From the NCBI GenBank assembly GCA_005798445.1, contig SYJG01000368.1, positions 1 through 64,000 on the forward strand: 64,000 bases of DNA, in the 5' to 3' direction. Both the position numbers and the translations under genes were made by a program. Positions 1-64,000 of the stretch are shown in pieces. The stretch's first letter is position 1. Each line of letters begins with the position of its first letter. The notes beneath the pieces were generated by a model. The model was given only the letters and a program-made list of their open reading frames with translations, was not told the origin of the DNA and ran no database searches. Source of the stretch: Planctomyces sp. GTDB taxonomy: Bacteria; Planctomycetota; Planctomycetia; Planctomycetales; Planctomycetaceae.

Positions 1-9
1 CGATCCATG

Positions 10-70
10 AGCCAGATTCCTTTCTGACTGAAGCGTTTTCAGTTGGTCCTGTTAGGAATCTGGCTTTTCT
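10..70 (+). terminator. Rho-independent-terminator-like hairpin
   Basis: AGCCAGATTCCT (10-21) pairs with AGGAATCTGGCT (54-65), followed by a T-rich tract. Confidence 0.55.
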
Positions 71-285
71 TTTCTCTCCTTCGTTTCTGAAACCCCACTT
101 TCTTCGACGCCAAATCGTTCACGGCGTTGCCCAACGGGGCTGGAAATTGCGCAACTTCAAAACTGACTGTTCGCGGTCGTTCGCTCCGCAGTAGGGGCCG
201 AAGCCGTGTCTTCACGCCTTTTGCTGGATATCTTCACGCGACGGGATCGAACGCTGTCGCTCATCGCTTTCCAGGAGCCGCTCGC

Positions 286-3200
286 ATGTCGCGAATGATG
301 CTTTGCCTCTGCTTGGTTGGATGCTTCTCGCTCACGATCGCTGCGGCTGCCGACAAGCCGAACATGGCCAAGTCAAACGGCAATCGGCTGACGTATCTCG
401 ATGAGCCATGCAATCCGTGGTATCCGCATCGCGACTTCCCGAAGCTGACGACTCCCATGTGGGTCGGCGAAGAGGGAGTCGAGGCGGTCGTGATCCTCGG
501 CATCGACGACATGCGTGGGCATGAGAAGTGGGAGGCGTATCTCCGGCCGATCCTCAATCGGCTGAAACAAATCGACGGCCGCGCGCCGGTCAGCATCTTT
601 ACTTGCTCGATCGACCCGAGGCATCCGCACTTGCAGCAATGGCTTGAAGAAGGGCTGAGCCTGGAGATTCACACGATCGACCACCCGTGTCCGTTGCTGA
701 AGGACGGCGATCTGGCGAAGGCGAAGTCCACGGTCGATCGCTGCATTGATCTGCTCAACGAAGTGCCGAACAACAAGCCGGTCTGTTTTCGGATGCCCTG
801 CTGCGATTCGCTCAATACGCTCAGCCCGCGCTTCTACACCGAGATTTTCAACAAGACGACGGAGTTGAGTGTGGGGAGTGGGGAGGGGGGAGCGAAGAAG
901 GGGGGCAACTTCCTGTTGGCCAATTCATCGGTCATGCAAGTTTTCACGTCCGATGATCCCGCCCTGCCGCGCGAACTGGTCCTGGAAGCCGTCGCTGCTT
1001 CCAACTCCCCACTCCCCACTCCGAACTCCCGACTCACCCGCGAGCGTTTCAAAAAGTACCTGCCCACCGATCGCTTCTTCACGAACTCCATCGAGAACTA
1101 CCCGTACCCGTTCGTGGTCGACCGGCTGTGCTGGGAGTTCCCCTGCGTCGCTCCGAGCGACTGGGCGGCTCAGCATTTTCACAAGCCGGACAATCCGCAG
1201 ACGATCGAGGACTGGAAAGCGGCGCTCGACTGCACCGTGATCAAGCAAGGGGTCTATTGCCTCGTCTTCCACCCGCACAACTGGATCAAGCCGGAACAAA
1301 TCAACGAACTCATCGACCACGCTGTCACCAAGCACGGAAAGAAGATCAAGTTCCTGAACTTCCGAGAGGCGGTGGAACGGCTCAACAAGAATGTTGCGTT
1401 TGGAGGATTGCGAGATTCGTCGAACGGCGGCGACGCGAATGTTCGTTTTGCCGACCTCAGTCGCGACGGCCTGCTAGATGTCCTAAGGCTTGGCAAGAGT
1501 TCGTTTCGCATGCGAATTTGGGAGCCGACGAATAACTCGTGGTTGAATGCGAGTGCCTTGCCCAGCCTATTTGAAAAAACAACGACTTGGCTGAAACGAT
1601 TTGACGCGCATGATGAGCTACCTCGAAACGTCCCAAAACCAATCGAAGGTCGCGACGACGGCATCCGATTGGTTGACCTCGACGAAGACGGCCACGACGA
1701 CATCGTCTTCTCGAATCACGAGCGGTACGGCATCTGGCTGTGGGAGTCGCTGAAGACGGGCTGGTCGCGCGAGGTGCTTTCCGGCCAGCGCGGCGACAAG
1801 CTGGCCGAGCAAGAGTTGCCGCCGATTGTGCGGGCGGATGGGTCGAACAACGGGTTCTGGGTGCATGCGCGGCAGCTCGTGTGGATGAACGAGGACACGG
1901 CGAAGTCGAAAGACCTCGTCGAGCGGCGGTCGTTCGACCAACTGCTGGCCAACGAGACTCCCGGCCCGAAGTTGCCCGAAGCCTCGCTGAAAATGATGCA
2001 GGTCAAGCCGGGCTACCGAGTCGAACTGGTCGCCGCCGAACCGCTCGTCCGTGCCCCCGTCGCCTTCGATTGGGGACCGGACGGAAAACTCTGGGTCGCT
2101 GAGATGGCCGACTATCCGCTCGGCGTCGGCGAAGGGGAAGAAGCGGACGGCGAGGACAGTGTGGTGCGACGCTCCGCGTCGCAAACTCACGACGCGGAGC
2201 GTCGTGCCACACTGTTGAAACAAGCCGGCCACAAGCTGGGTGGCGGCCGCGTCCGCTTCCTCGAAGACACCGACGGAGATGGCAAGTACGACAAGTCGAT
2301 CGTGTTCCTCGACAAGCTCAACTTCCCCAACGGCGTCATGCCGTGGCGAGACGGAGTGCTCATCTCCGCCGCGCCGGATGTGCTGTTCGCTCGTGACACA
2401 AATGGAGACGGTCGCGCGGATGGAGTGAAAGTTCTGCTCACCGGCTTCGGCGAAGGAAACCAACAGCACCGAGTCAACGGATTCAGTTGGGGCCTCGACA
2501 ACATGGTCCACTGCGCCAACGGCGACAGCGGTGGACAAATCAAAGTCGTCAGCACCGTAGGGTGGGTCGAGTCATCGAGACCCACCAATCCGGACGATGC
2601 AAAATCCAAAGACGGTGGGTCTCGCGGTTCGACCCACCCTACGAATTACATCGGCAAGGTCATCGACATCCGTGGCCGAGACTTCCGCTGGAATCCGGAC
2701 ACCGGAGAACTCGACCCGACCTCCGGGCAAACTCAATTCGGCCGCAACCGAGACGACTTCGGCAACTGGTTCGGCAACAACAATGCGAACCCGATGTATC
2801 ACTTCGTGCTCGACGACTATTACACCCGCCGCAACCCGCACGTCGCTGCGCCCGATCCACGCAAGCAAGTCTCAATCACGCCGGGACCAAGCCCGGTCTT
2901 CCCGATCAGCCGCACGCTCGCACGGTTCAATGACTTCGCGATGGCCAACCGGTTCACGTCCGCGAACAGCGCGATGGTCTATCGGGATGATTTGCTGTTC
3001 CGTAGCCCTGTCGCTCCGCGACAGGAAAGCCGCACCGGCCCCGACTCCCCATCGCCAGCCGATTCTCCGAAGAAAGTCGATGTCCGTTCGGCTGATCCTG
3101 TCGCGGAGCGACAGGGCTACGTAGCGCACGTCTTCATCTCCGAACCGGTCCACAACCTCGTGCATCACGAGGTCATGACGGCCGACGGCGTGACCTTCAC

Positions 3201-5631
3201 TAGCCGGCGGGCGGAGGACGAGCAGCAATCGGAATTCTTCGCCTCGCGAGACAACTGGTTCCGGCCGACGCAGCTCAAGACCGGCCCGGACGGAGCGCTC
3301 TACATCGCCGACATGTACCGCCAAGTCATCGAGCACCCGCAGTACATCCCCCCCGCCCTGCAAGAAAAGCTCGACCTGCGAGCGGGACACGACAAGGGGC
3401 GGATTTATCGCGTGATACCGGCCGACGGATTCGTCAAAATGACGGTTCCGTGGCCGATGGATAAGGCCAGCGACAAGGAGCTTATTCGCACACTCTACAG
3501 TTCAACCGGCACCGTTCGGGATTTAGCTCACCGAATGCTGTTGTGGCGATATTCCGGGCAAGACGCAAAGTCGATCGTCACGGCATTGCGAAAGACGGCC
3601 CTAGAAGAGGAAGTCAATGAGACCGAAGTTCGAGGAAGCGTTGGACTATCATGGTCACATTCTTCTCCGCACGGTCGTCTCCATGCGTTGTCGTTGCTCG
3701 ACGCGTTCCACTCGCTGACAGTCGATGACCTCTCACGAGCATTGCGAGACAAGCATCCGGCTGTCCGTCGCCGAGCGTTGCAAGCAGTCGAGAGCGTCGA
3801 CGGCGACCTGCCCGATCCGCTCATCAACCAGCTTTCGGGAATGGGCCGCGATCCCGATCCGTTCGTGCGGATGCAGTTCGCGTACACGCTGGGGCATCCG
3901 AAGTTCGCGTCGCTTGGAAACGAACTCGGCAAGCTGCTGTATCGCGAGCGAAACGAAAAGTACCTCGTCGCGGCGGCGATGAGTTCGATTCATGCAAAAA
4001 ACGTCGCCAGCGTCGTGGCCAACGTGTTCGAGTCGGCCGGCAAAGAACCGTTGCCGCCGCAGTTGGCGAGCACGTTGCTCGGCCTGGCTTCGACGCTGGG
4101 GAACGATCAAGCGTTGCTCAGCTTGATCGAGTACGTCTTGAGCGGTGCGGCAACCTCCGAGTCGCAGCCGATTGTGCTGGCTCAGATGCTCGACAATCTG
4201 GAACGCCGCAAGACGTCTTTGGCCGAATTGAAGGAGGTCGATCCGCAACGGCTCGCGAGGGCACAGCAGCAGTTGGCGAGCCGGATTGATACGGCGCGGG
4301 AAGTCATTGCAAAGTGCAGAGTGCAGAGTGCAAAGTGCAAAGTGGAAGACGTGGTCTTCGTTTTGCCGTTGCTGGGCCGTGATTCCGCAAAACGTGGCGA
4401 CGATGCAAAACTCGTCGGCGAGTTGTTGGTCCCGCAGTCGCCTGTGCCGGTGCAGACGGCGGTGGTCGCGACGCTGGCTCGGATTAATCACGAAGCCTCA
4501 GCCACCGCGTTGCTGAGCGGTTGGCGAACTTTCACTCCGGCGCTGCGGACGCAGGTGCTCGATGCATTGCTCAGCCGGCCGAATTGGACGGGGACACTTT
4601 TGGATCAGCTCGAAGCCAAGTCGATCGCGCCCAGCGATATCGACGCGACGCGACGACAACGGCTGACGGCTCACGCGAACAAGGATCTCCGCGAGCGAGC
4701 GGCGAAGTTACTGGATGTCTCGGTCAACACGGATCGGCAAAAGATGGTCGCCGAGTTCGCTGTGAAGCTGAAAGAACTCAACGCGGCAGGCGATGCGGTC
4801 AGCGGGTCCGAGGTCTTCAAGAAGCGGTGTGCGACGTGTCACAAGCTCAAGGAGATCGGCACGTCGGTCGGTTCGGACCTGATGTCGCTGACCGACAAAT
4901 CGACCACCGCACTGCTGACGGCGATCCTTGACCCGAACAAGGCGGTCGAAGCGAAGTTCCTGGCGTACACCGCGGTCAACAAGCAAGGGCAAACATTCTC
5001 CGGCCTGATCGCCGCCGAGACCGGCAACAGCATCACGCTGATGGCCGCCGACGGCAAACAGCACACGCTGTTGCGAGCGGACCTCGACGAGTTCATCAGT
5101 TCGGGGAAGTCATTCATGCCTGAAGGACTGGAGAAGGATGTATTGCCGCGCGAGTTGGCTGACGTCATCGCGTTCGTTCAATCTAGCGGCCCGCCTCCCA
5201 AGAAGTTCGACGGCAACCAGCCCGAGCCTGTGACCGCCGACGCGAGCGGCACGCTCAAACTGCTCGCGACCAACGCCGAGATTTATGGCAAGACGCTGGT
5301 CTTCGAGCCGCCATTCAAAAACCTTGGGTTCTGGGGCAGTGTCGATGATCGGGCCGTCTGGACGATCAACGTCTCGAAGGCGGGTAAGTACTCGATCCGT
5401 CTGAATTACGCTTGCGACAACGGCACGGCCGGCAACGACGTCGTGTTTGACGTCGCAGAACAATCGGTCAAAGCGAAGATCGTCGGCACCGGCTCGTGGG
5501 AGAATTATCAAACGGCAATTCTTGGCGAGTTGAATTTGCCCGCCGGTCAGCATCGCCTGACCGTCCGCGCGACGGAGACACTCAAGAATCATCTGATGGA
5601 TTTTAAGGAACTGCGTTTGGTGCCGGAATAG
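286..5631 (+). CDS. Multidomain secreted protein: NodB-like polysaccharide deacetylase N-terminus, FG-GAP/VCBS-like segment, PVC-type membrane-bound dehydrogenase, HEAT repeats, cytochrome c (CATCHK), C-terminal CBM-like domain
   Basis: Long ORF (127..5631); likely start Met at 286 followed by a signal peptide; CATCHKLKEIGTSVGSDL heme motif; DTDGDGKYD and NGDSGG motifs of PVC dehydrogenases. Confidence 0.8.
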   Translation: MSRMMLCLCLVGCFSLTIAAAADKPNMAKSNGNRLTYLDEPCNPWYPHRDFPKLTTPMWVGEEGVEAVVILGIDDMRGHEKWEAYLRPILNRLKQIDGRAPVSIFTCSIDPRHPHLQQWLEEGLSLEIHTIDHPCPLLKDGDLAKAKSTVDRCIDLLNEVPNNKPVCFRMPCCDSLNTLSPRFYTEIFNKTTELSVGSGEGGAKKGGNFLLANSSVMQVFTSDDPALPRELVLEAVAASNSPLPTPNSRLTRERFKKYLPTDRFFTNSIENYPYPFVVDRLCWEFPCVAPSDWAAQHFHKPDNPQTIEDWKAALDCTVIKQGVYCLVFHPHNWIKPEQINELIDHAVTKHGKKIKFLNFREAVERLNKNVAFGGLRDSSNGGDANVRFADLSRDGLLDVLRLGKSSFRMRIWEPTNNSWLNASALPSLFEKTTTWLKRFDAHDELPRNVPKPIEGRDDGIRLVDLDEDGHDDIVFSNHERYGIWLWESLKTGWSREVLSGQRGDKLAEQELPPIVRADGSNNGFWVHARQLVWMNEDTAKSKDLVERRSFDQLLANETPGPKLPEASLKMMQVKPGYRVELVAAEPLVRAPVAFDWGPDGKLWVAEMADYPLGVGEGEEADGEDSVVRRSASQTHDAERRATLLKQAGHKLGGGRVRFLEDTDGDGKYDKSIVFLDKLNFPNGVMPWRDGVLISAAPDVLFARDTNGDGRADGVKVLLTGFGEGNQQHRVNGFSWGLDNMVHCANGDSGGQIKVVSTVGWVESSRPTNPDDAKSKDGGSRGSTHPTNYIGKVIDIRGRDFRWNPDTGELDPTSGQTQFGRNRDDFGNWFGNNNANPMYHFVLDDYYTRRNPHVAAPDPRKQVSITPGPSPVFPISRTLARFNDFAMANRFTSANSAMVYRDDLLFRSPVAPRQESRTGPDSPSPADSPKKVDVRSADPVAERQGYVAHVFISEPVHNLVHHEVMTADGVTFTSRRAEDEQQSEFFASRDNWFRPTQLKTGPDGALYIADMYRQVIEHPQYIPPALQEKLDLRAGHDKGRIYRVIPADGFVKMTVPWPMDKASDKELIRTLYSSTGTVRDLAHRMLLWRYSGQDAKSIVTALRKTALEEEVNETEVRGSVGLSWSHSSPHGRLHALSLLDAFHSLTVDDLSRALRDKHPAVRRRALQAVESVDGDLPDPLINQLSGMGRDPDPFVRMQFAYTLGHPKFASLGNELGKLLYRERNEKYLVAAAMSSIHAKNVASVVANVFESAGKEPLPPQLASTLLGLASTLGNDQALLSLIEYVLSGAATSESQPIVLAQMLDNLERRKTSLAELKEVDPQRLARAQQQLASRIDTAREVIAKCRVQSAKCKVEDVVFVLPLLGRDSAKRGDDAKLVGELLVPQSPVPVQTAVVATLARINHEASATALLSGWRTFTPALRTQVLDALLSRPNWTGTLLDQLEAKSIAPSDIDATRRQRLTAHANKDLRERAAKLLDVSVNTDRQKMVAEFAVKLKELNAAGDAVSGSEVFKKRCATCHKLKEIGTSVGSDLMSLTDKSTTALLTAILDPNKAVEAKFLAYTAVNKQGQTFSGLIAAETGNSITLMAADGKQHTLLRADLDEFISSGKSFMPEGLEKDVLPRELADVIAFVQSSGPPPKKFDGNQPEPVTADASGTLKLLATNAEIYGKTLVFEPPFKNLGFWGSVDDRAVWTINVSKAGKYSIRLNYACDNGTAGNDVVFDVAEQSVKAKIVGTGSWENYQTAILGELNLPAGQHRLTVRATETLKNHLMDFKELRLVPE
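2157..2214. repeat. Intragenic inverted repeat CAGTGTGGTGCGACGCTCCGCGTCG ... CGACGCGGAGCGTCGTGCCACACTG
   Basis: 25-nt arms with 2 mismatches; translated as SVVRRSASQTHDAERRATL. Confidence 0.9.
2557..2642. repeat. Intragenic GTAGGGTGGGTCGAGTCATCGAGACCCACC ... GGTGGGTCTCGCGGTTCGACCCACCCTAC element
   Basis: Translated as VGWVESSRPTNPDDAKSKDGGSRGSTHPTN; near-copy in glnE. Confidence 0.93.
3002..3120. repeat. Intragenic GTAGCCCTGTCGCTCCGCGACAGG ... CCTGTCGCGGAGCGACAGGGCTAC element
   Basis: Perfect arms with GTAG/CTAC feet. Confidence 0.93.
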
Positions 5632-5793
5632 GTTGAGATAACAGCCATCAGCCATCCGCTTTCGGCCATCAGCCGGAAATGTCCGGCTGATGGCTGTGGG
5701 CTGAAAGCTGATGGCCGTTATTTCACTTTTGCGAGCCTCCGCTAGACTGCCACGCCTCTTGGAAATCGACATCGTGTGAAAGAAACGAAACTT

Positions 5794-6873
5794 ATGACGA
5801 CTGCTGAATTAACCTCGCTGAATTGGACTTCCCTCGCCGACCGCGTGCTGGCTGGTGGCGATATCACTCGCGCCGAAGCGATCGCGATTCTGACCGCTCC
5901 TGACGACGACGTCCCGGCGATGATTGCTGCCGCGTTTCGGATTCGGCTAAAGCACTTTGGGCACAAGGTTCACTTCTACTACTTGAAGAACGCCAAGAGC
6001 GGCCTCTGTCCGGAAGACTGCGGGTATTGCTCGCAGAACATCGACTCTGAAGCGGAGATCAACCGCTATCCGATGCTCAACGAGCGGAAGCTGATGGAAG
6101 GTGCCGCCGCCGCCGCGAGCTTGCAGGCGCGGACGTACTGCATCGTGGCCAGCGGACGCGGCCCGTCGGATCGCGAAGTCGCACACGTCGCCAACGTCGT
6201 CAAGAAAATCAAAGACGAGCACGGTCTGCACATCTGCTGTTGCCTGGGTCTGCTCACGCCAGAGCAAGCGATGACGTTGAAAGAGGCCGGCGTCGATCGC
6301 ATCAACCACAATCTCAATACGAGCCGCCGGTTCTACGAGCAGATTTGCTCGACGCATTCGTTCGACGACCGCCTGGCCACGCTGCGAACCGTGCGCGAGT
6401 CGGGTATGGAACTCTGTTGCGGCCTGATCGCTGGCATGGGCGAGGAGCACGCCGACCTGATCGACATCGCGCTGGAAATGCGCGGCATGAAAGTCGAGTC
6501 GATCCCGGTCAACTTCCTGAACTCGATCGAAGGGACGCAGCTTGAGCGCGTCCGCGAACTCAACCCGCGCTACTGCCTGAAGGTGCTCTGCCTGTTGCGT
6601 TTCACAAACCCGACGGTGGAACTTCGCATCGCCGGCGGCCGCGAGATCAACCTCCGCTCGCTGCAAGCGATGGGGCTGTATGTGGCCAACTCGCTGTTCG
6701 TCAGCGACTACCTGACGACGAAAGGGCAACCCCCGGAACTCGACTTCCAGATGGTTGAAGACCTCGGCTTCGAAATCATCACCGGCGACCACGAATCACA
6801 TAAGCTGTGGAAGGACCGGCGGGAGACGGCGGGTGAGCTTGCCATTGCGGGGTCTTGTGGGGCGAGCTGTTGA
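5794..6873 (+). CDS. bioB: Biotin synthase (radical SAM)
   Basis: CPEDCGYCSQ radical-SAM motif; NHNLNTS; typical BioB length. Confidence 0.95.
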   Translation: MTTAELTSLNWTSLADRVLAGGDITRAEAIAILTAPDDDVPAMIAAAFRIRLKHFGHKVHFYYLKNAKSGLCPEDCGYCSQNIDSEAEINRYPMLNERKLMEGAAAAASLQARTYCIVASGRGPSDREVAHVANVVKKIKDEHGLHICCCLGLLTPEQAMTLKEAGVDRINHNLNTSRRFYEQICSTHSFDDRLATLRTVRESGMELCCGLIAGMGEEHADLIDIALEMRGMKVESIPVNFLNSIEGTQLERVRELNPRYCLKVLCLLRFTNPTVELRIAGGREINLRSLQAMGLYVANSLFVSDYLTTKGQPPELDFQMVEDLGFEIITGDHESHKLWKDRRETAGELAIAGSCGASC

Positions 6874-6946
6874 ATATGATTCACGAGGAGTTCCCTACTC
6901 TTTTTTGGCCCGTTCCTAATCACGTTCGCACGTTGGAGAGCACGTT

Positions 6947-7606
6947 GTGAAGAGTCGGCCGCAAAAAAAGTCGAGGACATTTCGGAAGCGCGCTGCGGGT
7001 CGTGGAAGACTTGTCCGTTTTGGCCGAAGTCAAGTAGGCCTGCGGCGCGTAAGGCTTGTAACCGGTGAGAACAATACCGAGCAGGTCACACTAAAAACTG
7101 TTTACCCGACAATTGAGGTGCATGGCGATCAAGGTGGGATTCTACAACACTTGCGAGAATTAGGCGTTCTGCTGGACGATATTTACCTCGGACCTGAACA
7201 TCCTCGATGTGTGGTTGTGGCACCGAGAGTGCTAAGCGAAAAGCAACTTGACTCTCTCCGGCACGCTTACTGTATTGAGCTACATAACCGACGATTGCCC
7301 CACCAATCGCCCGAAATAATCGCTTGCAAAATGACGTTTTTGCAAAATTATCGTTCCGGTTTGCAGCCTTTGCAGCGTTTGCAGAAGGTGGAATTGCATG
7401 ACTTGATAAGGACTCTGGAATCGCAAAAACGAAACGGACAAGAGCTAATTGATAAGCGTGAGGCGGCCAAACGCCTTGGTGACATGGGAGCGAAGGCAAA
7501 GCCAGCGATTCGATCGCTGATTGCAGCGTCGCATTCAAGCGACATCACCCTTGCAAACCTTTCCCTGCGAGCGCTGGAAGCAATCCGTTCCGAAGGGAAC
7601 AACTAG
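6947..7606 (+). CDS. Hypothetical protein with C-terminal HEAT-like segment
   Basis: ORF 219 aa, GTG start; REAAKRLGDMGAKAKPAIRSLIAA resembles a HEAT repeat. Confidence 0.5.
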   Translation: MKSRPQKKSRTFRKRAAGRGRLVRFGRSQVGLRRVRLVTGENNTEQVTLKTVYPTIEVHGDQGGILQHLRELGVLLDDIYLGPEHPRCVVVAPRVLSEKQLDSLRHAYCIELHNRRLPHQSPEIIACKMTFLQNYRSGLQPLQRLQKVELHDLIRTLESQKRNGQELIDKREAAKRLGDMGAKAKPAIRSLIAASHSSDITLANLSLRALEAIRSEGNN

Positions 7607-7885
7607 CGTCGACTCTTACCGACCTCTTTTTCCCGCACGCAATTTCGGCAGCGAAGTGAGGTCGATTCCTGCAGAGTCTGTTGCTGAATCGCGAGTGTTC
7701 TTTGCCGCAGAGCGGCCTCCGAAGATCGCCGTGGTCTTCCGCCCACGGATTGCGTGACGAACAAAGTTTGTCGCCGAGCAACCATTGAACGCCTTTGGAG
7801 TGCCCCTTCCTTCGCGCCGACTGGCAACCTCTTGGAAGCCACGTATCATGCTTGCGGTTGTCCTGATCATCGGGCGAAAGCACTC

Positions 7886-8356
7886 ATGCAAGTCGTTCTC
7901 GGAAGCGCTGGGTCGAAAGCCTCATTGGACGAGATTGTTAGCCAATCGCCGCTGGATGAAGTTGAAATCGTCGATGCCGACGGCAATGCGCTCGCTTACG
8001 TGGTTCCGTCGCCCATACCGGGCGACGAGACTTACGCCAAGTTTGAGGCGATCTTTCAAAGCCATGCCGACGTTCTCAATCGCCGTGCCGCGAATTCGTC
8101 ACCGGGAGTTTCCACGCAAGAAATGCTGGCCAATCTCGAACGCGAAGAACTGCTTCAATTGCTTGGTGAATTTTGCGCCGCATGTCCTGACGTACGCTTC
8201 GGCCAATTGATCGCAAATATGGCGGTCGTGGCTCGCGGGGCGGAACCGAACGCCGTGTGGGATATGGAAGACGACGAACTGCTCGTCGCCGTGCGGAGCC
8301 AACTCGAATTATTTCGCGCACGTCGCGTCCAGCGTTCGTTTATGTCGAACATTTGA
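7886..8356 (+). CDS. Hypothetical protein
   Basis: ORF 7754..8356, probable internal ATG at 7886; ends just upstream of glnE. Confidence 0.55.
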   Translation: MQVVLGSAGSKASLDEIVSQSPLDEVEIVDADGNALAYVVPSPIPGDETYAKFEAIFQSHADVLNRRAANSSPGVSTQEMLANLEREELLQLLGEFCAACPDVRFGQLIANMAVVARGAEPNAVWDMEDDELLVAVRSQLELFRARRVQRSFMSNI

Positions 8357-8364
8357 GGCATCGC

Positions 8365-11300
8365 ATGACACTAATACCATCGCACTCCACCGAACCGACT
8401 TTCGATGACCGCTTGCGGCTGTTGTTTGATGAGGCGGAGGATGCCGATTCGGAGCGGTGCTTGTCGTGGGTGTCGGCGTTGTTGGCGGAGTCTCCGTCGG
8501 CGGACGCTTCGCTCGTGGGATTGGAGCGCTTGCTGCGAGCGGTGCCGGATCGGCGCGAATTGTTTTGGCAACTGCTGCATTCGCCGCGAGCCATCGAAGT
8601 CTTGCTCACCATCTTCGCGGCGAGTCCGTATCTAACGGACCTGTTGCTATGCGAACCGTCGTTGCTGTCGCAGTTGACGCAGCCACAATTGCTCCGCGAA
8701 CTGCGCAGCCGGCCGGAGTTCTTTGACGCGGCCATGCTGGCGGTGAATGAGGCGGCCTCTGAGAACGAACGAACGATTGCGTTGCGCGACTTTCAACACG
8801 GAGAGCTGTTACGAATCGGCGTTTGCGATTTCTTGGGGTTATTCGATCTGCGCTCGGTGACGAATCAGTTGTCGCTGCTGGCCGATGCGACTGTGCAAGC
8901 GGCGTTGCGGGTGATTGGTGAGCGTGAAGGGGTCGGGAGTTTTATTCAGGCCGCCGTTCTGCCTGGGGATCAACCGCTCGATGACGACGGCGGCCTGAAA
9001 AGGAATCCCGACCCCGTGGCTTACGGCTTCGCGGTGCTCGCGCTCGGCAAGCTCGGTGGCGAGGAGTTGAATTACAGCTCGGACATCGACCTCGTCTTTG
9101 TGTGCGATGGCGATCCAGCTCAGTTCCTGGAGCTGGTGCAACGGTTGACGAAGGTGCTGTCGGACGTGACCTCACACGGGATTCTGTACCGAGTCGATCT
9201 GCGTCTGCGGCCGTGGGGGAACGCGGGGCCGCTAGTCGCATCGGTTGAGACGTATCTGGATTACTTGCGGCAGCAATCTCAGTTGTGGGAGCGGCAGGCG
9301 TTGTTAAAGGCTCGCGTGATTGCGGGGGACTTCGCCGTTGGCCAGCGATTCCTCGAACAAGCTCGGCCGTTGATTTTCAGTGCGTCGGCCGAGGATGTGC
9401 GGCGCAGCGTCTGGCAGGCGAAGCAGCGGATTGAGCAAGACCTCAAGCGCAAAGGGAAAGCGGCGGGCGAAGTGAAGCTCGGAGCCGGCACCATTCGCGA
9501 TGTTGAGTTCGTCGTGCAATGCCTGCAACTGCAACATGGCGGCGAAGTACCACAGGTGCGGAGCATCAACACGCTTGATGGACTGGTGCGACTGGCTGAG
9601 GGGGGCTTCCTGCGTGCGGACGAGTACCGCGAACTTTCGTCCGCCTATCTGTTGTTCCGCGTCATCGAGCATGGCCTGCAACTGAAACACAGCCGTCAAA
9701 CGCACTGGTTGCCGACCGATCCGGTCGAGTTGGAATTGCTCGCGCGGCGACTCGACTTTCCGTCGGCCGAACAACTGACGACGCATTTTCAGCAGCATCG
9801 CTCGGCCGTGCGGCGCATCTTCGAAAAATACGTGGGCGGTGCGAACGGATCGTCTCCGGACGCGACCAACAATATTCCGAGGCACGAAGTGTCGTCGGTC
9901 AGATCCGTTGCCGAGCAGCTTCCACGTTCACAAATCTGGAATCGACTGTCTGAAGACAACCCGCTCATCGTCGATTGGCGGCCAGCCTCGGCGGATCGCG
10001 GCGAAGTGACCATTGCGGGTTTCGATCAGTTGGGCGACCTGTCGATGATGTGCGGACTGCTGTTCGTGTATGGCTTCGACATCGTCGAGGGGGATGCATT
10101 CACGGAAGAGCGGACTGCTGATTCGCAGTCCCCGTTGCGATTCGTGAATTCATTTGTGGTTCGACGGCGTGAAGTGCCAGGAAATCCGGCATCCGTAGGG
10201 TGGGTCGAGTCATCGAGCCCCACCGCGTCGGCGCACGGGTTGGTGGGTCTCGATGACTCGACCCACCCTACCAACCTGCATCGCGAATTGTTGGAACTGC
10301 TCAATCAGGCGCGGACTGGAAGTCGCCGCGAAGCGCAGGCGAGGTTCGCCAAACGCGTTTCCGAAGCGTTGCCGACGGCTCGGCCAACCGGTCCCGTGCA
10401 TTCGCCGGTCGAAATCGAATTTGATAACGACTCGCATCCAGACATGACGCTCATCCGCATTGCCTCCGATGACACCAGCGGATTCTTGTACGAGCTGACC
10501 AACTCACTGGCGCTGCTGGGCATCGACATCCGGCAGATGTCGATTCGCACCGACGGCTCGCGTGTGCGTGACACGTTGTTGGTCACGGACGACTCCGGCC
10601 GCAAGTTATTGGACGAGCAGCGTCAGCAAGTGCTCCGCACGGCGGTCGTCCTCATTCAACACTTCACCGATTTGTTGCCGCAGTCGCCCGACGCCGAAGC
10701 CGCGTTGCTGCACTTCCAAGAATTGCTTGAACGAGAATTGCTGGAAGCGGATTGGTTGAAGCGGCTCACTTCGCTGCAACGGCCGGAGGTATTGGCCGCG
10801 CTCGCGAAGTTGCTGGGCGTGAGCGATCTGCTGTGGGAGGATTTTCTCCGCTTGCAGCATGCGAACTTGTTTCCGGTCGTGACCGACATCGCCGGTCTGC
10901 GGCAGGACAAGCCACGAGCGTTGTTAGCAAAGGAACTTGCCACCGAGCTGGTTTCGAGTCAGACGTTTGCGGAATGCTGCGAGCGGCTCAACGCCTTCAA
11001 AGATCGGGAGATGTTCCGCATCGACATGCGGCATGTGACCGGGATCGTCCCTGACTTCATCGAGTTCGCCGGCGAGCTGACCGAACTTGCTGAAGCAGTC
11101 ATCGCCTCCGCGTGCGAGATTGCAGAGCGAGAGGTCATCGCGAGACAGAGGAGGCCACACACGCCCCCGGCTTACTGCGTCGCCGCTCTCGGCAAGCTTG
11201 GCGGACGGGAAATTGGATTCGCATCGGACATTGAATTGCTGTTCGTCTTCGACGGTCCTGCGCCGTCTGACTTTTGCGAGCGGCTGGTCGAACTGTTTCA

Positions 11301-12000
11301 GCAGACGATTCAAGCCAAGCGTGCCGGCATCTTTCAAATCGACTTGCGTCTGCGACCTCACGGGCAAGCCGGCAATTTGGCGGTGTCGCTCGACGAGTTC
11401 ACGCGATACTTCGCGGCGGACGGCGCGGCGTGGCCGTTCGAGCGGCAGTCACTCATCAAACTGCGTCCCATTGCGGGTGATGCCGCATTTGGCGAGACCG
11501 TGCTTCATCGACGCGATGAGTTGTTATTCGGTCCCGTCCGTTGGGAAGTCGCTCCCGTCCGAGCCATGCGCGAACGGCAAGCGCGGCAGCATGTCCAAGT
11601 CGGCACGTTCCACGCGAAGCTGAGCCCCGGCGCACTCGTCGACGTCGAATACCTGGTGCAGTTGCTGCAACTCACGCACGGAGAACGACAGCCGGGCGTG
11701 CGTCTCCCCGGCACCCTCGACGCACTTGCCGAGTTGTCGCAGAGAAACTTGATACCGAGCACCGCTACGGAATCGCTGCGTGCGGCGTACCTCTTCTTTC
11801 GTCGCCTGATCGACGCTCTGCGCATGGCTCGCGGCACCGCCGACGATCTGACAATGCCACCCGCAGACTCCGAAGATTTGGCTGGTCTCGCGCGCCGGCT
11901 GAATGTCACCTCCACAGACCTGATCCAACTTACCGAGCAACACGCCGCTGACGTTCGCGCGTGGGGCTGGTCGCTCGGCTGGCCGATCTCGCCTTCGTAG
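8365..12000 (+). CDS. glnE: [Glutamine synthetase] adenylyltransferase / bifunctional GlnE-like, with ACT-like insert
   Basis: Two copies of the GlnE nucleotidyltransferase signature (ALGKLGGEELNYSSDIDLVFV; ALGKLGGREIGFASDIELLFVF). Confidence 0.9.
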   Translation: MTLIPSHSTEPTFDDRLRLLFDEAEDADSERCLSWVSALLAESPSADASLVGLERLLRAVPDRRELFWQLLHSPRAIEVLLTIFAASPYLTDLLLCEPSLLSQLTQPQLLRELRSRPEFFDAAMLAVNEAASENERTIALRDFQHGELLRIGVCDFLGLFDLRSVTNQLSLLADATVQAALRVIGEREGVGSFIQAAVLPGDQPLDDDGGLKRNPDPVAYGFAVLALGKLGGEELNYSSDIDLVFVCDGDPAQFLELVQRLTKVLSDVTSHGILYRVDLRLRPWGNAGPLVASVETYLDYLRQQSQLWERQALLKARVIAGDFAVGQRFLEQARPLIFSASAEDVRRSVWQAKQRIEQDLKRKGKAAGEVKLGAGTIRDVEFVVQCLQLQHGGEVPQVRSINTLDGLVRLAEGGFLRADEYRELSSAYLLFRVIEHGLQLKHSRQTHWLPTDPVELELLARRLDFPSAEQLTTHFQQHRSAVRRIFEKYVGGANGSSPDATNNIPRHEVSSVRSVAEQLPRSQIWNRLSEDNPLIVDWRPASADRGEVTIAGFDQLGDLSMMCGLLFVYGFDIVEGDAFTEERTADSQSPLRFVNSFVVRRREVPGNPASVGWVESSSPTASAHGLVGLDDSTHPTNLHRELLELLNQARTGSRREAQARFAKRVSEALPTARPTGPVHSPVEIEFDNDSHPDMTLIRIASDDTSGFLYELTNSLALLGIDIRQMSIRTDGSRVRDTLLVTDDSGRKLLDEQRQQVLRTAVVLIQHFTDLLPQSPDAEAALLHFQELLERELLEADWLKRLTSLQRPEVLAALAKLLGVSDLLWEDFLRLQHANLFPVVTDIAGLRQDKPRALLAKELATELVSSQTFAECCERLNAFKDREMFRIDMRHVTGIVPDFIEFAGELTELAEAVIASACEIAEREVIARQRRPHTPPAYCVAALGKLGGREIGFASDIELLFVFDGPAPSDFCERLVELFQQTIQAKRAGIFQIDLRLRPHGQAGNLAVSLDEFTRYFAADGAAWPFERQSLIKLRPIAGDAAFGETVLHRRDELLFGPVRWEVAPVRAMRERQARQHVQVGTFHAKLSPGALVDVEYLVQLLQLTHGERQPGVRLPGTLDALAELSQRNLIPSTATESLRAAYLFFRRLIDALRMARGTADDLTMPPADSEDLAGLARRLNVTSTDLIQLTEQHAADVRAWGWSLGWPISPS
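10196..10271. repeat. Intragenic GTAGGGTGGGTCGAGTCATCGAGCCCCACC ... GGTGGGTCTCGATGACTCGACCCACCCTAC element in glnE
   Basis: Translated as VGWVESSSPTASAHGLVGLDDSTHPTN; same family as 2557-2642. Confidence 0.93.
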
Positions 12001-12076
12001 GTCAGGCTTTTCAGCCTGACCTGATCGAGGTTGAATGCCGATGACAATTTCGGTCAGCCTGGAAAGGCTGACCTAC
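11997..12076. repeat. BIME-like inverted repeat (GTAGGTCAGGCTTTTCAGCCTGACC ... GGTCAGCCTGGAAAGGCTGACCTAC)
   Basis: Two arms, each with its own hairpin; the GTAG foot supplies the TAG stop codon of glnE. Confidence 0.85.
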
Positions 12077-12510
12077 TTGGCTTGCTTCGTCGCGAACGAG
12101 ACTTGCCGAAAATGTGCCGACTGGCAGGCATCGTAGACGCGGATGACATCGCCCAGCGGGACGGGGCCATCGATATCAAGAATCACCGGAATCTCCGGTG
12201 TCGTCTCGGCAAGAGCCAGCAACGTCGTTCGCAGCGAGGGTTCGTCGGAGTACTCGCTATCGTTGAGTTCTACGACCGTGACATCGTCTGCTCGACGATG
12301 CAATCGCAACCAAACTTCGCCGAATGGCCGCTCGACGATGATCGGTGCAGCCGCCTCGACCGCTCCGGCCGCCAGCTCGGTCGGCAAGTGCGACTCCACC
12401 GTCTGACCGGCGGACGCGCATACGAAGAAGATCAATAACTGAAAGATGACGTCGATCATCGGCGTCATCGACGTGTTCTCAACTTCGTGGCGGTGAGTGG
12501 GGATTCGCAT
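12073..12510 (-). CDS. Biopolymer transporter ExbD/TolR family
   Basis: MTPMIDVIFQLLIFF motif. Confidence 0.85.
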   Translation of the reverse strand: MRIPTHRHEVENTSMTPMIDVIFQLLIFFVCASAGQTVESHLPTELAAGAVEAAAPIIVERPFGEVWLRLHRRADDVTVVELNDSEYSDEPSLRTTLLALAETTPEIPVILDIDGPVPLGDVIRVYDACQSAHFRQVSFATKQAK

Positions 12511-12530
12511 GACTGTGATTCAGGTTTTGG

Positions 12531-12599
12531 TGAGCGGGGCGGCGTCAGCCCCCCGGTCTGGGATCTAATCACCGGGGGGCTGATGCCGCCCCGCTCGCC
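12531..12599. repeat. Inverted repeat GAGCGGGGCGGCGTCAGCCCCCCGG ... CCGGGGGGCTGATGCCGCCCCGCTC
   Basis: Arms visible by eye; same family as 24961-25036. Confidence 0.85.
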
Positions 12600-12603
12600 T
12601 GGG

Positions 12604-13026
12604 TCATTCGTGGATCACTGCGAAGCCGAGCTTGCGGATGCCGAGCTTCGCGCAGGTCAGCATTAACGGTTCGATCTCGCTGTAGGGGATGCGAGCGTCG
12701 GCTCGCAGTCGGACTTCGATCTCGGCGGCCTTTTCCGGAGTTTGTGCCGCTGCGAGCAGTTGCTGTTCGATTGCCGCTCGCTCGGTCCGTTGATTGCCGA
12801 GCAGCCAGGCACGCTCGGCAGTGATCGTGATCACGAATCGGCGTGGTGAAGCGGGGGGCTGATCCTGAGCCATCGTGGCTTTGGGCAACGTGACCTTCTC
12901 GTTCGCGTCACTGCGGACGATGTACGTTGCGGCCAGGAAAAAAATGATTAGCTGAAATACGACGTCGATCAGTGGCGTGATGTCGAAGCTCAATCCCAGT
13001 TTTCGGCCGCGTGTTGGAATTCTCAT
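12604..13026 (-). CDS. Biopolymer transporter ExbD/TolR family (second copy)
   Basis: ITPLIDVVFQLIIFFLAATYIV; probable start 13026. Confidence 0.85.
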   Translation of the reverse strand: MRIPTRGRKLGLSFDITPLIDVVFQLIIFFLAATYIVRSDANEKVTLPKATMAQDQPPASPRRFVITITAERAWLLGNQRTERAAIEQQLLAAAQTPEKAAEIEVRLRADARIPYSEIEPLMLTCAKLGIRKLGFAVIHE

Positions 13027-13042
13027 GGTCTGTCCCACATCC

Positions 13043-13912
13043 TCACGCCGATTCTGGTTTTCGTTCGCTCTTCGCGATGACTTTCGCTTGCGAGGCGGCT
13101 GCCGCCGTGCCGGGATTCTCAAGCTGCATCTCAGTCGCAGGCTTTCCGCGAAGGCTGCTGCTCGCCTTTGCCCGTTCAGTGCGCGGTTCGGAGAGCGCGA
13201 TGCGTTTGTAATCGGCGAAGACCGCCTCGGCCGTCAGCGATCCGTCCGCGATCAACTGGTCAATGCGATTGCGAAAGTGAGCGAACGCTGCCAGCGCGGG
13301 GATCGCAACGCACAAGCCTTGTAACGTCGTGACGAGCGCCTTGTAGATGCCCGGTGCGAGTTCGGAGACCTGCGGGTTCGCCTTCTGCTCAAACTCCATG
13401 AAGGCGAGGATCATGCCCCAGACGGTGCCCAACAATCCGAGCATTGGCGCAATCGTGCCGATCACCGACAGGTACTCGATCTTGCGATACAGCCGCGCGG
13501 ATTGCTCAACCGCCGCGTCCTCGAGCGCCTTCTCCACAGACTGATAGCCGAGGTCCGTTTCCCGCAGACCCGCCGCCAGCACATAAGCCAAAAAGCTCGG
13601 ATGAAACTGACACTGCTGCCGAGCCTCCTCGAAATGCCGCAAGCCCAGATGATGATGAATCGAATCGGCCAGCCCCGGTGGGATCAGTGCGTTGTGTCTC
13701 AAACTGATGAGATGCTCGACGATCAGCGAGACCATCACAAAGCTCAGACCGGTGATGATGTAGCCGATCGTCCCCCCCGCCTCGAACAATTCGCCGAGGC
13801 TCATCATCTTGGGACCGATGGGAGCTGCCGGAGCTGGATCGGCCGCGTAGAGCGATTGACCGCCAAAGAGCAGTGCGAGTGCGAGCACGATTCCCAATCG
13901 TCGCCACGACAT
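13043..13912 (-). CDS. MotA/TolQ/ExbB proton channel family protein
   Basis: [18 protein letters not shown] motif, signal peptide; adjacent to two exbD genes. Confidence 0.88.
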
Positions 13913-14018
13913 GAACGACTCCATTCACGAATCTTGGATGACTGATATACGACTCAGTGGACTAAGTTCGGAGGGAGTGTAGCGTTCTCTGGGATGCAGG
14001 CGAGCGGCGGAAAATGAC

Positions 14019-14145
14019 AGGCGGAAAATGATTTCGAACAGAAAGATTTGGGACAGAAAGATGTAGTGACTCTCATCTTTATGTCCCCAATCTTTCTGTA
14101 TCAAGTGCGCTTTCCATCCAGATCTTTCCCTTTTCATTTTCCGCC
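14019..14145. repeat. Nested inverted repeat (GGCGGAAAATGA / TCATTTTCCGCC outside CAGAAAGATTTGGGACA / TGTCCCCAATCTTTCTG)
   Basis: Read directly from the intergenic sequence. Confidence 0.75.
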
Positions 14146-15540
14146 AGCCACCCCGCCTTCGAACTGCAATTTCAACATCGCCGCCTTCACCTCGTGCATC
14201 GCCAACTGATTGGTTTCGATCGCCTTTGACGAACACACAAAAACCGGAGCCTCGCGAGATTCCCAGCCCGGCGTCGGCAACCGACCATGACTGCCGCGGA
14301 CGATCGAAGCGTCGAGTCCGATCACATCCATGTAATACCGGAAGCCGAGCAACTTCTGTATCAGGCGTCTCGCGATCCGCAGCTTGGGCAATTTCAGTTG
14401 CGGATCGAGAAACAACTCAACCGGGTCATAGCCTGGCTTGCGATGGATATCGACCGTCCGCGCATAATCCGGAGCGAGTGCGTCATCGAGCCAGAAGTAA
14501 TAGGTAAACCAGGACTCCGGCGCGGCGATGACGACCAACTCGCCGGATCGTTCGTGGTCGATGCCGAACTCCGCTTGAGCCGCGCGATCGAGAACTCGTT
14601 CGATCCCTGGCGTTTTCTGCAGCAACTCCGCAACGGACGCGACATCTTCGGAGCGGCGCACATAGACGTGAGCGACTTGATGATCGGCAACGGCGAACGC
14701 TCGTGATGCGCCGGGATCGAGCGTTTCCCAACCGAGTTTCTCACGTCGCGCCACGAGATAACCATGCTCTCGCAGGACGCGGTTGATGTGAACCGGCTGG
14801 CTGACGGCGGTGATCGCGTACTCGGACAAGACCACGATGTCCGCTCCGCGATTTCGTGCCGCGTCAATGATCTTGCCCGCCTCCGCATCGACCGCGCGAA
14901 TGTCCTCGGCGATGCGCGGATCGTTCGGGCCGAGCCGTTGCAGGTTGTAGTCCAGGTGCGGCAAGTAGGCCAAAGTCAGCGACGGACTGTGCTCCTGCAT
15001 GACGGCCACCGTCGCGTCGGCGATCCAGCGAGTGCTGGTGATGTCCGCCGCCGGTCCCCAGAACTTGAATAGTGGGAAGACTCCGAGCCGCTCTTGCAGG
15101 CGATCCTTCAAGTCGGCTGGCTGGCTGTATGAGTCCATCACCTTGCGGCCGTCAGCCGGATAACTGGGCCGAGGCGTCACCGACCAATTCACGTCGGCAT
15201 ACATGTTGAACCACCAAAAGAGCTTCGCCACCGAATAACTCGGATCGCGTTTTCTCGCCGCGTCGTACAAGCGCTCGCCGCGCACGAGCTGATTCGACTG
15301 CCGCCAGAACAATACTTCGGAGATGTCTCGCCAGTACCAACCGTTCGCGACGATCCCATGCTCGCGCGGCAGCGAGCCGGTGAGCAACGTCGCCTGAGCC
15401 GAACAGGTCACGGCCGGCAGCACGGTCCCCATCGGGATCGCGAAGCCGTCAGCAGCCACTCGCGAGATGTTCGGCGTGTTCGGGCCGAGCATCTCGTGCG
15501 TGAGACCAACCACATTGATGAGGACTAGCGGACGAGGCAT
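14134..15540 (-). CDS. Alkaline phosphatase family / type I phosphodiesterase-nucleotide pyrophosphatase
   Basis: PRPLVLINVVGLTHEMLGPNTPNI, SAQATLLTG, DHQVAHVYV and GLDASIVRGSHGRLP motifs. Confidence 0.75.
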   Translation of the reverse strand: MPRPLVLINVVGLTHEMLGPNTPNISRVAADGFAIPMGTVLPAVTCSAQATLLTGSLPREHGIVANGWYWRDISEVLFWRQSNQLVRGERLYDAARKRDPSYSVAKLFWWFNMYADVNWSVTPRPSYPADGRKVMDSYSQPADLKDRLQERLGVFPLFKFWGPAADITSTRWIADATVAVMQEHSPSLTLAYLPHLDYNLQRLGPNDPRIAEDIRAVDAEAGKIIDAARNRGADIVVLSEYAITAVSQPVHINRVLREHGYLVARREKLGWETLDPGASRAFAVADHQVAHVYVRRSEDVASVAELLQKTPGIERVLDRAAQAEFGIDHERSGELVVIAAPESWFTYYFWLDDALAPDYARTVDIHRKPGYDPVELFLDPQLKLPKLRIARRLIQKLLGFRYYMDVIGLDASIVRGSHGRLPTPGWESREAPVFVCSSKAIETNQLAMHEVKAAMLKLQFEGGVAGGK

Positions 15541-15676
15541 GACGGAAAGCTGTCGGATTTCGCTTAGCGTTTCAATGTCCGGCCGAAAGCTGAGTGCCGA
15601 TGGCCGTTATCTCAGCCTGTGAACGAACAAAAGTGGGATAACCGCCATCGGCTGTCGGCTCACGGCGATCGGCCGG

Positions 15677-16552
15677 TCAAAACAACATGGCTTGAACCAA
15701 CGGTGTTCGCGAACGATCGCCGTTGTCCGGCAAGGACTCGCCGATGACAAACCACGGACTCGGCTCGTGCTGTTCGGCGGCGAAGACCTCTGCTGCTGAA
15801 CCGAATTGGGCCAACGTGGCACGAGCGGTCTCCGCAGCGAGTTCGCCGGAATTGCACTCTCGGCTGATGTGCAGCAGCACCAGTTGCCGGAGCTGATTCG
15901 TCGTCGATTCCTTGAGCACCTCGCCGACCAATTCGCAGGCTTGCTCGTTTGAAAGATGTCCTTCGTCGCCAAGGATGCGGCGAACGAGCCACGGTGGTCG
16001 CTGGCTTTGCCGCAGCAGTTCCGGATCGTGATTAAACTCCAGCGCCAACACTTCAACATCGGCTAGCCGTTCCAAGAGGCCGCGATCCCAGCATCCTAAA
16101 TCGGCGGCATAGGCGAAGGCCGATTGAGGCGACTCGAAACGAAACCCAAACGTCGCGCCGCCGTCGTGTCGCACTCGGAGCGGACGGCACTTCCAATTCT
16201 CCGAGATTGCGATCGAACGCTCACCGACAAACGGCCGGAACAATCGTGCTTGTTCGAGGTCACGAAAATCAGGACAGCCCAGCCGAAACGCTGGCGCATG
16301 ATCGCGATGGCAATACACCGGGACTCGCGACGTCCAACAACGACTTAACGACTTCGGTTTCCAGTGATCGCTATGCCGATGCGTCATCAACACGCCGCGA
16401 ATCTGTGACCAATCTGCATCGACGCTCGCCAGTCGCGCGTCGAGTTCTTTCGGCTCCAAGCCGAGGTCGATCAGCCAACGCACACCGTCGCATTCGACCA
16501 GCGCCGAGTTCCCCGCGCTGCCGCTAGCCAAGATCGTGAGACGTGCCGTCAT
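15677..16552 (-). CDS. MBL-fold metallo-hydrolase (YycJ/WalJ-like)
   Basis: ILASGSAGNSALVECDGVRWLIDLG and THRHSDH motifs. Confidence 0.85.
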   Translation of the reverse strand: MTARLTILASGSAGNSALVECDGVRWLIDLGLEPKELDARLASVDADWSQIRGVLMTHRHSDHWKPKSLSRCWTSRVPVYCHRDHAPAFRLGCPDFRDLEQARLFRPFVGERSIAISENWKCRPLRVRHDGGATFGFRFESPQSAFAYAADLGCWDRGLLERLADVEVLALEFNHDPELLRQSQRPPWLVRRILGDEGHLSNEQACELVGEVLKESTTNQLRQLVLLHISRECNSGELAAETARATLAQFGSAAEVFAAEQHEPSPWFVIGESLPDNGDRSRTPLVQAMLF

Positions 16553-16566
16553 TCAAAGCCTACCCT

Positions 16567-16641
16567 GTAGCCCGCCCCCTCGTGGGTCGGTCGGTTTTCC
16601 AAGCATGATCAAATCATTCAGGCCACAAGGGCCTGGGCTAC
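16567..16641. repeat. GTAG...CTAC two-armed element
   Basis: GTAGCCCGCCCCCTCGTGGG ... CCACAAGGGCCTGGGCTAC. Confidence 0.7.
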
Positions 16642-16645
16642 AGCA

Positions 16646-17419
16646 TTATCGCGCCGTCCAGCCGCCGTCGACGGTGACCAAGCTGCCGGTCATGTAGCTC
16701 GAGGCGTCGCTGGCCAGGAAGATCGCGGCCCCCTGGATTTCTTCCATGCGGCCCCAACGTTGAAAGGCGACCGCTCCGACGACGTTCTTCTTCGCGTCTT
16801 CGGTCTCTGCGATGGGGACGTTCATCGGCGTTAGGAACGGGCCGGGGCAGATTGCGTTGACAGTGATGTTCCACGGAGCGAGTTCCAGGCCCAGCGTCTT
16901 CGTCATCTGCACGACCGCTCCTTTGCTGGCGGCGTAAGGAGAGCGCAGAGCCAAGCCGACGAGGCCGATCGTGCTGGAGATGTTCACGATCTTGCCGTAC
17001 TTCCGCGACTTCATGTGCGGCACGACCGCCCGCATGCCGAGCCACACGCCGTCGGTGTTGATGCTGTTAACCTTTCGGAATTGCTCCAGCGTCAGCTCTT
17101 CGATCGGTCCGCGGATGTTGATCCCGGCGTTGTTCACCAGGATGTCGATCTGGCCGAACTCGGCGAGCGCCCGATCGACCATCGCTTTCGCGGATTCCTC
17201 GGACGAGGCATCCGCCGCGATGGCGACCGCCTTACGACCGTACTCGCGTTGGATTTGCTCGGCGACGGCCTGAGCTTCGTCGATGTTGCGGCTGGTCAGC
17301 AGCAAGTTCGCGCCGGCCGAGGCCAGCCCCTCGGCCATCGCTTGGCCCAATCCCTTAGAACCGCCCGTCACGATTGCGGTCTTGCCGGTCAGGTCGAATT
17401 GTTTGATGCCAGGAAGCAT
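16646..17419 (-). CDS. SDR family oxidoreductase
   Basis: TGGSKGLG; NNAG; YAASKGAV; probable start 17419. Confidence 0.88.
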   Translation of the reverse strand: MLPGIKQFDLTGKTAIVTGGSKGLGQAMAEGLASAGANLLLTSRNIDEAQAVAEQIQREYGRKAVAIAADASSEESAKAMVDRALAEFGQIDILVNNAGINIRGPIEELTLEQFRKVNSINTDGVWLGMRAVVPHMKSRKYGKIVNISSTIGLVGLALRSPYAASKGAVVQMTKTLGLELAPWNITVNAICPGPFLTPMNVPIAETEDAKKNVVGAVAFQRWGRMEEIQGAAIFLASDASSYMTGSLVTVDGGWTAR

Positions 17420-17497
17420 GAATGTGTCCTCGATGAAGTCGGTGAAAAGTTCGCCGCCAAATGCGGGCGGCATGCTAGGAGCGATGCGATGGATTTT

Positions 17498-17571
17498 GTA
17501 GGACGGGCACTCCTGCCCGTCGCGGCGTAAGCAGGATACAAAAAGAAGACGGGCAAGAGTGCCCGTCCTAC
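17498..17571. repeat. BIME-like inverted repeat GTAGGACGGGCACTCCTGCCCGTC ... GACGGGCAAGAGTGCCCGTCCTAC
   Basis: Each arm is a hairpin with a GTAG/CTAC foot. Confidence 0.88.
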
Positions 17572-17578
17572 GATTACA

Positions 17579-18328
17579 TTGCCCGTCATGCGGAACGCGG
17601 CGTTTGAATTCTTGCTGTTCGGGCTGAAGGAGGCGCGGGCCTGCATCTTCGCTGGAAGCTTTTTCGTGGTCTTGATTCTCTCGAACACGCTGCCGCTGGG
17701 GGCGCTGCCGAGGTACGACTTTATTCTGATCGCGGCCATCGTGCTGCAAGTCGCGCTGCTGGCGAGTCGCATCGAATCGCTGTCGGAAGCGTTCGTGCTG
17801 GGATTGTTCCACCTCATCGGATTGATGCTGGAACTGTTCAAGACGCATCCGGCGATCGGCTCATGGAGCTACCCGGAATTCGGCTATACGAAGCTGGGAA
17901 CCGTGCCGCTCTACAGCGGCTTTATGTACGCGGCGGTTGCCAGCTACTTGTGCCAAGCGTGGCGGATCTTCAATCTCGAATTGAAGCACTATCCGTCGTA
18001 TCGGTTGAGCATCCTGCTGTGTGCGGCGGTCTACGCTAACTTCTTCACGAACGCCTTTGTGCGCGACGTGCGTCTGGTGCTGATTCCGCTGGTCTTCGTG
18101 TTCTTCTGGCGAACGCAGGTCTATTTCACCGTTTGGAAAGCCCGCCGCCGAATGCCGCTGGTGCTGTCGTTCTTCCTGATTGGCTTCTTCATCTGGGTGG
18201 CCGAGAACATTGCCACGTTCTTCGGTGCGTGGGTCTATCCAGAGCAAACCGCTCGTTGGACCGCCGTCTCCATGCAGAAGTTGCTCGTGGTTTCTGCTGG
18301 TCATTATCAGCTTCGTGATCGTCGCTGA
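17579..18328 (+). CDS. DUF817 family integral membrane protein (apparent C-terminal frameshift)
   Basis: Hydrophobic protein with FLLFGLKEARACIFAG and WVAENIATFFGAWVYPEQ; the +1 frame after ~18277 reads SWFLLVIISFVIVADLKHWRERRS*. Confidence 0.75.
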   Translation: MPVMRNAAFEFLLFGLKEARACIFAGSFFVVLILSNTLPLGALPRYDFILIAAIVLQVALLASRIESLSEAFVLGLFHLIGLMLELFKTHPAIGSWSYPEFGYTKLGTVPLYSGFMYAAVASYLCQAWRIFNLELKHYPSYRLSILLCAAVYANFFTNAFVRDVRLVLIPLVFVFFWRTQVYFTVWKARRRMPLVLSFFLIGFFIWVAENIATFFGAWVYPEQTARWTAVSMQKLLVVSAGHYQLRDRR

Positions 18329-18350
18329 TCTGAAGCACTGGCGCGAACGG

Positions 18351-18420
18351 CGCTCGTAGTGACCCGATTCATCGGGTCGAGAGATTTCGAGCGACCGCAT
18401 AATTGCGGTCACTACGAGCG
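18351..18420. repeat. BIME-like inverted repeat CGCTCGTAGTGACCCGATTCATCGGGTC ... GACCGCATAATTGCGGTCACTACGAGCG
   Basis: GTAG/CTAC feet, with a hairpin in each arm. Confidence 0.85.
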
Positions 18421-18421
18421 T

Positions 18422-19210
18422 TCAAATCGTCATCGACAGGAAGCCGCCGTCGACGACGATGTTCTCGCCGGTCAGGAAGCTGCCGGCTTTCGGCGAAGCT
18501 ATCAGCAGGATCGCTCCGGCCAATTCGTCGGGATTGCCGAAGCGGTTCATCGGCGTGTGCCGCATAATGTTCTCGACGCGGTCGGGAGTGAGCACTTTGC
18601 GGTTCTGCTCGGCGGGGAAAAAGCCCGGCGAGAGGGCGTTGACGCGAATGCCTTTTGTGGCCCACTCGCGAGCCAGATTCAGCGTCAGATTGAGCACCGC
18701 CGCCTTCGACGCCGAGTAGGTAAAAACTCGCGACAGCGGAATCACCGAACTGAGCGATGCGATGTTGATGATCGAACCAGTCCGCCCCTTGTCGAGCAGA
18801 AACTTGCCGAAAACCTGACACGCCAGTCGCAACGCTCGGACATTGATGTTGAAGATGCGGTCCCACTCCTCATCGGTGATTTCGAGGAACGGCGTCGGCG
18901 AGTTCGTTCCGGCCCCATTGATCAGCACGTCGCAGTTGCGGCCGTTCGTATCGAGATGCGCGACGATTGCTTCCAAGTCGGCGCGGCTGGTCGAGTCGGC
19001 TCGAAAGAACTCCGCACTGCCACCAGCTTGCTGGATGGTGGCGACACGCGCGTTGCCATCCACTTCATCGCGACCGACGACCAGGACGTGTGCTCCGGCT
19101 CCGGCGAGGGCATCGCAAAATGCGCCGCCCAATGTACCCGTGCCGCCGATAACCACGGCGGTCAGTCCGTCGAGGCCGAAGAGTGACTGCAAATAGATCG
19201 AGGAGGACAT
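18422..19210 (-). CDS. SDR family oxidoreductase
   Basis: IGGTGTLGGAF; YSASKAAVLNLT; VDGGF. Confidence 0.85.
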   Translation of the reverse strand: MSSSIYLQSLFGLDGLTAVVIGGTGTLGGAFCDALAGAGAHVLVVGRDEVDGNARVATIQQAGGSAEFFRADSTSRADLEAIVAHLDTNGRNCDVLINGAGTNSPTPFLEITDEEWDRIFNINVRALRLACQVFGKFLLDKGRTGSIINIASLSSVIPLSRVFTYSASKAAVLNLTLNLAREWATKGIRVNALSPGFFPAEQNRKVLTPDRVENIMRHTPMNRFGNPDELAGAILLIASPKAGSFLTGENIVVDGGFLSMTI

Positions 19211-19238
19211 GACTTACTTCTCCAGTTCAAAAACTCTA

Positions 19239-19304
19239 ATCAGCCGCAGGACGCTAGCCCCAGTGATTTTCAAGACGAACCGGGGCTAGCGCCCTGCGGC
19301 TGAT
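19239..19304. repeat. Inverted repeat ATCAGCCGCAGGACGCTAGCCCC ... GGGGCTAGCGCCCTGCGGCTGAT
   Basis: Arms near-perfectly complementary. Confidence 0.8.
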
Positions 19305-19336
19305 TTGTTGGCGACCAATTCTCTATTCGTGACACC

Positions 19337-20173
<837 letters not shown>

Positions 20174-20377
20174 GAGCAGTTCGTGGGTTAAGGGTTTTGA
20201 GGCAGTGCAAATCGGAGAATAGGCCGCAGAGAAACCGGTCGCAACCGCTCGGACTTAACTGGACGATGCGAGATTTGATTCGGATTTGCACCATTCGCGG
20301 CAACGGGCTTGCGGAGCGACGGAAGTCTGCTCAACCTTCAGCCGTCCACTCTTCACTGCCCGCCACCGACTCGCCGC

Positions 20378-22330
20378 ATGATTCTGCTCTCCGCACGAGA
20401 CCTGCTTCGTCAGTTTGATACTGCCCCGGTGTTTGCCGACATCAACTTTGATGTTCGGCCAGGGGACCGGGTCGGGCTGGTCGGTCCGAACGGAACCGGC
20501 AAGTCCACGTTGATGAAGATTCTGGCCGGCGTCGATGAGCCGGATGTTGGACAGGTCGAGAAGCATTCGACGTGTGACATCGCGATGCTCGAACAGGAAG
20601 CCAAGTTCGACGACGAGCAGACGTTGATCGCCGAAGCCAAAATCGGGCTGCGGCATCTCTACGAACTGCAAGAAGAGGCGCTCCGGCTGGCCGATCAGAT
20701 CGCTGAGCTGCACCGAAGCACAGGCGGCCCGCCTGTGTCCGAGCAGGCGAGCCGCCTGCTCCACGAAAGATACGACTTCATCCAACACGAACTCGACCGG
20801 CTCGACGCGCATCACATCGACCATCGCGTCGATGAGGTGCTCGATGGCTTGGGCTTTCAGCGAGCGGACTACGATCGGCCGCTGAAGACTTTCAGCGGCG
20901 GCCAGCAGAATCGCGTGCTGCTCGCGCGGGTCTTGCTGCGGTCGCCGAACGTGATGCTGCTCGACGAGCCGACGAATCATCTCGACATTTCCGCCACCGA
21001 ATGGCTGGAGGATTATCTGTCGCGGTGCGATCAGGCGATGATCGTCGTCAGCCACGACCGGTACTTCCTCGATAAAGTTACGAACCGCATCTTCGAGATG
21101 TTTCGCGGCAAGCTGACGGACTATCCGGGCAACTTCTCGGCTTACTGGAAGCTGCGTGAAGAGCGGAACGAGTTAGCGAGAAAGACCAACGCCGCGCAGA
21201 TGGAAGAGAAGGCGAAGCTCGAAGAGTTCATCCGCAAGCACATCGCCGGCAACAAGACGACGCAGGCTCAGGATCGAGTCAAGAAGTTGGAGCGGCTGGA
21301 GGCGTCGATCGTCGATCTGCCGCAGGAGATTCCACGCCCGCGAATCCAGTTCGGTTCGGCGAGCCGCACCGGCGACATCGTCATCGACGCCAGTAATTTG
21401 TCGAAAGGCTTCGTTCCCGGACAGCCATTGTTTCGGGACGTCACGTTGCGAGTGAATCGTGGCGACCGCATCGGATTGCTCGGCCCGAACGGCAGCGGCA
21501 AGACGACGCTACTACGGACGTTACTCGGTGAGCTGAAGGCGGACTCCGGGCAAGTCCGGTTGGGCACGAACGTGAAGTTGGCTTACTACGATCAGCAACT
21601 CAACAGCTTGCCGACGGACATGGACGCAGTGAATGCCGTCCGGCCGAGCGACAATCCTGAGTTCGCTCCGGCGAAAGCTCGTGACCTGCTGGCACAGTTC
21701 GGTGTGCGTGGGGACATGGTCTTTCAGCTTGTCAGCACGATGAGCGGTGGCGAGAAGAGCCGCGTGGCTCTGGCCAAACTCTCGGCGATGAACGCCAACG
21801 TGTTTGTGCTCGACGAACCAACCAACCATCTCGATCTGTGGGCGCGAGCGTCGCTGGAAGAGGCGTTGAAGAAATTTGACGGCACGCTGCTGTTCGTCAG
21901 CCACGACCGCTATTTCCTCGATCAGGTCGCCAGCAACGTGATCGTGCTCGACCCGTCCGTCGGCGATCCCGGTTGGAAATTCTTCGAGGGGAACTACTCG
22001 GCCTTCGTCGCTTTCCGCAAAGCGATCAATGCCGAGTTGTCCAGCCGAAAGCCGATTGCCGACAGCCGGCAGGCGTTATCTCCTCTGCCAGAATCTTCAA
22101 ACGCACCATCTCGGCGCAAACGCCAGTTCCCATTTCGGAAAACCGCCGACATCGAGTCGGACATCGCGTCGGCCGAGGACAAGTTGCGAACGCTCGAAGC
22201 CGATCTCTGCAATCCCGACGTGCTGCGCGACGGTCGTCGAGTCAAAGAGGTCATGACGGCAACCGAGCAATTGCGATCCGATCTGGTTCGGCTGTATGAG
22301 CATTGGGAAGAAGCGGTCGAGTTGAATTGA
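20378..22330 (+). CDS. ABC-F family ATP-binding protein
   Basis: Two Walker A motifs (GPNGTGKSTLMK, GPNGSGKTTLLR) and two LDEPTNHLD signatures. Confidence 0.92.
   Translation: MILLSARDLLRQFDTAPVFADINFDVRPGDRVGLVGPNGTGKSTLMKILAGVDEPDVGQVEKHSTCDIAMLEQEAKFDDEQTLIAEAKIGLRHLYELQEEALRLADQIAELHRSTGGPPVSEQASRLLHERYDFIQHELDRLDAHHIDHRVDEVLDGLGFQRADYDRPLKTFSGGQQNRVLLARVLLRSPNVMLLDEPTNHLDISATEWLEDYLSRCDQAMIVVSHDRYFLDKVTNRIFEMFRGKLTDYPGNFSAYWKLREERNELARKTNAAQMEEKAKLEEFIRKHIAGNKTTQAQDRVKKLERLEASIVDLPQEIPRPRIQFGSASRTGDIVIDASNLSKGFVPGQPLFRDVTLRVNRGDRIGLLGPNGSGKTTLLRTLLGELKADSGQVRLGTNVKLAYYDQQLNSLPTDMDAVNAVRPSDNPEFAPAKARDLLAQFGVRGDMVFQLVSTMSGGEKSRVALAKLSAMNANVFVLDEPTNHLDLWARASLEEALKKFDGTLLFVSHDRYFLDQVASNVIVLDPSVGDPGWKFFEGNYSAFVAFRKAINAELSSRKPIADSRQALSPLPESSNAPSRRKRQFPFRKTADIESDIASAEDKLRTLEADLCNPDVLRDGRRVKEVMTATEQLRSDLVRLYEHWEEAVELN
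20719..20761. repeat. Intragenic hairpin pair CACAGGCGGCCCGCCTGTG / GAGCAGGCGAGCCGCCTGCTC
   Basis: Same two hairpins as 23084-23156; translated as HRSTGGPPVSEQASRLLHER. Confidence 0.8.
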
Positions 22331-23079
22331 AAAGGGTCGTGCGTCGCTCCTCGTATGTCGTCCTTTCCGGCGACGGCTATACTCTGCCCGCTTTTGATCC
22401 GAGCGAGAAACCTTTTGGCCGCGAATGGGTTGAATGCCTCGACGTCACTCCAACGGAAAGTCCGGACGTGGTGAAATCCGATCCCGCACTTTCGCAGTAT
22501 CTGCACGACCCGGACGTGCAACTGATGCTGCGCGCGAAGCGCGGGGACGACGCGGCGTTTTCACAGTTGGTCGAGGCTTATCAGGACCGTTTAGTGGGCG
22601 TGCTGTATCACCTGCTGGGCAATCAAGAGGCGGCGGAGGATCTCGGTCAGGAAGTCTTCTTGCGGATTTATCGCAATCGATCGAAGTACGAGGCCAAAGC
22701 AAAATTCTCGACGTGGATGTTTCACATCGCCAACAACCTGGCGAGCAACTGGCGGCGCGACGGTGCCCGGCGGCGCGAGGCATCACTGGCCGGGAGCGAT
22801 TCGGGCCCGTTGGAGGCTCGGCCGCAGGAACAGTTTTTGGCGGAGAAGTCGGCGTTGATGCCGGCTCGTGTGCTGGATCGGGCCGAATCCCAGAAGGTGG
22901 TGCAGGCCGCGCTCGAATCGCTCAACGAGCGGCAGAAGATGGCGGTGCTGCTGCACAAGTTTGAGCAAATGAGCTACATCGACATCGCCGAAGCGATGGA
23001 CCTTTCGCCGCAAGCGGTGAAGTCGCTGCTGTCGCGGGCAAGAGAGAATCTGCGAGCGTATTTGGAGCCGTATTTGTGA
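22303..23079 (+). CDS. RNA polymerase sigma factor, sigma-70/ECF type
   Basis: AFSQLVEAYQDRLVGVLYHLLGNQEAAEDLGQEVFLRIY; region 4 YIDIAEAMDLSPQAVKSLLSRAR; exact start uncertain. Confidence 0.88.
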   Translation: MGRSGRVELKRVVRRSSYVVLSGDGYTLPAFDPSEKPFGREWVECLDVTPTESPDVVKSDPALSQYLHDPDVQLMLRAKRGDDAAFSQLVEAYQDRLVGVLYHLLGNQEAAEDLGQEVFLRIYRNRSKYEAKAKFSTWMFHIANNLASNWRRDGARRREASLAGSDSGPLEARPQEQFLAEKSALMPARVLDRAESQKVVQAALESLNERQKMAVLLHKFEQMSYIDIAEAMDLSPQAVKSLLSRARENLRAYLEPYL

Positions 23080-23083
23080 AATC

Positions 23084-23156
23084 GTAGAGCAGGCGGCTCG
23101 CCTGCTCGGTCGTTGAAAACGTATTGAAGAAATCACAGGCGGGCCGCCTGTGCTAC
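23084..23156. repeat. GTAG-GAGCAGGCGGCTCGCCTGCTC ... CACAGGCGGGCCGCCTGTG-CTAC element
   Basis: Two perfect-stem hairpins with GTAG/CTAC feet. Confidence 0.88.
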
Positions 23157-23162
23157 GAAATC

Positions 23163-23699
23163 ATGTCCAACGAACATCCCACATCACCCACCTTCACCGA
23201 AAAGTTGGTCGCGTACCTCGACGGCGAACTGCCGGAGAGCGACGCACGCGACGTGGAGCAGTCGTTGGCCAGCGATCCGGCGATGCGGGCTGAGGTCGAG
23301 CAGTTGAATCGTGCGTGGGATATGCTCGACCTGCTGCCTCGGCCAAACGCTTCGGGCGAGTTCAGCAGCCGGACGTTGACGTCGTTAAAGGTGTCCGGCC
23401 CAACAACGGCACTGCCGAACGAGCACAGTGCCTCGCCCACTATCGTGATCGATACGACGCGACGGAAACAATTCAGAATTCCCCGGCTGGTGGCTTGGTC
23501 CGCGGGATTGGTCGCAGTCAGTTTGGTGGGATTTGTTGTGGGCCGCATGACCGCTCGGCCGGACAACGATGTTTGGCTGGACGATCTGGCTTTGATCGAA
23601 CGGCTCGACGTGTATCGCGAGATTGGCGATGCACAGTTTCTTCGAGACTTCCAACGCGAAAGGGATCGGGATGAGCGTAGACCACTCCCTCCGCGTTGA
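23163..23699 (+). CDS. Putative anti-sigma factor (single TM)
   Basis: KLVAYLDGELPESDARDVEQSLASDP; TM segment; directly downstream of the ECF sigma gene. Confidence 0.7.
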   Translation: MSNEHPTSPTFTEKLVAYLDGELPESDARDVEQSLASDPAMRAEVEQLNRAWDMLDLLPRPNASGEFSSRTLTSLKVSGPTTALPNEHSASPTIVIDTTRRKQFRIPRLVAWSAGLVAVSLVGFVVGRMTARPDNDVWLDDLALIERLDVYREIGDAQFLRDFQRERDRDERRPLPPR

Positions 23700-24921
23700 T
23701 CGGGGGCTGAGTAAAGCCGGAGGACGATTGGCGGCGATCGCGCTGACACTCAGCTTGTCGCTGCTGCCGTGGCTGTTGGCGGCGGATGGACCGATCCCTC
23801 CGCAGCGCGAAGCGAATCGGCAGCGGCTCAATGGGATGACGGTCGCCGAGCGACAGCGTTTGGAAGAGAACTACCAGCGGTATCGTGAGATGACTCCCGC
23901 CGAACGCGATCGGCTGAAGAAATTGCAGCACGAGATCGAAAGCGATCCCAAACTCAACGCCGCTTTTCGCGATTATCAACTCTGGGCCGAGTCGCTTTCG
24001 CCCGTCGATCGGCATGAGCTGCGACAAGCGCAGGATCCGGAGGCGCGTCGGCAGTTAGTTGAAAAGTTTCGCCGCCGTCCGCCGCCCGGCGAGAGGCCCG
24101 AACCATTTCCGTCGGAGCGTCGTCCGGACGGGCCGCCGTTTGGTCAGAACAACAACAACCTCCGCCAGAGAACCATCGAGCGTTTATTCGGTGAGTTCGC
24201 GATGCCGCTCGCGGATCGCATTGGAACGGGCGTGCCGGAGATGGAGGCGATCATCCGAGTTCTCGAACGCGAGCTGCCCACCGAGACGCGAGACGAGCTC
24301 ATAAAGCTGGATGATTTCTCGCGAAAAGTTCGCGTGCTAAAGCTGTGCTTGGAACGACGACCGCTTGCACCGCCTAGCGTTCGCATCTTTGGACCAGGCA
24401 GTGAGGTCATCGACAAAGTTTTCGCGGCCTTGCCGGACGGGCCAGTTCGGCAATTCGCCGGCAATCGAAATCTCCCTCCGAATTCACGGCCCAATCAGCC
24501 CGATCCTCGTGGCGCATTGCTCGTCATGGTGACGATGCGCGGGCTGGTCACGGAGACTCTGCGAACGATCGAGGATCATCGTCCTCGCCTCGATCTCCAG
24601 AATGCTCAGATCGAAAAACTCTCAGAATCGGAACGAACGCGGCTGAACGCCATGAATCCCAAGGACCGCGAACAGGAACTCGTCCTGCACTTCGTGAAGG
24701 ATCAGGTTCCTGGGATTGCCGAGTTACAGCAGATGCTCGGCACTCCGGACATGCGGCGATTCCTGGAGGACATGGTCAACCGAATTCGGCCTGGCGTAGG
24801 CCCTCCTGACGGCGACGACCGGCGCGATAAAAAAGCGAGGCCAGGACCGTTCGACGGGACTCACAGGCCGCGCGATCAGGAGTCACCGCTGCCACCCAAT
24901 CGCCCCGAACCCAAGGATTGA
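23671..24921 (+). CDS. Hypothetical secreted protein (DUF3106-like N-terminus)
   Basis: Signal peptide; LNGMTVAERQRLEENYQRYREMTPAERDRL. Confidence 0.6.
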   Translation: MSVDHSLRVDRGLSKAGGRLAAIALTLSLSLLPWLLAADGPIPPQREANRQRLNGMTVAERQRLEENYQRYREMTPAERDRLKKLQHEIESDPKLNAAFRDYQLWAESLSPVDRHELRQAQDPEARRQLVEKFRRRPPPGERPEPFPSERRPDGPPFGQNNNNLRQRTIERLFGEFAMPLADRIGTGVPEMEAIIRVLERELPTETRDELIKLDDFSRKVRVLKLCLERRPLAPPSVRIFGPGSEVIDKVFAALPDGPVRQFAGNRNLPPNSRPNQPDPRGALLVMVTMRGLVTETLRTIEDHRPRLDLQNAQIEKLSESERTRLNAMNPKDREQELVLHFVKDQVPGIAELQQMLGTPDMRRFLEDMVNRIRPGVGPPDGDDRRDKKARPGPFDGTHRPRDQESPLPPNRPEPKD

Positions 24922-24930
24922 TCGACCAAT

Positions 24931-27900
24931 ATGCGGACGAGAAAGAAAAAGAAAACGATGCAGGCGAGCGGGGCGGCGTCAGCCCCCCGGTTCGATCGTG
25001 ATACAACCGGGTGGCTGACGCCGCCCCGCTCGCCTGGGCGACTACTTTTGTTTGTCCTTTTATTTGTCGCGTACTTCGCGACTTCCGAGGCCAGCGCACA
25101 ATCCCCGGCTGCGAACACGCGCATCGACTTTGCTCGCGACGTGCGGCCGATCCTGGCCAATCATTGCTGGAGCTGTCATGGAGCCGACGAAGCCACTCGC
25201 GAGGCAAAGCTGCGGTTGGATCGGCGAGACACCGCCATCGCGACGACCGAATCTGGAAAAGTCGCGGTGACTCCCGGCCAGCCGGCCGCCAGCGAACTGA
25301 TCGCTCGGATCAACTCGCGCGACGCCGACCTCGTGATGCCGCCGCCGAGTGCAAAGAAGCCGCTGACGGCCGCTCAAAGGGAAACGCTGCGGCATTGGGT
25401 CGAACAAGGTGCCGAGTACGCTCAGCATTGGGCGTTCGTTCCACCACAACGGCCGGCGGTGCCCAAGTTCGTAGTCCCGCCTTTAGGCGGAATCCGAATA
25501 CCGCCTAAAGGCGGAACTACGAACAATCCGATCGATCACTTCATCCTCACGCGACTCGATGCCGAAGGGCTCTCTCCGTCGCCGCAGGCTTCCAAGGAGA
25601 CGTTGGTCCGCCGAGTCACGCTCGACTTGACTGGCCTGCCGCCGTCATTGAACGAGGTGCGAAACTTCTTGGCCGACGATTCACCGGATGCTTTCGAGAA
25701 AGTCGTTGATCGATTGCTCGTCTCTCCTCGCTATGCCGAGCGGATGGCGATGCACTGGCTGGATGCAGCCCGGTATGCCGACACGAACGGCTACAACAAC
25801 GACGAAACCCGTTCGATGTGGCCGTGGCGCGATTGGGTGATCGACGCCTTTGCCAGTGGGATGCCGTACGACCAATTCCTTACCGAGCAACTTGCCGGCG
25901 ATTTGCTGCCGAACGCGACGTTGGCTCAGCGAGTCGCCACAGGGTTCAATCGCAATCATGTGCTGACGACCGAGGGCGGCATCATCGAGGAGGAATATCA
26001 CGTCGAGTATGTCGCCGACCGCGCCCATACGACGGCAACAGTTGTCATGGGCCTGTCGTTCCAGTGTGCTCGCTGCCACGACCACAAGTTCGATCCGCTG
26101 ACTCAGCGTGAGTACTACCAGTTCGCCGCGTTCTTCAACAACGTGCCGGATCGTGTTGTCGGCTACAACCAAGGCCGCATGGCCGAACCGCTGCTCAAGG
26201 TGCCGTCGCGCGAACAACAGGCGGAAATGGATCGCCTGCAACGCAGCAAGACGGAACTCGAAGCGTTGCTTAAACAACGTGAAGCGAACATCGACACGGA
26301 TGTGGCTCGTTGGGAGAAGAGTCTCACCTCTGAAGAGATCGCCAAAGCGGGGCCGGCCGGATTGATCGCCCATTTTCCGCTGGATGAATTGGACGGCGAT
26401 CAGATCGGCGATGCCATAACCCCAGCGCGACGTGGGACGATTCGCGGCAAAGTGGCGCGTGTGCCAGGCAAACTGAGTGGCGCGTTGGACTTCGATGGCA
26501 ACACGTTCGTTGAGGTCGGTGATGTCGGATCGTTCGACAGCAACGAAAAGTTTTCGTTCGCCGCGTGGATTCGGCCGACATCGAATTCGCCGACGACGGT
26601 GCTCTCCAAGAACGATGACGCGAATGGGTTTCGTGGCTACGACATCATTCTGGAAGGAGCCAAGGTTTGCAGTCACTTCGCGCATCACTGGCCGGACAAA
26701 GCCTTCAAGGTCGTGACGAAACAGCCGCTGTCGCTCAACGAGTGGCATCATGTGGTCGTGACCTACGATGGCTCGCGCCGCGCGACGGGGGTGAAGTTCT
26801 ACGTCGATGGCAAGCCGCAACCGCATGATACGACGACCAGCAACGTGCTCGATGGAACGCTGAAGACCGACAAGCCGTTTCACATCGGCAAACGGAGTTC
26901 GTCGGTTCCGTTCCAAGGACAGATCGACGACGTGCAGCTTTACGCCGTGGAACTGTCTGCCGATGAGGCCGTTTTGCTGGCCGCCGGTCAGACGCTTGGC
27001 CGACTGAAGGACATCCTCGCTGTTGCGCCGGCGGAACGGTCGGAGTCTCAGAAGACGATGTTGCGACAGTTTTATCTGGACCGGATTGATGCCGAGTCGC
27101 GGAAGTTGAAGTCTCAGCTCGCTGATCTACCGCGTCAGCTTGCGGAACTCGACAAGGCCATCCCAGTCACAATGGTTATGCAGGAACAAACACCGCGTCG
27201 CTCGATCTTCCTGCTGCGTCGCGGACAGTACGACCAACGGGGCGAGGAAGTCACTGCCGGCATTCCGTCTGTGTTTTCGAGCTTGCCGAAAGATGTGCTC
27301 GCCGATCGTGCGGGACTGGCTCGTTGGCTAACCAGCCCGACTCATCCACTGACGTCTCGAGTGGCGGTCAATCGTTGGTGGGAGATGCTGTTCGGAACTG
27401 GTTTGGTCGAGACTGCCGAAGATTTCGGCGTGCAAGGCGCATTGCCGAGTCATGCGGAATTGCTCGACTGGCTGGCGACCGAATTGATCCGCACGGGTTG
27501 GGATCAACGGGCGATCTTGAAACTGATTGTGACGAGCGCGACGTATCGCCAGTCGTCATCGTGGCGGACGCTGCCAGCGTCCGCGACCGACGCTAGCAGC
27601 GTTGTCCACGACGCGCTCGAACGCGATCCGCGAAACCGATTGCTGTGGCGCGGGCCACGCTATCGACTGGCGGCCGAGACCGTGCGGGACAACGCGCTGG
27701 CGATCAGCGGACTGTTGCGAGAACGGCTCGGCGGGCCGAGCGTGAAGCCCTACCAGCCGGATGGGTTGTGGGAAGATGTGTCAGTGGAACGTCGCGACAA
27801 ATACGTCGCCGACCCTGGCGAAGGGGTGTATCGCCGCGGCATGTACACGTTTTGGAAGCGAACCTGTCCGCCACCTGGAATGACCACGTTGGACGCGCCT

Positions 27901-28284
27901 GATCGCGAGTTCTGTTTGATTCGCCGCGCTCGCACAAATACTCCTTTGCAAGCGTTGGTACTGCTCAACGATCCCACGTTCGTCGAAGCCGCACGCAAAT
28001 TAGCAGAGCAAGTGATGACCGAAGCGAAGACCGAAAGCGAACGCATTCAATTCGTCTTTGAGAAGATCATTAGTCGCCGTCCGACAGCCGTCGAACAGCG
28101 TGTCCTTGCCGAGACACTGCGAGCGGCTCAAACACAATTCGGCCGAGATCGCGCCGCCGCTGAAAAGTTGCTGGCCGTCGGTCGCGCACCAAGAGAAATG
28201 TCCTTGAGCGATCAAGAACTCGCCTCCTGGACGACGGTGGCCAGCCTGTTGCTAAACTTGGACGAAGCGATTTCCAAGCCGTGA
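24931..28284 (+). CDS. PSD1/DUF1549 - LamG - DUF1553 planctomycete cytochrome-type protein
   Basis: [15 protein letters not shown] heme motif; [37 protein letters not shown]; LamG-like segment; [12 protein letters not shown]-like DUF1553. Confidence 0.9.
24961..25036. repeat. Inverted repeat CAGGCGAGCGGGGCGGCGTCAGCCCCCCGG ... CCGGGTGGCTGACGCCGCCCCGCTCGCCTG
   Basis: Same family as 12531-12599; lies in the N-terminal coding region, upstream of the signal-peptide hydrophobic core. Confidence 0.88.
25471..25520. repeat. Intragenic GTAGTCCCGCCTTTAGGCGG ... CCGCCTAAAGGCGGAACTAC element
   Basis: Translated as [18 protein letters not shown]; near-copy at 59101-59150. Confidence 0.92.
27561..27608. 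repeat. Intragenic hairpin pair GCGGACGCTGCCAGCGTCCGC / GACGCTAGCAGCGTTGTC
   Basis: Translated as [19 protein letters not shown]. Confidence 0.6.
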
Positions 28285-28388
28285 GCGCTCGTAGGTAGCG
28301 ACCGCTACTGATGCGGTCTCACAGAAGTGGTGCTCACAAGATTGGCTCGGACTCGATCCCATAATTGGGGTCACAACAATCGCTGCAA

Positions 28389-31226
28389 CTATTCGTTGCG
28401 CAGTTCCGGTTCCACTGTGCGGGGGAGTTTGGCGATGTCCGCACCTGCGTTGTTGCCATCGGTTGCGGCGTTGAGGCCGGGGTTCGGCGACGGACCATTG
28501 CGATCCAGCGTTAGCGAGTCGAGCGAGATCGTGGCCATGTCAGTTCGCTCGGAAAGCCAAGTCAGCTTCTCGTTGGAAGCACCGACATCCCCTGTCGATC
28601 CCCATTTCGCTTTCCAATCATCGAAGTCGAACGGTTCGCCGGACACGAAGGTCCAGAAGGATTGGCAGCGGTCGTAGTAGTTTCGTTCTCCCAACCAGAC
28701 GAAGTTCTTATTGCGGAAGTCAGAATCGCTGGTGTTGCCACTCATCGCGATCAAGGAGTTGCTGCCGACCGTGCTCAGCACATTGTTGCGAGCTTTGACA
28801 TCCACGACGGGCAACTCACGCGGCAGATCGCCGCTGTCGAGTCGCACCAGATTCTGGCCGACCACCGCAGTGACATGCTCGAGCCGCAATTCAAGCCGCG
28901 TCTGCTCGGCGGGCTTATCGGAATGACCTTCGACGCGAAGCAGAGAACCATCCAACGCAACGGCGGTGTCGCGCAGTGACAAACGTCCGGGCTTGGTGTT
29001 GCGGACGTGGAACAAATCTCCGTGGCCGCGCACGAAGCACTCAGTCAATTCGATTTCCAATGGGTCGCGGGACATGCCATTGGTATTCATCTTCATGTCA
29101 GCCAACATCTGGCCCGGCTCGGACGAAATGTCGAACAGCGCGGTTGGCCGCTGGCCAGGATTGTTCAACGTGATGGCGACTCCTTGCAGCCGGAGTTGCT
29201 CCGCCCGATCGACGCCGAACAGACTGATGCGATCCACGGCGAAGAACGACGGAACGGAGATTTCAAAGGCGACGTTGTTGATCTGCACCGGGCCGCTGCT
29301 GACTTCGATCAGCCGCAAGTGCGCATCGGCCGCGACGCTGCCCAATGCGAATTCGACAATCGGGTGAAAGCCGCGGGCGGCGCGGATCGTGACATTCTTC
29401 TTGCTCAGTCGCAGCGGCTTTTCGGCGCGGCGGTCATTGAATCGGAGTTCGATGACGCTGCCGTCCGTCACCGCCGCGCAAGCGGCTTCGAGCGTCGGAA
29501 ATCGTTTTGCGGTTGAGCTGTCGGTAGCCATCACAAACACGCCGTTAGCTTCCTCGGTTGTTGCGGCGGGCTTCTCGGCTGCCGTGTTAGTGTCGCGCGG
29601 TTCGGCGACCGCACCGCTGGTCGATGTGCGTGGAGAGTCACTGGTTGAGTCTCGACCAATCACGCTGTCAACCGTCTTGGATCTGTCCACACCGGCCTGC
29701 AACGCGGAATCGGGACGGATCACCGCTGAGGCGATCAAGGGGTCTTGAGAATCGTCGAACAGATTGTGAGGCCAACCAGGAAACAGCGGCATCGATGGCA
29801 ACGAGGAACCGCGAACGCCTGCGGGCGTTCCGTGGCCCATCGCGACGGAAGTTGTTTGTCCCCCGCCCTCAGTGAGTGCCGAAGTGCCAGAGTTCGGGTC
29901 GTCTTCCGGCGGATCGAGTTCTTTTTTGGCGGTGGAGTTCGTATCCGTCCCTTTCGCGGCCACGTTGTTCTGCGTCGTCTGCAGATTGTTGCCGTGCTGA
30001 TTCAGGGACTCGGCCTGCGACCGACCACTGCCAAGATTTGGGAACCATCCAATCCCGACGACGATCACGATCAACAGCGCGGCCATCGCGATCACGCCCA
30101 CGTTGTGTCGCCAGAAATCGGACATCGAATGCTGTGACTTCAACCAGATCAGCCCCTCCGGGCTGACGCCGCGCAGCCCCAGCGAGCCGGCGATCATCAT
30201 CAAGTCGTGAATCAATTGATCGGGCGTTTGATAGCGCCGCTTTTGATCGCTGGCCATCATCTTGCGGCAGACCAGCGAAAGGTCGTCCGAGACACGTCGA
30301 TTCTTCTTGGCGGGATCGGGTGGCTCGCCACTTTGATGATCGAGTAACTTTTTGAGCACGGTTCCTTCGGGATACGGCGGCTCGCCGGTGAGCATGTGGT
30401 ACAGCGTGCAGCCCAGCGAATAGATGTCGCTTCGGACATCGACATTGCGCGGGTCTTTGGCTTGCTCGGGAGAGATGTAGTCAAAGGTGCCCAGCGTTGT
30501 GCCGGCCAGTGTCAGATCGGGCGTGGATTCGGTGCTCTCTTTGCGAGCCAAACCCAAATCCACCAACTTCGCTCGGCCCGACGGCGTGATGATGATGTTC
30601 GATGGCTTGATGTCGCGATGTACGACACCGTTGGTTGAGGTGTGCCGCAACGCAGAAGCGATCTGCAAGACGAAGTTGACCGCCTCGATGGGATCGATGC
30701 GGGTTCGCTCACGAATCAACTCTCGCAAGTTGGTTCCGGAGATGAATTCAAAGGCGATGAAGTGCAGACCGAGTTCTTCACCGATGAAGTACACGCGAGC
30801 GACGTTCTCGTTGTCGAGCCGTGCGGCCGCGCGGGCTTCGTTTCGGAATCGCTGCACCGCCGCGTCGTCGCGCGACAAACTGGGCGAAAGAATTTTCAGT
30901 GCGACCGCACGCTGCAATCGCGTGTCCATCGCATGAAAGACGGCACCCATGCCTCCCGCGCCGATGCGGGCTTGAATCTCAAAGTGCCCCAGTTTCAAAC
31001 CGGCCGGTGCGGGGACTTGAGCGGGGTCTTGGTAATCGACCTCGGACGGAAACAACCGCAGCCATACCGATGACGTGGGCAACCCAGGTCCTTCCGGCAG
31101 CGGCAGCGAAACGCCGCGGCGTTCGGGATTGATTACCGTTTCCGCTCCTTGCCCGACGCGCACGGGGCGATAGGCCGTCGTGGGCGGCTGCGGAGCAACA
31201 GCGGAATCGGAATGAGGCTGATCCAT
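28389..31226 (-). CDS. Serine/threonine protein kinase with C-terminal extracytoplasmic domain
   Basis: GAGGMGAVFHAMDTRLQRAVALKIL; VVHRDIKPSNIIIT; TFDYISPEQA; TM segment. Confidence 0.92.
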   Translation of the reverse strand: MDQPHSDSAVAPQPPTTAYRPVRVGQGAETVINPERRGVSLPLPEGPGLPTSSVWLRLFPSEVDYQDPAQVPAPAGLKLGHFEIQARIGAGGMGAVFHAMDTRLQRAVALKILSPSLSRDDAAVQRFRNEARAAARLDNENVARVYFIGEELGLHFIAFEFISGTNLRELIRERTRIDPIEAVNFVLQIASALRHTSTNGVVHRDIKPSNIIITPSGRAKLVDLGLARKESTESTPDLTLAGTTLGTFDYISPEQAKDPRNVDVRSDIYSLGCTLYHMLTGEPPYPEGTVLKKLLDHQSGEPPDPAKKNRRVSDDLSLVCRKMMASDQKRRYQTPDQLIHDLMMIAGSLGLRGVSPEGLIWLKSQHSMSDFWRHNVGVIAMAALLIVIVVGIGWFPNLGSGRSQAESLNQHGNNLQTTQNNVAAKGTDTNSTAKKELDPPEDDPNSGTSALTEGGGQTTSVAMGHGTPAGVRGSSLPSMPLFPGWPHNLFDDSQDPLIASAVIRPDSALQAGVDRSKTVDSVIGRDSTSDSPRTSTSGAVAEPRDTNTAAEKPAATTEEANGVFVMATDSSTAKRFPTLEAACAAVTDGSVIELRFNDRRAEKPLRLSKKNVTIRAARGFHPIVEFALGSVAADAHLRLIEVSSGPVQINNVAFEISVPSFFAVDRISLFGVDRAEQLRLQGVAITLNNPGQRPTALFDISSEPGQMLADMKMNTNGMSRDPLEIELTECFVRGHGDLFHVRNTKPGRLSLRDTAVALDGSLLRVEGHSDKPAEQTRLELRLEHVTAVVGQNLVRLDSGDLPRELPVVDVKARNNVLSTVGSNSLIAMSGNTSDSDFRNKNFVWLGERNYYDRCQSFWTFVSGEPFDFDDWKAKWGSTGDVGASNEKLTWLSERTDMATISLDSLTLDRNGPSPNPGLNAATDGNNAGADIAKLPRTVEPELRNE

Positions 31227-31384
31227 GATTTCCCGAGAAGTACCGCGTTCAGGCGGAGGCAGTGTCATGACAAGGGGGCAACACGAATGGTTCCGCTGGA
31301 ACCGGAACGTTCAACTGACAGTCTATGTTCGATTTGATGACGAGAAGTGCGGTTCGCCGCATGAGGCCAAACGGCCGGCAGTGG

Positions 31385-31681
31385 TTATTGAGGACCAATG
31401 ATCCGGGCGACGGACTGATTGATGGAAGTGAAATAGGCCGCCATTTTGTCGCTAACCTCGTCCGCAAAGCGGGCGCTTTCGAGGACTTCCGAAGCGTGAT
31501 TCCGCACCGTGATGTCTTCGGCGACCGCTTCGCCCTTGAGTTCCGTCTGGACGAGTTTTTTGAGGTCGTGGATTTTGGGCAGCAGATTGTGCTCGAGATG
31601 ATCGACCAGCTGTTTAGTGAGCTGTTCGGCGTTCGTGAATTGCTCGCGCAGAGTTTGTTGGGAAACAGGTCGCTCCGCCAC
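31385..31681 (-). CDS. Hypothetical small protein
   Basis: 98 aa ORF with planctomycete-like codon usage. Confidence 0.5.
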   Translation of the reverse strand: MAERPVSQQTLREQFTNAEQLTKQLVDHLEHNLLPKIHDLKKLVQTELKGEAVAEDITVRNHASEVLESARFADEVSDKMAAYFTSINQSVARIIGPQ

Positions 31682-31872
31682 CGTTTCGCTCCTGGGATTA
31701 CGAGGGACTCGATCCGTAGGCCAGGAAATTAGACCCGGCTAGAATGCAGAAGGTCAAGGTGTTGCTGGTCATCTCGTCTAAAATGACGGAAATGGCACAA
31801 TTCCATGTGGAGGATCGTGGCCCTCCCGATTTGAGGATTTGGGTGGTTCAGCAGGTCCGCGAAAGGTCGCTC

Positions 31873-32730
31873 ATGCGCATCTTGGTTCTGGCGGATATCC
31901 ATTCCAATTGGCCGGCGCTGGCGGCGATCCAAGAGCCGTTCGATGCGTGTTTATTCGTTGGCGATTTAGTCGATTATGCCACCGATCCCGTGCCATGTGT
32001 GGATTGGATCCGCAAGCACGCGGCGGTCTCGGTGCGTGGCAATCATGATCACGCGGTCGCACAACGAATCCCTGTCGTAAAGAGCAACGGATTGCATCAG
32101 TTAGCGGCCGCGACTCGGCCGCTGCATTGGAAGGTGCTCTCACCGCTGCACATGAAATTCCTGACTCGGCTTCCGGTCACTCGTAAGGTGACGCTCGACA
32201 AAAAACGCTTTTTCCTGGTTCACGCGACTCCGCGCGATCCGTTCGACGAATATTTGCGGGACGACAAGTCCGCGTGGCAAGCGCGGCTCAAAGGCGTCGA
32301 CGCGGATTTCATCCTCGTTGGCCACACGCACATCCCGTTCGCGTTGCAACTCGACGGGCCGATGGTCATCAACCCCGGCAGCGTCGGTCAGCCGCGCGAC
32401 GGCGATCCGCGTGCGGCCTATGCGATCATCGAAAATGGCAAGGTCGAACTGCGCCGTGTGAAGTACGACATCGACGCGACACTCAAACACATGCGCGACA
32501 GCGGTATCGATGCCGAGACGCTCGAACTGGCCACGGCCGTTTTGCGAACGGGAGGACGGTTCGAATTCGACAAGTTGGCCCAGAGCGTGGGAACCGCCCT
32601 GGACGAAGATCCGAACGACGTTCACGACACCGTCGAACTGGCGCAGTTCAAGCCCGTCGAAACGCCAAAGAAGAAACGCAAGGCGTCCAAGAAAAAAGCG
32701 CCGGCGAAACGCAAACCCTCAGCGTCTTAG
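31873..32730 (+). CDS. Metallophosphoesterase (YfcE/MJ0936-like)
   Basis: LADIHSNWPAL; FVGDLVDY; VRGNHDHAV; VGHTHIPF. Confidence 0.88.
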   Translation: MRILVLADIHSNWPALAAIQEPFDACLFVGDLVDYATDPVPCVDWIRKHAAVSVRGNHDHAVAQRIPVVKSNGLHQLAAATRPLHWKVLSPLHMKFLTRLPVTRKVTLDKKRFFLVHATPRDPFDEYLRDDKSAWQARLKGVDADFILVGHTHIPFALQLDGPMVINPGSVGQPRDGDPRAAYAIIENGKVELRRVKYDIDATLKHMRDSGIDAETLELATAVLRTGGRFEFDKLAQSVGTALDEDPNDVHDTVELAQFKPVETPKKKRKASKKKAPAKRKPSAS

Positions 32731-33654
32731 CGTTGAGCCATGATCGGCGATCGGCTTCCGAGAGATGTCACGCCATTGCGTGATGTCGTACTCGTACGGG
32801 CCGTGTGCCGCATCGAATGGGCCGTGATGTTTGAGATAGAACTTGATCCGTTCGATCTTCTTCTCGGCCAGGAGTTCTCCGGGATGCTTGGCTCCGGGTG
32901 CTCGGCCCCAGATCACTCGCGAACCGCCACGGGTCGCGAGTTGCAAATTCAGATCCTCCCACGCGAGCTGGTTGTCCGAGTTCTCCGGCACGCGGATCGA
33001 CTGCAACCCGAACTGCTGCCAGTACGGCTTGAGCAGAACGGCCAGTCGCGCCGCCGCGATCACGCCGTCTTCTTTCCAAACGGTCCCCTCGGCTCCGCGT
33101 GGCGGAGTTTTGACGTAATCGATCAGCGGATACTTGGGAATTTCCGCCGGTGCGAAATCGGCCGATGGCAGCAGCGTTGCCTCGGCGTCGATCGGGTACA
33201 GGCCGGCAGCGGAAGTAACTCGGACCATCGCCACCGGTTCGCGGTATTCGAGCTCCACACGCATCCGGGCCGGCACCGAGGTGCTGACGCGCACGCGCCC
33301 TTTCACCCAGGGATGCCGCTCGAACGCTTCGGCCACGCGGCGTGTGATGTCTTTGTCGAGCAACGAAAGCTCGCCTGGCAACCCCGCTCGCCGCGCGACT
33401 TGCTCGGCCAAGTCGGTCGGCACCCAACGTGGTGGTGGAGTGATTTCGATCTGTGCGGTCTGCAAGCGGTATTGTTGATGGTCGTGGAGATCCGGAAACC
33501 GCACGCCCAGCTTTGGGAGAAACACCCAGGCCGCGACCACGCACGACAGCGCGAGCAACAGGTTCGGCTGAATGAGCCAACTCAGAAGTTGCTCGGTCGG
33601 AGTCGCAGGTCGTTGAAGCGACGGATCAGAGTCATCTGGAATGTGAGCAGACAT
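32719..33654 (-). CDS. FtsQ/DivIB-like POTRA-domain protein
   Basis: TM near the N-terminus; HPWVKGRVRVSTSVPARMRVELEYREPVA; adjacent to ddl. Confidence 0.6.
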   Translation of the reverse strand: MSAHIPDDSDPSLQRPATPTEQLLSWLIQPNLLLALSCVVAAWVFLPKLGVRFPDLHDHQQYRLQTAQIEITPPPRWVPTDLAEQVARRAGLPGELSLLDKDITRRVAEAFERHPWVKGRVRVSTSVPARMRVELEYREPVAMVRVTSAAGLYPIDAEATLLPSADFAPAEIPKYPLIDYVKTPPRGAEGTVWKEDGVIAAARLAVLLKPYWQQFGLQSIRVPENSDNQLAWEDLNLQLATRGGSRVIWGRAPGAKHPGELLAEKKIERIKFYLKHHGPFDAAHGPYEYDITQWRDISRKPIADHGSTLRR

Positions 33655-33667
33655 TGTGAGGTCGCGG

Positions 33668-34636
33668 TTACGTTGCCGACAGCAAGTTTTGTTTGGCGGG
33701 CGGTGTTGGTTTGCGGTGCAAGCAGTTGCGAATCGATCGCTCGCAGATCGCTCCCAGGCTGAGCCGCACTCGTGCCGCGGCCTTGGGGACGAGGCTGTGG
33801 CTGGTCATGCCGGGGATTGTGTTGACTTCCAGCAGCCAAGGCTCATTGAAACGATCGAGCCGCAAGTCCACACGAGCGAGGCCACGACAGCCGAGTGACT
33901 CATACGCGCGGCGGCCAGCATTCTCGATGGCCTTGATGACGCTGGTCGGGAACGCGAACTCGAAGAGGTACTGTGTGTCATCGTCTTCGTACTTGGCCTC
34001 ATAGTCGAAGAAGCCTCGGCCGGTTTCGATCTGGATCAATGGGAGCGGTTCGCCGTCGAGTATACCTAGAGTCCACTCGGTGCCTTCAATCGCGACCTCC
34101 AGCAACCCAAACGGATCGAAATGAAAGCAGCGAGCCAGCGCTTGCGGCAACTCTTCCGGAGTGCGAACGATCGTCACCCCCAGACTGGAACCCTGCCCAT
34201 CTGGTTTGACGGCGAGCGGAAATCCGAGCGTGCTGGCGAGTTGTTGGATGCGTGCCGCGCTGTCGGATTCGTGGATGAGTACATAGGCCGGCGTCGGCAC
34301 TCCGTTTTGGATGAAGCGTTCCTTGGCGGCCGACTTGCTGAACGCCAATCGAGAACTGACCGAATCGCTGCCAGTAAACGGGATGCCGGCGTCTTCCAAA
34401 ATCTGTTGAACGTGGCCGTCCTCACCAAACGTGCCATGCAGCGCGAGGAACGCGACATCGAAGGTGGACCAATCAAGCGCATGCAGGTCGATGTGCGCCG
34501 GATCAATGCGCGAGACGATATGTCCGAGACCAGACAAACTCTTCGAGACCGCGTCACCGCTTTCTAAGCTGATATTCCGCTCGCGAGATGTCCCGCCCGC
34601 CAAGACCGCAATTCGCAATGATTGTTCGTTCGCCAT
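33668..34636 (-). CDS. ddl: D-alanine--D-alanine ligase
   Basis: LHGTFGEDGHVQQILEDAGIPFTGSDSVSSRLAFSK; EVNTIPGMTSHSLVPKAA. Confidence 0.92.
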   Translation of the reverse strand: MANEQSLRIAVLAGGTSRERNISLESGDAVSKSLSGLGHIVSRIDPAHIDLHALDWSTFDVAFLALHGTFGEDGHVQQILEDAGIPFTGSDSVSSRLAFSKSAAKERFIQNGVPTPAYVLIHESDSAARIQQLASTLGFPLAVKPDGQGSSLGVTIVRTPEELPQALARCFHFDPFGLLEVAIEGTEWTLGILDGEPLPLIQIETGRGFFDYEAKYEDDDTQYLFEFAFPTSVIKAIENAGRRAYESLGCRGLARVDLRLDRFNEPWLLEVNTIPGMTSHSLVPKAAARVRLSLGAICERSIRNCLHRKPTPPAKQNLLSAT

Positions 34637-34832
34637 GAAGTGGCCTCCTTGCCTGAAGTCTCTCACGCTCCGCGTGAAGAAGGGGCGGGCTTCTATCAAA
34701 ACCGGAAAACTGGCTCCAGACCGACTACCTCATCCGTGAGGAGACCTCAATTTCCAATGCCGAGCCGCACCGGGCTCTCGACGCTTCCCGAATGGCCTCT
34801 GCATTTTGTTCTAACAACGTGATGGGCTTGCA

Positions 34833-35275
34833 ATGACGGACCAATCCGCTCGCTTCGTTTCGGCGAGCGCCAGGCGGCTTCAAGTGACTCGCAATGGGCG
34901 GAGCATCCTTCGCATCGCGGGTGTCCCGAAGCCTGTCGTGCTGGAAGATACGCGAGAGAAGCAACCTCTTCCGCTGTTCGCCAATCATCCGAACTGGATT
35001 GCCGGCGAGCGGCGGAAGTCATTGAAAACGGGCGACTACACCGTGGAGGAAATGGAGGCCACACTTTGCTTGGAACGCAAGAGCCTCGCGGACACCGTCG
35101 TTTGCGCGGTGACGTAGGGTGAGCGTTTCCTGGCATCATGCGCTCGGCTCGCCCGGTTCCGGTGGAAGGCCTTCCTGATCGAAGCGACTTTGAAAGACTT
35201 CAAAGGTGGCTTCGAGCCGTTCAATATCCCGTCGGGCGTGCATCCCAATGCAAGTGCTCGGTTCTCACTTTGAAA
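34833..35275 (+). pseudogene. ERCC4-type nuclease, interrupted by an in-frame TAG (35115-35117) and truncated
   Basis: VVLEDTREKQPLPLF ... LKTGDYTVEEMEATLCLERKSLADTVVCAVT*GERFLASCARLARFRWKAFLIEATLKDFKGGFEPFNIPSGVHPNA in one frame across the TAG. Confidence 0.7.
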
Positions 35276-35405
35276 AAGCGGCGTGCATTCCGGCGCGCGC
35301 TACGCCTGCAAGTGGTGTTTTTGAGACGCATCGAGTCACCGAAATTGCAAAACCCTCGGAGATCCGAGGGTTCGGATTTGGGAAGGCACGCCCAGAGGGA
35401 TTCGA
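35251..35405. repeat. Direct repeat, left copy: integrase 3' end + hairpin + tRNA-Arg 3' terminus
   Basis: ~154 bp, near-identical to 41037-41190. Confidence 0.92.
35387..35405 (-). other. tRNA-Arg 3'-end remnant (att site)
   Basis: cacgcccagagggattcga is identical to the 3' end of the intact tRNA at 41172-41245. Confidence 0.8.
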
Positions 35406-35789
35406 TTCCCCCCCATGAAACCACGGGAAAAGCCGCCTTCGGTAGTGAAAGCGGCGCGCAATCCGGCGCGCGGGATGACGCGGGCTTGATCTTAGTCGAT
35501 GACGATGCCGGCTTGGCAATGATCGTGGCGGCGTGGCCGATGCTGTCGGCAGATGCTCGGCGGGCGATGGTTGAGTTTGCGGGGCGGGAAGTTGGCTCGG
35601 TGGCTGTTCGGGCCGATGGGGGCGTTGGATCGGGATGACTCCCGCAAGGTACTGCGAGAAAAAGGGAAAGAAAGTGTGTTGAACCGCGCTGCTGTTCCCG
35701 GCAAGGGGAGTGGGAAAAACGGTTTCGGAGAACCTATCCGCGCGTCAGGTCGCCTCGTCGGTCACGAATCGCGGCCCCCTACGCCGGAC

Positions 35790-36785
35790 TCAGACCTGGA
35801 TGCCGCTCCGTTCCAGCGTTTTGCGGGCTTGCTGGGCGGCCTGCGTCTCCGAGCATTCGCTGACGATGGCCTTGAGAATCTCGACTGCCTTTCGGCGGTT
35901 GCCGGCAGCGGCAAGCTCTTTGGCGTCGGTGAGCAGTGTTTGGGCTGCGGCCTCAGTCTCTTCCGGCGATGGGTCGTAGGACTCCCGATCATCGTCTTCG
36001 ATGACCACTTCGGAGAGTTCGCTGTCGTGGATTTCTTTCGTGGGGATCTGGAACGTGTCGGGGTTGAACTTGTCCGGAGCGGAGACGGGAATCGGCCGCG
36101 GCGCGGACGGTGACGTGGGAGCGGGTGGAATCGCGCCGCCGTAGCCACCGAACCCCGTGGGCATCGGGCCGGACGCCATGACCAAGTCGCGGATGACACC
36201 CACAACCGCCATCGCGCTTTCGGCGTCGATCGGAACGCCTTCCAAGATGTTTGGCTTGAAAAGCAGCGAGATGGGCGGACCGCCTTGTGAGTGAATCTCC
36301 ACGAAGAACTTTTTGGAGATGGCGTACAGGACCACCAACGCGATGCCCACGACTAAGGTGACGGTGATCGGCCAGAACGAGCTCAGCGTCCAACTGAGCG
36401 ACAAGCCAGACACGTTGATGACCGCGGCCGAAATCAGATTGCCGATCGGCTTGTGAATTCCTGCGGCGAGATTCGAGACCTGTCGAATCGGGATCAATTG
36501 CAACCGCTGTCCGAACAAGCTGGTGGACTCGCACCGCAACTCTAAGCCGGCAAGTGTCAGCCGTGTGGTCGGGCTGAATCCCATCAGGCTGAGCACAAAG
36601 GCGATGACCCCTTGCATCCGTCCGACAATCTCGACCATCGGTGACGCGGACGGCTGCGGATGCACGCCGACGAGAAACTTTTGCAGAACCAACGTGGCCG
36701 AGCGGGTACGAAACAACCGGATGCCGAACGCTCCGATGACGAACACCCAAAACAAACTGGCCACGACGACTTCCATTGAGGACAT
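35790..36785 (-). CDS. Hypothetical membrane protein with C-terminal helical/TPR-like tail
   Basis: ORF 331 aa with TM segments; LVGVHPQPSASPMVEIVGRMQGVIAFVLSLMGF. Confidence 0.6.
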   Translation of the reverse strand: MSSMEVVVASLFWVFVIGAFGIRLFRTRSATLVLQKFLVGVHPQPSASPMVEIVGRMQGVIAFVLSLMGFSPTTRLTLAGLELRCESTSLFGQRLQLIPIRQVSNLAAGIHKPIGNLISAAVINVSGLSLSWTLSSFWPITVTLVVGIALVVLYAISKKFFVEIHSQGGPPISLLFKPNILEGVPIDAESAMAVVGVIRDLVMASGPMPTGFGGYGGAIPPAPTSPSAPRPIPVSAPDKFNPDTFQIPTKEIHDSELSEVVIEDDDRESYDPSPEETEAAAQTLLTDAKELAAAGNRRKAVEILKAIVSECSETQAAQQARKTLERSGIQV

Positions 36786-37075
36786 GACGGCTCCAAACGG
36801 TCAATCGACTCGGTGGCTTGGCTGAGACGCAACCGACACGCCCGCGTCCCCATGACAACAGTCGGCGCACGGCCTGTCAACAAAGGGGACTTCGCCTGGT
36901 TCGTTCGACGTTGTCGTTGTTGCTCGGCGATTCGCCAGTCGGCAAGATGTTGTTGCCACGGGTTGCGAACTGCTGAGTAGCTACAGCACTTCGCCGAAGC
37001 GGGCTGGGCTTGAGTTGCGGTTGCCTACCCTTCCGCCGACTCGCCCAGCCCGGCCTGTGGCCAAAGGGTAGGACG

Positions 37076-37720
37076 ATGGCAGGTCAGCACGGGAACGGCC
37101 GTGTCGCGGCATTGGCCGCGATTGAACGGCGGGCGCGGAGTTTGATCGACGGGTTCCCGGACGCGGTGCGAACGTACCGCTCGTGTTGCGACGGTCCCCG
37201 GTTTGCCTTTGATTCGATTGAAGCTCACAACCAACGTGTCTTGATCGAAGAGGCCAGTCAAAGCCTTCGGAGACTCGAAAGCGAACTCCGCAAACTCGCC
37301 GGACAGGTCATGTCAGAACTGCCCGATCTGGCCAAGACGCTGCGCCACGTCACCACAACCTCCAGCTTTCTCGACACGGACGAGAAGGTCGCCCCCGTGC
37401 TCAACGAATTGCACACGATTGAAGTGGAAGCTCACCGGCAACAGGACACTGCCGCGAGCGTGAAAACGGTGACACCCAAACTGGTTGATGAAGGCGACCG
37501 GACAATGTGGACGATCTGGGTGCTAACGAAGATCGCGCATCCCGTGTTCTCCGCGACGAAAGCAGTTGGAAAATCGCCGCAAGCGTGGACGGATTTCGCA
37601 AATGGGCTCCGGTACGAAGGGCTAATGGAAAATCATCCCGTGCGAGGACCGAAAGAAATCAAAATTCACAGGTCTGTGCTCGCCAAATTTGAAATCAAAC
37701 GCCCTGATTGGTTCGATTGA
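37076..37720 (+). CDS. Hypothetical protein
   Basis: ORF 37010..37720; likely start 37076. Confidence 0.55.
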   Translation: MAGQHGNGRVAALAAIERRARSLIDGFPDAVRTYRSCCDGPRFAFDSIEAHNQRVLIEEASQSLRRLESELRKLAGQVMSELPDLAKTLRHVTTTSSFLDTDEKVAPVLNELHTIEVEAHRQQDTAASVKTVTPKLVDEGDRTMWTIWVLTKIAHPVFSATKAVGKSPQAWTDFANGLRYEGLMENHPVRGPKEIKIHRSVLAKFEIKRPDWFD

Positions 37721-37868
37721 GCCCCCTGCGTTCTGGTTTCGTACAAGCCTGCTCAAGTCATCCCCCAGTCTGCTCACAATACGAAGACTCGCGGCTGGTA
37801 GGTGGATTCGTTTTGTTGAAGATGGCCCTGCCAAACCTTCAACGACGGATCATCGCGTTTCGCGAATG

Positions 37869-37948
37869 AAACCCTTGGTCCGAGGCTGCTCGCTTCAATG
37901 CGGGGACGCTGGTTGAAGGCGTTGGCAACAGTCTCGGACCAAGGGTTT
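37869..37948. repeat. Perfect 16-bp inverted repeat AAACCCTTGGTCCGAG ... CTCGGACCAAGGGTTT
   Basis: Arms 37869-37884 and 37933-37948, immediately upstream of the DUF1376 gene. Confidence 0.9.
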
Positions 37949-37965
37949 TTGCTTTGGGGCGTGCG

Positions 37966-38937
37966 ATGAAGCCTCCCGCATTTCAGTTCTACGCCGCCGA
38001 CTTTTTGGTCGGCACCTCGACCATGACCAACGAGGAAGTCGGAATCTATATCCGGCTGCTCTGCTACCAATGGGACAAGGGATTCGTCCCGAAGGACAAA
38101 GCATCTCGAATCGTCGGCGCGGAGATCCCGGCCGACGTGCTGAGCAAGTTCGTAGAGACCAATGGGGAACTCCGCAACCAACGACTTGAGAGCGTGCGAA
38201 GTAAGCAGACCGAATACCGCGAACAACAGTCGCTTCGCGGCAAGGCCGGTGCCGAAGCCAAGTGGCGCAGCTCTCGTGATGGCACTCGCCATCCAAGTGC
38301 CAATGCCACCGAGATGCCACCGCCATCATCCGTGGATTGTCCCAGCGATGGCTCTCCGCCTTCTGTCTTCGGTTTTCAGTCTTCGTCTCAAATCTCCGCC
38401 TCCACCTCCACAAATGGCGTGAGGGAGGCGGTGGAGGGATTGCTTTCAAAGACGGGCTACATCAAAGCTGGGAACATCGCTCAACTCGCCGTCGATCGCA
38501 GATACATGCTTGAGGAAGTCCAGCAACTCGTGAGCTACCTGGAGGCTCACCCCGAATACGGCAAAGGTGCGTTGGAATTCCGGCTCAAGAACTCACCACC
38601 TGGAACACCGATCGACAAGGGCTGGCCAGAGCCGCGAAATCGTCCACAACGGAAAAACGCTCAACGTGCCGGGACTGAGAAACTGCTGGCAGAGTTGTCG
38701 CAAGATGACATTCGGAAGGATTTGGAGTGGGCAGTTGCAATGAAGATGCTGCAACCTCGCGCACTCCACCAGTTCAACGACGACCCCGACGACTTTCTCA
38801 AGTTCCCAGCGAATCAGTCCACTCTCGCCCAAGTGATCGCGGCGCGAGATGCCGCAATCGGACAACGTGCTCCCACCGCCCAGCCACCGCCGGCTGATTC
38901 GAGCGACCGCACAGAAAACCGGACGCAACGATCGTGA
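37966..38937 (+). CDS. DUF1376 domain protein (phage/plasmid replication-initiation related)
   Basis: KPPAFQFYAADFLVGTSTMTNEEVGIYIRLLCYQWDKG. Confidence 0.82.
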   Translation: MKPPAFQFYAADFLVGTSTMTNEEVGIYIRLLCYQWDKGFVPKDKASRIVGAEIPADVLSKFVETNGELRNQRLESVRSKQTEYREQQSLRGKAGAEAKWRSSRDGTRHPSANATEMPPPSSVDCPSDGSPPSVFGFQSSSQISASTSTNGVREAVEGLLSKTGYIKAGNIAQLAVDRRYMLEEVQQLVSYLEAHPEYGKGALEFRLKNSPPGTPIDKGWPEPRNRPQRKNAQRAGTEKLLAELSQDDIRKDLEWAVAMKMLQPRALHQFNDDPDDFLKFPANQSTLAQVIAARDAAIGQRAPTAQPPPADSSDRTENRTQRS

Positions 38938-39008
38938 CTCGCCGCGCCCGGTTCTGCTGAGACTGCCACTGCAATCCCCTATCGACATCACAGCACAAGG
39001 ATTATGCC

Positions 39009-39434
39009 ATGACATCCGAAACATTGTTCCCCGATGACCCTCAACCTGACAAGGCGTTGCCGCACAACCGCACGGCCACCAGCAAGCTGGCGGCCAGATT
39101 GATGAAGCCATTCGCCGGCAAGCAAGCCGAGCGGGTTTTCGAGTTCATCAAAACCCAAGGGGACCACGGAGCAACCGACGAAGAGATTCAGACCGCTCTG
39201 AAGATGACCGGCAATTCCGAGCGGCCACGTCGTCACCGCCTGTACCTCGATGGTCGAGTCAAAGATTCCAAGAACATGCGGGCCACGGAATCGGGAACGC
39301 CCGCGAAGGTTTGGGTGGCAGTGTCTCCCGATGAGCCTGCCACCGCGAAGCCGAAAACGGACTGGCCCACGAGCGGCAGATCAAAACCGAGCCGCACCCA
39401 TTTGGACGAATCCGCACCGGACATGATTTCTTGA
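39009..39434 (+). CDS. Hypothetical protein, winged-helix-like
   Basis: RVFEFIKTQGDHGATDEEIQTALKMTGNSERPRRHRLYLDGRV. Confidence 0.6.
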   Translation: MTSETLFPDDPQPDKALPHNRTATSKLAARLMKPFAGKQAERVFEFIKTQGDHGATDEEIQTALKMTGNSERPRRHRLYLDGRVKDSKNMRATESGTPAKVWVAVSPDEPATAKPKTDWPTSGRSKPSRTHLDESAPDMIS

Positions 39435-39455
39435 TAGGTCGGGAGAACTGTCGCC

Positions 39456-39692
39456 ATGAATGCCACCACACTGTTGCCGGCCGCTCTGCGCCGGCCGGAG
39501 AAGATGGAGACGCCGCGGCTGTTGTTGTCGCGGGATGAAGCGGCGAAGGCTCTCAACGTGTCGGTGCGGCTGCTCGACACGCTCACCGAGCCGGCCGGAA
39601 CATTGAAGCCCGTCAGGATCGGGAGGCGTGTGCTCTTCTCGCCGGCTGAACTTCAACGGTGGATCGACGCTGAAGCGAAAGCGACACAGTAG
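39456..39692 (+). CDS. AlpA/excisionase-type helix-turn-helix protein
   Basis: LLSRDEAAKALNVSVRLLDTLTEPAGTLKPVRIGRRVLFSPAELQRWID. Confidence 0.8.
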   Translation: MNATTLLPAALRRPEKMETPRLLLSRDEAAKALNVSVRLLDTLTEPAGTLKPVRIGRRVLFSPAELQRWIDAEAKATQ

Positions 39693-39863
39693 GTCACGCT
39701 CCCGACGTGCCGATGATCGGAGAGACCGAATCTCCGCGCGGCACCACGTTTGATCGGGACGAACATCCGATCCTCGAATATCATCCTCGCACCTTTGCCG
39801 CCTGCGCGGTGTGCCGGACTGCAACCCGGCCCCGCGTGGGTGGCGTTGCAGAAAGGTCTCAAC

Positions 39864-41210
39864 ATGGCCAGCGTCGTTTCTGATCCGAATGGTTATCACC
39901 GCGTCGTCTTCAAAGGGCTGGATGGTGAACGCCATCCGATTCGGCTCGGCAAGTGCTCCGAGAAATTTGCGATCGCCGTTGCGGATCACGTTGAAGAGAT
40001 CATCAACCAAGCGATGATGCCGTCCCGCCCGTTGGCTCGTGCAACGGCTGAGTGGCTGTCTGTCATGCCGCCCAAGATGGAAAAGAAGCTCGTCAAGGTG
40101 GGGCTGATCCATCCGCGCGACGATGCAAACCGAGTCACCTTGGGGAAGTTTCTGGACGCCTACCTGCAACGCCGCTCGGACGTGAAACCGAACACGAAAC
40201 AATTCTTCGGCCACGTTCGGACCAATCTGATCGACGTGTTTGGAGCCGATCGACCGCTCGACAGTCTCAACGCGGGCGATGCCGATGACTTTCGCCGCGC
40301 TCTGCAACGGCAAGGTGGGGAGTCGGAGGCGAAACCGGACACCAAGACCAAGACTCGGAAGCAACAGAAACTCGCCGTCGCGACAATCGCTCGGCGTTGC
40401 AGCATGGCTCGCACGTTCTTTCGCGATGCCGTCAAACGGAAGCTGATCGACTCGAACCCGTTTGAAGACATCGGGGGCGGCCCCAAATCGAACCCAGAGC
40501 GGCAACGCTTCATCGACCAACCAACGATCGAAAAGGTGATTGCCGCGTGTCCTGACGCCGAATGGCGGCTGCTGGTGGCATTGTCTCGATACGGTGGCCT
40601 GCGAATTCCTTCCGAGGCGTGTCTGCTCCGTTGGAGCGATGTCGATTGGTCCGAAAGCCGGCTGCTGATTCACTCGCCCAAGACCGAGCATCACTCCGGC
40701 AAGGGGACACGAGCCGTCCCAATCTTCGGCGAGTTACGGTCGTACCTGGACGAACTCTTCAACGCCGTGACCAACGGATTCGAGCAACCGGTCGATCCCG
40801 ACGCCTGGATTCTCGCCGGCCTACATCGTGAAGCCGCCACGAAAGGAAACTGGAAGGCGGTCAACCTGCGAACTCGATTCGCGAAGATCATCAAGCGAGC
40901 CGGCTTGGCGACGTGGCCGCGTCTCTGGCACAACCTCCGTTCAAGCCGGCAAACCGAACTGACGGAAGTTTTCCCCGCTCACGTCGTCAGTGCGTGGCTT
41001 GGCAACAGCGAACGCATCGCCGCGCAACATTACCTGCAAGTGCTCGACTCACACTTTGAAAAAGCGGCGCGCATTCCGGCGCGCGCTACGCCTGCAAGTG
41101 ATGTTTTTGAGACGCACCGAGTCACCGAAATTGCAAAACCCTCGGAGATCCGAGGGTTCGCATTGGGAAGGCACGCCCAGAGGGATTCGAACCCCCGACC
41201 TACGGATTAG
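39864..41210 (+). CDS. Tyrosine recombinase/integrase (element 1)
   Basis: LVALSRYGGLRIPSEACLLRWSDVDW; LWHNLRSSRQTELTEVFPAHVVSAWLGNS; C-terminal reading runs antisense into the tRNA gene. Confidence 0.88.
   Translation: MASVVSDPNGYHRVVFKGLDGERHPIRLGKCSEKFAIAVADHVEEIINQAMMPSRPLARATAEWLSVMPPKMEKKLVKVGLIHPRDDANRVTLGKFLDAYLQRRSDVKPNTKQFFGHVRTNLIDVFGADRPLDSLNAGDADDFRRALQRQGGESEAKPDTKTKTRKQQKLAVATIARRCSMARTFFRDAVKRKLIDSNPFEDIGGGPKSNPERQRFIDQPTIEKVIAACPDAEWRLLVALSRYGGLRIPSEACLLRWSDVDWSESRLLIHSPKTEHHSGKGTRAVPIFGELRSYLDELFNAVTNGFEQPVDPDAWILAGLHREAATKGNWKAVNLRTRFAKIIKRAGLATWPRLWHNLRSSRQTELTEVFPAHVVSAWLGNSERIAAQHYLQVLDSHFEKAARIPARATPASDVFETHRVTEIAKPSEIRGFALGRHAQRDSNPRPTD
41037..41190. repeat. Direct repeat, right copy (integrase 3' end + hairpin + tRNA 3' end)
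   Basis: Matches 35251-35405 with a few substitutions and one indel. Confidence 0.92.
41137..41158. terminator. Perfect 22-nt palindromic hairpin AACCCTCGGA-GA-TCCGAGGGTT
   Basis: Identical hairpin at 35351-35372. Confidence 0.6.
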
Positions 41211-41245
41211 AAATCCGTTGCTCTATCCAACTGAGCTATGGGCAC
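41172..41245 (-). tRNA. tRNA-Arg (anticodon TCT)
   Basis: GTGCCCATAGCTCAGTTGGATAGAGCAACGGATTTCTAATCCGTAGGTCGGGGGTTCGAATCCCTCTGGGCGTG folds as a cloverleaf. Confidence 0.93.
41207..41243. repeat. att-like direct repeat (37 bp), left copy, within the tRNA
   Basis: TTAGAAATCCGTTGCTCTATCCAACTGAGCTATGGGC is identical to 50687-50723. Confidence 0.93.
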
Positions 41246-41282
41246 AAATGACTGTAAATTAGGTATTTATTGCGTTTCTCGG

Positions 41283-41321
41283 AACTCCCGATAAGATGCG
41301 ACTACTCCCAGAACTACTCCC
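41283..41321 (+). promoter_or_regulatory. Repeated ACTACTCCC motifs (possible integrase arm sites)
   Basis: aactccc 41283, actactccc 41301-41309, actactccc 41313-41321; the same 8-mer recurs three times at 50548-50574. Confidence 0.45.
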
Positions 41322-41347
41322 GAACGCTTGGACGGAGACCGAACGCA

Positions 41348-42523
41348 ATGCCAACCACGCGACAGACCAAAAAGGGGAAGAAACCATACGCTGACTTTCC
41401 TTTGCGACGACACGCCACCGGGCAGTGGTGCAAGAAGATTCGCCAAAAACTGCACTACTTCGGAGTCGATCCCGATGCCGCACTCCGCAAGTATTTGGAA
41501 CAACGGGACGATCTGCAAGCGGGACGGACGCCGCGAGTTCAAAGCGAAGGGCTGACCGTTCGTGAGTTGTGCAATCGGTTCCTGACGCAAAAGAAGACGA
41601 TGGTGGACAGCGGCGAACTGAGTCCCCGTACCTTCGGCGACTACTACGCCACGGGTGAGCGGCTTTGCGAGACGTTCGGCAAGACGCGGCTTGTGAGCGA
41701 CCTTGCGACAGACGACTTTGAACGGCTGCGAGCGGGCTTTGCCAAGACGCGGGGGTTGGTGGGAGTAGCCAACGCGGTTCGGAATGTGCGGATCGTCTTC
41801 AAGTACGCCTACGACGCCGGATTGATCCAACAGCCAGTTCGATTCGGCCCCGGCTTCAAGACGCCTTCCAAGTCGAAATTGCGAAAAGAACGGCAGGCCA
41901 AGCCAGTACGGATGTTTGACGCCACCGAGGTGCGCTCTCTGATCGACACCGCCGAGCAACCGCTCAAGGCGATGATCTTGCTGGCGGTCAACTGCGGGTT
42001 CGGTCAGAGCGACATTGCCAATCTGCCGAAGACGGCGATTGACCTCTCGGCCGGCTGGGTGGACTACCCCCGTCCGAAAACTGCGATCGCGCGCCGTTGC
42101 CCCTTGTGGCCGGAGACGATCAAGGCCGTGGGCGAGGCCATCGCGAAGCGACCGGCCGCGAAGCTCGAAGACGACGACGGCATGGCATTCCTGACCAAAT
42201 ACGGACAACGCTGGGTGCGAATAGGTCCGAACTCCCCGATTGATTCGGTCGGGTTGCAGTTCGGGAAGCTGGTCAAGCAACTCAAACTTGAACGCGACGG
42301 ACGTAGCTTCTATGCCTTTCGGCACACGTTCGCGACCATCGCCGGAGAATCCCGCGACCAAGTGGCCGTCAATCACGTCATGGGACACAGCGGCGGAGCG
42401 GCGGACGACATTCCCGGCCGATACCGCGAACGGATTTCCGACGAACGGCTCGTGGGTGTTGTCGAGCACGTCCGCAAGTGGTTGTTTCCGGCAAAGAAAT
42501 CAAAGCAGGAGACTGGCACATGA
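41348..42523 (+). CDS. Tyrosine recombinase/integrase (element 2)
   Basis: Core-binding domain plus SFYAFRHTFATIAGESRDQVAVNHVMGHSGG ... YRERI. Confidence 0.88.
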   Translation: MPTTRQTKKGKKPYADFPLRRHATGQWCKKIRQKLHYFGVDPDAALRKYLEQRDDLQAGRTPRVQSEGLTVRELCNRFLTQKKTMVDSGELSPRTFGDYYATGERLCETFGKTRLVSDLATDDFERLRAGFAKTRGLVGVANAVRNVRIVFKYAYDAGLIQQPVRFGPGFKTPSKSKLRKERQAKPVRMFDATEVRSLIDTAEQPLKAMILLAVNCGFGQSDIANLPKTAIDLSAGWVDYPRPKTAIARRCPLWPETIKAVGEAIAKRPAAKLEDDDGMAFLTKYGQRWVRIGPNSPIDSVGLQFGKLVKQLKLERDGRSFYAFRHTFATIAGESRDQVAVNHVMGHSGGAADDIPGRYRERISDERLVGVVEHVRKWLFPAKKSKQETGT

Positions 42524-43206
42524 ACGCAACGGATGCAAAGCGGATTCTTGATCTGTCGCGACAGTGGCAAGACACCCGCTGCTGGCTGTCGGCATTCCAT
42601 CACGCGGACCTCTGCCGCGAGTACGAGTCTAAGGGATTTGCCATCGCTAATGTCCATCCAGACTTGTCTCGACAAAAATTTGAACGAGCAACGCAAGCTC
42701 GACAATTCGTTGATGCTCGCCATGCTGAACTTTGTGAATTGGAGAACCTTCTCCGAGATCACGCGCCGAAGTTGTTCGGACTGATCCCGGTCGAAATCAA
42801 CTTCTGGAATTCGCCGCCGACAGATTTCTCGCCGTGGCTGAATGCGATGCGTCGAATCGAAGCCGAGATTCTGGTGCTTGTGCATGAATTCATTGAGAAC
42901 TCCGAAGCAGCGGAAAAGACGCCGCCAGTACCGGCAGGAACACCATCAGGTGAGGTTGTTGATGTTGCCGGAATGATCGAAAAACTATCGGTTCTGTTTG
43001 GCGACAGCGGCGGCAAGATGCTGCACGTCATCAACAACAGCGAATTGAGCGCAGACCAAAAACTGAAAGCGATGGAACGCATCGACAAGCCGTTGATGGC
43101 GAGCATTAAGTCCTCTGTGAAACTTGGCAAAGCTTTGAATGTCAGCGGTCAGGCGGTTCGCGACACGGATTGGTGGAAGGATCGCAAAAAACGGACGCAA
43201 GAATAG
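42520..43206 (+). CDS. Hypothetical protein
   Basis: ATG overlaps the integrase stop (ATGA). Confidence 0.6.
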   Translation: MNATDAKRILDLSRQWQDTRCWLSAFHHADLCREYESKGFAIANVHPDLSRQKFERATQARQFVDARHAELCELENLLRDHAPKLFGLIPVEINFWNSPPTDFSPWLNAMRRIEAEILVLVHEFIENSEAAEKTPPVPAGTPSGEVVDVAGMIEKLSVLFGDSGGKMLHVINNSELSADQKLKAMERIDKPLMASIKSSVKLGKALNVSGQAVRDTDWWKDRKKRTQE

Positions 43207-43339
43207 GCCGCAACTTGCGGCGCGGTTGCGGCTTCAACGAATTCTTTGAGCGTTTTCGTTGGGGAATTGCAGGATTTCAAAAGATTCGCTTGCGGAAATG
43301 GTTGCGGATTCATCTTCGGCTGAAAGGCCAAGGTGAAGT

Positions 43340-43525
43340 ATGTCCGAACCACAAGCGACCCCGCTGGATGCCGCCGCCGCGTGCGTGAAGATGCTATCGG
43401 CGGCCGATGCACTGCTCGACGCCGCTGATCGGCTGCGATCACGCCGCGATGAATTGCTCGCGGTAATCACTCCCGCCACGTCCGTCCCCGTCAATCGCCA
43501 ACAGCGGCAGGCGGTGACGAAGTGA
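43340..43525 (+). CDS. Hypothetical small protein
   Basis: 61 aa ORF coupled to the next gene. Confidence 0.5.
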   Translation: MSEPQATPLDAAAACVKMLSAADALLDAADRLRSRRDELLAVITPATSVPVNRQQRQAVTK

Positions 43526-43767
43526 CCACACGCTACCGCACACCGCCTGATGTCGCGGAACAGTACGGAGTCAACGCCGGCAAGGTGCTCGGCTGGATTC
43601 GCACTGGCGAACTCCGCGCCACAAACGTCGCCGCGAATCTACTCGGCCGTCCGCGCTGGCGTATCTCGCCCGCTGACCTCGCCGTTTTCGAGCAACGCCG
43701 ATCGGCGATCACGCCGCCCAAGTCACGACCGAGGCGAAAAGCCGTCGGAGTCATCGAGTTTTTCTAG
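43522..43767 (+). CDS. MerR/AlpA-like helix-turn-helix DNA-binding protein
   Basis: RTPPDVAEQYGVNAGKVLGWIRTGELRATNVA...RPRWRISPADLAVFEQRR. Confidence 0.75.
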   Translation: MTTRYRTPPDVAEQYGVNAGKVLGWIRTGELRATNVAANLLGRPRWRISPADLAVFEQRRSAITPPKSRPRRKAVGVIEFF

Positions 43768-43788
43768 CCCACCAAAAGCGACGGCACC

Positions 43789-45918
43789 GTGTCATCGGTG
43801 CCGTCAGCAAGTCCCCGTAATCAGGACGGAGCCAAGCGGATGGATTCTACAGCCGATTTATTGAGACACCATCTCGCCGAACTTCGCGCGAGTGGCCTCT
43901 CCGATGAGACCATTCTCGCGAGCGGTATTCAGTCGGAAACGAGCCACGCGGCCCTTCGGCAGATTCTCAATTGGCCAGCGATGCCGAAACGCATGGCGTC
44001 CGGCATCGTCTTCCGCTTCCGCGATTCTGTCGGCAACCTGAATGGCTACGCGCGCTTCAAACCAGACACGCCGCGAAAAGATCGAAACGGGAAGCCGATC
44101 AAGTATGAGAGTCCGCGCGGACAACCGAATCACGTCTACATCCCGCCTGGCACCGTAGCAGCACTCTCCGATTCGTCCGTCACGCTGCTGGCCACGGAAG
44201 GCGAAAAGAAATCGCTTGCCGCCGATCAAGCTGGCTTCAAATGTCTCGGACTGGTTGGCGTTTTCGGTTGGAAAGATTCCAAGCGAGAACGGTTGATCCC
44301 GGATTTGGAATTGATCGAATGGAAAGGCCGGCAAGTTCGCATCGTCTTCGATTCCGACATCACCTCGAATCTGAATGTTCTGGACGCAGAATGTCGTCTT
44401 GCCGCACAACTCACCAATCACGGCGCGATCGTCAAAGTCATTCGACTGCCTGACGGCCCCAACGGCGAGAAGCTGGGACTGGATGATTTTCTCGTCATGC
44501 ACGGCGTCGATAAATTGTGGGAACTCATCAATGTCGCAGAGCCACCGGCCGCCGTTGATTCAGGAACTGCGAAAGCTGACGCGAGCCAAATAGATTCAAT
44601 GTCCGAAGCTCGGCGCATGGTCGCAGCGACAGCGACGCACAAAGAGGGTCGAGAAGAGTTACAGCGACTTCATTCGTTCCGAGGATCATGGTGGTGGCAC
44701 ACCGGGACTCACTACCGAGAAGAAGCCGAATCCGACCTTGAAGCGAAGCTGATTCATTTTCTTGATGCGACGTTTTTCAAACTCACCAAGACCGCCGTGG
44801 CGAATGTCCTGCTGTGCCTGAAGGCCGAAACCAACGTCAACGCACATCGCGAAATGCCGACATGGCTCGATGGAACGACCGGTGGGAATTGGCTCGCGAT
44901 GAAGAATGGAATTCTCGACATTGCAGCTCTGCTCAAGGGTAGAACTGATGTGCTCGTACCGCACACGCCGCGATATTTCTCCGCCAACGTCCTGCCCTAT
45001 GACTTCGATCCGTCGGCTGAATGCCCGAAGTGGCTTTCGTTTTTGGATCGCAATCTTGAGGGGGATCAAGAACGAATCGCCCTTCTGCAAGAGTTCTCCG
45101 GCTACTGCTTGTCCCCCGGCCTCACGGCTCACAAGTTTCTGTTTCACGAGGGGGAGGGTGCCAACGGCAAGAGCGTGGCGTGTGCTGTGCTCACGGCCAT
45201 GCTCGGCACGGCCAACGTCTCATCGGTCCCTCTTGAGCAGTTCGGCGAACGCTTCGCTCTCTATCCGACGCTCGGCAAGCTGGCCAACGTCGCCAGCGAA
45301 ATCGGCGAGATCGACAAGGTAGCAGAAGGCATCCTCAAATCGTTCACGTCGGGCGACGGCATCCAGTTCGACCGGAAGCATCGTGACCCGATTACAGCGA
45401 GGCCAACAGCCAAGCTGGTGTTCGCCAGCAACAACCGGCCTCGGTTCAGCGACAAGAGCGGCGGCTTGTGGCGGCGAATGATTCTGATGCCGTGGCGCGT
45501 CGTCATCCCCGAAGCGGATCGGGTGCGCGGGATGGACTCGCCGCAGTGGTGGCAGGATCAAGGTGAACTCCCAGGCATACTACTTTGGGCGATCGCAGGA
45601 CTCTGGCAATTGGAGCAGCAAGGCGGCTTCACCAAGTCGGCAGTCTGCGAGGCGGCACTCGCCGAGTACCGCGCCGAATCAAACCCCGCGCGGCTATTTC
45701 TGGACGAGCGATTCAAGTTTGATTGTGAATCGTGGGTGATCTGCGAGGACGTCTACAAGCCGTACACCGAGTGGTCGAAATCAAACGGCTTTCTGCCGTT
45801 GTCGGCTGCGACTTTCGGCCACGAAATCCGGCGAGCGTTTCCGAAAGTCGAACGACGCTGGAAGTTGGCCAACGGCGAACGGTTCACCGCCTATTTTGGG
45901 TTGGCCAAGGTGCAATGA
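43789..45918 (+). CDS. Phage/plasmid primase-helicase: DUF3854 (Toprim-like) + D5-type SF3 ATPase
   Basis: LLATEGEKKSLAADQAGFKCLGLVGVFGW; Walker A HEGEGANGKSVACAVLTAMLG; ASNNRPRFSDKSGGLWRRM. Confidence 0.88.
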   Translation: MSSVPSASPRNQDGAKRMDSTADLLRHHLAELRASGLSDETILASGIQSETSHAALRQILNWPAMPKRMASGIVFRFRDSVGNLNGYARFKPDTPRKDRNGKPIKYESPRGQPNHVYIPPGTVAALSDSSVTLLATEGEKKSLAADQAGFKCLGLVGVFGWKDSKRERLIPDLELIEWKGRQVRIVFDSDITSNLNVLDAECRLAAQLTNHGAIVKVIRLPDGPNGEKLGLDDFLVMHGVDKLWELINVAEPPAAVDSGTAKADASQIDSMSEARRMVAATATHKEGREELQRLHSFRGSWWWHTGTHYREEAESDLEAKLIHFLDATFFKLTKTAVANVLLCLKAETNVNAHREMPTWLDGTTGGNWLAMKNGILDIAALLKGRTDVLVPHTPRYFSANVLPYDFDPSAECPKWLSFLDRNLEGDQERIALLQEFSGYCLSPGLTAHKFLFHEGEGANGKSVACAVLTAMLGTANVSSVPLEQFGERFALYPTLGKLANVASEIGEIDKVAEGILKSFTSGDGIQFDRKHRDPITARPTAKLVFASNNRPRFSDKSGGLWRRMILMPWRVVIPEADRVRGMDSPQWWQDQGELPGILLWAIAGLWQLEQQGGFTKSAVCEAALAEYRAESNPARLFLDERFKFDCESWVICEDVYKPYTEWSKSNGFLPLSAATFGHEIRRAFPKVERRWKLANGERFTAYFGLAKVQ

Positions 45919-46050
45919 GTGCAACGGTTGCAACGGTATTTCCATTGCGTACCTATCGCGGGAGAACGAAATGAGAATGAGAGAATCCGAGAGTGTGAGT
46001 ATGGCGCGCAATGCAAATGCCATTGCAACTATTGCACCCGTTGCACTTCC
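45911..46050. repeat. Cluster of TGCAACGG / CCGTTGCA / ATTGCA motifs downstream of the primase
   Basis: gtgcaacgg 45919, ttgcaacgg 45928, then attgcaact, attgcacccgttgcac at 46022-46047. Confidence 0.5.
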
Positions 46051-46237
46051 CACCCCGATAGCTGGCATCGTGTCGAGATTTGTGATCGGTCGCAGTTCGA
46101 TCCCGTCGCCCGAATCCGACGCTGAAGGTCTCGCCGAATTCTTTGAAGAGCGGGCGGCAATTCGCGAATTCGACGGCAAGCTGTCCCGCGAGGATGCGGA
46201 GATTTTTGCCCGCGAAGACGTCAGGCGAGGGGGTTGA
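45971..46237 (+). CDS. Hypothetical protein
   Basis: ORF in the coupled operon. Confidence 0.5.
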   Translation: MRMRESESVSMARNANAIATIAPVALPTPIAGIVSRFVIGRSSIPSPESDAEGLAEFFEERAAIREFDGKLSREDAEIFAREDVRRGG

Positions 46238-46322
46238 GCGGTTCCCCCGACAGCCACCTTTCCGAGTAACCACATACACCGCTGTTGAGAAATCAGTTTT
46301 TCTTTCATTAGTGACACCTGCC

Positions 46323-46661
46323 ATGACAACCTCAGAACGCGATCTGCTTTCGTTGATCCTTTCCGAGTGGGTTCGGCTGATTCAATCCGACCCAAAGCAG
46401 CAACGCGGCGAACCGTTTTACGAGTGGAAAAAGCGTGCGGCATACCTCGACGGTTTGACTCGATACGGGTTGCAGATTGACCCGAACTGGCTCGGCAAGT
46501 CGCCAGCCGGTCGGCAGGCACGAAGCCGAGCATTGATCGCGCTGGAGCGTGCGGGGTGGATTACTCGGACTCCGGGTTTCAGCCGTCCCGGTTTCGTCAA
46601 ACTGACTGACTTCGCCATCAAAGCGATTTTGGAAGCCACCGGAACGGAGCCAACAACATGA
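46323..46661 (+). CDS. Hypothetical protein
   Basis: ORF 113 aa; RQARSRALIALERAGWITRTPGFSRPGFVKL is winged-helix-like. Confidence 0.6.
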   Translation: MTTSERDLLSLILSEWVRLIQSDPKQQRGEPFYEWKKRAAYLDGLTRYGLQIDPNWLGKSPAGRQARSRALIALERAGWITRTPGFSRPGFVKLTDFAIKAILEATGTEPTT

Positions 46662-46933
46662 AGACTCGTCGCAAAACGACCAAGCAAAAACGCCCCGGCA
46701 TCCCGTGCCCGCATTGCGCGAATGCTGTGTCGAGCGTCACGCGCACCAAACAGCGCGGCGATGGACTGCAACGCATTCGCGAGTGCTCGAAGTGTCATCA
46801 GCGGTTCATCACGCGCGAGTCATCGGCAAAAAGTGACACCGGCGTCATGCAACTTGCCACCGATGTTACTTCGTTGGTGCGAGCACTCGGATTGTCCCCG
46901 AAATCTTTTCTCTCACCCGACCACACCCGCTAG
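46658..46933 (+). CDS. Stand-alone zinc-ribbon protein resembling the NrdR N-terminal domain
   Basis: CPHCANAVSSVTRTKQRGDGLQRIRECSKCHQRFITRE. Confidence 0.7.
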   Translation: MKTRRKTTKQKRPGIPCPHCANAVSSVTRTKQRGDGLQRIRECSKCHQRFITRESSAKSDTGVMQLATDVTSLVRALGLSPKSFLSPDHTR

Positions 46934-46955
46934 TTTCTCACGAAAGGAAATCACC

Positions 46956-47495
46956 ATGCACGTTTTCAGCCGCAATCCCGCCGCCGATCCCGTTGACGAT
47001 CTTGAATCGTGCGCGGAAGCCATCCGCGCCTCTGGCTGGTGGAACCGATGCGACCTGGCCGAGCAGTGGCCTCTCACGACCGAGCAAGCCGCTGAACTTC
47101 TGTCGGACGCTGGCGAATTCGACGTCGACGCGGAGTCCCTCGCCGACTTGATCGACCGCCGGCTGATCCCGTCACCTGCGAAGGACGACAACAGCCAACT
47201 CGAATGGAACGCGACGGACATCGTTTGCGCCGTTGGCTTGCTGAACAACCGCCAGCAATGGCAACCGACTCCGAGCGGCCACGACGCCTGCAAACATCCC
47301 TGCCAACTCGCACTTGAACAAGCTCGTGCCACCGATGAAGTCGATGCGATTGTCGCCGGTATGGCAGGCGTTCCCCGCTTCGATGTTCGTCACCTCTTGG
47401 AACTGCTGGTTGTGACCGACATCGGCGAAGGGCGACGCAAACTCGTCACGTTGTTGAAGTCCGTCCTAGAAGTCGATCACGGAGTCGTGATTTGA
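46956..47495 (+). CDS. Hypothetical protein
   Basis: 180 aa ORF preceded by AGGAAA; overlaps the start of the next gene. Confidence 0.6.
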   Translation: MHVFSRNPAADPVDDLESCAEAIRASGWWNRCDLAEQWPLTTEQAAELLSDAGEFDVDAESLADLIDRRLIPSPAKDDNSQLEWNATDIVCAVGLLNNRQQWQPTPSGHDACKHPCQLALEQARATDEVDAIVAGMAGVPRFDVRHLLELLVVTDIGEGRRKLVTLLKSVLEVDHGVVI

Positions 47496-49471
47496 AGCCT
47501 CTCGCACTCACCGCCGCGCTCAACCTCACGGCCGCACAAGCTGGCAAGCCGCGACGCTTCAAAATCTTGGCCTACAGCGGCGGACTGCTGGTTGTTGACG
47601 GATTCGAGCATCCTGTCGTTGTTGACCTCGCCGGCATCAAGGCCACCGCCGCAATTCCGATTTTGATTGACCATGCCGCCGACGTTGACCACACGCTCGG
47701 CCAAACGAACGCCGTCGGCAACGATGGCCGAAGTCTCGTTCTCGCGGGCAACATCACCGGTCAATCGCAGCGTGTTCGCGATGTCATCGCGCAATCCGAC
47801 GCCGGCTACTCGTGGCAGGCATCCATCGGTTGCAGCGTCGAGCAATCCGAGCGAATCCCGGCCGGTCAAACCGTTGCCGTCAACGGTCAACTCTTCGTTG
47901 GACCGATCATCGTCGCGCGGAGATCCGTGCTCCGCGAAACGAGTGTTCTGCCCGTTGGTGCGGATGCAACCACTTCAGTCAACCTCGCCGCAAAAATGAA
48001 AGCGGCAACACAAGAAGGAAAGATGACCATGCCGAATTTTGAAACTTGGTGCGTCGATCACGGCTTTGACGCCGCCGAACTTTCACCGGAAGCCTGCGCG
48101 TTTTTGCAGACTTTGTTCGACGCAGAGACCAACTCGACCGACCCGGCCGCGACGTCAGCAGCGTCAGCAGCGGCAATCCTGAATCTCCGCGCGACGCAAT
48201 CCGCCGAGCATGACCGCATTGGCAAGATCAACGCGATCGCGAGCGGCCATCCGACAATTGCTGCCACTGCAATTCGCAACGGTTGGTCGGCCATTGAAAC
48301 CGAGAACCATGTTCTGAAAGCGAGCCAACGAATGCACACGCCATCGAATTTTGTCCGAGGCAACAGCGACACCGCGACCGAAGCGCAGCACTTAACCGCC
48401 TCGCTCATGGTGAAGGCCGGCTACTCAACCGCCGCTGAGAAAATGTTCGGCGCGAACGTGATGGAACAATCCCGCCGTCTGCACGGTCAATCGCTGCCTG
48501 ACCTTTGCCGCGCTGCTCTCCAAATTGACGGACGCGAGATTCCGCAATCACGCGGCGAGATGATTCGCGCCTCACTGAGCACGGGTTCCATGCCCGTTGC
48601 GTTGGGCGACAGTGCCAACAAAATCTTGATCGAAGCGTACAAGCAAGCTCCTGCGTCCTGGCGTTCCTTCGCCGCCGTCAAACCCGCCGCGAACTTCAAA
48701 ACGCAAACCGGTATCCGCCCGACGTTCGGCGGAGACCTTTACCAATTAGCACCTGGCGGAGAGATCAAGCACGGCAACTTCACCGAGGAAACCTACGAGT
48801 GGAGCGTTGATACGTTCGCCAAGATGTTCTCGATCGACCGTCGGCAAATCATCAACGACGACGCCAGCGTTTTCAGTGACGTCATTCCCGGCTTGGCTCG
48901 CGCCGCCATGCGTTCGTTGAACTCACTGGTGAGCACGAAGCTGTTGGCCAACGCCGGCAGTTTCTTCAGTACCGGCAACAGCAACTATTTCGACGGTGCC
49001 GCCACGAACCTACAAGCGTCTTCACTCGCAACAGCGATCAAGATGCTTCGGCAAATGAAGGACGGGGAAGGCAACTTGCTCGACCTACAACCCGCCGTCT
49101 TGCTTGTGCCGCCAGAGCTGGAACAAACCGCGTTGGCATTGCTGCATTCCAGTGAAGTGCAGCGAGTGGCGACCGGTGATTTGCAACCAACCGGCAACAC
49201 GTTCAAGGACATCGCACAACTCGCTGTCGAGCCACGATTGTCCGATTCGACTTTCACCGGATACTCCACCGTCGCGTGGTATCTGTTCTCCAACGCGATG
49301 AATGCCGCCGTCATTGTCGGATTTCTGGACGGCAACGAGTCTCCCACTTTGGAGACGTTCGGTTTGGATCACGACGTCAACACGCTGGCGTTTTTGTTCC
49401 GCGTCTACTTCGATTTCGGTTGTGCCTTGGCCGATCACCGCGCTGCAATCCGCAGCAAAGGTGCAGCGTAG
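47492..49471 (+). CDS. Prohead protease / major capsid protein fusion (S78-like N-terminus, Mu gpT-like capsid C-terminus)
   Basis: ILIDHAADVDHTLGQTNAVGNDGRSLVLAGNI ... YSWQASIGCSVEQSERI ... LRETSVLPVGAD, then FAAVKPAANFKTQTGIRPTFGGDLYQLAPGGEIKHGNFTEETYEWSVDTFAKMFSIDRRQIINDD. Confidence 0.82.
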   Translation: MKPLALTAALNLTAAQAGKPRRFKILAYSGGLLVVDGFEHPVVVDLAGIKATAAIPILIDHAADVDHTLGQTNAVGNDGRSLVLAGNITGQSQRVRDVIAQSDAGYSWQASIGCSVEQSERIPAGQTVAVNGQLFVGPIIVARRSVLRETSVLPVGADATTSVNLAAKMKAATQEGKMTMPNFETWCVDHGFDAAELSPEACAFLQTLFDAETNSTDPAATSAASAAAILNLRATQSAEHDRIGKINAIASGHPTIAATAIRNGWSAIETENHVLKASQRMHTPSNFVRGNSDTATEAQHLTASLMVKAGYSTAAEKMFGANVMEQSRRLHGQSLPDLCRAALQIDGREIPQSRGEMIRASLSTGSMPVALGDSANKILIEAYKQAPASWRSFAAVKPAANFKTQTGIRPTFGGDLYQLAPGGEIKHGNFTEETYEWSVDTFAKMFSIDRRQIINDDASVFSDVIPGLARAAMRSLNSLVSTKLLANAGSFFSTGNSNYFDGAATNLQASSLATAIKMLRQMKDGEGNLLDLQPAVLLVPPELEQTALALLHSSEVQRVATGDLQPTGNTFKDIAQLAVEPRLSDSTFTGYSTVAWYLFSNAMNAAVIVGFLDGNESPTLETFGLDHDVNTLAFLFRVYFDFGCALADHRAAIRSKGAA

Positions 49472-49598
49472 TCCGTTCAAACTCCGCCGGCTTATGCTGC
49501 GAAGTTCACACCATTCTTCGCAGTAGTTCAACGGCGAGTTCGCCTCCACGCGGTTACAAGATTGGCCGCGTGGGGGCATTTTCTTTTGAGGGAATGAC

Positions 49599-49853
49599 AT
49601 GCTTCTCGTCAGACTCGCCGACGAACAATCCATCGACTTTCCGGCGACTCGGTTCGCTGATCCGCACTTGGAGTATTGCGGCGACACCGACCGAGGTTTG
49701 ATCGAAGCGGCTCTGGCCGAGATCAACGAGCGGATCAACAGAGCGGCAAGATCACTCGTCCTGTATCCGTCGCACAAAGCGTTGCAAACCAGCTTCGCCA
49801 AGCTGGTCAATCGCCGGGACGAGTTGGAGCAACGGCTCGCAACGCTGCTGTGA
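49599..49853 (+). CDS. Hypothetical small protein
   Basis: 84 aa ORF downstream of the capsid gene. Confidence 0.5.
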   Translation: MLLVRLADEQSIDFPATRFADPHLEYCGDTDRGLIEAALAEINERINRAARSLVLYPSHKALQTSFAKLVNRRDELEQRLATLL

Positions 49854-49971
49854 GCGTCTCTGCCATCGCGATTGTCTGGACGTGCTCTGAGTCAGACCGA
49901 GGCCCTCGCGTCGATCCTGGCGCAAATGGTGCGGTCGTTTTCTCTGGTGACGATCAAGAACATGCCAGTCG

Positions 49972-50451
49972 ATGCGTCTGATGCCGCAATTGCGGTATCA
50001 ACTCGCCGACCGCGACGAGGCGAAGGCGTGGATGATCAAAAACCAGCTTGGCCGACGGAACTTGATTCCGGCGATGCGCGTGAAGCTGGAGTTGGCGCTG
50101 AAGCCGCTCGTGATCGCGAAGGCGAAAGAGAAAGAGCATGAGCGGAAAACGACTTGTCCAAATTTGGACGAGTCCTCGTTTGTCTGCAAATGTGGCGAGT
50201 CCTTCAGTGCTCAAGTCTGGCACTGTCCTGTCTGTGCTCACCATTGGCCGCTGACGAAGGATGAGTGCTCCAATTGTCACGAGGGGAAGAAGCGTGGTTC
50301 CCATAAGGCTGCGAAAGTTGGATCAATAGACTCTTTGTCGGAGATTGCGAAGTCCGCTGGTGTGTCGCGTGGCACGGTCCACAAAGTCGAGAGGGTGCTC
50401 GCCAGCAGCAACGAATCCGTAAAGGCCGACATGCTGGCCGGCAGGACGTGA
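49972..50451 (+). CDS. ParB/RepB-like fragment (KNQLGRRNL family) with inserted zinc ribbon
   Basis: DEAKAWMIKNQLGRRNLIPAMRVKLELALKPLVIAKAKEKEHE + CKCGESFSAQVWHCPVCAHHWPLTKDECSNC + SIDSLSEIAKSAGVSRGTVHKVERVL. Confidence 0.6.
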   Translation: MRLMPQLRYQLADRDEAKAWMIKNQLGRRNLIPAMRVKLELALKPLVIAKAKEKEHERKTTCPNLDESSFVCKCGESFSAQVWHCPVCAHHWPLTKDECSNCHEGKKRGSHKAAKVGSIDSLSEIAKSAGVSRGTVHKVERVLASSNESVKADMLAGRT

Positions 50452-50547
50452 CTGCAACGCATCGTTGGCCGCGTCGTGGAAGTCATCTTGGATCACTTCC
50501 ATCGCCTCACGATGGCTGTAAGAGATCAAGAATCCGTTGCTCAAGCT

Positions 50548-50574
50548 GGGAGTAGCTACTCCCGCCGGGAGTAG
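50548..50574. promoter_or_regulatory. Three CTACTCCC sites: perfect palindrome GGGAGTAGCTACTCCC plus GGGAGTAG
   Basis: Same motif as at 41301-41321, at the opposite end of element 2. Confidence 0.5.
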
Positions 50575-50686
50575 TTTTCGGATGTTTTCGGTTGTTCGCC
50601 GATGACGTGGTGGAGTGCTCCAAAACACGGGCAAACGTGGGCTTTTCGCACGTTTCTTGAGACTGTTCACACACGCCCGGATTTGC

Positions 50687-50725
50687 TTAGAAATCCGTTG
50701 CTCTATCCAACTGAGCTATGGGCGC
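50687..50725 (-). other. tRNA-Arg 5'-half remnant (attR-like)
   Basis: 39 nt corresponding to the anticodon-to-5'-end of tRNA-Arg(TCT). Confidence 0.9.
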
Positions 50726-51344
50726 GTGATCGTGCTTCAACAACTTACGGCGAATCGGTCCGAATGGCATAGGAGCGATTCAGGTTAGTTTCATTTCCAC
50801 ACCCAAGATCAGCCGCCTCTCCAACTCGTAGAATCGACGGGGCGAACAAGATCTGAAGAGTCCGCATCATTTGCTTCGCCATGTTGACGTTGCCTTGCGT
50901 TGTGGTCAACGAGCGGTGCGGCCAACAGGGCCAGGTTCCAAGCGCGTTCCGGTGGCCCAGCGAAGCGGCGTGGTCGGGAAACCCGCACCGAGCGAGAACG
51001 CCGTTCAGCGACCTTGGAGTGCGGTGGCTGGACACCGCCCTCCATTTCTTTGGAACGACGATGTCGATGAACCCAACAACGAGATTCGTCGGCCAGCACT
51101 CATCGCCGAGCTTCTTGTACTTCGAGGCTCGTTTTTCCAAATGAATAGAGGGCTGCGTCGAGCCGCAGCACTCCAGGGCGGACAGAGGGCTGACGCCCAT
51201 CGGCTCGTCAACGGCAAGAAGGAAGACAGCGGGCGGATGCCCAGCGGCTCGACAGCGGTGAGAGGGCTTCGCGGCGCGGGAAGTCAGCGCGAACACAGTT
51301 CGGCGAGACGCGATGATTGAGTTCAGCGATTGGAGTACGGATGG

Positions 51345-51660
51345 TCGAAGTCATCGGCCTGTGCTGCGCGCGGTCGGTCTTCAGTGGCAGCGGTCCTCCC
51401 CGCAGCGGCCGTGGCGAACTCCCGCACCGGTGCGGCTCGCTCTTCAGCGGCAACGACGGACTCTCAAGCGGCAGTGGCTCGCGCTTGAGCGGCCGTGGTG
51501 GATTCTCCAGTGGCCGTCGGTCCCGCCGAAGCGGGAGCGGCTCCCATCGAGGCGGGGGCTCTGGGCTCTCAAGCGGGAGCAGTGCATTTCGAGGAATGAG
51601 CGGCGGATTCTCAGGAGGGATCGGCTCATTTCCGGGAATGAGGGCAGATTCCTGGTGTCA
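51345..51660. repeat. Degenerate short tandem repeats (Gly/Ser-rich on +, Pro/Leu/Glu-rich on -)
   Basis: Minus-strand frame reads PLPLESPSLPLKSEP-type repeats; the + frame reads GSGSRLSGRGGFSSGR. Confidence 0.5.
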
Positions 51661-51775
51661 GAATCGCAGGACTCAAGGCAAGAGACGAGCCGTAAGGGGT
51701 ATAATTGGCTGGCGTTACGAAGAATCCTGAAGTCTTCGCGACTTCGGAAGCCTGATTTCCGAAAAAGCCCCTGCG

Positions 51776-51985
51776 GTTCAGTCCCAACGGGACGTCCCCA
51801 TGTCAGCCCAGGCCATCGGCCTGGGGCACGGAAACCTGCCCGAGTTCATAGCCCCAACGGGGCGGCTCTAACTTCGACGGGCGTGAAATACCCGATCGAC
51901 GAAGCCGAACAAAGAAAAGGTCCGCCCCGTTGGGGCTTCCTCTTGGTTGTTGTGATCGTGCCCCAGGCCGAAGGCCAGAGCGTGC
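51776..51985. repeat. Compound nested inverted repeats (CCCAGGCCATCGGCCTGGGGCACG outside AGCCCCAACGGGGCGG / CCGCCCCGTTGGGGCT)
   Basis: Read directly from the sequence. Confidence 0.8.
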
Positions 51986-52393
51986 CACCCAAACCGCGAG
52001 TCGTTGAAACCTTTCGTGAGCCGACGCTCGGCCTGCATCGAGTGGATGAGGTCGTCGAGCACTTCGTCCTGTTTTTGCAGAACCTCCCGACCGAGCCGCT
52101 GGTCGTTGATGTATGTTTCCGCTTTCGAGCGGCTGGATTTTTTCTGGCTCCGACGTCGGTTGCCGGATCGGGGACACCTTCGGTCAGACGGGGTGGCTCG
52201 GTTGGGAGACCGGCCACAACAGCACGGTTGCAGATGATCTTTTTCTTTGCGGCCGCGGCAAAGCTCGTGTCGATTCGCGGCATTCCCCTTGAGCAATTCG
52301 ACGGTGCAGCCTCCGATTGAAGTCAGGCCGCCGATCTGAACTTCTACAACAGCGGCGCAATGCTCGTCCGAACTCAATCTTCAGCCGCGGGCC

Positions 52394-53845
52394 TTAAGGA
52401 TTCGTGGTCAGCTCACCGGCTAGCGACTTGTCTTTCACGTTCCAGACTTGCAGCTTGCCAGTGAAGTCACCGGCGATCAGCCGATTGCTGTCGTGCGTGA
52501 AGACGACGCGTGAAGGAACGTCCGTGAAACCCTCGAACTTGCCGACTTGATTCGCTCCGCTGCTATTCCACAGGCGGGCCGTGAGGTCTCGGCCGACGGT
52601 GGCGAAGTCGCCGCTGCGTGAATAGTTCACGGCGAGCACTCCCGGAATCTTGCCGCGCGGCAGCGGTGTGGGTGTCGGACCGGTGTGGGCGTTGATCGTG
52701 CGAGTTGGGAATCCGTCTTCGGCGTACCAGAGGATGACTCGTCCGTCTTCGCTGGCGGTGGCGAGCATTTGCGAATCGGCTCGCCAGCTCATGTCGCTGA
52801 TCATGTCTTTGTGGTCGCCGAGCGTGAAGAGGATGCTGCCGGTCTCCGGTTCCCAAACGTAAACGCCGCCGTTGCGGTCGCCGCTGGCGAGCATCTCGCC
52901 GTTGGGGCTGAATTCGATCGATGTGACCCAGTCGGTGTGCTTCTTGATCTTGTGCTTCAGCTCGCCCGTTTCGGTGGAGAAGATTTTCACCAGCTTGTTC
53001 GGCCCGCCCAGCGCGATCCATTTCTGATTCGGGCTGATGTCGGCCGCGAGCACGCTGTCGGACTCATCGCCGATCTCGGTGATTCGCTTGCCGGTTGTCA
53101 CGTCGAACAGCACGGCCTTGCCGACATCGGCTCCGCGTCCACCCGCCACGAGCAACCGTTTGCCGTCGCGGCTGAACTTCAAGACGTGCGGAATTCGCTC
53201 CGGGAACGGCAACGCGCCGATCAGTTTCAGGTCGTCCGTGTTGTAGAGCAGCACTCGCTCATGCCCTGCGATCGCAACCAGCGGTGCCCACGGGCTGGCG
53301 GCGAGCGCGGTGACTGGATGCGGCCGTTTCGTTTTCGGCAGTTCGACAGACGCCAGTTGCTCGGGCATCGGCGGCGCGCCTTCCGGCTTGCCGGTCGAGA
53401 CCGACGCCAAATCGAGATCGACTTTACGCGTCGCATTCTTTGCCGCACTGACCGCAGTCTCCGGTGCACCGAGTTCAATCCACTTCTTGATGATCGCGAG
53501 ATCCGCTTCCGGAATCTTCGCTGCCTTCGGAGGCATGAACGGCTCTTCGATGTGTGCGACCGCCTTATACAACCGGCTGGAATCGGGACTCCCTGCTGCA
53601 ATCGCCTCGCCGCTGCTGCCGCCCGCCATCAGCGTTTGATACGTCATCACGTTGAGATCCGACGTTGCCTTGTCCGGGTTGTGGCAGTTGCCGCAATGCT
53701 TCCGCAGAATCGGCGAGACGTGATCCTTGTACGTCACGAGCTCTTTGGGCTTCGCGGCATCGGACTTGTCTTGTGCAACGGCTGGGATAACGAGGCAGGC
53801 AAAGATTGCGAGAGCAGGCAGGCGGGAGATCACGGCAAACTCCAA
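52394..53845 (-). CDS. Planctomycete-type cytochrome c domain + WD40 repeat protein
   Basis: ILRKHCGNCHNPDKATSDLNVMTYQTLMAGG; WD40-like repeats. Confidence 0.85.
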   Translation of the reverse strand: MEFAVISRLPALAIFACLVIPAVAQDKSDAAKPKELVTYKDHVSPILRKHCGNCHNPDKATSDLNVMTYQTLMAGGSSGEAIAAGSPDSSRLYKAVAHIEEPFMPPKAAKIPEADLAIIKKWIELGAPETAVSAAKNATRKVDLDLASVSTGKPEGAPPMPEQLASVELPKTKRPHPVTALAASPWAPLVAIAGHERVLLYNTDDLKLIGALPFPERIPHVLKFSRDGKRLLVAGGRGADVGKAVLFDVTTGKRITEIGDESDSVLAADISPNQKWIALGGPNKLVKIFSTETGELKHKIKKHTDWVTSIEFSPNGEMLASGDRNGGVYVWEPETGSILFTLGDHKDMISDMSWRADSQMLATASEDGRVILWYAEDGFPTRTINAHTGPTPTPLPRGKIPGVLAVNYSRSGDFATVGRDLTARLWNSSGANQVGKFEGFTDVPSRVVFTHDSNRLIAGDFTGKLQVWNVKDKSLAGELTTNP

Positions 53846-53851
53846 ATGAAA

Positions 53852-56515
53852 TTAGTGGTTGAACGCGAACTCGGTGGAGTTAAACAGTCCCCACAAGATG
53901 TCGCCGTAGACCATCAACGGAACGTTGCCGGCTTGGCGGGCGCGGGCTTCGGCGAGTTGTTTTTCGGTGGTCGCGATTTGCTTTTCGAGGTTGCCGAGGG
54001 CTTCCGCTTCCTGGCCGTCTTCTTTGAGCTTCTCGTATTCGGCCTTCAGCGATTTCGCTTGGTCTTCGAGGCGGCGGTAGGTTTGATCGAGTTGTGCTCG
54101 CAGGCCGGCGAGTTTGTCGACTCGCGTGGGGTCTTCGAGTTCCTGATTGATCAGGCCCACCAGCTTCGCGGTCTCTTCGGCGGTCGGTTTGCGGGAGAGG
54201 GCGAGGATGTAAAGTTCCTCGACGATCTTGGCCGGCGGATGTTTCGCGGCCAGCAGTGACGGAATCAAACGGCTGCCGGCGACCTTCAGCGTGATCGTGT
54301 CACCGTTGACGAGGTGCAAAGCTTGCGAGAGGTTCGCCTCTTTGTTGACCTCACATGAGCAGGCCGATTCACGCGGAGCGCGGCCGAAGGTCGTGAGGAA
54401 GAAGTTCGTCACGTTGCCGGCGTAGATTTGCACGGCTCGCGTGCCCTGAGGAGACGACTGGAAGCGGTCCTCGGTGCCGGTGATGTGGGTAATCGTGTCG
54501 AGCAACACTTCGGCTTGCAGGCGGCGGACGTAGCCGTGTGAGAAGTACGCTTCATCGAGTTCATTGGTCGGATTCGTTGCGGCCGAAAGCTGGTACGTCC
54601 GCGAGTTGCAGATGTCCCGGATCAGCTTCTTCTTGTCGAAGCCATAGCCGGCCAGTTTCTGACCCAGTGCTTCCAGCAGTTCCTTGTTGCTGGGTGGGTT
54701 GCTGATGCGGACGTCATCAACTGGTTCGACGATGCCTCGGCCAAAGAAGTGCGACCAGATGATGTTGGCCATTGTTTGGCCGAACGGGGCGTTGTCGGGC
54801 GAGGTCAGCCATTTGGCCAGCGAGGCGCGTGGGTCTTGGCCTTCGACTTCGGGAGCATCGCCACCCAGGAACTTCGGCTTCATCTTGCGGCCGTTGACCG
54901 GGTGGTCGACGGTGTTGTTGGCGTTGTTGTTGAAGACGACGACTTCGCGCCCTTCGACGCCCCGCTTCATGTTTACGCCGGCGAAAAAGCTGGCGAATCC
55001 GTAGTAATCATCCAGCGTCCAACGATCGAACGGGTGGTTGTGGCACTGAGCACATTGAATGCGCGTGCCGAGGAAGACCTGCGCGAAGTCCTCTGCGGTT
55101 TTCTGCGGCGTGAGCCGTTCGGAGGCGGTGTAGAGGTTCGACGTCGGCTGCTTGATGTTGCTGCCGTTGCCGACGACGAGTTCCGCGACGAATTCGTTCA
55201 GCGGCCGGTTCGCCGCCATCTGATCGTGAACCCAGCCGGCATACGACCACATCGCCTTTGCGTCGCGACCGTACTGCGGCTGATTGCCGACGGCTCGGAT
55301 GCGAAGCATTTCACCCCACTTCATCGCCCAGATGTCGACGAACTCTTCGCGGTCGAGCAATCGGTCGATCAACTTGGCTCGCTTGTCTTTGTCCGTATTG
55401 GCAACGAAGCGTTCATATTCCTCGCGTGTCGGCGGCAGCCCGATCAGGTCGAGCGAGACTCGACGCAAGAACGTTTCGTCGTCGCAGATCTCCGACGGAG
55501 CCATGTGCAACTTCTTCAACTTGTCGAAGACGAGCGTGTCGACAAAGTTCGATTCGGGCGTGTTCGGCCAGACGAACTTGTCGTCGGTCGGCAGAACGAG
55601 CACTTCGCTGCCAACCGTGAACTTGTTGAAGCGAGCGAAGACGAACGCTCCGCCTCGGTTGTTCCCCTTCGCGATTCCCTCTTTGTCGATACTGACGACC
55701 GCGTCGTTGTTGGTCATGAACAACGCCAGCTTGGTGACGTCGCGCACCGAACCGTCCGAATACCGCGCCATCACGACGGTCTTCTGCGTCTGATCTTTTC
55801 CCGCGAAGACAGTCTTCGACGGTAGCAGCTCAATGCCCAGCGGTTCCGGCGTGTCCCCCTTGTCATCGGGGGCCCCCGCTTCGATCCAGCGGAGTATCGT
55901 CCGGTATTCGTCGCTGTCGGCGGTGAAGACCTGACCACCGGTGTGATCAACCTCGCCGGTCGCTTTCTCCAGCACGAGGCTCTTCTCCGGCACCGCCACA
56001 TCTATTCGCCGCCCAACCAACTGCCTCGTGAGCTTGTAGTAATCGCCAGCCGGGTCGTACCCAAACAACGACAAATGAAACCCGTCCTTGCCGCGAGCCG
56101 CTCCGTGACAGCTTCCCGTGTTGCATCCCGACTTCATGAAGATCGGCATCACGTCCAACCGGAAGCTGACGTCGCGCGAAACCGTCGCCTCTTTGACCGT
56201 GACCGGCACCTCCGCTTTGAGCTGCCCCAGCTCAACGAGCAACTTTGTTTCACCGTCGGCCATCGGCTTGAGCGTCTGTCCGTCGAGACCGACCACCTTG
56301 GCATCGGCGACGTGCAGTTTGACCGAGCCGGTTACGTCCCGCGTGATGCCTTGGTCGTTGACGACCTGCACCGCAATCGTCAGCCGATCGCCTTGACCAC
56401 GCAGCGAAATCTCCGACGGAAAGACTTTCAATTGCGTGCCGGCATCGGCGACACAGACAGAGGCCGACACGATCAACGTCGTCAGGCAGACCAAAGGCAG
56501 CATTCGCAATTTCAT
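53852..56515 (-). CDS. DUF1549/DUF1553 protein with N-terminal Ig-like domain
   Basis: SGCNTGSCHGAARGKDGFHLSLFGYDP; TRIQCAQCHNHPFDRWTLDDYYGFASFFAGV; signal peptide. Confidence 0.9.
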   Translation of the reverse strand: MKLRMLPLVCLTTLIVSASVCVADAGTQLKVFPSEISLRGQGDRLTIAVQVVNDQGITRDVTGSVKLHVADAKVVGLDGQTLKPMADGETKLLVELGQLKAEVPVTVKEATVSRDVSFRLDVMPIFMKSGCNTGSCHGAARGKDGFHLSLFGYDPAGDYYKLTRQLVGRRIDVAVPEKSLVLEKATGEVDHTGGQVFTADSDEYRTILRWIEAGAPDDKGDTPEPLGIELLPSKTVFAGKDQTQKTVVMARYSDGSVRDVTKLALFMTNNDAVVSIDKEGIAKGNNRGGAFVFARFNKFTVGSEVLVLPTDDKFVWPNTPESNFVDTLVFDKLKKLHMAPSEICDDETFLRRVSLDLIGLPPTREEYERFVANTDKDKRAKLIDRLLDREEFVDIWAMKWGEMLRIRAVGNQPQYGRDAKAMWSYAGWVHDQMAANRPLNEFVAELVVGNGSNIKQPTSNLYTASERLTPQKTAEDFAQVFLGTRIQCAQCHNHPFDRWTLDDYYGFASFFAGVNMKRGVEGREVVVFNNNANNTVDHPVNGRKMKPKFLGGDAPEVEGQDPRASLAKWLTSPDNAPFGQTMANIIWSHFFGRGIVEPVDDVRISNPPSNKELLEALGQKLAGYGFDKKKLIRDICNSRTYQLSAATNPTNELDEAYFSHGYVRRLQAEVLLDTITHITGTEDRFQSSPQGTRAVQIYAGNVTNFFLTTFGRAPRESACSCEVNKEANLSQALHLVNGDTITLKVAGSRLIPSLLAAKHPPAKIVEELYILALSRKPTAEETAKLVGLINQELEDPTRVDKLAGLRAQLDQTYRRLEDQAKSLKAEYEKLKEDGQEAEALGNLEKQIATTEKQLAEARARQAGNVPLMVYGDILWGLFNSTEFAFNH

Positions 56516-56610
56516 GGGATGACCTTTTCAATCTAAGCAGGCGTGCGACACATCAAGAACTTCACCATCCGGAGGCTCACGCCCCGGATCGCCTGTGTCA
56601 TTTGGTTTCT

Positions 56611-57078
56611 TCAAGAGCCTTCCGGTTTCATCGCCGCCATGCGACGATCAATTTCCTCTGGGCTGACGTCTTCGACGTGTGTGGCGATAGTCCACTTGTG
56701 ACCGAACGGGGCGGTCAATGTTCCGGAGCGGTCGCCGTAGAACTGGTTTTGCACCGCGCGGAATTCTTTGCCTCCGGCGGCGATCGCACGGGAGAAGACC
56801 TCATCCACATTCGGCAGGTAGATCATCAGTCCCACCGGTGAGCCGCCGATCGTCTGCGGACTGAGGGCGTCCATCTGCGGAAACTCGTCCGCCAGCATGA
56901 GGATCGAGTCGCCAATTTTGATCTCGGCGTGCATGATCGCCCCGCCAGGACCCGGAACGCGAAACAATTCGGTCGCGCGGAAAGCCTTCTGGTAATACTC
57001 AATCGCTTCGGCTGCCCCTTTGATGATCAGGTAGGGTGTGACCGAGTGATAACCATCGGGAATCGGTTTGACGGACAT
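56611..57078 (-). CDS. VOC family (glyoxalase/PhnB-like) protein
   Basis: YHSVTPYLIIKGAAEAIEYYQKAFRATE; GDRSGTLTAPFGHKW. Confidence 0.88.
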   Translation of the reverse strand: MSVKPIPDGYHSVTPYLIIKGAAEAIEYYQKAFRATELFRVPGPGGAIMHAEIKIGDSILMLADEFPQMDALSPQTIGGSPVGLMIYLPNVDEVFSRAIAAGGKEFRAVQNQFYGDRSGTLTAPFGHKWTIATHVEDVSPEEIDRRMAAMKPEGS

Positions 57079-57103
57079 CCAAAAGACCTTTGCTGCTGAT
57101 TCG

Positions 57104-57391
57104 TTACAGATGAGGTGGAAGTCGACGAGCACCGTGAGTCACCGCCACGATATCAATACGATCGGCGAGGATCTTGTAAACGATACGGTACGATTGTTCG
57201 AAGACTTCACGGATTTCCGGTGAATCAAACTCTGGCACGATGCTGCCGGATTCAGGAAACAATCCCACGGTCTGCGATTTTCGGGTGAGCCGGTCCACAA
57301 ACCGCTTGGCATTTCGCTTTGAGTCACGAGCGATGTAGTCGTGAATCGCTTGCAAGTGCCCAAGTGCCGTATCGGTCCAATGAACCTTCAT
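57104..57391 (-). CDS. ParE/RelE-type toxin
   Basis: VHWTDTALGHLQAIHDYIARDSKRNAKRFVDRL; SYRIVYKILADRIDIVAVTHGARRLP. Confidence 0.88.
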   Translation of the reverse strand: MKVHWTDTALGHLQAIHDYIARDSKRNAKRFVDRLTRKSQTVGLFPESGSIVPEFDSPEIREVFEQSYRIVYKILADRIDIVAVTHGARRLPPHL

Positions 57392-57579
57392 GTTGGCAAT
57401 CCAAACCGAGCACGAACCTCCTCTACGGGAGTTGTTCGCCCCGCGTCGCTGTCTCGAATCCCGTTCTCAATCGCGATGCGAACGTAGATTTCTTCCATGA
57501 GATCGTCCCAGTTGGCATCGTCGGGCAAACGGTCAATCAATCGTTGAGCCTCTTCTTTAAGCGTCGTTGTGATGGTCAT
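57388..57579 (-). CDS. Antitoxin of the ParE-type module
   Basis: 63 aa ORF overlapping the toxin start by 4 bp. Confidence 0.75.
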   Translation of the reverse strand: MTITTTLKEEAQRLIDRLPDDANWDDLMEEIYVRIAIENGIRDSDAGRTTPVEEVRARFGLPT

Positions 57580-57629
57580 GGGAGAAATCCTCGGTCCTTG
57601 GCAATCGTCGAATTTACGAGTTGCCGAAT

Positions 57630-60215
57630 TTACTTCATCGCAGCCTTCACACCTCGTTCGGCGTCGATGCGGAGCGTGCCGTAGCCGCTGAGTTGGCGAA
57701 CTGCCTGGCCCTCTTCCGTGACGGTGAGATCCAGCGTGATGCCTTGATAACCACCGGTCAGGCATTCGTCGGTGGCTTTCAGTGTGAACGTGACCTCTTT
57801 GTCTTCGGAGGTGATCTCGCGGAACGGTTCGACCAGTTCAACGCCGCGCGGCAGGCGTGCCAGCGTCGCTTTGGCTTTTCCCTCGAATGGCTTCAAGTGG
57901 TTGAGCTTCACAGTGAGATTGGCCGTCTTGCCCCGTTCGATCGACGCGCGGGCGAACTTCGCGTCGATGTGTGGTTCGGCGACGAGCAGCGTGATCGGCT
58001 TGGTCGAGACGTAGGTGCGGTTTGCTCCGTCGCGATAGGCCGGACGCTGAGCACCGCTGACGGCCGAGAGAGTGACTGGATACGAGCCGGCGGTCGCGTT
58101 GCGAGCGGCTCCGAGCAAGTACTCGCCTTCGTTTTTTTCGACCTTCATCGTGACTGGCGTGCCGGTCGAAACGCCGTTCGGCTTCCACTCCATCGCGACG
58201 CTCACCGGTTCCTCGAACCCTTCCGCTCGGACGATCTTGAACTTCAAGGAGATCTCGCCGTTCTGCACGAGCGCAGATTTCGGTGTTTCGACTTCGATAG
58301 AGAACGGAGCCGGTTCGGTAACCGCGATCGCCAGCTTCTCGAACGTGTTGAAGAGGTAGAAGTCGTTGTTGTTCGCTGCGCTCATCGGAATGGATTGGCG
58401 AAAGCCGGAGACGAGTGAAACTCCCTCTTTGGCCTCGACGGGCCGCGCGACGATCTCAATGAACTTCCCCTGCATCTTGGCATCGGGAGCCGCTTCAAAA
58501 ACGACCGGGACTCGCGGCATCGCCGGAGTGACTCGCGGAGCGTGCATCGTCACCCCTTCGGGCAGGCCGACCGCGACTAATTCGAGATCACCGTTGAAGG
58601 GGCGATTCGAGTTGAAGATCGAAAACTGCGTGTTGTAGCGTCCGCCGCTCGGAATGCTGATGGACTGGCGCGCCTGCGGTTGGAAGGCGGCTTCGCCGTC
58701 TTGCGGGATGTAGACGTAGACCGCGTCCGTCTCCGGCGTGACCTCAACTCGATAGACGAAGTCAGCACCGCCGTTGCCGCGATCGTCTTCGACGCCGAGC
58801 ACATACTCGCCGTCCGCCGCCGCCGTGAAATCGAGAATCGGATCGAGCGTGTCGCGGTTCATGCCGCCAAACGGCGGATAACCGAGTTGATTCGGTCGCG
58901 AATCGGTCGCACGTTGCGGGTTCCCTTTGGCTCCGACTTGCTTGACCCAAATCATCGGGTCGAGCGGCGAGCCGAGAACATTCGCGAGGCAATGGATTTT
59001 GAATCGCTCCCCCTTCTTCGCGGTGAAGCGGAAGCAATCGACGTCTCCCGACTTCTCGATGATGCCGTTGAAGGCGATCGGCAGGCTCGACGCTGAGTTC
59101 GTAGTTCCGCCTTTAGGCGACTCGTTCTGACCGCCTAAAGGCGGAACTACTAACTTCTCCGAATCATTTGGCTCAGCTTCTAGCACGTTGTCGAATGGAG
59201 AGACTCGCAGCGTGTTCGGCGTCGGCGCGGGGACGTTCGATTCCGCGTCGATTGCGACAAAACGGAAGTCGAACGATTCCGTAGCCCGGTTTTCCAAACC
59301 GGGTTGTTCGGAATTGCTCGGTTTGGAAAACCGAGCTACCGGAAGCGTCACCGTCTGCGACCAGTCCCCTTTCGGATCGCCGATGACTCGCACCGACAAC
59401 TCTTTTCCGGCAGGGCCACCGGCTGGATACAAGGCGGTCGGTCTCGCGAACGAACCGACGTGCAATCGATAAACATCATTGGCCGCCGAGTAGGTCGTGT
59501 GCCGCACCTCGACGAAGTACGTCCCGTCTTTCGGAGCGATCAGCGACACGACTGGGTCTTGCAGGAAGATTGCCGAATCATCGGCCGCGATCAGCCGCTT
59601 GCCGTCGGCATCGAGCAGAGCAATATGCAAATCCGGAATCCCTTGATCGACTCCCAGCCGCACGGCTTCGATCTCGGCCGAGAGCCGTTGACCTTGTTTC
59701 GCTTCGACGCGGAACAGATCTACGTCGGTCGGGTCGATCATTCGCCCGAGCACCGTGTTGTTGAGCGGTACGGCTTGAGCCGTTTCTCGTTTGTCGTTCC
59801 GGTTGTCTCGCGGCGAGCGTTCGTCTTCCTCGATTGTCGCGAATGGCCCGACGTTGAAGCGTTGATACTCACTGATCCCCGCCGCCGTCCGCAGCCGCAG
59901 GCCATGGACTCCGAGCGGGCAGTCGTCTGCGACCTTGAGTTTCACGCGAACGCCCGACCCGGATTCGACTCGGCCTCGATAGCCGCGAAACTCGACGTTT
60001 CCTTCGATTGCCTCAATCGACTCGACCGTGATACCTGGCTCATAGACCAAGACTTCTTCCGGCTTTTCGAGATACCGGCCCTGAAGCATCACCTCGACCG
60101 TCGCACCTCGCTGCCCACCGGGCGGGACGACCCGAGCCAGACGAGGCGTACCGGCCTCGGCGATGAATGCTGAAACCAGCACAAGCAAGCCAGCCAGAAA
60201 CGAAGCTCTTCGCAT
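57630..60215 (-). CDS. Planctomycete secreted pre-peptidase C-terminal-like domain protein
   Basis: Signal peptide; VVPPGGQRGATVEVMLQGRYL; DVDLFRVEAKQGQRLSAEIEAVRLG. Confidence 0.78.
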   Translation of the reverse strand: MRRASFLAGLLVLVSAFIAEAGTPRLARVVPPGGQRGATVEVMLQGRYLEKPEEVLVYEPGITVESIEAIEGNVEFRGYRGRVESGSGVRVKLKVADDCPLGVHGLRLRTAAGISEYQRFNVGPFATIEEDERSPRDNRNDKRETAQAVPLNNTVLGRMIDPTDVDLFRVEAKQGQRLSAEIEAVRLGVDQGIPDLHIALLDADGKRLIAADDSAIFLQDPVVSLIAPKDGTYFVEVRHTTYSAANDVYRLHVGSFARPTALYPAGGPAGKELSVRVIGDPKGDWSQTVTLPVARFSKPSNSEQPGLENRATESFDFRFVAIDAESNVPAPTPNTLRVSPFDNVLEAEPNDSEKLVVPPLGGQNESPKGGTTNSASSLPIAFNGIIEKSGDVDCFRFTAKKGERFKIHCLANVLGSPLDPMIWVKQVGAKGNPQRATDSRPNQLGYPPFGGMNRDTLDPILDFTAAADGEYVLGVEDDRGNGGADFVYRVEVTPETDAVYVYIPQDGEAAFQPQARQSISIPSGGRYNTQFSIFNSNRPFNGDLELVAVGLPEGVTMHAPRVTPAMPRVPVVFEAAPDAKMQGKFIEIVARPVEAKEGVSLVSGFRQSIPMSAANNNDFYLFNTFEKLAIAVTEPAPFSIEVETPKSALVQNGEISLKFKIVRAEGFEEPVSVAMEWKPNGVSTGTPVTMKVEKNEGEYLLGAARNATAGSYPVTLSAVSGAQRPAYRDGANRTYVSTKPITLLVAEPHIDAKFARASIERGKTANLTVKLNHLKPFEGKAKATLARLPRGVELVEPFREITSEDKEVTFTLKATDECLTGGYQGITLDLTVTEEGQAVRQLSGYGTLRIDAERGVKAAMK
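59101..59150. repeat. Intragenic GTAGTTCCGCCTTTAGGCG ... CCGCCTAAAGGCGGAACTAC element
   Basis: Translated (minus strand) as VVPPLGGQNESPKGGTTN; near-copy of 25471-25520. Confidence 0.92.
59281..59339. repeat. Intragenic GTAGCCCGGTTTTCCAAACCGGG ... CTCGGTTTGGAAAACCGAGCTAC element
   Basis: Translated (minus strand) as VARFSKPSNSEQPGLENRATE. Confidence 0.9.
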
Positions 60216-60358
60216 GGCGATGTCCTTGAATCGAAGCCAAATGTCGCAAGTAAAAAACGTCTGACGCAAAGCCGTGGAGTCGCAAGACTCGCAAAGGATG
60301 TTTGTCCTTTCCGTTTCTTGGCGTCTCCGCGACTTTGCGTCAGAAACGGGATCCGAGA

Positions 60359-61699
60359 TTAGCTGACCAATTCCTTAATGACTTCGCCGCCGTCGATGAT
60401 TTCGATTGGACGAGCGCCGGGGGCCATTAGTTCTTTGTCGGCGTTGATGCCGATTTGTTGGTAGACCGTCGTGAGCACGTCTTCGATGCGGACGGGATTC
60501 TCTTCCGGTTCGCTGGCCGTGCTGTTCGACGAGCCGTACACGAGTCCGCGTTGCAGGCTGCCACCAGCCATTGCGACGGAGTAGACTCGCGGGAAGTGAT
60601 CGCGGCCGGCGGTCGCGTTGATCTTCGGCGTACGGCCGAATTCACTGGTGACGAGCACCAGCGTGCTGTCGAGCATTCCGCGTTCGTCGAGGTCGCTGAT
60701 CAACCCGGCCAACGCCTGGTCGAGCGTCGGAGCTTGGCGGCGCATCGCGTTCTCAATGCTGGCGTGATGATCCCAACCGCCGAAACTGACAGTCGTGAAT
60801 CGGACACCCGCTTCGATCAATCGGCGAGCCAGCAGGAATCGCATTCCCGCTTCGTTGTTGCCGTACTTATTCTTCGTCGCGTCGGATTCTTTGCTGATGT
60901 CGAACGCTTCGCGAGCGGCGGGTGACGAGATCATCGCGTAGGCTCGTTCGTAGAACTTGTCCATCGCGCCGAGTGCTTCGGCCTTGCTGGCGATCTTGCG
61001 GAAGTGTTCGTCGACTGTCTCGCGAATGCGCTGACGCTTGTAGAAGCGGTAGTCATCGACGCCGGCTGGCAGCATTAGGTCTTTGACTTGATAGCCGGAT
61101 CGGCCCGGATCGCTGCCGATGCCGAACGGACCAAATTGCGAGCCAAGGTAGCCAGTTCCGGCATACTCGGTGGCGTTCGGGACGGCGACGTACGGCGGCA
61201 GGTTCTGCTTCGAGCCGAGTTCGTGCGAGACGACCGCGCCGATCGCGGGATGCTCGATGGCCGGGCTCTTGCGGTAGCCGGTGAACATGGCGTAGCTAGC
61301 TCGGCCGTGATCCGCCTCTTTGCCGGCGATCGAGCGGATGATGGTCATCTTGTCCGCGATCTTGGCGCAGTTCGCGAAATTCTCATTCAGCACGACGCCG
61401 CGTACGTTTGTCTTTGCGACACCGAAGGGACCGCGGTATTCCAGCGGGGCTTCCGGTTTTGGATCCCACGATTCCTGGTGCGCCATTCCTCCGGGCAAAA
61501 CGATCTGAATAACGCCCTTCGCTTTGCCTTCTTTGCTCTCGTAGAACTTCTGCTCGGCCTGCGCTTCCAGTCGGAAGAAGTCACCCAGCGTCAGCCCCAA
61601 CGCACCGAGCACGCCGACTCGCAGAAAGTCGCGGCGGCCGGGCTTGGCAAAGTGAGCGGGGTCTTCGTTCCAGGTGACGATGTCTTTGGTCGCGGTCAT
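60359..61699 (-). CDS. DUF1501 domain protein
   Basis: RRDFLRVGVLGALGLTLGDFFRLEAQA; GGMAHQESWDPKPEAPLEYRGPF; TSEFGRTPKINATAGRDHFPRVYSVAMAGG. Confidence 0.92.
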   Translation of the reverse strand: MTATKDIVTWNEDPAHFAKPGRRDFLRVGVLGALGLTLGDFFRLEAQAEQKFYESKEGKAKGVIQIVLPGGMAHQESWDPKPEAPLEYRGPFGVAKTNVRGVVLNENFANCAKIADKMTIIRSIAGKEADHGRASYAMFTGYRKSPAIEHPAIGAVVSHELGSKQNLPPYVAVPNATEYAGTGYLGSQFGPFGIGSDPGRSGYQVKDLMLPAGVDDYRFYKRQRIRETVDEHFRKIASKAEALGAMDKFYERAYAMISSPAAREAFDISKESDATKNKYGNNEAGMRFLLARRLIEAGVRFTTVSFGGWDHHASIENAMRRQAPTLDQALAGLISDLDERGMLDSTLVLVTSEFGRTPKINATAGRDHFPRVYSVAMAGGSLQRGLVYGSSNSTASEPEENPVRIEDVLTTVYQQIGINADKELMAPGARPIEIIDGGEVIKELVS

Positions 61700-62076
61700 G
61701 CGGCGTCCTTTGCGGTATGAGGAGAGCGTGCGGAAGCAATTCATTCGTCAGCCCAAACAGAGCAACAAGCCAGGGGCTGGGGAAACTTAAGCAAGGAATC
61801 AGGAAGGCATTCAGGCAGGCAAAACTGAGTCAAAGCGTAACGAGGCTTCCCTCACATCGGCAAGAATCTATTGGAAAAAGCAGTCGGTTCAGGAAGGGGC
61901 GGGAGGCGGGTTTTGAAGCGGCCGAAGACGACGATCCGCGGGGCATGATTATTCTCCGCCCGTGAAGATTCCGAGGCCCGGCTTTGGGGAATTGCCGTCG
62001 GAATGAAGCTCAACGGCCGAGTCGCCGGTACATTCGCTCGAATAACCCTGACCGATCCGGTCTTCACGTCTCGGAA

Positions 62077-64000
62077 ATGGAGTGCCTGCCATGTTGCGTC
62101 GCGCGTTCCTGTGCGTGTTTGGTTGGTTGCTGGACGATTTTCTCGGCGTCGTTTGCAGAGGATGCCTTCTTCCGAGTGCAGCTAAGCGAGATCAAGTTCA
62201 CCGACGGTGAGCTGCCCGATTATTCGGCCGTGAATCAGGACTGGCGGGTCAGGCAGCGAATACTCAAGACGATGCCGGAAGTGCAACTCGACGAAGAGGG
62301 AGAGGCATATCTCCAACGGGGTAATCTCTGGAGCAACATTTTTGATCGCACGGGGGCGGAGATTTCGACTCCGGTTCATTTGGCGATTCGAGTCCCCACC
62401 AAGCGTGATATCACCGGACGGCTGACTGTCGCGAAGCCGGATGGGAGCGGTTTGATCGCGTTGAAGTTTCGTTTGCCGGCGGACTCGGCAAATCCCAAGG
62501 CCGCACGCGATTTTCAATTCGCGAAGATCGAGCACTATGAACGACGATTACAAATCAGTTCCGTCGGAGCGGCGTGGTATCGGAATCAAGTCGGCATTGC
62601 GATGAAAGCACTGGGAACTTTGTCCAAGGAGGAAGGGACGCGCATCGGGCAGGTCTCTCGGCAATGGAATGGGAACCGGAATCTCAACCAAACGGATCGG
62701 ACCTATGAATTGTTCTCCGGCGGTCGAGCTATCAGCGAGAATCTGCAGCTTGATCGCGAGATGCTGTTCCCGCGCGGAAACGCTGAGTTGGCGAAACCCG
62801 TGTTGGTGGACTCGATCACTGGGATCACGGTCAAGGAGATCAACTGGCAGCCGCTGCTCAAGGAGGAAAAACCGAAGCTCGATGCGTTGGCGAGTGCGAT
62901 CCCGGCGGATCAGCACGTTGTCTTCTTCCCGACGTTCGTGGCGGCATTGAAGGTTGCGGATGAAGCGAAGCTGCAAGGGACGACGATCCTGCGGCACACC
63001 GAGTTTTCGGCTCAGGACATGCACCTCGTCGAACGCTACGAGCAGCAGCTCGGACTGTCGCTGAGCACGTTGGGGCGGATGCTCGGCCCGCAACTGGTCA
63101 CGAGCGTGGCGATCACCGGCGGCGATCCGTACTTCGCGACCGGCACCGATGTCGCCGTGCTGTTCGAGGCCAAACAGCCGAGCGTTCTGGCCGCGCTGTT
63201 GCTGGCAAAAGTTCGGCTCGATGCGGCAAAGATCCCGGACGCGAAGCCGGTTGAAGGGACGATCGACGGCATCAAGTACGTCGGCCAGCGATCCCCGGAT
63301 CGCCGAGTTTGCAGCTTCATCGCCGAGATGGATCGCACGGTCGTTGTGACCAATTCGCTCGCGCAGTTGCAGCGGTTCGGGGCGGTGCGAGCCGGTAAGG
63401 CCGAGACGCTGGCATCGCTGCCGGAGTACCACTTCTTTCGGCAGCGATACCAACTCGGCGATGCGTCCGAGTCCGCGCTGCTGTTCATCAGCGACGCGAC
63501 GATCCGCCGCTGGTGCGGGCCGCGCTGGCGGATCGCGTCGTCACGGCGAACTCGCGACGCGGCCGTGCTGACGCAGGTGCAGGCAGCGAGTTTGGATTTC
63601 CTCGTCACCGGAAGAGGCTTGATGCTCGGATCGATCACGTCGGACCTGCCGACCTCACAGCAGGCTGACTTGCAGTTGACGTCTGAGGGAGTGCTGTCGC
63701 CGTCGATCGGCCGATCGGACTTCCTGACTCCGATTTCCGAGCTGACGTTTGATTCCGTCACGATTGCCGAGCGAGACGCTTATCAACGCTGGCGCGACGG
63801 CTACCAAAGCAACTGGAGCGTCGCGTTCGATCCGATCGCACTGCGAGTCGGGACGGAAGAGAAGCGACTCTCGGCCGATTTGTCGATCATGCCGCTGATC
63901 GCGCGCACCGAATATCGCGAGATGCTGCAAGTCGCCAGCGGAGTGAAACTGACCGCCGAGTCTGGCGATCCGCACGACACCGTCGCTCACTTCGTGCTGG
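62077..64000 (+). CDS. Hypothetical secreted protein, partial (runs off window end)
   Basis: Open frame with signal-like N-terminus (WTIFSASFAEDAFFRVQLSEIKFTDGELPDYSAVNQDW...); missing from the ORF track, probably because it has no stop before the window end. Confidence 0.65.
   Translation, partial: MECLPCCVARSCACLVGCWTIFSASFAEDAFFRVQLSEIKFTDGELPDYSAVNQDWRVRQRILKTMPEVQLDEEGEAYLQRGNLWSNIFDRTGAEISTPVHLAIRVPTKRDITGRLTVAKPDGSGLIALKFRLPADSANPKAARDFQFAKIEHYERRLQISSVGAAWYRNQVGIAMKALGTLSKEEGTRIGQVSRQWNGNRNLNQTDRTYELFSGGRAISENLQLDREMLFPRGNAELAKPVLVDSITGITVKEINWQPLLKEEKPKLDALASAIPADQHVVFFPTFVAALKVADEAKLQGTTILRHTEFSAQDMHLVERYEQQLGLSLSTLGRMLGPQLVTSVAITGGDPYFATGTDVAVLFEAKQPSVLAALLLAKVRLDAAKIPDAKPVEGTIDGIKYVGQRSPDRRVCSFIAEMDRTVVVTNSLAQLQRFGAVRAGKAETLASLPEYHFFRQRYQLGDASESALLFISDATIRRWCGPRWRIASSRRTRDAAVLTQVQAASLDFLVTGRGLMLGSITSDLPTSQQADLQLTSEGVLSPSIGRSDFLTPISELTFDSVTIAERDAYQRWRDGYQSNWSVAFDPIALRVGTEEKRLSADLSIMPLIARTEYREMLQVASGVKLTAESGDPHDTVAHFVL

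Follow-up and report, generated by a model that had tools for sequence, protein, structure and literature searches.

A probable PICI-type phage satellite with a protease-capsid fusion gene at a planctomycete tRNA-Arg gene

The segment at 41207-50723 of the window, the whole 64,000-nucleotide stretch of planctomycete DNA analysed here, is probably a PICI-type phage satellite that encodes its own major capsid protein (MCP), uses it to build heads or to redirect those of a helper phage, and takes portal, terminase and tail from that helper; we place this reading at a probability of roughly 0.78. The literature searched yielded no description of phage satellites from Planctomycetota.

The integrative element spans 9.5 kb and carries perfect 37-bp direct repeats at both ends, a pair far beyond chance expectation in 64 kb. 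The first-pass annotation had derived these repeats from tRNA-Arg, and the left copy is indeed the 5' half of tRNA-Arg(TCT). An attL-like core (36/37) is also found in genome G114, about 1 kb downstream of the MCP gene of a sister element (L060:3559). Between the repeats all genes lie on the plus strand, as had been described, and four of the proposed 4-nt gene overlaps can be read directly (ATGA at 42520, GTGA at 43522, ATGA at 46658 and TTGA at 47492). On the other side of the same tRNA-Arg gene abuts a smaller integrase-bearing element, at about 35.25-41.20 kb. The features are as follows.

41170-41245, minus strand: tRNA-Arg(TCT), the integration target (ARAGORN, Rfam)
41207-41243: attL, 37-bp core covering the 5' half of the tRNA-Arg gene as far as the anticodon loop (perfect direct repeat)
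41348-42523, plus strand: tyrosine integrase, 391 aa (Pfam Phage_integrase 9e-11, phrog_1 7e-30)
42520-43206, plus strand: ORF of 228 aa (single homologue found, L009)
43340-43525, plus strand: small ORF of 61 aa (ORF call)
43522-43767, plus strand: AlpA/excisionase-type helix-turn-helix (HTH) protein, 81 aa (HTH_17 above gathering score, weak phrog_66)
43840-45918, plus strand: DUF3854-D5/P4-family primase-helicase, 692 aa (DUF3854 2e-18, D5_N 6e-10, TIGR01613)
46082-46237, plus strand: small ORF of 51 aa (homologue in L012)
46323-46661, plus strand: ORF of 112 aa (ORF call)
46658-46933, plus strand: NrdR-type Zn-ribbon protein, 91 aa (PF22811 above cut-off)
46956-47495, plus strand: c1, MerR-like winged-helix protein, 179 aa (alignment A1, AF2 model)
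47492-49471, plus strand: prohead protease-MCP fusion, 659 aa (Pfam, PHROGs, NF045541)
49599-49853, plus strand: ORF of 84 aa (homologue downstream of the MCP gene in G111, L206)
49981-50451, plus strand: ORF of 156 aa, Zn-ribbon plus HTH (homologue downstream of the MCP gene in G107, L011)
50477-50501: conserved dyad TGGAAGTNANNNNNNNTNACTTCCA, candidate cis site for packaging, origin or operator (conservation)
50687-50723: attR, second copy of the 37-bp core (perfect direct repeat)

Profile matches back each of the gene identities first read from the sequence for the integrase, the HTH protein, the DUF3854/D5 primase-helicase, the NrdR-like Zn-ribbon protein and the protease/capsid fusion. 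For the integrase, 41348 is a likelier start than the first TTG of its ORF. The HTH protein scores 30.9 bits against HTH_17 (cut-off 27), the one model from which its likeness to AlpA derives, and weakly matches phrog_66, "excisionase and transcriptional regulator". The primase-helicase combines DUF3854, D5_N and DUF5906 and reaches 183.6 bits against the P4-family model TIGR01613 (cut-off 108.7). The Zn-ribbon protein scores 30.9 against the NrdR-type model (cut-off 27.2) and 16.6 bits against the Ogr/Delta model PF04606, which is under the 26.3 cut-off. Pfam and PHROG searches gave no match for the 228-aa ORF and no family for the 84-aa ORF, and nothing in Pfam rose above cut-off for the 112-aa ORF. 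The supposed ParB-like fragment at 49981-50451 was not borne out, since the ParB profile is unmatched and the protein has just weak Zn-ribbon and HTH similarity.

The protease-MCP fusion matches Phage_capsid_4 (2e-33) and Mu gpT (9e-11) in Pfam, phrog_4523 "major head and protease protein" (8e-64) and the protease/MCP fusion model NF045541, the last at 1e-79 yet under that model's curated cut-off. Protease residues D60, H61 and S111 are invariant among satellite and phage homologues, and E149 is nearly so. The AlphaFold model of the whole MCP is poor (pLDDT 64), and the HK97-fold matches returned by Foldseek come from a low-confidence model. Both the MCP and the primase are under purifying selection, with pN/pS of 0.28-0.32 (0.28 for the primase-helicase against L012).

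At least eight comparable elements occupy other tRNA genes across the phylum. In all, nine att-bounded elements were recovered in Planctomycetota, of near-constant size (9,231-11,045 bp, mean 10,006, SD 628) and inserted at tRNA-Arg, Glu, Gln (two), His, Lys, Thr and Val genes and at one unassigned tRNA 3' end. All nine carry the MCP fusion. Four single-contig genomes of the order hold five of the nine, and a further one is in the single-contig genome G488, from another family of the same class. The recognised replication genes of the satellites are primase-helicase types; a recognised primase is missing from L046 and L049, and c1 from L044 and L045. These statements of presence and absence omit loci on GC-rich contigs with some minus-strand ORFs mislabelled by the ORF caller. 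In the MCP tree, most satellite MCPs form one clade (18 rows, support 99/97) apart from phage MCPs, to which members of this main clade are about 35-40% identical. The MCPs of L049 and L050 are nearer to phages and represent at least one further separate acquisition. Two otherwise unrelated satellites in genome G005 have only a 3.3-kb capsid module in common, 94% identical, which indicates that the module is mobile and is retained whole.

These observations bear on whether the element is instead a reduced or decaying prophage that has lost its packaging, portal, tail and lysis genes, the alternative raised in the first-pass annotation. The MCP does derive from tailed phages, and isolated MCP remnants exist (L058 and L090), the one at L058 being frameshifted, so that some copies do decay. 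Such an origin is nevertheless quite improbable, given that nine bounded elements differ little in size while occupying different tRNA genes, that selection is purifying, that the MCP clade stands apart from prophage MCPs and that the replication and integration genes are intact. An autonomous minimal phage might encode a terminase and portal too divergent to be recognised, and several small ORFs do lack a known family. The unassigned ORFs, however, are 51-228 aa in length and not large enough for either protein, since in this family TerL has about 700 aa and the portal about 480 aa, and six-frame searches returned no similarity, leaving this explanation with very little probability. PHROG and Pfam searches found no terminase or portal, in keeping with the initial reading, and family-specific six-frame HMMs run on eight elements gave nothing above noise for TerL, portal, neck or decoration proteins. 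The two findings that the annotation had named as counting against a satellite were not made: no terminase, portal or tail genes appeared in the ORFs, and a conserved element does occur elsewhere.

Within the probable satellite, the capsid gene is tightly connected to c1, whose end overlaps the MCP start by 4 nt. The AF2 model of c1 is confident for residues 42-98 and gives a RacA-like winged HTH at a probability of 0.97. Among the loci examined, c1 is absent beside prophage MCPs of the same MCP family; considered as a possible small terminase of lambda Nu1 type, c1 gave negative hhalign comparisons with Nu1 and DUF1441, and a profile comparison with the ORF preceding terL in the helper phages gave a 26% probability. 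The dyad is present in four elements of the genus, invariably between the MCP gene and the right end, and no occurrence is expected by chance within the window. A search of viral contigs gave three matches, about the chance level.

Candidate helpers are found among prophages of the same order, which have terL-c5-portal-MCP-decoration-c6-c10-neck operons with the same MCP family. They include ordinary prophages with terminase, portal and tail operon (e.g., L047 and L063), and the helper-family portal occurs in 39 of 170 genomes of the order. Satellite and helper-type prophage occur together in genomes G157 and G005. Flanking direct repeats were sought for these two prophages and none was convincing. 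In G157, the DNA shared between helper and satellite falls within the MCP gene, and in G005 it is a 117-bp match located far upstream of the prophage terL, in a region with an integrase. The helper-family portal was not found in the assembly to which the window belongs (553 contigs, ~90% complete), meaning that the helper is either external or missing from the assembly, and the window element yielded no helper cos/pac sequence. We infer its dependence on these phages, its small heads and its packaging specificity, for which c1 and/or the dyad would be candidates.

A life cycle can be proposed from these genes. For integration and excision at tRNA-Arg the element would use the tyrosine integrase and AlpA-like HTH protein that it encodes, and for replication its P4-type primase-helicase. 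Once a tailed helper with the planctomycete terL-portal-protease/MCP-decoration arrangement becomes active, the element would produce a protease-processed capsid protein that either builds heads alone or, mixed with helper MCP, redirects them to a size suited to a ~10-kb genome, while the helper would provide the DNA packaging motor, portal, connectors and tails. Co-assembly, with the satellite MCP only altering the size or shape of the helper capsid, has a precedent in SaPIbov5 Ccm, a homologue of the helper capsid protein that occupies the pentamers of T=4 heads (PMC8569155). Portal and decoration genes are absent from the satellite, which on this argument would leave it unable to build a functional head alone, and the phage-like MCPs of L049 and L050 suit co-assembly better. 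The retention of a complete protease-MCP fusion with a conserved protease motif, and the ~35-40% identity of main-clade MCPs to phage MCPs, which makes mixed lattices less likely, keep this version tentative.

The satellite MCP may, by analogy, not need to form shells here at all, because PICI capsid genes can be dispensable for transfer (PMC6092414, PMC10111431). The gene could then be cargo, a captured late gene that the element does not need, with concatemers of the element filling ordinary helper heads. In EcCICFT073 the packaged DNA was phage-sized, and phage growth did not return to normal when the capsid gene was deleted (PMC6092414); PICI capsid genes have also been described as not required for transfer (PMC10111431). 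Against a cargo role, which we consider unlikely, the MCP is universal among these elements, under purifying selection and tightly coupled to c1 by the 4-nt overlap.

A sister branch of the probable satellites (L151/G534 and L054) belongs to the same MCP clade and sits inside phage terL. The interrupted phages have MCPs of the same family, and the satellite and phage MCP genes stand together on a single contig. This branch has a large serine recombinase and is inserted at the Walker B codons of terL, so the satellite occupies the catalytic motif of the motor by which the helper packages DNA. It is conceivable, though rather doubtful, that a dedicated Planctomycetota satellite-capsid lineage, distinct from phage capsids, assembles full ~10-kb heads from MCP that the satellite makes and that processes itself, docks these heads onto the portal, terminase and tail of the helper, and also invades terL through a serine recombinase. 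If true, such heads would stand midway between redirection of the Ccm type and full cf-PICIs. The satellite-only MCP clade across several families suggests that the group owns head subunits and not packaging motors, which is relevant to how satellites pass between redirection of a helper's heads and construction of heads themselves. These bounded elements in single-contig genomes, two of which also hold a candidate helper prophage in the same chromosome, open capsid parasitism in Planctomycetota to testing.

Among known satellites, the layout is that of Gram-negative PICIs: one end holds the integrase and AlpA-type regulator, the primase follows, all genes run in one direction and the att site is specific, within 9.5 kb and with no phage lysis, tail or large-terminase genes recognised. 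One capsid gene is present in 21 of 29 reference Gram-negative PICIs (PMC10111431), and PmCI172, which has a Mu-like helper, encodes an MCP homologue and forms small heads (PMC6092414). An E. coli 10.8-kb circular record, pZ1323HEC0475-3 (L222), has an integrase, AlpA, a primase-like gene and a protease/MCP fusion. EcCICFT073, PmCI172 and L222 share with the planctomycete element the order of integrase, AlpA-type HTH and primase followed by MCP as a late gene, as well as small size without large terminase or portal. The protease differs, being ClpP-like in E. coli, and the MCPs are distant (~25-28% identity). The planctomycete element is further set apart from the Gram-negative group by phylum, tRNA target and a c1 gene directly before the MCP gene, and a DUF1441 gene was not found in it.

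P4-like satellites have a P4-family primase (TIGR01613), integrase, AlpA-like HTH and ~10-kb size in common with the window element, in which Psu, Sid and Delta-type proteins are unrecognised by Pfam. P4 is not known to carry an MCP, unlike the window element. HE-PICIs form one related integrase clade and target cognates of lambda late genes (PMC10111431); only relatives such as L151 and L054 resemble them, being integrated inside a helper late gene, but this terL branch uses a large serine recombinase and the window element is at tRNA-Arg. The cf-PICIs also encode an MCP and prohead protease, but are defined by having, in addition, large and small terminases, a portal, HNH and head-tail connectors of their own, needing only tails (PMC10690885); terminase, portal and neck were sought in the planctomycete elements and not found. 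Identity with cf-PICIs was rejected, as the six-frame HMMs on eight elements showed no large terminase or portal of their own. The annotation's capsid-forming satellite thus holds as a satellite, through conserved bounded elements in which no terminase or portal was found, and not in the published cf-PICI sense. SaPIbov5 likewise encodes a helper capsid homologue and uses helper packaging and tails (PMC8569155). Unlike Ccm, the planctomycete MCP carries its protease in the same fusion protein, and most satellite MCPs belong to a separate lineage across the phylum; capsid redirection by the planctomycete element would be putative. By analogy, the element most likely resembles the MCP-carrying Gram-negative PICIs and SaPIbov5 with its Ccm, in a new phylum and with a capsid lineage of its own.

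The element described in the first-pass annotation at 41207-50723 is real and lies where it was placed, between perfect 37-bp copies at 41207-41243 and 50687-50723. The left copy corresponds to the 5' half of a gene for tRNA-Arg(TCT). This tRNA starts with GTGCCCA in the integrated copy and, as deduced from reading both junctions, with GCGCCCA before integration; the 5' end and upstream region of the tRNA therefore appear to have been swapped for the element's own. The bounding repeat (att) is the 5' half of a tRNA here (41207-41243) and in the element of genome G096 (L050:4869-4908), and the 3' half in most other satellite members. A second element of about 5.8 kb (35249-41196) adjoins this tRNA-Arg on its 3' side:

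35249-35411 and 41035-41196, bounding 163-bp repeats, 94% identity
37966-38937, DUF1376 protein
39456-39692, HTH_17
39750-41210, integrase

Its integrase, HTH and next ORF have homologues adjoining a satellite major capsid protein (MCP) gene in G107 (L011).

The single-strand gene series was borne out, with four 4-nt overlaps, and Pfam, PHROGs and NCBIfam matched the integrase, HTH_17, DUF3854/D5 primase, NrdR-type Zn ribbon and prohead protease/MCP fusion (47492-49471, + strand); the proposed "ParB-like fragment" found no such confirmation. Foldseek matches of the predicted capsid model, itself of low confidence, are HK97-fold shells. Between the MCP gene and the right end, a dyad, TGGAAGTNANNNNNNNTNACTTCCA, is conserved in four elements of one genus and is a candidate packaging site, origin or operator:

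window, 50477-50501
L010:9496
L013:1249
L060:3347

The window element is neither unique nor debris. Of the order's 170 genomes, 47 contain MCP relatives, whose neighborhoods, many of them on contigs of metagenome-assembled genomes, sort into two main classes. Class A comprises ordinary phages and prophages whose genes are arranged as large terminase (terL), c5, portal, MCP, head decoration, c6, c10, neck and tail (PHROGs: terL 4e-43, portal 7e-66, decoration 9e-21, neck 5e-5). Class B comprises small elements resembling the window element, nine of which have flanking repeats of 37-51 bp and a mean length of 10,006 bp (SD 628).

Class B elements with flanking repeats
window element, 9,480 bp
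L010, 9,793 bp
L012, tRNA-Glu, 9,231 bp
L044, tRNA-Gln, 9,877 bp
L045, tRNA-His, 9,576 bp
L046, tRNA-Gln, 11,045 bp
L049, tRNA-Lys, 10,119 bp
L050, tRNA-Thr, 10,976 bp
L073, tRNA-Val, another family of the class, 9,959 bp

Among the window element's proteins, Pfam and PHROGs gave no match to terminase, portal, tail or lysis families. Profile HMMs of the class A terminase (alignment A4) and portal (A5), run unfiltered over all six-frame ORFs of eight bounded elements, scored no better than noise (best E 0.04-0.08); with the MCP model, all eight gave hits at 1e-230 or better. A tape-measure-like gene follows the MCP gene in L046:11684-14110 (PHROG match 1e-48) and, judged from sequence reading only, in L084:11717-13669; such a gene would allow a satellite to influence tail length besides head size.

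The 179-aa ORF c1 (46956-47495, + strand) overlaps the MCP start by 4 nt. Most class B elements carry it; it recurs more diverged in the class C loci described below (hhalign 94%) and was not found adjoining class A MCPs. In its predicted structure, the core modelled with confidence has a MerR-like winged-helix fold (RacA, probability 0.97; TM 0.72, by target length). An attractive possibility is a small-terminase-like role, in which c1 would single out the satellite's DNA for packaging by the helper motor; in hhalign profile comparisons c1 reached only 26% against the helper's pre-terL ORF and gave no match to lambda Nu1. Lone c1 homologues also lie amid chromosomal genes with no MCP nearby (L202:10025-10642 and L203:3844-4461, in G163 and G166).

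Between the window and its neighbors, pN/pS is 0.32 (L060) and 0.30 (L012) for MCP and 0.28 (L012) for the primase. Genome G005 holds two satellites at different tRNAs that have a 3.3-kb block around MCP in common at 94% DNA identity; outside it there is one 50-bp match and the remainder is unrelated at the DNA level. The capsid module therefore passes between satellites. In a 50-row MCP tree, midpoint-rooted so that direction is not claimed, a single 18-row clade (99/97) holds 10 of 12 class B and all six class C rows without any phage MCP. The L049 and L050 MCPs group among phage MCPs, so at least one further acquisition took place.

Class C relatives carrying this MCP clade (L151/G534, L054, L088, L089, L053, L074, L075) mostly encode an AAA_25-type protein and a large serine recombinase. 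On the 34.8-kb viral contig G534 (L151), the recombinase ORF continues in frame into terL residues 310-771, uniting Resolvase, Recombinase and GpA_nuclease domains; downstream lie c5, portal and the MCP of the phage itself. In L054 the satellite starts where terL residues 1-310 stop. The split point lies within the Walker B motif (LVVLD/DPQT), and L151 and L054 are capsid-carrying satellites inserted in Walker B codons of a helper terL. In G119 (L088, L089) a similar serine recombinase ORF runs on into the C-terminal end of a phage gene of ParB-like/DNA methyltransferase type that lies upstream of terL. These composites physically link the satellite MCP clade to class A-type phages.

Helper-family portals occur in 39/170 genomes of the order, and G157 and G005 each hold a satellite and a helper-family prophage; no such portal was found in the window's genome, where assembly gaps may account for the absence. 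A resident helper is therefore possible but not general, and infecting phages are equally likely to serve.

Capsid genes are known from other satellites: 21 of 29 reference Gram-negative PICIs carry one (PMC10111431), the capsid-protein homologue Ccm of SaPIbov5 forces T=4 heads (PMC8569155), and PmCI172 encodes an MCP homologue, small heads being made with a Mu-like helper (PMC6092414). One E. coli "plasmid" record, circular and 10.8 kb long (L222, NZ_CP148328.1), carries int, AlpA, a primase-like gene and a protease/MCP fusion; this is the gene content of a Gram-negative PICI, and the record is probably an excised PICI circle. The 10.7-kb Rhodovastum atsumiense plasmid RHOAph (L220, NZ_OW485609.1) has a MerR-like 178-aa ORF in 4-nt overlap with a protease/MCP fusion, a head-tail attachment protein, DUF3987 primase and ParA, with no terminase in its annotation; it looks like a plasmid-form capsid satellite. 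On the small plasmid (7.8 kb) of Synechococcus elongatus PCC 7942 (L221, NZ_CP130604.1), a Peptidase_S78-Phage_capsid_4 fusion adjoins the CyRepA replication gene. The label cf-PICI does not apply to the window element, because it lacks the terminases and portal by which that type is defined. By analogy, it would work like the MCP-carrying Gram-negative PICIs, SaPIbov5, PmCI172 and the E. coli record. The novelty lies in the phylum, in a tRNA-based family of ~10-kb elements, in a satellite capsid clade that is largely separate and comes with c1, and in a serine-recombinase branch embedded in terL.
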